In this document: positions 1-30,923 of the stretch, in pieces
Layout: every line of letters starts with the position of its first letter
Position numbering within the stretch: position 1 is the stretch's first letter
Source of the DNA: a virus
DNA: 30,923 bases
Strand: one strand, 5' to 3'
IMG/VR virus record: IMGVR_UViG_3300008459_000236
Location: 1-30,923 of that record
The notes under the pieces: model-generated
Told to the model about the DNA's origin: nothing
The model's input: the letters and a program-made list of their open reading frames with translations, nothing else
The model's database searches: none
Made by a program: the position numbers and the translations under genes

Positions 1-230
1 CAAGTTCTGAAGATTTTCAGTATTACATTCAGAATAAGATAATGGAATCGGATTATCACAAATATTCAAGAATTGCGCCAGAAGGATTTGTTATAATCCC
101 ACAACAACTTTTAAATGATTTACAAGATTTTGAAAATTGGAAAGAATTTAAAAATAATCCAAATTACATAAAAGAAAAATCTTTAGAGATTATAAAAAGT
201 TCACATTTTAAGGGTGAACATCAAGATTAA
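1..230 (+). CDS. 3' end of a hypothetical phage protein (5' truncated by window)
   Basis: An open frame runs from base 3 without a stop into a stop at 228-230, so the gene most likely begins upstream of the window. An internal ATG at 42 would give only 62 residues. The visible part (about 75 residues) is charged and mostly helical, with a central hydrophobic turn (GFVIIPQQLL). I do not recognise a family. It is followed after 11 bases by another small gene on the same strand, so the two may be co-transcribed. The true start cannot be seen. Confidence 0.6.
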   Translation, partial: SSEDFQYYIQNKIMESDYHKYSRIAPEGFVIIPQQLLNDLQDFENWKEFKNNPNYIKEKSLEIIKSSHFKGEHQD

Positions 231-241
231 TTTTTAAAAAA

Positions 242-370
242 ATGCCAAAAGTTAACATCAATCACATCGATTTGAATTCAGAAGAACCACAAAATTCAAA
301 ACAAAAAATCAAAAAAAAGAAAAAAACTGATGTGAAAAAAGACGATAATAAGTCCAACAACAAAAAGTAA
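242..370 (+). CDS. Small basic hypothetical protein (42 aa)
   Basis: ATG at 242 opens a 42-residue frame that starts MPKVNINHIDLNSEE and then becomes a lysine/asparagine tail rich in KK runs. It begins 11 bases after the preceding stop and has an A-rich leader, as the other genes here do. No fold is recognisable. The composition suggests a disordered, possibly nucleic-acid-binding tail, but in such AT-rich DNA a lysine-rich frame can also arise by chance. Coding status is therefore uncertain. Confidence 0.45.
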   Translation: MPKVNINHIDLNSEEPQNSKQKIKKKKKTDVKKDDNKSNNKK

Positions 371-410
371 ATAATACTTTACCTAATTTATATCATTTTT
401 ATTGTATTTT

Positions 411-427
411 TTAATATTTATATTAAA
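411..427 (+). promoter_or_regulatory. Phage-type promoter motif (AATATTTATA)
   Basis: TTAATATTTATATTAAA lies 11 bases before the ATG at 438. It matches the ATATTTAT core seen before many genes in this window on their coding strand. Promoter function is inferred from recurrence and position. Confidence 0.45.
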
Positions 428-437
428 AAAACTAAAG

Positions 438-1067
438 ATGGATATAATGGAAATTGTTAGATTGATCGTAACTTCCATCACCTCAATCATTGCCGCACTC
501 ATAACGGCTGGATTTTTTAAAAGTTGGTGGGAAAAACAATCGGTCTTCAAATCAAGAAAAAAGCTCGTTGGCCAAATAGAATCAGATACGCTAGTTTATC
601 AAACAATCAAACAACTAAAACACGATTATTATTGTGATCGTGTGTATATTATACAATTCCATAACGGAGACAATTTTTATACAGAATCTCCAATTCAAAA
701 AGCATCAGCAACATTTGAAGTATGTTCAACAGGACTTGAAAGGGTTTCGGATAAGTTTCAAAATGTTTTGGTGAGTCATTATTCTTGGTATATAAATGAA
801 GCCATCAAAAAACAAATGTATTTTTATAATATAGAAGATGTTGATGATGCAACGACAAAATCACTTTTACATTACAGAGGTGCTCAGTCTCACTGCGGTG
901 TTCCACTTTATGATGATAGAAAACATTTGGTGGGTTTATTCTGTGTGGATTGGGTGTTTACAGAAGTTCCTGACAATTTCTTAACAAACAATGAATTTAC
1001 AGATGAGTATAAAGAAAACTTTTTTATTCAGGCGAATTCTTTGGTCAAATTAATTAAAACAAATTAA
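438..1067 (+). CDS. Membrane-anchored GAF-like domain protein
   Basis: The start is placed at ATG 438 (MDIMEIVRL) because the longer frame needs a TTG inside the promoter motif. This gives 209 residues. Residues about 4-25 form one hydrophobic helix (VTSITSIIAALITAGFF) followed by WW and basic residues, as in an inner-membrane anchor with a cytoplasmic domain. The rest contains VYIIQFHNGDNF, a mid segment ending RGAQSHCGVPLYDD, and HLVGLFCVDW. Such elements recall GAF/PAS sensor folds (strand, variable loop, CGVP turn, GLFCVDW strand). What it might sense or bind cannot be told. Its stop overlaps the convergent downstream gene at TTAA. The GAF assignment is moderate. Confidence 0.6.
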   Translation: MDIMEIVRLIVTSITSIIAALITAGFFKSWWEKQSVFKSRKKLVGQIESDTLVYQTIKQLKHDYYCDRVYIIQFHNGDNFYTESPIQKASATFEVCSTGLERVSDKFQNVLVSHYSWYINEAIKKQMYFYNIEDVDDATTKSLLHYRGAQSHCGVPLYDDRKHLVGLFCVDWVFTEVPDNFLTNNEFTDEYKENFFIQANSLVKLIKTN

Positions 1068-1870
1068 TTTAAGAATCGGTATCTAAGCACTTGTAACTCA
1101 CCGTTACTACTTTCAATACTTGATGAGAAGTGAGAAAGATCAACATCTTCTAAATCATCAACTTTATTTATATAAGTAGATCCTCTAAATCGTTGATCGA
1201 TATCAAAATCAGAATCACTTATAGTTTCTGGTTCTTTTTCATCAATAAATATTCTAAAAGTATTTGGTGAGTCAAGTATGTAGCTTTCATCAATTTCTTC
1301 ATTTGAGTCTCTGTGTTTGTAAACATAATCAAATACCGAAGTATTATAACTCACATATTCAGAAATTACATATTTTGTCAAATCATTAAATTGTATAGAT
1401 CCCGTTCCATCACAATACTGGCATTCATCACTCCCAGCACCATCACAATGACTACAAGTTTCACGACCTTCACCATCACAATTGTTACACGATTCTTCGT
1501 CTTCACTATCGGGATCTATTCCTGATCCGTCACATTCATCGCAGTTATAATCGCCACTTCCATTACAATAATCACAAGTTATTGTTCCGTCACCACCACA
1601 TTCATCACATCCTTTTTCTATTTCGTCTTCGGAAAAATATACAGAAGAGAATACAAATAAAAATGAATTTATGGTTTGAAGTTCTTTATTTGGATCTTTA
1701 CCATCATTTATTGCTTTGGTTAGAAAAACAATTTTAACGAAATCAAGAGCTGGAATTTTTTTAATAAAAGTTCTAACCAAATTATTTGTCATATAGTCTC
1801 CGTAAATCTTTTGTAATGACTTTGACTTTGTATTTACGGACAAACTTTTTGCAATCCCAACTAAATTCAT
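1064..1870 (-). CDS. DnaJ-type cysteine-rich zinc-finger protein without J domain
   Basis: Residues about 88-157 hold six CxxCxGxG repeats (CDECGGDG, CDYCNGSG, CDECDGSG, CNNCDGEG, CSHCDGAG, CQYCDGTG), the zinc-binding signature of the DnaJ/Hsp40 central domain, which normally has four. No HPD-bearing J domain is present, so it is not a standard DnaJ. The N-terminal 85 residues are helical and the C-terminal 110 are acidic. I start at ATG 1870 (MNLVGIAKSL, 268 aa): the longer frame from 1903 would begin inside the hairpin that terminates the tmRNA, and an ATATTTAT motif lies just before 1870. Likely role: zinc-dependent protein binding, perhaps chaperone-like. The substrate is unknown. Confidence 0.7.
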   Translation of the reverse strand: MNLVGIAKSLSVNTKSKSLQKIYGDYMTNNLVRTFIKKIPALDFVKIVFLTKAINDGKDPNKELQTINSFLFVFSSVYFSEDEIEKGCDECGGDGTITCDYCNGSGDYNCDECDGSGIDPDSEDEESCNNCDGEGRETCSHCDGAGSDECQYCDGTGSIQFNDLTKYVISEYVSYNTSVFDYVYKHRDSNEEIDESYILDSPNTFRIFIDEKEPETISDSDFDIDQRFRGSTYINKVDDLEDVDLSHFSSSIESSNGELQVLRYRFLN

Positions 1871-1892
1871 ATCGATAAATATATTATAAGTT

Positions 1893-1924
1893 AAAAAACC
1901 CACCTATAAAAGATGGGTTTTTTT
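1893..1924 (-). terminator. Rho-independent terminator after tmRNA (bidirectional look)
   Basis: AAAAAACCCA and TGGGTTTTTTT form a 10-bp stem around an 11-base loop, with a T-tract on either strand. On the minus strand it starts about two bases after the encoded CCA of the tmRNA, as expected for the end of its transcript. Confidence 0.8.
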
Positions 1925-1925
1925 G

Positions 1926-2319
1926 TGGTGGAGACGCGGGGTTCCGCCCCCCGGTCTTGCTCATTTCGAATACAAAAGACTACACGCTTAGGTCAATATT
2001 GGTTCTCAATATTCCGAAATATTTCGTTTTAATTTTTCCATCAAAACGAATAAAAGTGGAGGATTCACTTCTACTGGGGTAGAACCCTGAACGGAACCCA
2101 CGATACTACGACTTCTGTTGCTAGGTTAGTGTCTGCCGACCCCTTAGTAAAGTAACTATTAAGCTACTGTTACACCTTCAGTGCGGACGAGTCCGAGAGT
2201 CTGAAGTTTTGCGAAAGTTTCGCCATTTAAAGTTTTGTCTCCGTGTATTAGAGTGATAGGAAACCTCTCACTGCGTGCCTTCTATACTTGATAACGCCAA
2301 TCGATACTATGTCGTCCCC
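1926..2319 (-). ncRNA. ssrA: Phage-encoded tmRNA (transfer-messenger RNA)
   Basis: tmRNA rescues stalled ribosomes by acting as tRNA-Ala and then as a short mRNA for a degradation tag. The minus-strand RNA starts GGGGACG (2319) and ends CGTCTCC-A-CCA (1936-1926); these pair over 7 bp with one G.U, and CCA is encoded. A 5-bp CGGGG/CCCCG stem sits where the T arm belongs. P2 is supported by CACGC/GCGTG and TATAGAAG/CTTTTGTA. Pseudoknot PK1 is clear: AGTGA/TCACT with loop GUUUCC pairing downstream GGAGAC, ending just before the resume region (TTTAAATGGCGAA). The tag frame GGC...GCT TAA TAG (2224-2156) ends in the loop of P5 (GTAAC/GTTAC). An AAAACG hairpin and further stems follow, as in the 3' pseudoknots. 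Length 394 is normal. Odd points are the T loop (GGCGGAA), a long tag frame and its hairpins. Confidence 0.93.
2156..2224 (-). other. tmRNA tag reading frame with tandem stops
   Basis: Reading GGC as the resume codon gives 21 residues that start GETFAK and end EGVTVA, then TAA TAG. The GE start matches Bacteroidota tags of the GENNYALAA type and the double stop in the P5 loop is typical. If GCG is the resume codon instead, the frame is AKLSQNF...SALKV followed by TAA at 2173-2171. I favour the first frame. The region also folds on itself: GCGAAA/TTTCGC (2211-2223) and CTTCAG/CTGAAG enclosing CGGAC/GTCCG (2176-2206). Confidence 0.65.
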
Positions 2320-2328
2320 GTATGAATG

Positions 2329-2359
2329 TAAATATAATAAAACTAATCTAATCTATCAA
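2329..2359 (-). promoter_or_regulatory. Bacteroidota-like promoter for tmRNA
   Basis: On the minus strand TTG (2359-2357), a 20-base spacer and TATATTTA (2336-2329) precede the tmRNA 5' end by nine bases. This is close to the Bacteroidota consensus TTTG, 19-21 bases, TAnnTTTG; the last G is A here. Confidence 0.55.
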
Positions 2360-2372
2360 TTTTTTATATTAA

Positions 2373-2387
2373 TAATATATTTATTAA
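2373..2387 (+). promoter_or_regulatory. Phage-type promoter motif (ATATATTTATT)
   Basis: AATAATATATTTATTAA lies about 15 bases before the ATG at 2402 and shares the ATATTTAT core seen before many genes here. It lies back to back with the tmRNA promoter. Confidence 0.45.
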
Positions 2388-2401
2388 GAAAACCAAAAAA
2401 T

Positions 2402-2962
2402 ATGAAAAGAGTTGTAAAATTGACAGAACAAGATTTATATAGAATCGTAAAAAGAGTTATCAAAGAACAAGGAACCACAACACAACCTCCAGCTGGTGCT
2501 CAAACAACAACACAGTCTCAAGCTGGCGCTCAAACAAGTGCTTTTATTGATGGTGTAACTAGAAACGCTAATAATGATGAACTTTTAAATAAATACATAG
2601 GTTTGGGAGGTATTACCACAGGTAGGGAAGCGATAGATAAGTTATTATCAGATGGGGATCCCCGAGCAAAAAATTATTTAATTAATCAGGCTGATATAGA
2701 AAGAAAAGAACAAAAAACTGGTTTAGCATCAAAATTCAAAGGAATGATAACTGCGTTCTTACAAAAAACTTGGGAAAATAAAGTAGATTTGACAACAAAG
2801 AACGAATCAATATTCCCCGCTCTTTTAAAAGATACAGATTACTTTGAAACTTATAAAACGCTTACCACCAAATTCGATGGAAAAGAAATTTTAACAGCAT
2901 CCGATTTAAAAAATATCTATAATAAATTAAAAGAATATCAAAGAACATTTAGATTCTCATAA
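2402..2962 (+). CDS. Small phage protein with capsid-targeting-like N-terminus
   Basis: I start at ATG 2402 (MKRVVKLTEQDL, 186 aa); the longer frame would run into the tmRNA promoter region. Residues 1-22 (MKRVVKLTEQDL then YRIVKRVIKE) form a basic amphipathic helix ending in an I-K-E|Q site. Very similar segments open at least three other proteins in this window. A Thr/Gln/Pro/Ala linker follows, with two imperfect copies around TTTQPPAGAQ / TTTQSQAGAQ (residues about 24-44), and then a helical domain of about 135 residues that I do not recognise. By analogy with T4 internal proteins, the N-terminus may direct the protein into the prohead and be cut by the gp21-type protease. It ends just before a strong terminator. 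Confidence 0.7.
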   Translation: MKRVVKLTEQDLYRIVKRVIKEQGTTTQPPAGAQTTTQSQAGAQTSAFIDGVTRNANNDELLNKYIGLGGITTGREAIDKLLSDGDPRAKNYLINQADIERKEQKTGLASKFKGMITAFLQKTWENKVDLTTKNESIFPALLKDTDYFETYKTLTTKFDGKEILTASDLKNIYNKLKEYQRTFRFS

Positions 2963-2970
2963 AGATAAAT

Positions 2971-2994
2971 AAACTCCCCAATTGGGGAGTTTTT
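2971..2994 (+). terminator. Bidirectional terminator hairpin
   Basis: AAACTCCCCAA/TTGGGGAGTTT is a perfect 11-bp inverted repeat ending in TTTTT on the plus strand. It sits between two convergent genes and can serve both. Confidence 0.8.
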
Positions 2995-2999
2995 AGTTT

Positions 3000-3461
3000 T
3001 TAAGACTCTGAAAGTTTCAAATTAGTTGTTGTCCACCCCTTGATATATTTAATACCGTTTTCAACAAAAGACCACCTCACATAAATTACAACTTTTTTAT
3101 AATCTTCAGAATGGTCAATTAATACGTGATATTTTTGACCTTCAAAAGATTCAATATCAATATTCATAATGGCATTTGTTGGATTTACACTCAATATTTT
3201 ACCATTTTCAAATACTTTTTTTCCATCTAAAGTCCAATTACTAGTGAAGATCATATTAGATAGATCATACACAATGTTTAGGCTACCCTGAAAATCAACT
3301 CCACCTAAAATTTCTAATTTATTCGAATCTAAAGCTTCAATTGTCCCGTATTTGAATTCGTGTTTAAAAAATGTAGTATTATCAATAACTAATGAAAACT
3401 TCTGAGAATAAACAATGTTTGAAAAAATAACAAACAGGATTGAGAGAATTACCTTTTTCAT
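3000..3461 (-). CDS. Small exported protein with signal peptide
   Basis: The 153-residue product begins MKKVILSILFVIFSNIVYSQ: a basic N-terminus, a hydrophobic core of about 13 residues, and a likely signal-peptidase I site at VYS|Q. Pyroglutamate-forming Q just after the site is common in Bacteroidota exported proteins. The mature part is rich in beta strands with alternating hydrophobic residues (YHVLIDHSEDYKKVVIYV) and has no cysteine, so it is not a lipoprotein. No family recognised. It sits alone behind a near-consensus host-type promoter, so it is probably expressed early or independently, perhaps acting in the periplasm or at the cell surface. Confidence 0.7.
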   Translation of the reverse strand: MKKVILSILFVIFSNIVYSQKFSLVIDNTTFFKHEFKYGTIEALDSNKLEILGGVDFQGSLNIVYDLSNMIFTSNWTLDGKKVFENGKILSVNPTNAIMNIDIESFEGQKYHVLIDHSEDYKKVVIYVRWSFVENGIKYIKGWTTTNLKLSES

Positions 3462-3489
3462 TTTAATATGTTTTATTGGTTAGACACTA

Positions 3490-3520
3490 CAAAGATAAAT
3501 ATTATTTTAATACAAACAAA
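3490..3520 (-). promoter_or_regulatory. Near-consensus Bacteroidota promoter
   Basis: On the minus strand TTTG (3520-3517), a 19-base spacer and TATCTTTG (3497-3490) match the Bacteroidota primary-sigma consensus. The exported-protein gene starts about 29 bases downstream. Confidence 0.75.
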
Positions 3521-3525
3521 TTATT

Positions 3526-3540
3526 TTGATATTTATTTTA
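3526..3540 (+). promoter_or_regulatory. Phage-type promoter motif (TTGATATTTATTTTA)
   Basis: TTGATATTTATTTTA ends five bases before the ATG at 3545. It is a close variant of the TTGATATTTATAAA motif found elsewhere in the window. Confidence 0.5.
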
Positions 3541-3544
3541 TAAT

Positions 3545-4663
3545 ATGTCATACGATACATACAGAATATTAAAAATGATTGCCGATGGGGAGATTAAAAA
3601 TGAAAGTCCTTTGGTATCATCCGATGCTCTTGTCATAAATGTTTCAATAAATAAGTCTAATCCACAAAGATCGGTAGTTAAATTAGTATTTGGAGATAGA
3701 CAAACAAGTTTTTTCCAAATATTTTCAGATAAATCAAACGACTGGGAAGTTGATTTTGCAAATAATATATATCATTTCGAGTATCACGATTGGGAATCAT
3801 TTGATTGGGATCGGTTTACAGAAGTTTTTTTAGATGGGGAGTATTTTAATGAACGAGAATTAACAAATGAACAACAAGAAACCTTACGAGAAATTCTATC
3901 AATACTTGATATGAAATCGTCTCACGATCTTTTTGATTTAGAAAATCGTGCAAACTATAGTAAAACATTTTTTGATTTTTATGAGACATATGTTGAAGAT
4001 TTTTTTGAAGAAGAAATTAGTATTAGAGATAATTGTGAGGTTCAATCAATGAGAGAATCTATGGAAAAAACGGAATCAAATATTTTATTCAAATATAATA
4101 TCTTTGTGAAAAATCCGTTTTATGTGTATTACACAAATGTAGATACTTTAATTAATTTGTATGAAAAGACATCGGCACAAGATAAAGACATTTTAGGTTT
4201 ATTAACAAGAGTAGTTTACGAAGACTCAAGTATAGATGGTCTATTTTATGAAGAATATAAATATGAATATGATTGTATGACTAAGTATTGGGATGACACA
4301 CGATATAGTAATGCAATGACTATAATGTTAGACCGTATTTTGGAAAAGGTTGAATCTGAATTTGAAACCGATGATCAAAGAAAAGAATTTATGAAGTTTT
4401 ATAAATTTATATCATCAAAGTATACTATCGGGAAATGGTATTTTAGAAAACCAGAAACAAAAGGTTATAATAAAATAAAAATTGATGACATAGATAAACA
4501 AACATTGGATTTGATTGTAACTGTTGATTCTGTGCACTCTATGAAATTTGTAATTGATAATTACAGTAAATACAACAAAAATGATTATCCAAAAAAGGTT
4601 GTTAAAATGGAATACGATCAATTTTTAAATTTTTTAAATCAACCAACATTATTTGATGATTAA
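3545..4663 (+). CDS. Acidic hypothetical protein (372 aa)
   Basis: The start MSYDTYRILKMIADGE follows a phage-type promoter motif with no Shine-Dalgarno. The protein is strongly acidic and rich in aromatic residues (HDWESFDWDRF, YEEYKYEYD) and is predicted to be helical for most of its length. There are no membrane segments or cysteine clusters. No family recognised. The C-terminus (KVVKMEYDQFLNFLNQPTLFDD) ends in a short hydrophobic/acidic tail of the QxxLF type, which resembles clamp-binding peptides, but this is weak. It is followed after 36 bases by a peptidase gene with its own host-like promoter. Confidence 0.7.
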   Translation: MSYDTYRILKMIADGEIKNESPLVSSDALVINVSINKSNPQRSVVKLVFGDRQTSFFQIFSDKSNDWEVDFANNIYHFEYHDWESFDWDRFTEVFLDGEYFNERELTNEQQETLREILSILDMKSSHDLFDLENRANYSKTFFDFYETYVEDFFEEEISIRDNCEVQSMRESMEKTESNILFKYNIFVKNPFYVYYTNVDTLINLYEKTSAQDKDILGLLTRVVYEDSSIDGLFYEEYKYEYDCMTKYWDDTRYSNAMTIMLDRILEKVESEFETDDQRKEFMKFYKFISSKYTIGKWYFRKPETKGYNKIKIDDIDKQTLDLIVTVDSVHSMKFVIDNYSKYNKNDYPKKVVKMEYDQFLNFLNQPTLFDD

Positions 4664-4695
4664 TTTGTATAATTAAAACTTTTGTTATATCTTTG
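4664..4695 (+). promoter_or_regulatory. Host-type promoter that may give a leaderless mRNA
   Basis: TTTG (4664-4667), a 20-base spacer and TATCTTTG (4688-4695) fit the Bacteroidota consensus. The ATG of the peptidase gene is at 4700, only four bases after the -7 element, so the transcript should start at or very near the start codon. Confidence 0.65.
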
Positions 4696-4699
4696 TGGA

Positions 4700-5527
4700 A
4701 TGGAAAGAAATTATCAACTACTCAAAGATGTCCTGTCGGTTCCAACCAAAACTTACAAGGAAGAAAAAATGGTTCAATTTATTTGTGATTGGTTAACCCA
4801 AAACAATATACCATTTTATAAGGATCAATTCAATAATGTATATGCAACCAAATCAGAAACTGAAGTTGGTGATGGATTCTTTTTTCCTTGTGTGGTTTCT
4901 CATACTGATACTGTTCACAATCTTGACACAATAAATATTGCTGAGGAATATCTTCCAAACGCACAAAAGGAGGTTAAATTGTCATTAAAAGCTTATAATG
5001 ATAACGGAGACCCAACAGGTATTGGTGGAGATGATAAATGTGGTGTTTATGGTTGTTTGGAACTTTTGAAAGAACTTCCACATTTAAAAGCGGCTTTCTT
5101 TGTGTCAGAAGAGACAGGTTGTCACGGATCCAAAAAAGCTGATCCCGAATTTTTCAAAAATGTTGGATACGCAATTCAATTTGATGCCCCTGAGAATTGG
5201 ATGGTTACAGAATATTGTATGGGTGTTTCCCTTTTTGACGCCAAAAGTGATTTCTATGATAAGTGTGAAAATATATTGGTTGAAAACTTTAACGAAGATC
5301 TAAGGTTTATGAAACATCCCTATACTGATGTTTACGCTTTAAAAGCCAAATTCGATTTTTCTTGTATCAATATATCAATCGGATATTATCAATATCATAC
5401 AAGAAACGAATATGTGGTTGTTGAAGATGTTTACAATGGAATCGAAACAGGAAAAAAGATGATTGAATCTTTGGGATATAAAAAGTATGAGTATAAATTA
5501 AAAGAGGACAAATACTTTTTACTTTAA
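4700..5527 (+). CDS. M20-type zinc peptidase (PepT/aminoacylase-like)
   Basis: M20 enzymes are two-zinc exopeptidases that trim short peptides or acylated amino acids. The expected ligand set is visible in 275 residues: H68 and D70 (VSHTDTV), bridging D111 (GIGGDDKCG), catalytic E137 with E138 (VSEETG), D162 (FDAPE) and a last His, H233 (YYQYHTRNEY). The protein is shorter than stand-alone M20 peptidases (usually 350-450), so the dimerisation (lid) domain seems reduced to a short stretch at about 175-220. I start at ATG 4700 (MERNYQ) because the longer frame begins at TTG inside the promoter. Its stop overlaps the convergent metallopeptidase gene. It may recycle peptides made by the unfoldase/protease system, or process a defined substrate. 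Confidence 0.82.
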   Translation: MERNYQLLKDVLSVPTKTYKEEKMVQFICDWLTQNNIPFYKDQFNNVYATKSETEVGDGFFFPCVVSHTDTVHNLDTINIAEEYLPNAQKEVKLSLKAYNDNGDPTGIGGDDKCGVYGCLELLKELPHLKAAFFVSEETGCHGSKKADPEFFKNVGYAIQFDAPENWMVTEYCMGVSLFDAKSDFYDKCENILVENFNEDLRFMKHPYTDVYALKAKFDFSCINISIGYYQYHTRNEYVVVEDVYNGIETGKKMIESLGYKKYEYKLKEDKYFLL

Positions 5528-6138
5528 AAAAAGTCTTCCAATTTATCCATAATTTTTTTAACAATAGGTAAGTCAGAAACATCTACCTTTTCTCCATCAG
5601 GTAAAGATTTCTTTATTTCTAATACCTGATTGAAAAGTGGAAATGTTGCCCCCTTGATCATTCGAGACATAGTTGGATAGTTCTCAATATAATTTCCGAT
5701 CTTAAAGTGTTTGTTTTTTTCTTGTTCAGATAAATTCAAAATGGAAACAATATAATTTGTTCTTTCTTTGGCAAATTCATCTGCATCCATCTCGAGATCC
5801 CAATAAAGTTCAAAAAAATTTTCAAAGTCTTCAAAATCGCCAGATAGAGGATTTTGTTTTTTTAATCTACTAATCTGAATTTCGTGTCTAATTTCGTGGA
5901 ATATTACATATACAAAGTCGGCTATTGTATGAAACTTTTGTGGTGAACAAATAATGACAAAATTTCTTGTTCTTACACCTGAAAATCCTGCAGAACAAGA
6001 ATTGTAAAACTTTACAACAAAACCATTTTCACTTACAAATTTTTTTATGAATGTCGAAATTTTGTCTATTTCAATTTTTACATTATCTGGAACTTCAGAT
6101 TTAAATTTTTCCATCAATATGTCAAAATTGGATTTCAT
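5524..6138 (-). CDS. HExxH metallopeptidase (ImmA/IrrE-like)
   Basis: The 204-residue protein has the zinc-peptidase signature H81-E82-I-R-H85 (VIFHEIRHEIQ). A downstream acidic helix follows (WDLEMDADEFAKERT; E116, D120) that could supply the third ligand, in the layout of ImmA/IrrE-type peptidases (HExxH then E-x-x-AD/AN-x-FA). ImmA-type enzymes cleave repressors and other regulators, so removal of a host regulator is possible, but no DNA-binding domain is attached and the substrate is unknown. It lies directly downstream of the ClpC-like gene on the same strand (24-base gap containing a hairpin), so both may belong to one proteolysis unit. Confidence 0.72.
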   Translation of the reverse strand: MKSNFDILMEKFKSEVPDNVKIEIDKISTFIKKFVSENGFVVKFYNSCSAGFSGVRTRNFVIICSPQKFHTIADFVYVIFHEIRHEIQISRLKKQNPLSGDFEDFENFFELYWDLEMDADEFAKERTNYIVSILNLSEQEKNKHFKIGNYIENYPTMSRMIKGATFPLFNQVLEIKKSLPDGEKVDVSDLPIVKKIMDKLEDFF

Positions 6139-6142
6139 ATTA

Positions 6143-6151
6143 CATAAATAC
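6143..6151 (-). promoter_or_regulatory. Possible phage-type promoter motif
   Basis: GTATTTATG on the minus strand lies four bases before the ATG at 6138, just after the hairpin ending the ClpC-like gene. It is a short match to the recurrent ATATTTAT core. Confidence 0.3.
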
Positions 6152-6178
6152 TAAAGGGGGAACTATTCCCCCTTTTTC
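6151..6178 (-). terminator. Hairpin containing the stop codon of the ClpC-like gene
   Basis: On the minus strand AAAGGGGGAA-TAG-TTCCCCCTTT forms a 10-bp stem whose loop is the TAG stop of the ClpC-like gene. On the plus strand it ends in TTTTT and could terminate incoming transcription; on the minus strand the T-tract is only three bases, so it may attenuate or protect the 3' end rather than terminate. Confidence 0.5.
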
Positions 6179-8208
6179 TTTTTCGATTTTTTCTCTTTCT
6201 GTTTTTCCAAGACCAATTTGTCCTCATCACATTTTATGTGGTAACTTTCTCCGACAATCAAATTTGATTTAAGGATCTCTTCAGATATGAAATCTTCTAC
6301 CTTATCTTGAATTGCCCTTTTAAGTGGTCTTGCTCCGTATGTGTCATCAATACCAGCTTTTGATATTAATTCCACCAAAGACTCATCATATGAAATATTG
6401 TATTTGAGTTCTTTGATCCTATTGAACAATTTCTCAAGTTCGATCTTTACAATTTCTTTCACATTACTGTCACTGAGAGTATTAAAGATAATTGTATCAT
6501 CAATACGATTTAAGAATTCGGGGGCAAAAAACTTTTTAAGTTCTTTATTCAATATATCCTTTTTCATTTCTTCTTGAATATATTCATTACTTGATGATGA
6601 GAATCCCATACCTGTTCCGAAGTCTTGAATCTTTTTAACACCAAGATTTGATGTCATAATAATCAAACAATTCTTAAAGTTAATTTTTCTTCCCAAACTA
6701 TCAGTAATATGTCCTTCGTCTAAGATTTGAAGTAAAAGTGAGAAAATATCTTTGTGCGCCTTTTCAATTTCATCAAATAAAACCAAAGAGTAAGGTTTAT
6801 TTTTAACTTGTTCAGTTAATTGACCACCTTCTTCATAACCAACATAACCTGGTGAAGATCCTATAAGTCTTGTCATACTAATTTTCTCTTGGTATTCAGA
6901 CATATCAACTCTAATCAAAGCCTCTTCACTACCAAAGATTTCTTTAGCCAATTGTTTTGCCAAATGGGTTTTACCGACACCAGTACTACCCAAGAATATG
7001 AAAGATCCAATCGGTCTCTTCGGGTCTTTAATACCCAACCTATTCCTTCTGATTGATTTTGAAATTTTGGTAACTGCGGCTTCTTGCCCAATAACACTTT
7101 TGTTCAAAACATTTTCCAAATCAATTAAAGACTTTGTGTCGTCGATTGTAAGTTTTGAAACAGGAATTTTGGTCATATTGGAAACCACTTCATATACCAA
7201 ATCAATCGGAACATCTTTTCTATTTAATAATAGTTCCTTCTCAAACTTCTTTTTTTCGTCTTCAAGTTTTGCCAAGATTTTCTTCTCCTTGTCTCGTAGT
7301 TCAGCCGCTTGTTCAAAATTTTGTCTTTTAACAACTTCTAACTTTTCTTTTTTTACATCAGAGGCTTGAGTTTTAAGATCCTCAATAATATCAGGTATTT
7401 TAATCTCAACTTGACATCTTGCGCCAACTTCATCCATAATATCAAAAGCTTTGTCAGGAAATTCTCTATCGGTTATATACCTGTCGGCCAATTCAACACA
7501 AGATATCAATACTTCTTCACTATAATTTACTTTGTGATACTCTTCGTATTTAATTTTTGATTGTTTTAAAATTTCTAAGGTTTCGGACTTTGATGAACCA
7601 TCAATTACAACCTTTTGAAACCTTCTTTCTAATGCTCCATCTTTTTCAAAGTTTTTACGATATTCGTCTAAGGTTGTTGCTCCGATGCATTGAATTTCGC
7701 CACGAGCCAAAGCAGGTTTAAAGATGTTAGATGCATCTAACGAACCAGATGAATTACCAGCCCCTACAATGGTATGAATCTCATCAATGAAAACGATAGT
7801 ATTGGGATTTGCTTGTAACTCTTCAATGATAACTTTCATCCTTTCTTCGAACTGACCCCTATATTTGGTTCCGGCAACAATTGAAGTCATATCCAAAGAC
7901 AGGATCCTTTTGTCCAAAAGATTTCTTGGGCAATCTCCTTCAAATATCTTCATTGCCAAACCCTCAACAATACTTGTTTTACCACTACCGGCGCCACCTA
8001 AGATTATTGGGTTATTCTTTTTTCTTCGAGATAAAATTTGGGCAATTCTGATAATTTCTTTTTCCCTACCAATTACAGGGTCTATTTTTCCTTGTTCTGC
8101 GAGTTTGATCAGATCCCTTGAAAAATTATCCAACACGGGTGTTGGGGAATCTGTGGTTTTTTGTTTGTTTTCTTTAGGTGAGTCGTTATCAAAATGTTCG
8201 GTCATCAT
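6163..8208 (-). CDS. clpC: ClpC/ClpA-type AAA+ unfoldase lacking the N-domain
   Basis: A two-ring AAA+ unfoldase of 681 residues. D1 has Walker A GGAGSGKT (71-78) and Walker B IVFIDE (138-143). A UVR-like coiled segment (KRQNFEQAAELRDKEKK, about 294-310) marks it as ClpC rather than ClpA or ClpB. D2 has Walker A GSTGVGKT (407-414), Walker B SLVLFDE (474-480) and sensor region IMTSN. The loop FGTGMGF (530-536) matches the ClpP-docking loop of Bacteroidota ClpC, so it probably feeds host ClpP. The roughly 150-residue N-terminal adaptor/substrate domain is missing and replaced by a short polar tail, which should change substrate choice. The start could be either of the two leading Met codons. 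It was probably acquired from a Bacteroidota host. Confidence 0.93.
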   Translation of the reverse strand: MMTEHFDNDSPKENKQKTTDSPTPVLDNFSRDLIKLAEQGKIDPVIGREKEIIRIAQILSRRKKNNPIILGGAGSGKTSIVEGLAMKIFEGDCPRNLLDKRILSLDMTSIVAGTKYRGQFEERMKVIIEELQANPNTIVFIDEIHTIVGAGNSSGSLDASNIFKPALARGEIQCIGATTLDEYRKNFEKDGALERRFQKVVIDGSSKSETLEILKQSKIKYEEYHKVNYSEEVLISCVELADRYITDREFPDKAFDIMDEVGARCQVEIKIPDIIEDLKTQASDVKKEKLEVVKRQNFEQAAELRDKEKKILAKLEDEKKKFEKELLLNRKDVPIDLVYEVVSNMTKIPVSKLTIDDTKSLIDLENVLNKSVIGQEAAVTKISKSIRRNRLGIKDPKRPIGSFIFLGSTGVGKTHLAKQLAKEIFGSEEALIRVDMSEYQEKISMTRLIGSSPGYVGYEEGGQLTEQVKNKPYSLVLFDEIEKAHKDIFSLLLQILDEGHITDSLGRKINFKNCLIIMTSNLGVKKIQDFGTGMGFSSSSNEYIQEEMKKDILNKELKKFFAPEFLNRIDDTIIFNTLSDSNVKEIVKIELEKLFNRIKELKYNISYDESLVELISKAGIDDTYGARPLKRAIQDKVEDFISEEILKSNLIVGESYHIKCDEDKLVLEKQKEKKSKKKKGE

Positions 8209-8219
8209 ATTTTTTTATT

Positions 8220-8250
8220 AAAAGATAAACTTAACAGAACAATAAATCAA
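8220..8250 (-). promoter_or_regulatory. Degenerate Bacteroidota-like promoter for ClpC-like gene
   Basis: On the minus strand TTG (8250-8248), a 20-base spacer and TATCTTTT (8227-8220) lie 11 bases before the ATG at 8208. It differs from TAnnTTTG in the last base. Confidence 0.45.
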
Positions 8251-8272
8251 CCTTAGAGAATCATTGACAAGA

Positions 8273-8290
8273 TTTTGATAATATTTATTG
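8273..8290 (+). promoter_or_regulatory. Phage-type promoter motif (TTTTGATAATATTTATTG)
   Basis: The motif lies 15 bases before the ATG at 8306, with the same TTGATA...ATTTAT elements as other sites. Confidence 0.5.
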
Positions 8291-8305
8291 TTAAAGAAAA
8301 AGATT

Positions 8306-8548
8306 ATGGCAATTATCAGAGAAACAATATTGGGAACAAAAATTATCAATGAAATTCAATCTAGTAATATAAAAAGAACTGAATATGATACTGAAACAGA
8401 GAATTTAGTTGTTGAGTTTAACAATGGACTTGTCTATGTATATGAGAAGGTTCCTCACAAGGTATACACACAATTCAGACTTTCAGAGTCGCAAGGAAAG
8501 TTTTTCTCAAGTGAGATATCAAAAAAATTCCCATATAAGAAAGTTTAA
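8306..8548 (+). CDS. KTSC-domain protein
   Basis: An 80-residue protein that is essentially a KTSC domain, named after its place at the C-terminus of some lysyl-tRNA synthetases. The pattern is visible: SSNIKRTEYDTETENLVVEF, then NNGLVYVYEKVPHKVYTQF, then SESQGKFFSSEISKKFPYKKV. KTSC domains are small beta-rich modules found alone in many phages and bacteria; their biochemical role is not established. I use ATG 8306 (MAIIRET) since the longer frame starts at a TTG in the promoter motif. A 32-base gap separates it from the large fused lysin-like gene. Confidence 0.85.
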   Translation: MAIIRETILGTKIINEIQSSNIKRTEYDTETENLVVEFNNGLVYVYEKVPHKVYTQFRLSESQGKFFSSEISKKFPYKKV

Positions 8549-8580
8549 ATTTTTTTTATCAAACAATCTATTTATTGTTG

Positions 8581-10710
8581 ATGGAAAATTCACAAAAAAT
8601 AATTAAAAGTTTTTCTTTAAAAGAATCTTTAAATCCAAAAATTTGGACTTCACCAACAAATCCAGACTCCTCAGAACTCAAAGAAAATATTAGACTTAAA
8701 CTTTTGGAAATATCTAACCAATTTCAAGAGTTCATAGGTTTAGAGATATTTGTTTCTGATATTCATATGACAGGATCTTTGGCAAATTTCAATTGGTCTG
8801 AATTTTCTGATATCGATTTACACCTAATTGTTGATTTTTCGCAGTTTTCAGAAAAACAAAAAGAATTATATACTGAGTTATTCAAACTCAAAAAAACATT
8901 ATTCAATCTACAACATAACATTAAAATCTTCACTTATGATGTTGAGTTGTATGTTCAAGATGAATCAGAAGAACATACAAGTTCGGGTGTTTACTCTGTT
9001 TTATTTAATGAATGGATCGTAACACCAAAAAAAGAAGATTTTCAAGTTGATAAAAAAGTATTGTTGAATAAGGTTAATTCTTGGATTACCAAAATAGATG
9101 AAACTATTGAACAGGCCAAGGAAGAAAAAGATTTAGAAAATTCATTGGAATTTTTGAACAAACTTAGAAAAAAGATAAAAGAATACAGATCAACAGGCCT
9201 ATCTAAAGGCGGAGAGTTTTCATACGAGAATTTAGTTTTCAAATTCTTAAGAAGAAATGGTTATATTGAAAAACTATTCAATTTTGAAAATGATATTATT
9301 GATAAAAGATTGTCCTTGAAGGAAAGTAGAATTAAAAGACTGATCAATGAAGATTTAATGAATCCAGTAGGGTCTGACCGGATAACATCAGGATATAGGA
9401 CAAGTTCAAGACCAAATCATAGGGGTATTGATATAGGTGTTAGTATTATGACGCCAACATACGCCGCTGAAGATGGTATAGTTAAAAATGCCGATAATAC
9501 AACAGACCCAAGAAATTGTGGAGGTTTTATTAAAATCGATCACCCCAATAATATAATGACGAAATATTGTCATATGAAAAAATGGGTTGTTCAACCAGGA
9601 CAACAAGTTAAAAAAGGGGATTTGATTGGATACTCCGGTGGTGATAAGGGTGGTGTTAATAGTGGTAACTCAGAAGGACCACATTTACATTTTGAAGTAT
9701 GGGTTAATGGTAAAGATGTAGATCCTGAGACAATGATAGGGTCAAAATTGGAAACACCAATACAACCACCATCAACTAAAGATCAAACCAATACGGACAT
9801 TCAAGGTAAAATCGAAGATACAAAAGATAAATTAAAGGACAAACTTGGTGATGTTCAAGACAAAGTAAAAGATGGTTTTTCTGGTTTATTTTCTTCACCA
9901 TTTTTCAAAATATTCAAAAAAGATTTATCAGTTAGAATTCAAAAACTAATTGATAAAAATGTTGTTTTAGAGAAAAAAACAAAAGACGGAAAAGACGAAT
10001 ACAATTTTTCTGTTGTTCCTGTTGAAAAAGCTATGGTATTTTTGGGATATGCGCCCAAGAACTATTATGTAACTGCAAAATATAATGACAAATTAATAGA
10101 ATATATTAAAAAATTCAAAGAAGATAATAATTTGGATTTAGATGACACTATGGATAAGTCAGATCTTGAGGTTTTGAAAAAATTAGTTAAGAATAAGGAA
10201 GATTTAGATAAATCAGAACAGAAAAAGAAAAAAGAAGAAGAAAAAACTAGTGGCGATACACAAAACAAAGAAAAAGAAACACCAATTATATCATCAACCG
10301 ATGATGATTTTTACAAAAAAATATTAGAAGGTTTAGGAGCACCAATTACTGACGAAAATTTAAAATTTCTTTATGGTTGGAGACAAGCAGAAAAGGGAAC
10401 CGCCAAAAACAATCCTTTTAATACGACATTTAGTTTAACCAAAGACACCAATATGTCTGATTATAATTCCGCTAAAGTTAAAAATTATTCAAAACCCGAA
10501 TATGGTATTGAAGCAACTGTAAAAACATTACAGAGTACAAAATATGACTACTCTTGTATTGTTAATGGTTTAAAAAATAATATCGGTGCCAAAAAAATAA
10601 GTGAGTGTCCCGCTTTAGATATGTGGGGTACTGGTGATTTAGTTGCGAAAGTAATCGATGGATATGATTCGGGGGCTAGTTTTAAAAATCCACCAATTGT
10701 AAGGACTTAA
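8581..10710 (+). CDS. Fused nucleotidyltransferase, M23 endopeptidase and lysozyme-like protein
   Basis: A 709-residue composite. Residues 1-250: a pol-beta-type nucleotidyltransferase with GSLANFNWSEFSDIDLHLIV (GS at 65-66, acidic DxD at 77-79), ending in a typical tail (KGGEFSYENLVFKFLRRNGY). Residues 246-257: KESRIKRLINE, a helix ending in an I-N-E|D site like a gp21 cleavage site. Residues 260-385: an M23/LytM zinc endopeptidase with H280 and D284 (NHRGIDIG) and HLH at 368-370, which should cut peptidoglycan cross-bridges. Residues 400-570: a lysine-rich helical linker. Residues 575-709: a lysozyme-like module (FLYGWRQAEKGTAKNNPFNTT, YGIEATVKTL). It may be a virion precursor that is cut into an NTase and a cell-wall lysin. 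Start at ATG 8581. Confidence 0.82.
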   Translation: MENSQKIIKSFSLKESLNPKIWTSPTNPDSSELKENIRLKLLEISNQFQEFIGLEIFVSDIHMTGSLANFNWSEFSDIDLHLIVDFSQFSEKQKELYTELFKLKKTLFNLQHNIKIFTYDVELYVQDESEEHTSSGVYSVLFNEWIVTPKKEDFQVDKKVLLNKVNSWITKIDETIEQAKEEKDLENSLEFLNKLRKKIKEYRSTGLSKGGEFSYENLVFKFLRRNGYIEKLFNFENDIIDKRLSLKESRIKRLINEDLMNPVGSDRITSGYRTSSRPNHRGIDIGVSIMTPTYAAEDGIVKNADNTTDPRNCGGFIKIDHPNNIMTKYCHMKKWVVQPGQQVKKGDLIGYSGGDKGGVNSGNSEGPHLHFEVWVNGKDVDPETMIGSKLETPIQPPSTKDQTNTDIQGKIEDTKDKLKDKLGDVQDKVKDGFSGLFSSPFFKIFKKDLSVRIQKLIDKNVVLEKKTKDGKDEYNFSVVPVEKAMVFLGYAPKNYYVTAKYNDKLIEYIKKFKEDNNLDLDDTMDKSDLEVLKKLVKNKEDLDKSEQKKKKEEEKTSGDTQNKEKETPIISSTDDDFYKKILEGLGAPITDENLKFLYGWRQAEKGTAKNNPFNTTFSLTKDTNMSDYNSAKVKNYSKPEYGIEATVKTLQSTKYDYSCIVNGLKNNIGAKKISECPALDMWGTGDLVAKVIDGYDSGASFKNPPIVRT

Positions 10711-10762
10711 TTTAATCATAGTTATATTTATTGTTATTGATTCAATTAAATTTGAATTAAAT

Positions 10763-10777
10763 GATATATTTATAAAG
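10763..10777 (+). promoter_or_regulatory. Phage-type promoter motif (GATATATTTATAAAG)
   Basis: GATATATTTATAAAG lies nine bases before ATG 10787. It is nearly identical to the sites at 25181-25196 (minus) and 20947-20959. Confidence 0.6.
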
Positions 10778-10786
10778 AAAAAAACT

Positions 10787-10981
10787 ATGGCAGAAACAAT
10801 CTCAGCGGGAACATATGTTTATACTGATTGTGTAGTATGTATACCGGTCGATCCTACTGACTCTTATACATATACAACAGTAGAACCACCACATCCAATA
10901 TACTTAGCACAGACTGGTAACACTCAGGTTGTCCAAATTCAAGCAGTTGCCTTAGGTGGATTTAACGGATTAAACAATTAA
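10787..10981 (+). CDS. Small hypothetical protein with strong promoter motif (64 aa)
   Basis: MAETISAGTYVYTDCVVCIP opens a 64-residue protein rich in Thr, Tyr, Val and Pro with a C-terminal VQIQAVALGGFNGLNN. Its composition is unlike the Lys/Glu-rich neighbours and suggests a compact beta structure, as in small virion decoration or tip proteins. Two cysteines (CVVC) could bind metal or form a disulfide. It has its own phage-type promoter motif and is followed 17 bases later by the next virion-type gene. Not recognised; the structural role is inferred from place and composition. Confidence 0.65.
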   Translation: MAETISAGTYVYTDCVVCIPVDPTDSYTYTTVEPPHPIYLAQTGNTQVVQIQAVALGGFNGLNN

Positions 10982-10998
10982 AATTAGATAAATCAGAA

Positions 10999-12249
10999 AT
11001 GGGAAGATTAAAACCAATAGGTAGTGAAAAACTACAAGGACAAGAAAAACTCAATAGAATTATTGAGATATCAAGATATAAAGAAAACATACCAACCCCA
11101 GTAAATGAGGATAAATCAAGAGAATATTCAATAGTAATGTCTAATGGTGTTGAATATGTTATTGATAAGGAAAAAAACGGATATGTTTTGAAAAAAAGGA
11201 TTGATGAATCCACTTTTGATTATTTGGAGTCTATGAAAAATAGAAGTTATTATAGGTCATATTCTCAAGCCTTTAAAAGACTTAATTTGGTGGCTAAAGA
11301 GATTAATACACAAACTGGCAATGAAGAAGGAATTTCTTTATTTTCAGAACAGAAGTATGTTTTGAAAACACCAAAACCTGAGACTCCACCGGCTCCCGCA
11401 CCTTCTCCTGAACCATCACCTGCCCCCGATTCTTCTGCAGAACCAATGGATTCGGCTCCTGAAGATATGGCTCCTCCTTCAGACGACATGCCAGATATGG
11501 GTCCTGAAGGTGGTGAAGAAATGGGAAAAGACGATGAAGGATCTTCTTTAAAGAGCGTTCAAAAATTGACAGGTAAATTAGCCCAAAAAATAAGAACATT
11601 AGATGATGAAGAAATATCCTCAAAAGATATTAAATATGTTATAAATTCTATCTTATCTGCAGTTGACTTGGAAAAGTTGGAAGATGAGGACAAAGACGAA
11701 ATCTTATCAAGATTTGATGAGGATGAAATGGGTGGTGAAGAAGGGTCTCCCGAAGCTCCTGATATGGGACCTGAAGGTGATGAAGAAATGCCTGATGAAC
11801 CCGAAGGAATGGAAGAACCACTTGAAGGCGAATTTGGTGAAGGTATGGATAACTTTAATAAAAAGGTGTCATCAGCGTTTGCTGGAAATCTTAAATTTGA
11901 AGACGACTCAAGTGAAGAAGAAAGTTTTTATAGTAATATTTTTGATGGAGTATTTTCAGAATCAAAGGTTGAAAAAGTATTATCAAAATATTTCAACTTA
12001 TCTGAGATGGAGAAAAAACAACTTCAGAAAAAGAAAATTCAAGAATCACATAAAAGAAAAATGAATCTAAAATTAAACTTGAAAGAGGCTAATCGTTTAT
12101 CTGAAACTGAAAAACAAGCCAAAATTGCAGAAGATATTTTGAAAAAATATACCGAAGCTAAAGTATTAGGTTTAACAAATAAGAAAAATTTGGTTATCGA
12201 ACACAAAGGTAGTCAAATCAAAATAACAACAAAAGGTGACATACTATAA
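10999..12249 (+). CDS. Virion-type protein with acidic Pro-rich centre
   Basis: The 416-residue protein has a basic N-terminal domain (residues 1-115, MGRLKPIGSEKLQG...), a Pro/Ala/Glu/Met-rich disordered stretch (about 125-180) with repeated PEPSPAP and MGPEGGEEM units, a helical acidic middle, a second MGPEGDEEMPDEPEG stretch, and a Lys-rich C-terminal helix-strand domain (NLVIEHKGSQIKITTKGD). No enzyme motif is visible. It sits upstream of the terminase and its stop codon overlaps the next ATG (TAATG), so translation is probably coupled. It may be a head or neck component or internal core protein; I do not recognise the family. Confidence 0.72.
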   Translation: MGRLKPIGSEKLQGQEKLNRIIEISRYKENIPTPVNEDKSREYSIVMSNGVEYVIDKEKNGYVLKKRIDESTFDYLESMKNRSYYRSYSQAFKRLNLVAKEINTQTGNEEGISLFSEQKYVLKTPKPETPPAPAPSPEPSPAPDSSAEPMDSAPEDMAPPSDDMPDMGPEGGEEMGKDDEGSSLKSVQKLTGKLAQKIRTLDDEEISSKDIKYVINSILSAVDLEKLEDEDKDEILSRFDEDEMGGEEGSPEAPDMGPEGDEEMPDEPEGMEEPLEGEFGEGMDNFNKKVSSAFAGNLKFEDDSSEEESFYSNIFDGVFSESKVEKVLSKYFNLSEMEKKQLQKKKIQESHKRKMNLKLNLKEANRLSETEKQAKIAEDILKKYTEAKVLGLTNKKNLVIEHKGSQIKITTKGDIL

Positions 12250-12653
12250 TGAATCTAATATATGTTAATGGTTTAGGACCTAACTACAAAGGCGATAACA
12301 TATATGAATTCATATTTGGTAATGTAACAGATGTTTGGGGTGAAAATTGGGAATCAAAACCTTGTAATGGAAATCCCTTACCACCAAACATCGAAAATGT
12401 AAAAAAGGTTGGAGTTCTAAAACAAAGTGACACACAATTTACTTTGATACAGGACTCCGATTTCTTTTCTATGGAAGATGCGATGGATAATGTAATTGCT
12501 CTTGCATGGGAAACAGAAACAGAAGAATCCGATTTCTCAAGAAGAAAAAGATTAGTTTTTCATTTTGGCGAATCAGAACAATCGGTTAAGGATAAACTCT
12601 ACGAACAAGACATTGTATTAGAATTTGAAAAAAAAGTTGTCTATGAAAAATAA
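12249..12653 (+). CDS. Conserved-looking phage protein, unknown function (134 aa)
   Basis: The ATG at 12249 overlaps the previous stop by one base. The product begins MNLIYVNGLGPNYKGDNIYE and has a compact alpha/beta look with VWGENWESKPCNG, LIQDSDFFSMEDAMDNVIAL and a C-terminal strand KLYEQDIVLEFEKKVVYE. From memory similar small proteins sit beside terminase/head genes in T4-like phages, so a conserved role in assembly is possible, but no function can be assigned. It overlaps the next gene by 11 bases, giving a tight operon. Confidence 0.72.
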   Translation: MNLIYVNGLGPNYKGDNIYEFIFGNVTDVWGENWESKPCNGNPLPPNIENVKKVGVLKQSDTQFTLIQDSDFFSMEDAMDNVIALAWETETEESDFSRRKRLVFHFGESEQSVKDKLYEQDIVLEFEKKVVYEK

Positions 12654-13488
12654 AATAATTAAATTGGTTAAAGAAGGTTTCTCAGTTCAAACTTTATCAA
12701 AGATGAATGAATCTCAGATTAATACTCTTTATAAAAGAATCATTGTTGAACAAACTAGTGGTATTCAGAAAAAAGAGTTGAGGGGAACTGAATACACAAT
12801 TCCGAGAAATGTCGCCCAATCAACTGGCGCTAACATAGGAAATATGGATATTACTCAAACTTCGACAGGAGATGTTAAAGTTTTACAAAAATCTGGTAGA
12901 GAAAAAGAACTAGGGGAAGAAAAAAAGAAAAAGGGTAAGAATCCTTGGGCTATTTGCACCGCTACTATGGGTAAAGAATTCGGAACAACTGAAAGAAGTG
13001 ATTGGTCAAAATCACAAATGAAAAAATATGAAAAATGTGTTTTAGGTGTAAAAGAAAAAATTGAAGAGGGTTATGATCCACAAGAATATTTCTTAGAAGA
13101 ACAAATTATGGAACTTATTGAATCTGAAATGAAACCTAAAATGAATAAAAGAGATTTTCTAAATAAGGTATATAGTTCTTCTATTACAGAGTCAGAAGAT
13201 GCTCCAGTAAAAACACCAACCAAACCAAAGACTCCAACTAAACCTGGTAAACCTGATACCCCATTTAAACCAAAACACAAACCGAAACCAAAGGCGGAAA
13301 AAAATGAAACATCAGTTTCTGAGGCTGAGGAGGCACCTGTTAAATCACCACCAAAACCTAAGACACCTGTAAAACCTGGTAAACCAGATACACCTTTTAA
13401 ACCTAAACATAAACCAAAACCAAAGGCTGAAAAATCAGACATACCCACTTGGTTTACTTGGGATGAATTGGGAATTAATTTAAAATAA
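12643..13488 (+). CDS. Phage protein with targeting-like helix, Cys module and Pro/Lys repeats
   Basis: Start at ATG 12643 (MKNKIIKLVKEGF), overlapping the previous gene; the longer frame uses TTG. Residues 1-37 resemble the shared targeting segment and end KMNESQINTLYKRIIVE|Q, an I-V-E site. Residues about 98-135 hold a small two-cysteine module (KNPWAICTATMG...YEKCVLGVKEK) of a type found in other phage proteins. A second site-like stretch, EEQIMELIE|SE, follows. The C-terminal part has two near-identical 34-residue Pro/Lys repeats, starting APVK and ending KPKAEK, separated by a short acidic spacer, then a tail PTWFTWDELGINLK. The overall look is a DNA-compatible, basic, internal-head-type protein. 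The function is unknown. Confidence 0.72.
   Translation: MKNKIIKLVKEGFSVQTLSKMNESQINTLYKRIIVEQTSGIQKKELRGTEYTIPRNVAQSTGANIGNMDITQTSTGDVKVLQKSGREKELGEEKKKKGKNPWAICTATMGKEFGTTERSDWSKSQMKKYEKCVLGVKEKIEEGYDPQEYFLEEQIMELIESEMKPKMNKRDFLNKVYSSSITESEDAPVKTPTKPKTPTKPGKPDTPFKPKHKPKPKAEKNETSVSEAEEAPVKSPPKPKTPVKPGKPDTPFKPKHKPKPKAEKSDIPTWFTWDELGINLK
13201..13434 (+). repeat. Two 102-base coding repeats (Pro/Lys-rich)
   Basis: Copies at 13201-13302 and 13333-13434 encode 34-residue units that differ at only three residues, separated by 30 bases. Third-position differences between copies show that the protein sequence, not the DNA, is what is conserved. Confidence 0.85.
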
Positions 13489-13492
13489 AGTT

Positions 13493-14743
13493 ATGGCAAA
13501 GAAAAAACTACAAGAAGCACCAATTGATTATGGTGATAGTCCAGAAAGAATGGATCCTGAACTCGAAAGAAAATTGGGTTCAAGCCAAACATCTTACGGT
13601 AAAGACTATCCTGGTTTTCCTAAATTAAAACCAACTGCTAAATTCAGAAATTTTGAAGAGATTGTTGCATCGAAAAGATTCAAAGATGTTGTCGATAAAG
13701 TAAAACATTATACTGGCGTTCGTTCCATTCAAGGAATGGGTGCTTTACAACAATTAATGATGGCGATGATGCAAGCCTTTAATAATGTGGTAAGAGTTGA
13801 AAAAAGAAACAAAGCTGCTTTAGAAAGACTTGCAATTGATTTGGTAATAAAGGAGATGGGTATACCAAAAGATGCTTTTCAATATGATGTTAAACTTATT
13901 GGTAGAGAAGAAATTGATATGAGTCAAATGGCCAAAAAGCCAGAAGAAGAACCTGATGAGGAAGAAATAGAACAACAGTTTGGTGTTAACCCAACTGAAG
14001 AGATGGAAGATTTTATGTCCGCGATGGATAACTTCGATTTAGAGAAGGCCAAAAGAAGATTTATAAATGCACTTATACAGGGATCTGCTAAAAAGAGTCA
14101 CTATATGTTTGTTTTAGTTCAGGATGAATTAGAAAGATTAGATCCGAACTTGGTTAAAAATTATGGTATTTTGATGTCAGTTAATGATCTTTTATATTGG
14201 ATGTTACCTGATCAAATGTTGATGGGTGCTGCTGAAGGTGGTGAAATGGGTGGAGGAACAGAAGAATTAGATCCTGAAACTGATCCACCAACAATTAAAG
14301 TTAGAGCGGTATCATTCCCAATATTAATACACGAATTGGTCAAAGGTGTTATGGAGGCAGTAGGTAGTCAAGGATTACCTGACGACCCAAGAGCTGCAGA
14401 AATGGTAATGGGTCAAACAGATACTTTACCTGCAGAAATTTGGGATTTAAGAATTGGTCCAGTTCTTTGGGAAAAATTCACTGATACATATCCTGACGAG
14501 GTTTTTGAAGAAGATCAAAGACACATACAAAGTTATTTGTTTTCAAGATTCTCAAAACTAAACGCTCAAGAGTTCTTAGCTGTCGCTAAAAAGATAATGA
14601 GAGGTGATGCTGAAGGTAAATCATTCATACAAAGAATGATTACTGAAATTATTACCGATCTTAAAAAAAATAACAAGAAAGAATTAGGTTTTGATTCTGA
14701 AGATGAGGATGAAGATGATAATGACGATCTTCAACCAAGATAA
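13493..14743 (+). CDS. Large virion-type protein upstream of terminase, unknown
   Basis: The 416-residue product starts MAKKKLQEAPIDYGDSPERM, four bases after the previous stop. It is mainly helical, with a Met/Gln-rich helix (GMGALQQLMMAMMQAFNNVV), an acidic linker (EEEPDEEEIEQQFG), a Gly/Met linker (EGGEMGGGTEELDPETDPP) and an acidic tail (DSEDEDEDDNDDLQ). No enzymatic motif is seen. The site directly upstream of the terminase is where T4 relatives carry packaging and neck genes, and the acidic tail could contact DNA-mimic sites on partners. I cannot match it to gp13, gp14 or gp16 with confidence. Confidence 0.7.
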   Translation: MAKKKLQEAPIDYGDSPERMDPELERKLGSSQTSYGKDYPGFPKLKPTAKFRNFEEIVASKRFKDVVDKVKHYTGVRSIQGMGALQQLMMAMMQAFNNVVRVEKRNKAALERLAIDLVIKEMGIPKDAFQYDVKLIGREEIDMSQMAKKPEEEPDEEEIEQQFGVNPTEEMEDFMSAMDNFDLEKAKRRFINALIQGSAKKSHYMFVLVQDELERLDPNLVKNYGILMSVNDLLYWMLPDQMLMGAAEGGEMGGGTEELDPETDPPTIKVRAVSFPILIHELVKGVMEAVGSQGLPDDPRAAEMVMGQTDTLPAEIWDLRIGPVLWEKFTDTYPDEVFEEDQRHIQSYLFSRFSKLNAQEFLAVAKKIMRGDAEGKSFIQRMITEIITDLKKNNKKELGFDSEDEDEDDNDDLQPR

Positions 14744-14760
14744 AATATAAATTAATTCTA

Positions 14761-16536
14761 ATGTCTTCTTTGACAAGAGAGCAAGTTCTTCTTGAGTATG
14801 TTAAGTGTCAAAAGGATACTCCTTATGCTTTTCGAACTTACTTACAAACATACGATCAAACCGCATCAAAGTTTGTTCCGTTAGAATTATTTACCGATCA
14901 GATTAATCTATTAAAAGATTACGAAAATTTCGAAGAGAACATCGCTTTGAAATATAGACAGGCTGGCGTATCAACAGTAACTGCGGCTTGGATATCAAAA
15001 AAATTGGCTTTTGCCTCCAAAACTAAGCCTGAGAAAATATTGATAATTGCCAATAAACTTGACACCGCTCAAGAAATGGCAAACAAAATTAGGGCTTTTG
15101 TAGGACAATGGCCTTCTTGGTTAGGTGTTGATTTTTCTGATGAAAAAAATTCACAAAGACATTATAAATTAAATAATGGTTGTGAGGTTAAAGCTGTTGC
15201 TACATCTAAAGACGCTTTAAGGGGATATACACCAACTATATTGGTTTTTGATGAAGCGGCATATATTGAAGCTGATGGAGATTTTTGGGCGGCTTGTATG
15301 GCATCATTATCCACAGGTGGTAAAGTAATTGTGGTATCAACACCGAACGGATTTGATCCGATTTATTATGACATATATGCTCAGGCTTTGAAGGGTATGA
15401 ACCAATTTAAAGTTTCAGAAATGTTTTGGTATAGAGATCCAAGATATTCTAAAGATTTATATTTTGTTGAAACTGACGACATTGTTCATTTTTTACTCAA
15501 TAGAGAAGAATATTCACAAGATAGAATTAAAACTTTTGACTACTTAGAGTTCGACATTGGTCGTGATCTTAGAATAAAAGAAATGATGTCTTTAGGTTAC
15601 AAACCATCTTCCCCTTGGTATGAAAAAATGGTTAAAAAACTTAAGTTTGATAAAAGAAAGATAAATCAAGAACTTGAGTGTCAGTTTTTAGGATCAGGTG
15701 ATAATGTATTTGATTCAAACTTGATGACCAAAATTCACGAAAATATGATTAAAGAACCGAGTAATAAAATGATGTCAGGTTCTTTATGGATTTGGGATGA
15801 GCCTGTTATGGGTCACAAATATGTGATGGGTATTGATGCAAGTCGTGGAGACAGTGAAGATTTCTCATCATTTCAAATAATCGATTTTGATGAACGAAAA
15901 CAGGTATGTGAATATCTTGGTAAGGTTCCTCCTGATATACTAGCTGAGATCTGTTTTAAATGGGGTAATATGTATAATGCGTTTGCGGTAATTGATATTA
16001 CAGGAGGAATGGGTGTTGCAACATCAAGAAAGATGCAAGAATTAGGTTATAGGAGTCTTTATGTTGATGGAATAGACTATATGAATAAATGGAAATGGGA
16101 TCCAAAATCAATTGAGAAAATACCAGGAATCAATTTCAATTCAAAAAGAGTTCAAATAATTGCCGCCTACGAGGAGGCTTTGCGTCACGGATTTACGGTT
16201 AGGAGTAATAGACTTTATAATGAAATGAATACTTTCATTTACATAAATGGAAGACCAGATCACCAAAAAGGGCAACACGATGATTTAATTATGGCAATTT
16301 CAATGGCTTGTTATGTTGCTGAAGCTTCATTTACAAATCTTACAAAAGTAACAGAACAAACCAAATCTATGATTGATGCTTGGACTGTTCAAACTAATGA
16401 CAATTATCAAAAACAATCAAACTTTAATCCTGTAGTTCCAAATCATTCTGCTAAATCAAAAGATTCAATATACTCTAACAACCCAACCAAAAATGACTAT
16501 CAAAACTATTTATGGTTGTTCGGAGGTAAAAGATAA
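14761..16536 (+). CDS. terL: Terminase large subunit (packaging ATPase/nuclease)
   Basis: The motor that pumps DNA into the prohead and cuts the concatemer. In 591 residues the ATPase shows a divergent Walker A RQAGVST (66-72, as in the T4 gp17 RQLGKT type), Walker B ILVFDEAA (D164, E165) and coupling motif VVSTPNG (192-198). The RNase-H-like nuclease has D359 (VMGIDASRGDS), D412 (AVIDITGG) and D508 (QHDDLIMA), the expected acidic triad. Length and order fit T4 gp17. It is followed 35 bases later by the portal gene, whereas T4 puts sheath and tube genes between them; here they are absent from the interval. Leader TATAAATTAA, no Shine-Dalgarno. Confidence 0.96.
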   Translation: MSSLTREQVLLEYVKCQKDTPYAFRTYLQTYDQTASKFVPLELFTDQINLLKDYENFEENIALKYRQAGVSTVTAAWISKKLAFASKTKPEKILIIANKLDTAQEMANKIRAFVGQWPSWLGVDFSDEKNSQRHYKLNNGCEVKAVATSKDALRGYTPTILVFDEAAYIEADGDFWAACMASLSTGGKVIVVSTPNGFDPIYYDIYAQALKGMNQFKVSEMFWYRDPRYSKDLYFVETDDIVHFLLNREEYSQDRIKTFDYLEFDIGRDLRIKEMMSLGYKPSSPWYEKMVKKLKFDKRKINQELECQFLGSGDNVFDSNLMTKIHENMIKEPSNKMMSGSLWIWDEPVMGHKYVMGIDASRGDSEDFSSFQIIDFDERKQVCEYLGKVPPDILAEICFKWGNMYNAFAVIDITGGMGVATSRKMQELGYRSLYVDGIDYMNKWKWDPKSIEKIPGINFNSKRVQIIAAYEEALRHGFTVRSNRLYNEMNTFIYINGRPDHQKGQHDDLIMAISMACYVAEASFTNLTKVTEQTKSMIDAWTVQTNDNYQKQSNFNPVVPNHSAKSKDSIYSNNPTKNDYQNYLWLFGGKR

Positions 16537-16571
16537 CTTTAATTTCTGAATTGATAGTTTAGATTTAAAAT

Positions 16572-18395
16572 ATGGAAAATAACGACAAAAATTTAACGGT
16601 TTGGCAAAGATTATCGAGAGCTTTTGGACCTAACTCTCTACTTAATCAAGACTATCCTGTTTATAAATTCGATAAAACCGAATTACTTAAAACAACAAGT
16701 AAACCGGAATACGAAAAGGAAAAGTTACAAGCACAACAAACTTTATATATTGCAAACCAGTGGACAAAGATCGAAAACAATCTTTATACACAAGCGGTAT
16801 ACTATGAACCAACAAGGTTAGCGTCTTTTTATGATTTTGAAAGTATGGAGTTTACTCCCGAGATATCCGCAGCTTTAGATATATTCGCAGAAGAATCCAC
16901 AACACCAAATGAAGATGGATTTATGTTACAAATCTACTCTGAATCAAAAAGAATAAAAGCTGTTTTGGCGGATTTGTTTAACAATAAATTAGATATTAAT
17001 ACAAATCTCCCAATGTGGACAAGAAACACCTGTAAGTATGGTGATAATTTTGTCTTTTTAAAACTTGACCCTGAAAAAGGAATTGTGGGTTGTATGCAAT
17101 TACCAAACATTGAAATTGAAAGATTGGAAAGAGGTATGGGTGCAAGAGCGGCAAAAATGGAAGAAGATCCAAAAAATAGAGGATTGAAATTTTTGTGGAA
17201 ACAAAAAGATATGGAATTTCATACTTGGGAAATGGCGCATTTTAGATTATTGGGTGACGATAGAAAATTACCATATGGAACATCTATATTAGAAAAAGCG
17301 AGAAGAATTTGGAAACAACTATTATTAGCGGAAGATGCTATGTTGATTTACAGAACATCAAGAGCTCCTGAGAGAAGAATTTTTAAAGTTTTTGTTGGTA
17401 ATATGGATGATAAAGATGTTGAAGCGTATGTACAACGAGTTGCCAACAAATTTAAAAGAGATCAAACAACTGATCCAAAAACAGGTAATGTAGATTTGAG
17501 GTTCAATCAAATGGCTGTGGATCAGGACTACTTTATTCCTGTCAGAGATCCCGCAGCACCAAGTCCAATTGACACATTACCTGGAGCACAGAATTTATCA
17601 GAAATTGCGGATATTGAATATATACAAAAAAAATTATTAACAGCCATAAGAGTTCCAAAAGCGTTTTTGGGTTTTGAGGAAGTGGTTGGTGATGGAAAAA
17701 GTTTGGCGTTACAAGATATCAGATTTGCTCGAACTATTAATAAAATACAAAATAGTATGTTACAAGAATTGAATAAGATTGCAATTATTCATTTGTTTTT
17801 ATTAGGGTTTGAGGACGAGTTAGATAACTTCACATTGTCTTTGACTAATCCATCATCTCAGGCAGATCTTTTGAAGATCGATGTTTGGAAAGAAAAAATG
17901 TTGTTGTATAAAGATGCTGTAACACCAATAGAGAATCTTGCTCCTGTATCCGCTTCTTGGGCGAAGAAACATATTTTAGGATTCTCTGATGATGAAATAA
18001 AACTTGATATCCAACAACAAAGAATTGAAAGAGCGGTCGCCAAAGAATTGGAATTGACTCCTGAGATTATTAAGAAAACAGGTCTATTTGATAATATTGA
18101 TAGAATATATGGTAAGATTACAGGAACTACCGAAGGTGTTACTGCAACCCCACCTGAACCTCCGATGGGTGGTGAAATGCCAGGTATGGAACCTCCGATG
18201 GGTGGTGAAGCTCCTCCTGCAGGGGGTGAATCACCACCTGAAGCGGGTGTTACTCCCGAATCTATTAAAGATGATAATGTCAATATACTATTAGAAAAAG
18301 ACGAACATAATCAAGAAAAGTATTTAAATCTTACCAAAGCAAAAAAGTCTATGGGTGAAATTGAACAAGAGTTGAAAAAACTGTTGGGGGATTGA
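16572..18395 (+). CDS. gp20: Portal protein (T4 gp20 type)
   Basis: The 607-residue product has portal hallmarks of the T4 superfamily: an N-terminal wing starting NNDKNLTVWQRLSRAFG, FEFTP-like SMEFTPEISAALDIFAEES (around 95-112), GDNFVFLKL, a clip/stem region with RVPKAFLGFEEVVGDGKSLALQDIRFARTI (split here across the crown helices), and a long helical end. The portal forms the dodecameric DNA gate at one head vertex and docks the terminase encoded just upstream. Residues about 515-555 are a low-complexity Pro/Gly/Met linker (PPMGGEMPGMEPPMGGE) before a short C-terminal helix. Its TGA stop lies inside the promoter motif of the next gene. Confidence 0.93.
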   Translation: MENNDKNLTVWQRLSRAFGPNSLLNQDYPVYKFDKTELLKTTSKPEYEKEKLQAQQTLYIANQWTKIENNLYTQAVYYEPTRLASFYDFESMEFTPEISAALDIFAEESTTPNEDGFMLQIYSESKRIKAVLADLFNNKLDINTNLPMWTRNTCKYGDNFVFLKLDPEKGIVGCMQLPNIEIERLERGMGARAAKMEEDPKNRGLKFLWKQKDMEFHTWEMAHFRLLGDDRKLPYGTSILEKARRIWKQLLLAEDAMLIYRTSRAPERRIFKVFVGNMDDKDVEAYVQRVANKFKRDQTTDPKTGNVDLRFNQMAVDQDYFIPVRDPAAPSPIDTLPGAQNLSEIADIEYIQKKLLTAIRVPKAFLGFEEVVGDGKSLALQDIRFARTINKIQNSMLQELNKIAIIHLFLLGFEDELDNFTLSLTNPSSQADLLKIDVWKEKMLLYKDAVTPIENLAPVSASWAKKHILGFSDDEIKLDIQQQRIERAVAKELELTPEIIKKTGLFDNIDRIYGKITGTTEGVTATPPEPPMGGEMPGMEPPMGGEAPPAGGESPPEAGVTPESIKDDNVNILLEKDEHNQEKYLNLTKAKKSMGEIEQELKKLLGD

Positions 18396-18405
18396 TATTT
18401 ATAAA
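18392..18405 (+). promoter_or_regulatory. Phage-type promoter motif (TTGATATTTATAAA)
   Basis: TTGATATTTATAAA lies nine bases before ATG 18414 and contains the TGA stop of the portal gene. The same 14 bases occur on the minus strand at 29388-29375. Confidence 0.6.
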
Positions 18406-18413
18406 TTAAAAAG

Positions 18414-19127
18414 ATGAAAAATTTCGGAATTATAAAATCTAAGATAGAAAAAATTTTGGTAGACTCATATCAAAATAAAACCATTAAAGAATCTTTTGGA
18501 AAATTTAGAGAATTGGTTCTACAAGATAAAAACTTAGTGTCAATGTTTTATTTGTACGATCAGTTATCGTCAAAAAATGGTATCAATAAAGATATTGCGA
18601 ACGATTATATTAATGAGTGTATAGAAAAATTTGAGTCAATCAAATTATCAAAAGATAAAATTAATTCATTAAATGAATGGATATCATCAGTGACAACTGA
18701 AAATTTATATGAAAATGTAGATAAGTTATTTGATGATAATATCCTAAATATTGAATCAAAAGTTAAAAGTAAAAAAGTAGTATTTGAAACAATAACTTCA
18801 AAACAAACAACTGAAAAAGAAATAATTAATATTCCTTTAAAAACATCTTTGAGTATTGCAAACCAATCAATGTATAATTTTATACAAGATTTAACTGAAA
18901 GTGAAAAGAAGGAATTTTTAGAAGTTGCTCAAATGGATTCCAAAAAACTATACGAGGAGTACGAGTCCTTGAAGAATATGACCATAAAAAAATTAGAAGA
19001 TTTAATGGAATCAGATCAAGAAGATGGAATTAAAACTAAACTTCAGGAAACCGTAAACAAAATTAAGAATGATAATATTGATAAATTAAACTACTATCGT
19101 TTAAGAAAATTAAACGAAACTATTTAA
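18414..19127 (+). CDS. Helical protein between portal and protease, prohead-core candidate
   Basis: A 237-residue Lys/Glu/Asn-rich, almost wholly helical protein (MKNFGIIKSKIEKILVDSY...), with coiled-coil-like C-terminal helices (SKKLYEEYESLKNMTIKKLE). T4 has the prohead core genes 67 and 68 at this position between portal and protease, so an internal core role is plausible. Sequence similarity to those cannot be claimed. It ends at TTAA shared with the stop of the convergent bS21 gene. Confidence 0.7.
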   Translation: MKNFGIIKSKIEKILVDSYQNKTIKESFGKFRELVLQDKNLVSMFYLYDQLSSKNGINKDIANDYINECIEKFESIKLSKDKINSLNEWISSVTTENLYENVDKLFDDNILNIESKVKSKKVVFETITSKQTTEKEIINIPLKTSLSIANQSMYNFIQDLTESEKKEFLEVAQMDSKKLYEEYESLKNMTIKKLEDLMESDQEDGIKTKLQETVNKIKNDNIDKLNYYRLRKLNETI

Positions 19128-19306
19128 TCATTATTCTTTTTTTGTTGAATATATTTAGCCTTCTTTATTTGATTTCTTCTTGAAACGCTCTTTTTTTCAA
19201 ACTCCTTTTTTTCAACAAGTTGTTGAGTTTGTTTTGTTTTAATAACCTTACTCTTTAAAGTTTTTAACGCTTTTTCAATGTTTTTGTCAATTTTTACAAT
19301 TATCAT
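19124..19306 (-). CDS. rpsU: Ribosomal protein bS21, phage-encoded
   Basis: bS21 is a small basic protein of the 30S subunit near the anti-Shine-Dalgarno end of 16S rRNA. The 60-residue product (start at ATG 19306, MIIVKIDKNIEKALKTLKSK) follows the bS21 pattern: short strand, I-E-K-A-L-K helix, then KKEFEKKSVSRRNQIKKAKY and a basic tail, close to Bacteroidota bS21 (K-F-x-K-P-S-V-x-R-R-x-Q-x-x-K-A-x-Y-x-Q). The longer frame to 19369 adds an AT-rich leader unlike any S21, so I reject it. It sits alone on the minus strand inside the head block. Phage-borne bS21 is known from some marine and huge phages. It may replace the host protein and bias initiation. Confidence 0.88.
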   Translation of the reverse strand: MIIVKIDKNIEKALKTLKSKVIKTKQTQQLVEKKEFEKKSVSRRNQIKKAKYIQQKKNND

Positions 19307-19377
19307 TTGTTTTTGATTTTCTACTTTAAATATATTATATTTTAGAAAAATAATAAACTCGAAGAACATGCAAATTT

Positions 19378-19827
19378 ATGAAAAAAGGAAAAACAATCCG
19401 AATAAATGGATTGAAAAAAATAAAAGCGATTTACGGATCAGTGGATGCAAAGAATTTAAAATCAATTTATTTAAACATACAAACTTGGGTTGACCCAAAA
19501 ATTGATATGGTAGAGGGGTGGGAAAGAGTAATATCAAATCTATCAAGACAAATAAAACATACAATATACGACATTATTAATAAAACATTTTTTGAAGATA
19601 AATTTATACTTGATTTAGACCTGAGAAGCAGTGGAATACAATATGGAAAGAAATCTTTTTTAAATTTAGAAATAACATTTTTTGTTAAAGAACAAGTATC
19701 ATTTAAATCAAATATCTTAAAAGGTGAGATGAAAAAAATAACACAAATATTATTTTCTGAAAATTTCAAAGATAACAAATACTTTGATTTTAATATAACA
19801 AAGAAATCAGAAATCGTTTTAATTTGA
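19378..19827 (+). CDS. Conserved-looking head-region protein, unknown (149 aa)
   Basis: The product starts MKKGKTIRINGLKKIKAIYG and is alpha/beta with a basic N-terminus, a Trp-containing helix (VEGWERVISNLSRQIKHTIY), a strand-rich centre (FLNLEITFFVKEQVSF) and a C-terminal FDFNITKKSEIVLI. No catalytic motif. It lies directly before the prohead protease gene with 47 bases between, so an assembly role is likely. I do not recognise the family. Confidence 0.68.
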   Translation: MKKGKTIRINGLKKIKAIYGSVDAKNLKSIYLNIQTWVDPKIDMVEGWERVISNLSRQIKHTIYDIINKTFFEDKFILDLDLRSSGIQYGKKSFLNLEITFFVKEQVSFKSNILKGEMKKITQILFSENFKDNKYFDFNITKKSEIVLI

Positions 19828-19874
19828 AAAACTAATAAACTAGACTATTTATATTTGATTAATTGTTTTCAGAT

Positions 19875-20603
19875 ATGAATAATTTAAGAATATTAGGACC
19901 AAATGATTTAGGTAAAGGAATTCTCATCGAGTATGATGCAGGACATATCAATCCAAATGATGAATTTAATAGAAATATATTAAAGGAAAATAAAAATCTT
20001 TTGGATCATTCAAAACCATTTGAGTTCTATGCGGTTCTACAAAAATACAATGTTCCAAATAGAAATGGTAGAATATATCCTGAGAAGATTTTAAAAAGAG
20101 AATCTGAAAATTATAAGAAACTTATTAATAAAGGGGTATCTCTAAGTGAACTTAATCACCCCGAAAGTTCTTTGATTGACCTTGATAGAGTCTCACATAT
20201 TATAACGGATATTTGGTGGGATAAAAATGTATTGTTGGGAAAACTAAGACTTTTAACTTCACCTGGTTTTCACGAAAGAGGTGTAATATCTTGTAAGGGT
20301 GATCAGGCGGCTAATTTACTTAGATTAGGTGTAACTTTGGGTATATCTTCAAGAGGAGTTGGGTCTTTAAAAAAGGTAGGAGAACAAAATGAAGTTCAAG
20401 ACGATTTTGAATTGATATGTTTTGACTTAGTATCTTCACCTTCGACGCCAGGTGCATATCTTTTCTTAGACTCAGATGACAGATTCAAATATGAAGAGAA
20501 TTTGGAGGATGAGAATAAGATGAAAATACAAAGAGAAATGAAAGAGTCTGGTAGTAAATCTGTGGATTTAATGAGAAGACTTTCTGACTATTTGGGAAAA
20601 TAA
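19875..20603 (+). CDS. gp21: Prohead maturation protease (T4 gp21 type)
   Basis: A serine protease of the herpesvirus-assemblin-like fold that digests the scaffold and trims head proteins. In 242 residues the His motif is SELNHPES (H95) and the nucleophile motif LGISSRGVGSL (S158/S159), the standard pair for gp21-type (U9/S80) proteases; SPSTPGAY follows. T4 gp21 cuts after (L/I)xE, and suitable sites are visible in the capsid protein and several others here. The start is ATG 19875 (MNNLRILGPND); the TTG at 19863 is an unlikely alternative. It lies in T4 order before scaffold and capsid genes. Confidence 0.93.
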   Translation: MNNLRILGPNDLGKGILIEYDAGHINPNDEFNRNILKENKNLLDHSKPFEFYAVLQKYNVPNRNGRIYPEKILKRESENYKKLINKGVSLSELNHPESSLIDLDRVSHIITDIWWDKNVLLGKLRLLTSPGFHERGVISCKGDQAANLLRLGVTLGISSRGVGSLKKVGEQNEVQDDFELICFDLVSSPSTPGAYLFLDSDDRFKYEENLEDENKMKIQREMKESGSKSVDLMRRLSDYLGK

Positions 20604-20647
20604 GTTGACATTATCGTTTGTAATATTTAATTTTTAATAAAAAAGTT

Positions 20648-20857
20648 ATGGACGAAAAGTATTTTATCGCAAAAATTATGTACAACATGCCTGACGAAGA
20701 ATCAGGAAAAATTAAAAAAATCAGGGAAGAAAAATTGGTTAAAGGTTATTCAGTGACTGATGTTGAGGCTAAGGTTACAAAGAAATATGAAGGGTTTTCA
20801 CAAGAATGGAGAATCACTTCAGTTTCTGAAAGTAAAATCGATGAAGTAATTAACTGA
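20648..20857 (+). CDS. DUF4494-like small protein
   Basis: A 69-residue protein, MDEKYFIAKIMYNMPDEESG, with the layout of DUF4494: an N-terminal strand carrying KI-Y, a basic turn, EEKLVKGYSVTDVEAKV and a final strand WRITSVSESKIDEVI. DUF4494 proteins are found mainly in Bacteroidota and their phages and have no known function. It is followed by a strong terminator that closes the protease transcript. The family call is moderate because the domain is small. Confidence 0.65.
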   Translation: MDEKYFIAKIMYNMPDEESGKIKKIREEKLVKGYSVTDVEAKVTKKYEGFSQEWRITSVSESKIDEVIN

Positions 20858-20881
20858 TATTAGTAGTTGGTGTTTGTAAAG

Positions 20882-20909
20882 ATCCGAGAGAAATCTCGGA
20901 TTTTTTTTT
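20882..20909 (+). terminator. Rho-independent terminator, GAAA loop
   Basis: ATCCGAGA-GAAA-TCTCGGAT followed by eight T residues: a perfect 8-bp stem with a GNRA-type loop. It separates the protease transcript from the scaffold/capsid transcript. Confidence 0.92.
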
Positions 20910-20946
20910 GATTTTAAGTGTAAAAATTAAATTTTTATTAATACTC

Positions 20947-20959
20947 ATATATTTATAAA
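20947..20959 (+). promoter_or_regulatory. Phage-type promoter motif for scaffold/capsid operon
   Basis: ATATATTTATAAA lies 17 bases before ATG 20977 and just after a terminator, so a promoter is required here. This makes it the best-supported instance of the motif. Confidence 0.65.
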
Positions 20960-20976
20960 AAAAAATATATCCTAAT

Positions 20977-22482
20977 ATGGAAAAAAAATCAATCGTGGAA
21001 GAAGCTTTACTTTCGATGAAAAACTTGGAAGAAGCTGTCTCGGAAAATGCAAAAGGAATACTTGCTTCAACAATGAAGGAAGAAATCAAAGATCTGGTAA
21101 AAGAATCTCTCCAAGAACAATCTGATGAAGATGAGGATGAGGTTGAGGATATCGAAGTATCGAATGATGATACTGAGGTAGATTTTGGATCTGAAGAATC
21201 TGATGATGAGTCTGAAGATGAAATGGAAATGGATGTTGACACAATGTCAATGGATATGGATATGGAAGATGATGATGAAATGGATATGGATTCTGAGGAA
21301 GATGAAATGGAACCAATAGATCTAACCAATGCTTCTGACGAAGAAATTCTCAAAGTATTTAAAGCTATGGGTGATGAGGATGGTATCATTGTTAAAAAAG
21401 ATGATAACAGACTTCACTTAGAAGATGAAAATGCGGATGTAGAATACCTAATCGATTTGGGTGAATCTGAAGAAGAAAAAATGAATGAAGAAGATGACGA
21501 TGAGTTATACTCAGATGCCATCAATAAAATATTTGAAAAAGATGTTAATAGCATGGATGAAGATATGAATTTAGAGGGGGATTACAACGAGACCGAAGAG
21601 GGTATGTCCTACGAAGGTGAACAAGATGAGGTTGTTTATGAAATAAGTTTAGATGATGATGTAGATATGGCCCCTGAAGGAGAATATCTCGAAATGAATG
21701 ATCTTGAAGAAACTATGGAAATGACTCAGGATGAACCATCTGAAGATTATGATTATACAGAATCTTATAAAATGGAAACCAAAGAAGGTAAAATGTCAGT
21801 TAAACCAAAAGGTGTTGGTATGGGTAAACCTAAGTTTACTTATAAGAAATCACAAGGTGGTTTTGACGAAAATAAAAAACATGCAAATCCTACAAAAGGA
21901 ACTGGTAAACCAAAATTCGAATTCAAAGAGGGTGAAATGGCAGATATTAAAAAGTCAGACAAAAAGGCTGAAACAAAAGAAGCTGCTAGAACTTTGGGTA
22001 ATGGAAAATACTTTAGAAAAGGTGGTCTTCCAAAACCAAGATCTCATTCTAAATTTAACGCTAACATTGAAGAAAGCGTTAATCAATACGAAGAACAACT
22101 TAGAGTTCTTAGAGAAAAGAATGAAGAGTATAGAAAGGCTCTCAATATCTTCAGAGAAAAGTTGAATGAAGTTGCTGTTTTCAATTCTAACTTAGCTTAC
22201 GCAACAAGATTGTTCACAGAACATTCAACAACAAAACAAGAAAAAATAAACATTCTTAGAAGATTTGATGGTGTTGAGTCATTAAAAGAATCTAAGGGCC
22301 TTTATCGGACTATAAAGGAAGAATTAGGTGATCAACCATCTAAAGTTGTTACTGAATCAATTACTAACAAAATTGAAAGAGAAGTTTCTTCAGGAAGCGC
22401 AACTAATTTGATTGAATCTAAAACTTATGAAAATCCTCAATTTATGAGAATGAAGGATCTTATGTCCAAACTAATAAAATAA
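20977..22482 (+). CDS. gp22: Acidic prohead scaffold/core protein (T4 gp22-like)
   Basis: The 501-residue protein lies between the prohead protease and the capsid gene, exactly where T4 encodes its scaffold. The N-terminal half is extremely acidic (EDEDEVEDIEVSNDDTE, MDMDMEDDDEMDMDSEEDE), with one folded-looking patch (ASDEEILKVFKAMGDEDG). The middle is Gly/Lys/Pro-rich. The C-terminal 150 residues form a long coiled coil (EESVNQYEEQLRVLREKNEE) followed by FNSNLAYATRLFTEHSTT and FDGVESLKESK, features I associate with scaffolds of T4-like phages. At 501 residues it is much longer than T4 gp22 (269). It is expected to be digested during maturation. Translation of the capsid gene starts 24 bases after its stop. 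Confidence 0.86.
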   Translation: MEKKSIVEEALLSMKNLEEAVSENAKGILASTMKEEIKDLVKESLQEQSDEDEDEVEDIEVSNDDTEVDFGSEESDDESEDEMEMDVDTMSMDMDMEDDDEMDMDSEEDEMEPIDLTNASDEEILKVFKAMGDEDGIIVKKDDNRLHLEDENADVEYLIDLGESEEEKMNEEDDDELYSDAINKIFEKDVNSMDEDMNLEGDYNETEEGMSYEGEQDEVVYEISLDDDVDMAPEGEYLEMNDLEETMEMTQDEPSEDYDYTESYKMETKEGKMSVKPKGVGMGKPKFTYKKSQGGFDENKKHANPTKGTGKPKFEFKEGEMADIKKSDKKAETKEAARTLGNGKYFRKGGLPKPRSHSKFNANIEESVNQYEEQLRVLREKNEEYRKALNIFREKLNEVAVFNSNLAYATRLFTEHSTTKQEKINILRRFDGVESLKESKGLYRTIKEELGDQPSKVVTESITNKIEREVSSGSATNLIESKTYENPQFMRMKDLMSKLIK

Positions 22483-22506
22483 ACATAAAACTAAAAAACT
22501 AATAAA

Positions 22507-24309
22507 ATGGGAGTATTACTCGAAAGTGGATTAGTGGGTAACATCGGTCTTAAGCACCTTAAAGTTATCAAAGAAGACACTATAAACAAATGGGACAAAT
22601 TAGGCTTTCTCGAAGGTCTAAGAGGTCATTTAAAAGAAAATGTTGCTCAGTTGTATGAAAACCAAGCATCACATTTAATAAACGAAGCTACTGGTGAAGG
22701 TTCAAACGGAGCTTTCGAAACAGTTGTGTTCCCTATCATCAGAAGGGTATTCTCTAAGCTTTTAGCTAATGAGATCGTTTCTGTACAGGCTATGAACCTT
22801 CCTATCGGAAAGTTATTCTATTTCGTTCCTCGTATCCAAGGATACACAGGATCTTCAACTTATGCTTCAGGTGATCATTACGCACCTGTAGGTTCTCCTG
22901 GAAATTATCCTGGTGACCCTAATGCTGGATATCCTGATAACTCAAATGCTTATAAGAAAAACTTGTATGATTTGTTTTATGAAGGAAATGAACCAGGTCT
23001 TGATCCTGAAGGTTTATTCGACTATTCAAAAGGTCGTTGGTCAGCAATTCAGGCTACTGTTGTAACTGTTGCTTGGGATGGTGGATCTTTAATTCCATCA
23101 GGTTATAGCTCAGGTGTTTCTGGTAACTACAGAAAAGTTATTGTTAGTATGTGTGGATTCTCATCTACAGGTGCAGGTAAACTTATCGGACCTGATGGTC
23201 AAGAAATGGATAGTGAAGCTTTCCTTTCTGGTCTTAAAGTATTCCCCGCCGCTGGTGGAGCCCCTCAACTCTTCAGAGTTGTTACTCAGAAATACGGTAA
23301 AGGTATCGTAGAATATGGAACAACAACACAAACTGTATGGCCTGGCACTCAAACCGGTGGAGGTAATGGTGGTTCTTTCTACAACATTTGTTCACCAACT
23401 GGTTGTATCTATCTTGAGATAGATCTTCAAGTACCAGTATGTATCGACTGTGGTGCCGAGTCTTTGGATGGCTACACAGGATCAACATTCTCATCTACTT
23501 CTGCTGACAACCAAGCGTTCGTTGCTTACTACAGAAGATATGAAGAACTTGAGTTCGAAGACAAGATTGGTGAAGTATCTTTCGATCTTGAGTCTGTAAC
23601 AGTTTCTGTTACTGAAAGAAAACTTAGAGCACAATGGTCTCCTGAACTCGCTCAGGACGTTGCGGCATTCCACAACATTGATGCAGAAGCTGAGCTTACC
23701 GCTCTTCTTTCTGAACAAGTTGCTGCTGAAATTGACCGTGAAATCCTCCGCGATCTTAGAAAGGGTGCCGCTTGGACTCTACGTTGGGACTACAATGGTT
23801 GGAAGAGATTTACCAATGGTACTACTCCTTACACTCAGAAGGATTGGAACCAAACTCTTATCACAACAATCAACCAAATCTCTGCTCAAATCCACAAGTC
23901 TACCCTCCGTGGTGGTGCTAACTGGATTGTTGTATCGTCTGAGATCTCAGCTATCTTCGATGATTTGGAATACTTCCACGTATCGAACGCTTCACCTGAG
24001 CAAGACCAATACAATATGGGTATCGAAAGAATCGGTACTTTAGCTGGACGTTATCAAGTATATCGTGATCCTTACTTCCCACCTAACACTGTGTTACTTG
24101 GACATAAGGGTACTTCATTACTTGATACTGGTTACATTTACGCTCCGTATGTACCACTTCAGTTGACTCCGACAATGTATAACCCATTCAACTTTACCCC
24201 AATTAAGGGTATTATGACTCGTTACGCTAAGAAACTCGTTAACAACCGTTTCTATGGTCGTATCACAGTTGATGGTGTTCGCACATTTGACCTCAGAGAA
24301 CTTCGTTAA
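22507..24309 (+). CDS. gp23: Major capsid protein (T4 gp23 type)
   Basis: HK97-fold head protein of 600 residues (T4 gp23 has 521). After a helical prodomain (residues 1-60) a gp21-type site HLINE|A is seen at 60/61; T4 cuts at residue 65. Next comes the conserved VVFPIIRRVFSKLLANEIV then SVQAMNLPIGKLFYFVPR. A Gly/Tyr/Ser/Asn-rich, cysteine-containing stretch (about 115-330) is probably an inserted domain on the shell surface. The C-terminal half has FDLESVTVSVTERKLRAQWS, AAEIDREILRDLRKGA and a conserved end. Codons shift to CGT and C-ending forms, in contrast to AGA/A-ending neighbours, as expected for the most expressed gene. It is closed by a strong terminator. Confidence 0.96.
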   Translation: MGVLLESGLVGNIGLKHLKVIKEDTINKWDKLGFLEGLRGHLKENVAQLYENQASHLINEATGEGSNGAFETVVFPIIRRVFSKLLANEIVSVQAMNLPIGKLFYFVPRIQGYTGSSTYASGDHYAPVGSPGNYPGDPNAGYPDNSNAYKKNLYDLFYEGNEPGLDPEGLFDYSKGRWSAIQATVVTVAWDGGSLIPSGYSSGVSGNYRKVIVSMCGFSSTGAGKLIGPDGQEMDSEAFLSGLKVFPAAGGAPQLFRVVTQKYGKGIVEYGTTTQTVWPGTQTGGGNGGSFYNICSPTGCIYLEIDLQVPVCIDCGAESLDGYTGSTFSSTSADNQAFVAYYRRYEELEFEDKIGEVSFDLESVTVSVTERKLRAQWSPELAQDVAAFHNIDAEAELTALLSEQVAAEIDREILRDLRKGAAWTLRWDYNGWKRFTNGTTPYTQKDWNQTLITTINQISAQIHKSTLRGGANWIVVSSEISAIFDDLEYFHVSNASPEQDQYNMGIERIGTLAGRYQVYRDPYFPPNTVLLGHKGTSLLDTGYIYAPYVPLQLTPTMYNPFNFTPIKGIMTRYAKKLVNNRFYGRITVDGVRTFDLRELR

Positions 24310-24324
24310 TCGATTGATCTCAAT

Positions 24325-24357
24325 AAAAAAAAGGGACGAGAAATCGTCCCTTTTTTA
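24325..24357 (+). terminator. Strong terminator after capsid gene (usable from both strands)
   Basis: GGGACGA-GAAA-TCGTCCC with eight A before and six T after: a 7-bp GC-rich stem extended by A/T pairs. On the plus strand it ends the capsid transcript; on the minus strand it would end the candidate small RNA. Confidence 0.93.
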
Positions 24358-24461
24358 TTGCTTAATAATTTGTGTGAGGTGAACATTGTCTCTAAAGAGT
24401 CTTCCATTCCACCTCCAAGTTGGGATTGTTTCACCCCCAACCTGATGGTTTTTAATCACAC
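24328..24461 (-). ncRNA. Candidate structured small RNA downstream of capsid gene
   Basis: This 170-base gap between convergent genes has no credible frame but is highly structured on the minus strand. GTGTG (24461-24457) pairs with CACAC (24376-24372). Inside are AGGTTGGG/CCCAACTT (24443-24436 with 24424-24417, 11-base loop) and AGGTGGA/TTCACCT (24414-24408 with 24383-24377) capped by a short CTCT/AGAG hairpin, which together make a three-way junction. A TATCTTTG -7 element lies directly upstream and a terminator directly downstream. The -7 element is so close that part of the outer stem might be lost, and a good -33 element is not seen. Function unknown. Confidence 0.45.
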
Positions 24462-24462
24462 A

Positions 24463-24470
24463 CAAAGATA
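24463..24470 (-). promoter_or_regulatory. Bacteroidota-type -7 element (TATCTTTG)
   Basis: TATCTTTG on the minus strand matches TAnnTTTG exactly. No TTTG is found at 19-21 bases upstream; the nearest is about 27 bases away, so it is a partial promoter at best. Confidence 0.4.
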
Positions 24471-24482
24471 TAATAAATTTTT

Positions 24483-25172
24483 TTAAAATTTTGTTTCCAA
24501 AAATTCATCTGTATCTGAACTTTCTATATTCTGATTGTGTGAGAGTTCTACCGTATTTTCCTCATCATTTGGATAAAAATAAAAATATCCTGATGATCCT
24601 TCATTAATTTCCCAACCCCCGTGATGATTTTCCAATTCATTGTAACACCAATCTTCCAAAAGTCCTTCTAAATCACTAATATCTTTTCCTGAAGGTATTG
24701 TTGACCAATCTTCTATTCCTCCACTATCTCCTGAACCATCATAAGCAACATTAAGTTGTTTTATATTTCTTTGTTTCATTAGGTCAATTGCGGTCATTAC
24801 ATTTTCATTATCAGATATTTCTTCTAATGACCAACTATTTCCAAATGATTCGGTGTCATTATAATACCCAACAATCTCAATATCAAAAGTTCTTTCTTCA
24901 ACTTTAATATTGAAATAAATATTATATCTGTTTTCACTATCTAAATCATCATTAATATAATTTTCAAAGATTTCTACACAAAATGTTCTGAATTTTTCTG
25001 TTATTGGACATTGTATTTCAGATCTCCAATCACTTGTATAAAAATTTTTTTGGTCCCAATATACATCCCCATATCCAGATTCTATTTCAAAACGACCATC
25101 TTTTTTTCCGTAACTTTTAAGGTGCATCGAGGTTATCAATAAAAGTCTTTTTTGTTCATTAGTTAATTCCAT
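24483..25172 (-). CDS. DUF6878-like protein
   Basis: A 229-residue acidic protein whose centre and end match the DUF6878 pattern as I know it: QLNVAYDGSGDSGGIEDW, then LLEDWCYNELENHHGGWEIN, then EGSSGYFYFYPNDEENTVEL and a polar C-terminus. The N-terminal 130 residues are less typical. The family occurs in bacteria, plasmids and phages, has no known function, and its GSGDSG loop looks like a ligand or metal site. It follows a DUF6915-like gene, whose TGA stop is embedded in the promoter motif for this one. Confidence 0.75.
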   Translation of the reverse strand: MELTNEQKRLLLITSMHLKSYGKKDGRFEIESGYGDVYWDQKNFYTSDWRSEIQCPITEKFRTFCVEIFENYINDDLDSENRYNIYFNIKVEERTFDIEIVGYYNDTESFGNSWSLEEISDNENVMTAIDLMKQRNIKQLNVAYDGSGDSGGIEDWSTIPSGKDISDLEGLLEDWCYNELENHHGGWEINEGSSGYFYFYPNDEENTVELSHNQNIESSDTDEFLETKF

Positions 25173-25180
25173 AGTTTTAT

Positions 25181-25196
25181 TTTATAAATATATCAA
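25181..25196 (-). promoter_or_regulatory. Phage-type promoter motif (TTGATATATTTATAAA)
   Basis: TTGATATATTTATAAA on the minus strand lies eight bases before the ATG at 25172 and contains the TGA stop of the upstream 117-residue gene. Confidence 0.6.
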
Positions 25197-25546
25197 TCAT
25201 CAACTTCGAGTTTTAAAGTTCTTAGAACCCAATGAGGTTTTTCGTGATTTTGAAGAACTTCAATCCAATCTTTGGCCGATGGTATCACATTATTGCAATC
25301 TTCTTTAACATGCTGTTCTCCAACATAACGAGTATATACAACTTTACCATCACTATTGGTAAAGGATGATCCAAACTTCTTCTCACACTCGAATATACCC
25401 TCGCTGTGATGACGAAACGCTCTATGTAGGGAATGACCTACCCAAGCCTTAGTTTCGTCGAACCAGTTGTGTATTTCGATGTAATCGTCTACTTTACCTC
25501 CGAACTTCTTTACAGAGGATTTAGCGTGTTGTATCGGGTGTGCCAT
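25193..25546 (-). CDS. DUF6915-like protein
   Basis: A 117-residue protein with the run of motifs I associate with DUF6915: MAHPIQHAKSSVKKFGGKVD, DYIEIHNWFDETKAWVGHSL, HRAFRHHSEGIFECEKKFG and RYVGEQHVKEDCNNVIPSAK. The many conserved His residues (HNWFD, HRAFRHH, EQHV) suggest metal binding or catalysis, perhaps a small hydrolase, but no function is known to me. The start overlaps the end of the preceding gene by 26 bases, so the two are translated from one message. Confidence 0.78.
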   Translation of the reverse strand: MAHPIQHAKSSVKKFGGKVDDYIEIHNWFDETKAWVGHSLHRAFRHHSEGIFECEKKFGSSFTNSDGKVVYTRYVGEQHVKEDCNNVIPSAKDWIEVLQNHEKPHWVLRTLKLEVDD

Positions 25547-25778
25547 CTTCTATATTTTGTTTTTCTTTGGAGATAGTTCTAATACATTTTGCCAATAGTT
25601 CTGCTTCACCCAAAGTGAAAGCTCCTCTTGAATTACAGAATTTAACCGCCTCAACAAGACAATATAATGATGAGTTTGAATCTAATGTCTGTAAAAATAG
25701 CTCCAAATGTTCTTCAGATGTAAACTGAAGAGATCCTAACATTTGAAAAGGTGTGTTCTTTGTTTGATTGTTTTCCAT
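25521..25778 (-). CDS. Small hypothetical protein (85 aa)
   Basis: The product starts MENNQTKNTPFQMLGSLQFT and is helical, with QFTSEEHLELFLQTLDSNSS, YCLVEAVKFCNSRGAFTL and GEAELLAKCIRTISKEKQ. This looks like a small all-alpha domain with three cysteines. Its end overlaps the DUF6915-like gene by 26 bases in another frame, and both frames are well formed. No family recognised. The leader is very A/T-rich with no clear motif of either promoter class. Confidence 0.62.
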   Translation of the reverse strand: MENNQTKNTPFQMLGSLQFTSEEHLELFLQTLDSNSSLYCLVEAVKFCNSRGAFTLGEAELLAKCIRTISKEKQNIEDGTPDTTR

Positions 25779-25814
25779 ATTTTAATAATAATAAAAAAAA
25801 TAACAAAAGGAAAA

Positions 25815-25829
25815 TATTGAATATTTATG
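25815..25829 (+). promoter_or_regulatory. Phage-type promoter motif (TATTGAATATTTATG)
   Basis: TATTGAATATTTATG runs into the first of two possible ATG codons (25827), favouring the second ATG at 25833 as start. Confidence 0.45.
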
Positions 25830-25832
25830 TGT

Positions 25833-26483
25833 ATGGGAAAGAGAATTTTTGTTTCTGAGTCTGAAAAAAACACCATATTAAAACTTCATAATTTATTGGA
25901 AGCAGATACTACGGTAAGTGCTGGTGAATATACAGGACCAATTGAATTGAAAATTAAAGATTGGCATGAAAATTCTTTAGCCCCTTTTGTTGAAAAGTCT
26001 CATATTGAAAAATCTGAAGATAACTTGGATGGAAATATTAATAAAGAAGTTGGTGTGTGGGAATTAGATACACAATGGAAAAAAACAAAAAAGAATTTAC
26101 CAAAAAAGAAAAAACAAAAGGTTAATGAGGATTTGGCGGTTTGGTTCGGAACAAAAAAGAAACCAAAAGGTAGTAAACAACCTAAAGGTCCTTGGGTTAA
26201 TATTTGTAGAAAAGTTGAAGGTAAACACCCCCCTTGTGGTAGATCGGAATCAAAACCTGGTTCATACCCAAAATGTAGAGCTGCAGGAGTTGCCGGCAAA
26301 ATGACAGACTCTCAAAAAAAATCTGCGTGTCAACAAAAAAGAAGGGCTGAGAAGAAAGAACCAAAAGTAGGAAAAGGTAACAAACCTACAATGGTTTCTT
26401 ACAAACCAAAAAAGAAAAAAACAAATGAATCAAATTTGGATAACAAAATCCTTATGATTCTTGAATCTTTTTTAAGAAAGTGA
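25833..26483 (+). CDS. Basic Cys-containing phage protein with targeting-like N-terminus
   Basis: The start is taken at ATG 25833 (MGKRIFVSESEKNTILKLHN) because 25827 lies inside the promoter motif; this gives 216 residues. The N-terminus resembles the shared targeting segment and ends LHNLLE|A, a good gp21-type site. The middle is very basic (KKTKKNLPKKKKQK), followed by a cysteine module WVNICRKVEGKHPPCGRS...YPKCRAAGVAGKM then KKSACQQKRRAEKK, a pattern I have seen in other phage proteins, with four Cys that could bind zinc. The C-terminus (NESNLDNKILMILESFLRK) repeats the targeting-like pattern. It may be a DNA-binding internal head protein. It overlaps the convergent gene by 12 bases. Confidence 0.72.
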   Translation: MGKRIFVSESEKNTILKLHNLLEADTTVSAGEYTGPIELKIKDWHENSLAPFVEKSHIEKSEDNLDGNINKEVGVWELDTQWKKTKKNLPKKKKQKVNEDLAVWFGTKKKPKGSKQPKGPWVNICRKVEGKHPPCGRSESKPGSYPKCRAAGVAGKMTDSQKKSACQQKRRAEKKEPKVGKGNKPTMVSYKPKKKKTNESNLDNKILMILESFLRK

Positions 26484-26906
26484 TTGATCTGTTTTAAGTC
26501 CCTCAAGTATTTTGTGTAGAGAATAATCAATTTGTGATTTTATTTGATCTTCATATTCAGACCTTCTCCTTTCACATTCATTATCATATACAAACATTAA
26601 CTTTTCCCAATCCCTATTACTAAGGAATACTGAATAATTATAGACGTGATTAATTATGTTAATGTGTCTGTCTTGAAGAACAACAAACATATGAAGTCGA
26701 CTGTTTGTGATATACCTTTTTCCTGAAATTGGGGCTAAAAGAAGTTGTGTATCTTTTTGATTAATAAGTTTTCGGCAAATTGCCATACAAGTTCTTCTGT
26801 ATTCTAATTCTTCTTGTATTTCATTTAATTGGGATTTTCTAACATTGATTTTAAATTTTGCGTATTGACGCTTGAAAAATCGTTTTATCCAACTATCCAG
26901 TTCCAT
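26472..26906 (-). CDS. Hypothetical protein under a host-type promoter (144 aa)
   Basis: The product starts MELDSWIKRFFKRQYAKFKI and is helical at both ends (KSQLNEIQEELEYRRTCMAI; a charged C-terminal helix with SEYEDQIKSQIDYSLHKILE) around a strand-rich centre (GKRYITNSRLHMFVVLQDRH). No known motif. The near-perfect host-type promoter just upstream suggests it is made early or independently of phage sigma control, unlike the virion genes around it. Confidence 0.65.
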   Translation of the reverse strand: MELDSWIKRFFKRQYAKFKINVRKSQLNEIQEELEYRRTCMAICRKLINQKDTQLLLAPISGKRYITNSRLHMFVVLQDRHINIINHVYNYSVFLSNRDWEKLMFVYDNECERRRSEYEDQIKSQIDYSLHKILEGLKTDQSLS

Positions 26907-26920
26907 TAACTTTTTTGTTA

Positions 26921-26951
26921 CAAATATAACAAAATAAACTTAGGAATCAAA
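26921..26951 (-). promoter_or_regulatory. Consensus Bacteroidota promoter
   Basis: On the minus strand TTTG (26951-26948), a 19-base spacer and TATATTTG (26928-26921) match the Bacteroidota consensus exactly. ATG at 26906 follows after 14 bases. Confidence 0.78.
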
Positions 26952-27521
26952 CTAACAATAAGGTGGTGAACATCTTTTTTTTCCATCTAAACCTTTCATT
27001 CTACCTTGGCAGACCTGAACGGCGAAGCCATTTGAATATGCTGAGGGATAAACCTTAAATTTTGCTTTTGCCGCGGCTTTACCTCTAGCACAAAGTTTAG
27101 TTCCTGATTTTTTCTTTCCTTCAGTCACTTCCATATTTTTGATACTATCATCTAATACTTCTGTTTTAGAAGTTGTTAAAAAATTATAAACTTCCTCAAC
27201 ATCATCTTTGGCGGTTGATATGTGATCAGCCGCCCAATCGTGGCCATCTTGTAAAATAGAATCTATTTCACTTTTACTCATCTGTAATAGACGACCTATT
27301 TGTTTGTGAATTTGTTTTAAGTTTTGAAAAAACATATAATATTGAGTTTCTTGTTCCATTCCACTTTGTTTGGGTAGAATCATATCATCATTATACGATT
27401 TCTCGTTAACTGATTTTCCTACAGAAAACATTTTACCAATAGGAAGGTCCATTTTAGAAGTTCCTACTAATTTACCCATCAATTCATTTATTTGTCTTTC
27501 TGATACAATATATTTTTTCAT
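26952..27521 (-). CDS. Phage protein with targeting-like N-terminus and C-terminal Cys module
   Basis: A 189-residue protein beginning MKKYIVSERQINELMGKLVG, the fourth example of the shared N-terminal pattern, here without an obvious xxE site at the end. The middle is helical (FQNLKQIHKQIGRLLQMSKS). The C-terminal 50 residues are a cysteine module: KLCARGKAAAKAKFKVYPSA, then YSNGFAVQVCQG and KKRCSPPYC. The first half of this (CARGKAAAK-KF-VYPSAY-N-A--VC) is a pattern I know from other phage proteins of unknown function and could bind zinc. The start overlaps the previous stop as ATGA, so it is in an operon with the next gene. Confidence 0.72.
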   Translation of the reverse strand: MKKYIVSERQINELMGKLVGTSKMDLPIGKMFSVGKSVNEKSYNDDMILPKQSGMEQETQYYMFFQNLKQIHKQIGRLLQMSKSEIDSILQDGHDWAADHISTAKDDVEEVYNFLTTSKTEVLDDSIKNMEVTEGKKKSGTKLCARGKAAAKAKFKVYPSAYSNGFAVQVCQGRMKGLDGKKRCSPPYC

Positions 27522-27859
27522 TTTTTTATTTTAACTAATTGTTTATCAATTTCACCTTTTTTATTTGGTACAGGTATTTTATCGGCCCCTTTTTCTGCCA
27601 ATTTTATGATGTCATCAACCTGTACTTTTGGTAAAGTGTCTTGTTTTGAAATAAAACCTAAAGATGCGGTTATTCTTAATGATCCATCCGCTTGTGGTTT
27701 TATATCATCAACATTTACATCTATACCTGACTTTTGAAGTTTGTATTTATATCCTGCAATAATAACCGCTCCTTCATCTGCTAATTTTACAGACTGCTCA
27801 TTTACAATCTTTTTTATCAAACTTACGAGTTCACTTTCTTTCAAAACGATCTTCTTCAT
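27518..27859 (-). CDS. Small protein with targeting-like N-terminus (113 aa)
   Basis: The first 21 residues (MKKIVLKESELVSLIKKIVN then E) form a basic amphipathic helix ending V-N-E|Q, almost superimposable on the N-terminus of the gene at 2402. The rest is a small alpha/beta domain (LADEGAVIIAGYKYKLQKSG, DGSLRITASLGF) and a Lys-rich tail. No family recognised. Both ends overlap neighbouring genes as ATGA, so it is translated together with the large virion gene upstream. It is a candidate internal virion protein. Confidence 0.72.
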   Translation of the reverse strand: MKKIVLKESELVSLIKKIVNEQSVKLADEGAVIIAGYKYKLQKSGIDVNVDDIKPQADGSLRITASLGFISKQDTLPKVQVDDIIKLAEKGADKIPVPNKKGEIDKQLVKIKK

Positions 27860-29364
27860 TTCTTATTAACTATTTGAAACTTCAGTGTCCTTTTATAGGT
27901 ATCAACCTGGCCGGAGATATTAACTTTAAAGTCTATAAAATACTCATTTGGAATTTTATCCGTAGTATCGAACATAAAATAATACTCGTTAGGTGTTTTA
28001 TTTATTATTGTCCAATTTTGAACTTGAACTTCTGTCTGTCCTTCACGAACATATATTCTATAATAAGCCTCTATTTTGTTTAAAGGTTGATTTGATGTAT
28101 AAGCTTTTTTGATCATAACACCTACTTTTCTGATGTCTGTATTCAATATCTTCTCATCTTGGTGTATACCATATATGTCAAAACCAAACAACTCAGGATC
28201 CTTTGTATTTGTTCCTATTTGAATGCTTTTTGAGTATGGGTAAAGTGTGAAGTCATTTGTAATATTACCCAAAGTAACCCCATCTAATATTATATTAGAC
28301 CATCTGTCGTATAATTGACATAGATTTGTATATCCTGTGATTGGGGGTATTTCTATTTCATATATTCCTTTTGTTCTTGTACAAGATGTTAGACCACTCA
28401 ATCCATTTACGACCAAATTATTAGTATCAAATATTGTAACCAAAGGGTTTTGATCCAAGTTAACAGGAACCCCATTATCATAAACATATAGATATAGTTT
28501 GTTTGTTCTACCCAAAGTGAACAGGTTTCTATCGTCTCTAACTGAATCATCATACTCTGTTAACAAATATGGTTCATAAAATGTTTGAGTGTGTCTTGAA
28601 AAGAAATATACTGAATACCCTGCGGTTTTACCAGTAATGTTTTCAACTTGAGGTTTATATGCAATTCCCCAACCTGTAACACCCGTTAAAGTTCCGTCCA
28701 ATATTGAGTTTATTTCATTTGTCATATCAAATTCAATATCTTCATTACCAAATTCGAAGTGTTGTGTATCAATAATTGTTAAAGCCGAATAATGAACGGC
28801 GTTTCCTGTCATTGAATTTGTGTTGTCGTAAATTCCCTCAGTTCCCCAAGTGTCTATTGTTGTTGTCTGATACCAATTTGAAGGTCTATCTGAGAATGAA
28901 CGATCATTTGGTATTCCATCAGTCTTCAAATAAGCGTAAGGAGAATTAAGAGTTTTATCAACATCATAATAATCATACCCAACACCCTCGTCCCATATCT
29001 GTGGATCACCAGTATTTCCCGATGTTAGGGGAATTCTAAATAAAATTAAGTCAAAAGAAGTTGCTCTTATATTTCCTAATGAATCTGTTGCATTTAAAGT
29101 ATTAGGATCAAAAAAACAGGTGTTTCTCATTAATAAAGTGTGGGTAACTCCTGTTGAGCATTCTAAACTTATAATTTTCTCATTATATTTTTCTTGTAAT
29201 TTAGATAAATCTAAATCAAATATAAATCTAGAGAAACCTGGAATCCAAACATCATATATAGAACTACCATAATATAGTTGTGTATATGGAGATCTTCCTG
29301 TGTTTGTATACCTATCAGATAGTATAGTGTTATTCCTACTGAAAAAGGATTGATGAATTGACAT
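27856..29364 (-). CDS. Large virion structural protein, DNRLRE-like N-terminus
   Basis: The 502-residue product starts MSIHQSFFSRNNTILSDRYT. Residues 1-265 resemble a DNRLRE-type beta domain: an uncharged opening, SRFIFDLDLSKL, THTLLMRNT, SFDLILFRIP, an IEFDMTNEINSILDG strand and YSVYFFSRHTQTFYEPYL. Residues 270-400 look like an Ig-like beta domain with KLYLYVYDNGVPV, and the last 120 like another (GVMIKKAYTS, VQNWTIINKTP, NISGQVDTYKR). Such multi-domain beta proteins are usual in baseplates or fibres. It has a strong phage-type promoter motif and follows a baseplate-hub-like gene, so a tail role is likely. The exact role is unknown. Confidence 0.72.
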   Translation of the reverse strand: MSIHQSFFSRNNTILSDRYTNTGRSPYTQLYYGSSIYDVWIPGFSRFIFDLDLSKLQEKYNEKIISLECSTGVTHTLLMRNTCFFDPNTLNATDSLGNIRATSFDLILFRIPLTSGNTGDPQIWDEGVGYDYYDVDKTLNSPYAYLKTDGIPNDRSFSDRPSNWYQTTTIDTWGTEGIYDNTNSMTGNAVHYSALTIIDTQHFEFGNEDIEFDMTNEINSILDGTLTGVTGWGIAYKPQVENITGKTAGYSVYFFSRHTQTFYEPYLLTEYDDSVRDDRNLFTLGRTNKLYLYVYDNGVPVNLDQNPLVTIFDTNNLVVNGLSGLTSCTRTKGIYEIEIPPITGYTNLCQLYDRWSNIILDGVTLGNITNDFTLYPYSKSIQIGTNTKDPELFGFDIYGIHQDEKILNTDIRKVGVMIKKAYTSNQPLNKIEAYYRIYVREGQTEVQVQNWTIINKTPNEYYFMFDTTDKIPNEYFIDFKVNISGQVDTYKRTLKFQIVNKK

Positions 29365-29374
29365 TTAAGTTTTC

Positions 29375-29388
29375 TTTATAAATATCAA
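29375..29388 (-). promoter_or_regulatory. Phage-type promoter motif (TTGATATTTATAAA)
   Basis: Minus-strand TTGATATTTATAAA, 10 bases before ATG 29364, identical to the site at 18392 and containing the TGA stop of the upstream gene. Confidence 0.6.
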
Positions 29389-30911
29389 TTAATTCGAATA
29401 TTCTGATTTAAAATGGTATTAGGGGCATTAAACAATTTTGACATAATATCTGCCGAGTTTGTTCCGTCAGTTGCAACTGGAACAGGGGGCATTCCGTGAT
29501 ACGGATGTACATGCGCCAGCATAAATTTAACAATTACATTCAAAAGATCAATTAATTGTTCACCTCTTACCATTGAATTTGTGTCTGTTTGAATTTGAGA
29601 AAACTTCTCAACGGGTATTCCATATAATGTTTCGTTTAAATTAATTTTTTGTTTATTAGGTATTTGAGAATTGTGAGATAATAGATATAAAAAATCACTA
29701 CCCATAACACCAAATGAAACATTTTCCGAAACATACTCAGAGGGGGTATATTCACTTACAGTAGGTTTTTTTGTTTGGTTTGTTGTATTCTGTTTAAAAA
29801 CAATAATACAACCTACTTTGTTATCACCATTTATTTTAATGTCAGATATGAAGTTTTGTATTGTATCTTTTTGTAAAGAATTATTTGGATCTGTGTCATA
29901 TGCAAACCTATATGATAAAGAATTAGGTCTTACCGCGAAAGGATATCTATCATTTGGTGAATTGAATATGTCATATGATGGTATGTTTATTTTACCACTA
30001 TCAAATCCTCTAATAAAAGTGTTTATAAGTGAAACGGTATCATTATAAGTAACACCAATAAAAGTAATTGAGTATATTGGTGCGGATAAGAAATTATTAA
30101 TTTCTGAGTTAATTTTTAAATTTGCAGTGTTTGTTGATAAATCAGGTTTAACACTATAGATTGTGATTATACCTGTATATGCATCAAAATTATTATCAGG
30201 GTTATATATAGCCCATTCTATGAGATATTTTACACTTTGAATTACATCTTCTAAAGCAAAAATTGTTTCTTTTTCTAAATCAACCTTTTTTTGTTTAAAG
30301 TTACTGAGTTGAACAAATGATCTTTTGTTATTTAATTTTGGTAATGTTTTTGGATTAAGTATTTCATCTTCATATTTTCCAGCTCGTAATAATACTTCAT
30401 TTTCTTTTAAAATTAAATCCGCAGATCCTCTTCCTAGTAATGCATTGTCTCCTGGTTCGGGATAAATTCCTTTGGTTTTTATTGGATCGGTTAATTCTCC
30501 CTGTGGATTTTTTAACGGAACATTTGTTGAATCAATTTTCCCACTTAACATATAGTTTTGTACAGAAACACTTGTTTCCAAGTAACTTGACATTGGTGAC
30601 GAAAAAGGTCCTTGTATATAGAATTGATTTTTGAATTTTGTGTTTCTGTCGTAATAAATGATATGAACAAATTCATCATTCTTAGGTGTTTGAAACATAA
30701 AATACGGTAATAGTGGTAAAAACAAAAACGGATCTTCTGATGACCATTGTTGTTTTACAGGTATATCATCAAAACAAGTATCACAAAATGCCTTTACAAT
30801 CTTATCTCTTTCCTCATTCAATGGAACAGCTCTAATTCTACCTAACATCATAGGATCGTTTGAATTAATAACAGATCCTGGAAATATGATTTGTCTATCT
30901 CTATTAAACAT
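29385..30911 (-). CDS. Baseplate hub/spike protein with OB-fold (T4 gp5-like)
   Basis: A complete 508-residue protein. The N-terminus FPGSVINSNDPMMLGRIRAV is the signature of the gp5/VgrG OB-fold (nD-xxxGRIRV). An adjoining PFLFLPLLPYFMFQTPKNDE then FVHIIYYD matches the P-x-x-G-x-x-V-x-V pattern in degenerate form. A later segment (GRGSADLILKENEVLLRAGK) recalls hub proteins of T4-like phages, and the C-terminus HVHPYHGMPPVP resembles the metal-site/tip ends of hub proteins. No lysozyme domain like that of T4 gp5 is seen; cell-wall cutting may be done by the M23/lysozyme-like fusion instead. It would sit at the baseplate centre. The family call is good, the exact T4 equivalent less so. Confidence 0.75.
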   Translation of the reverse strand: MFNRDRQIIFPGSVINSNDPMMLGRIRAVPLNEERDKIVKAFCDTCFDDIPVKQQWSSEDPFLFLPLLPYFMFQTPKNDEFVHIIYYDRNTKFKNQFYIQGPFSSPMSSYLETSVSVQNYMLSGKIDSTNVPLKNPQGELTDPIKTKGIYPEPGDNALLGRGSADLILKENEVLLRAGKYEDEILNPKTLPKLNNKRSFVQLSNFKQKKVDLEKETIFALEDVIQSVKYLIEWAIYNPDNNFDAYTGIITIYSVKPDLSTNTANLKINSEINNFLSAPIYSITFIGVTYNDTVSLINTFIRGFDSGKINIPSYDIFNSPNDRYPFAVRPNSLSYRFAYDTDPNNSLQKDTIQNFISDIKINGDNKVGCIIVFKQNTTNQTKKPTVSEYTPSEYVSENVSFGVMGSDFLYLLSHNSQIPNKQKINLNETLYGIPVEKFSQIQTDTNSMVRGEQLIDLLNVIVKFMLAHVHPYHGMPPVPVATDGTNSADIMSKLFNAPNTILNQNIRIN

Positions 30912-30923
30912 TTTTTATTCTAT

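Follow-up and report, generated by a model that had tools for sequence, protein, structure and literature searches.

A conserved non-host tmRNA tag beside Clp and peptidase genes in a lineage of large T4-like phages

Introduction

Why some phages carry a tmRNA is an open question, and the locus considered here raises it in a form that can be tested, as a conserved tag which is not that of the host lies beside genes for a Clp unfoldase and a peptidase. Is the RNA functional, and what might its tag be for? The locus lies within an IMG/VR virus record of 30,923 nt (30.9 kb; the window, meaning the whole stretch that was analysed), which is part of the genome of a large, T4-like phage whose portal, major capsid protein and prohead protease are of T4 type. 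Relatives chosen by their terminase reach 295 kb; a search by terminase gave no close cultured relative, the best having 27% identity (Flavobacterium phage immuto, Microcystis phage).

Results

Identity and structure of the tmRNA

A complete ssrA-type tmRNA had been proposed in a first-pass annotation and was upheld by the Rfam covariance model: RF00023 (gathering score 47 bits) matched over its full length (model 1-374) at window 2319-1926 on the minus strand with 61.0 bits (E 1.1e-21), the ends of the match being 1926 and 2319 exactly as proposed. The features of the RNA, with the evidence for each, are as follows.

1926..2319, minus strand: one-piece ssrA-type tmRNA, 394 nt, with encoded CCA (Rfam RF00023; structure; relatives)
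2313..2319, minus strand: acceptor stem, 5' strand GGGGACG, third pair G-U, the alanine identity (Rfam; sequence)
1926..1936, minus strand: acceptor stem, 3' strand CGUCUCC, and ACCA end (Rfam; sequence)
1937..1953, minus strand: T-arm CGGGG-GGCGGAA-CCCCG, with an unusual T-loop (Rfam; sequence)
2237..2272, minus strand: pseudoknot PK1, AGUGA/UCACU and GUUUCC/GGAGAC (inspection; pseudoknot score of relatives)
2162..2224, minus strand: tag frame GETFAKLQTLGLVRTEGVTVA, resume codon GGC, A at -4 (sequence; alignment of 120 tmRNAs)
2159..2161, minus strand: tag stop codon TAA (sequence)

A 7-bp acceptor stem with G3-U70 and an encoded CCA are present, as are PK1 ahead of the resume codon, the A at -4, an open frame and its stop. 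The conserved 3' CTAAGCGTGTAG strand is visible, and the folding z-score against shuffles is -2.57. The canonical T-loop UUCRANY is not found in the window tmRNA, which has GGCGGAA instead. The form GGCRGNA also occurs in alphaproteobacterial-type permuted phage tmRNAs (118 contigs), where ARAGORN called 60 of 114 loci; the canonical T-loop is thus typical of tmRNAs rather than defining, and the assignment stands. ARAGORN, which had been suggested as a further check, made no call on the window and none for 13 of 14 family members; the failure is a technical one, for which the T-loop GGCGGAA is the plausible cause in the case of the window. With one in 14 family tmRNAs found here, surveys based on this program undercount phage tmRNAs.

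It is very probable from these features that the window locus is a functional phage tmRNA. Alanine charging, SmpB binding and tagging would then follow from established tmRNA biology, and there are strong grounds to expect both ribosome rescue and tagging by the phage RNA; expression by the phage and a lytic life style are presumed.

Distribution in the phage lineage

The tmRNA had been placed in an accessory region, which proved wrong: its neighbourhood is conserved, and as judged from the genomes compared the tmRNA is a regular part of the genomes of these phages. The statement that phage tmRNAs are uncommon holds at large (402 of 18,146 phage genomes, ~2.3% by ARAGORN; PMC9004378) but not within the lineage, where 12 of 19 relatives picked by terminase carry a tmRNA above the Rfam cut-off and at least 120 loci were collected. 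As the RF00023 search of these 19 relatives overlooked the window itself and a near-identical locus, L081 (62.4 bits), absences from fragments in that search carry little weight. The more distant relatives score 64-136 bits.

The wider collection was made with a core pattern, GGTCGRN{8,14}CCTNGNAACAGAAG, which lies 3' of the tag and matched at least 120 stretches in viral contigs; a profile search of the collected loci then gave 120 distinct tmRNAs. Since the pattern avoids the tag, conservation of the tag is not built into the sample. In the alignment, 31 of 42 consensus pairs have changed on both sides with pairing retained. The third acceptor pair is GU in 24 and AU in two of 26 aligned tmRNAs, and the threshold of the pseudoknot score was reached by 102 of the 117 relatives scored, as against 13 of 117 shuffles. 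Most relatives have the T-loop UUCGANY and some the GGCRGNA type of the window. The two known copies of the window tmRNA differ at 2 of 394 positions, one change turning a G-U pair into G-C.

The tag peptide

The window tag, GETFAKLQTLGLVRTEGVTVA, has 21 residues and ends in VTVA; a nine-residue Bacteroidota-type tag ending in ALAA is not what the window encodes. Each of the 120 distinct tmRNAs has, at the homologous place, a frame which stays open for 20-24 codons up to a TAA, TAG or TGA stop; the A at -4 of the resume codon is likewise present in all 120. The gapless 21-mers (97 aligned; 76 distinct at the DNA level, 63 as peptides) give the consensus G-[NED]-[VT]-[LFYI]-x-K-[ML]-x-[TA]-[LIV]-G-L-[ILV]-[RA]-x-x-x-V-x-V-A, with G1, G11, L12 and A21 near-universal among the 63 and hydrophobic positions conserved. 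A C-terminal Ala is found in 60 of the 63, most ending in Val-Ala.

The tag is almost certainly selected as a peptide, on the evidence of its codon changes. Among 99 single-base codon changes counted in 34 disjoint, and hence independent, close pairs, 60 were synonymous and 39 non-synonymous (expected synonymous 27%; P 4e-12), and it is this excess in the tag frame which argues for selection on the peptide. Differences at codon positions 1, 2 and 3 numbered 54, 18 and 96, and the other two frames had no synonymous excess and contained stops in 70 and 72 of the 76 sequences. Two other descriptions of the region were rejected: an alternative frame starting GCG-AAA (AKLSQNFRLSDSSALKV), because it is the GGC frame which can be aligned across all relatives and which is under protein-level selection, and the treatment of the CUUCAG...CUGAAG hairpin as an insertion, as in the Rfam model, because the hairpin belongs to the long tag frame of this lineage. 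A second tag group, DEMSTMTFEDLMAFVGADYAVAA and similar, of 23-24 codons and likewise conserved, was seen at loci L110, L139, L160, L179, L182, L190 and L202.

Tags of Bacteroidota hosts are of the GENNYALAA type with nine residues (13 of 14 genomes, by ARAGORN), so the phage tag differs from them in length, body and end. This comparison favours the suggestion, made in the first-pass annotation, that the phage retags proteins for its own purposes. No tag-like stretch was found in 105,324 open frames of the collected loci or in PDB sequences, and no tag match in other phage or host proteins, one of these searches having run without a positive control. The stretch TLGLIR may resemble encapsulin cargo peptides.

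Expression signals and host

A promoter and a terminator of its own had been claimed for the tmRNA, and sites of both kinds were recovered: a promoter-like TTGATA-17-TATATT upstream, and a hairpin followed by U's directly after the CCA.

2331..2359, minus strand: promoter-like site TTGATA-17-TATATTTA, resembling the Bacteroidota form TTG...TANNTTTR (sequence; relatives)
1888..1925, minus strand: intrinsic terminator directly after the CCA (fold -16.1 kcal/mol, z -5.5)

The terminator stem has 13 bp. Upstream of the relatives' tmRNAs, TTG-N17-22-TANNTTTG, the form of the Bacteroidota housekeeping promoter, was found in 80 of 105 regions (0.65 in shuffles), and promoters of this type point to a Bacteroidota host for the T4-like phage. 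The -7 element of the window is TATATTTA and not TATATTTG.

Between promoter and tmRNA, GTTNTTTRA was found in 87 of 105 regions of relatives (2.7 in shuffles). As each of the two 16S genes of Draconibacterium is preceded, at 108 nt, by a shorter motif of this type, GTTCTTTAA, the phage motif looks like, and may be, the boxA element of rRNA leaders; if so, rRNA-type antitermination of the phage tmRNA is possible. The exact pattern was not found in the four Bacteroidota genomes searched, nor was a boxA-like leader found at 12 host tmRNA genes or upstream of the window tmRNA. Before most phage tmRNAs of the lineage the leader reads GTTCTTTGA, some 14-15 nt upstream of the start of the RNA.

Clp unfoldase, peptidase and other neighbours

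Two further genes of the window bear on what the tag may do.

6163..8208, minus strand: double AAA+ unfoldase of ClpC type, 681 aa, lacking the Clp N-domain and with GMGF as its D2 loop (ClpP docking) (profile; closest solved ClpC)
4682..5527, plus strand: M20 or peptidase-T-like metallopeptidase (Pfam, PHROG, neighbourhoods)

Walker motifs, pore loops and the ClpP-docking loop are all present in the window's Clp protein, which comprises two AAA+ modules, and the solved structure closest to the Clp protein of the lineage is ClpC. The window protein gave no Clp_N match; in nearly all of 31 Clp proteins some 40 residues precede D1. The docking loop [IVLM]GF is kept in all 31, with pore loops KYRG and GYVG. 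In a near-identical sister record (G001, 16671-18340) the Clp frame is in three pieces, unlike the intact 681 aa of the window, which may reflect a sequencing (frameshift) error or decay. The peptidase passes the M20 cut-off of Pfam (26.2 against 24.6 bits) and matches a PHROG peptidase with 127 bits; it scores below the cut-offs of the NCBIfam PepT models.

A Clp unfoldase occurs in 35 of 40 tmRNA-bearing records, one of the 40 (G024) having been chosen by a pattern match that is probably no tmRNA. In 35 of 36 cases the unfoldase gene is upstream of the tmRNA and shares its strand; the gap has a median of 2.7 kb and does not exceed 5 kb in 33 cases. A PepT-like gene adjoins the unfoldase gene in all 31 readable neighbourhoods. 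The three do not form one operon, as genes on both strands lie between them. ClpP was found in 13 of the 40 records, among them the 295-kb and 317-kb ones, and its catalytic Ser and His motifs are retained in all eight examined. Neither Clp nor ClpP was present in two of 39 tmRNA records, both fragments, and no SmpB was found in the 40.

Two other neighbours were noted in the window. Directly 3' of the tmRNA terminator (1064-1870, minus strand) lies a protein with DnaJ-like CxxCxGxG zinc-finger repeats, which has weak relatives in few of the related phages; between Clp and the peptidase (5524-6138, minus strand) lies an HExxH-type (HEIRHE) protein whose homologues adjoin Clp in four other records.

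Discussion

The reading we prefer, with somewhat better than even confidence, is that the phage tmRNA and its tag provide a phage-specific degron for a Clp pathway run by the phage together with the peptidase; for the link between tag and Clp by itself, our confidence is even. It is suggested by the hydrophobic-Ala end, which is conserved, by the Clp and peptidase genes linked to the tmRNA, and by the docking loop that the unfoldase has kept. Host AlaRS would charge the phage tmRNA with alanine and host SmpB would deliver it to stalled ribosomes, whereupon translation would switch to the 21-codon phage frame, the ribosome would be released and Ala-GETFAKLQTLGLVRTEGVTVA would be left on the nascent protein. 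The tag, as degron, would direct that protein to the N-domain-less ClpC-type unfoldase of the phage, whose partner would be ClpP of either phage or host. The peptidase-T-like neighbour would act on the products, helping to convert peptides to amino acids that serve virus production. Against this reading stands, besides the lack of an operon, the presence of Clp homologues in two huge phages, LR745206 and LR756502, for which Rfam gave no full tmRNA in the record and the lineage profile none near Clp, thus Clp has uses without this tmRNA; the synteny of Clp and tmRNA within one phage lineage may be due to descent.

It could be that the phage tmRNA does no more than top up host rescue capacity, its tag going to host ClpXP or other proteases and the body of the tag being unimportant. 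The predominant Val-Ala end, with Ala in 60 of 63 tags, resembles the host Leu-Ala-Ala, and alphaproteobacterial-type phage tmRNAs mostly keep ordinary -ALAA tags. However, the whole 21-residue body is under purifying selection, with Gly 11 invariant and the hydrophobic positions conserved, and the tag is unlike that of the host, such that we consider plain rescue rather unlikely. The loss of the host YALAA body and the motif-like conserved core xTLGLIR would also suit a tag which spares or redirects proteins, keeping them off host ClpXP or sending them to the virion or a phage structure. This is less probable again, as the absence of any similar stretch from the open frames and PDB sequences speaks against it and breakdown is what the conserved neighbours, an unfoldase and a peptidase, indicate.

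The two remaining alternatives question the RNA itself. That it functions in relatives and is degenerate in the window phage might be read from its 61 bits, below most relatives' Rfam scores, the T-loop GGCGGAA, the missing boxA-like leader, the weaker -7 element and the split Clp frame of the sister record. Against this, the window shares the constraint on the tag, its stems and PK1 are intact, its Clp is whole at 681 aa, and its two copies differ at only two positions, one of them a G-U to G-C change; the T-loop type is common among the tmRNAs of other phages and, recurring in relatives as well, is a variant in use rather than a sign of decay. We regard decay as very improbable. A decoy which titrates host SmpB and so blocks host trans-translation, the frame being irrelevant, has a precedent in the RNA of mycobacteriophage DS6A, which consists of a tRNA-like domain only, a similar molecule being known to inhibit tmRNA (PMC4131195), and a 112-nt RNA of this kind occurs in LR756508. 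Yet conservation extends to the resume site, the tag frame, its stop codon and the peptide, all of which would be superfluous for a decoy, and this reading is scarcely credible.

Returning to the degron pathway, over a hundred related phages with nearly the same tag, usually beside protein-destroying genes, suggest, at the level of their genomes, a private tag-and-recycle pathway. The bolder form, in which trans-translation would be orthogonal and a private 21-residue degron would be read only by the phage ClpC-type unfoldase, independently of host ssrA-ClpXP, is put forward tentatively. If it is true, the phage would use machinery of its own to degrade and recycle proteins from ribosomes stalled during takeover, and the degron reading would add a new pair of C-terminal degron and unfoldase for Bacteroidota. 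In the open-licence literature no report was found of this family of tags or of Clp and peptidase genes linked to it. Phage tmRNAs and phage Clp are already known; the tag type and its genomic context are new.

Comparison with known systems

The phage tmRNA is like that of Bacteroidota hosts in being in one piece, in its GGN resume codon and context, in G3-U70 and encoded CCA, and in a tag that starts G[EN]. It differs in that the host tag GENNYALAA has nine residues whereas the phage tag has 20-24, with a new conserved body and a Val-Ala end, and in that the host genes (n=12) have no boxA-like leader.

Ten phages with tmRNAs have been listed, including mycobacteriophages Bxz1 and Catera and Bacillus phage G (PMC4131195). 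Theirs are also complete and phage-borne, whereas those described here are one-piece and Bacteroidota-type, in large T4-like phages, with linkage to Clp and peptidase. The tmRNAs of OM43 phage Melnitz and roseophages MD18 / DSS3_MAL1 are permuted and in two pieces (PMC9004378), with short tags ending in -AA (ANTNAAPMEMAIAA in the roseophages), and related contigs have -ALAA tags. The roseophages do share with the window the T-loop GGCRGNA and an acceptor and T-arm stretch in which 29 of 31 nt are common (L082 2501-2531, L083 2501-2531, window 1926-1956), a likeness that would reflect either exchange between unrelated phages or convergence.

In huge phages, tmRNA has been reported as a translation factor, and tmRNA together with SmpB (PMC7162821); the parts of that report consulted give an ARAGORN listing, with no tag analysis or Clp linkage, and SmpB was not found in the present lineage. 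A full tmRNA whose frame, GVNNADYESAGFTAEDFAQMDGESLYHGSERKPAAV, runs to 36 codons (L486, LR756508.1 92434-92880) is encoded by one uncultured phage of 484 kb, together with a second RNA of 112 nt with the tRNA-like domain alone (L489, LR756508.1 414804-414915). Phage-encoded Clp ATPases and ClpP are known, as in Agrobacterium phage Atu_ph07 (PMC6102473; see also PMC7824862). Atu_ph07 is without a tmRNA (PMC11242549, Table 1), whereas in the present lineage Clp and tmRNA are found together.
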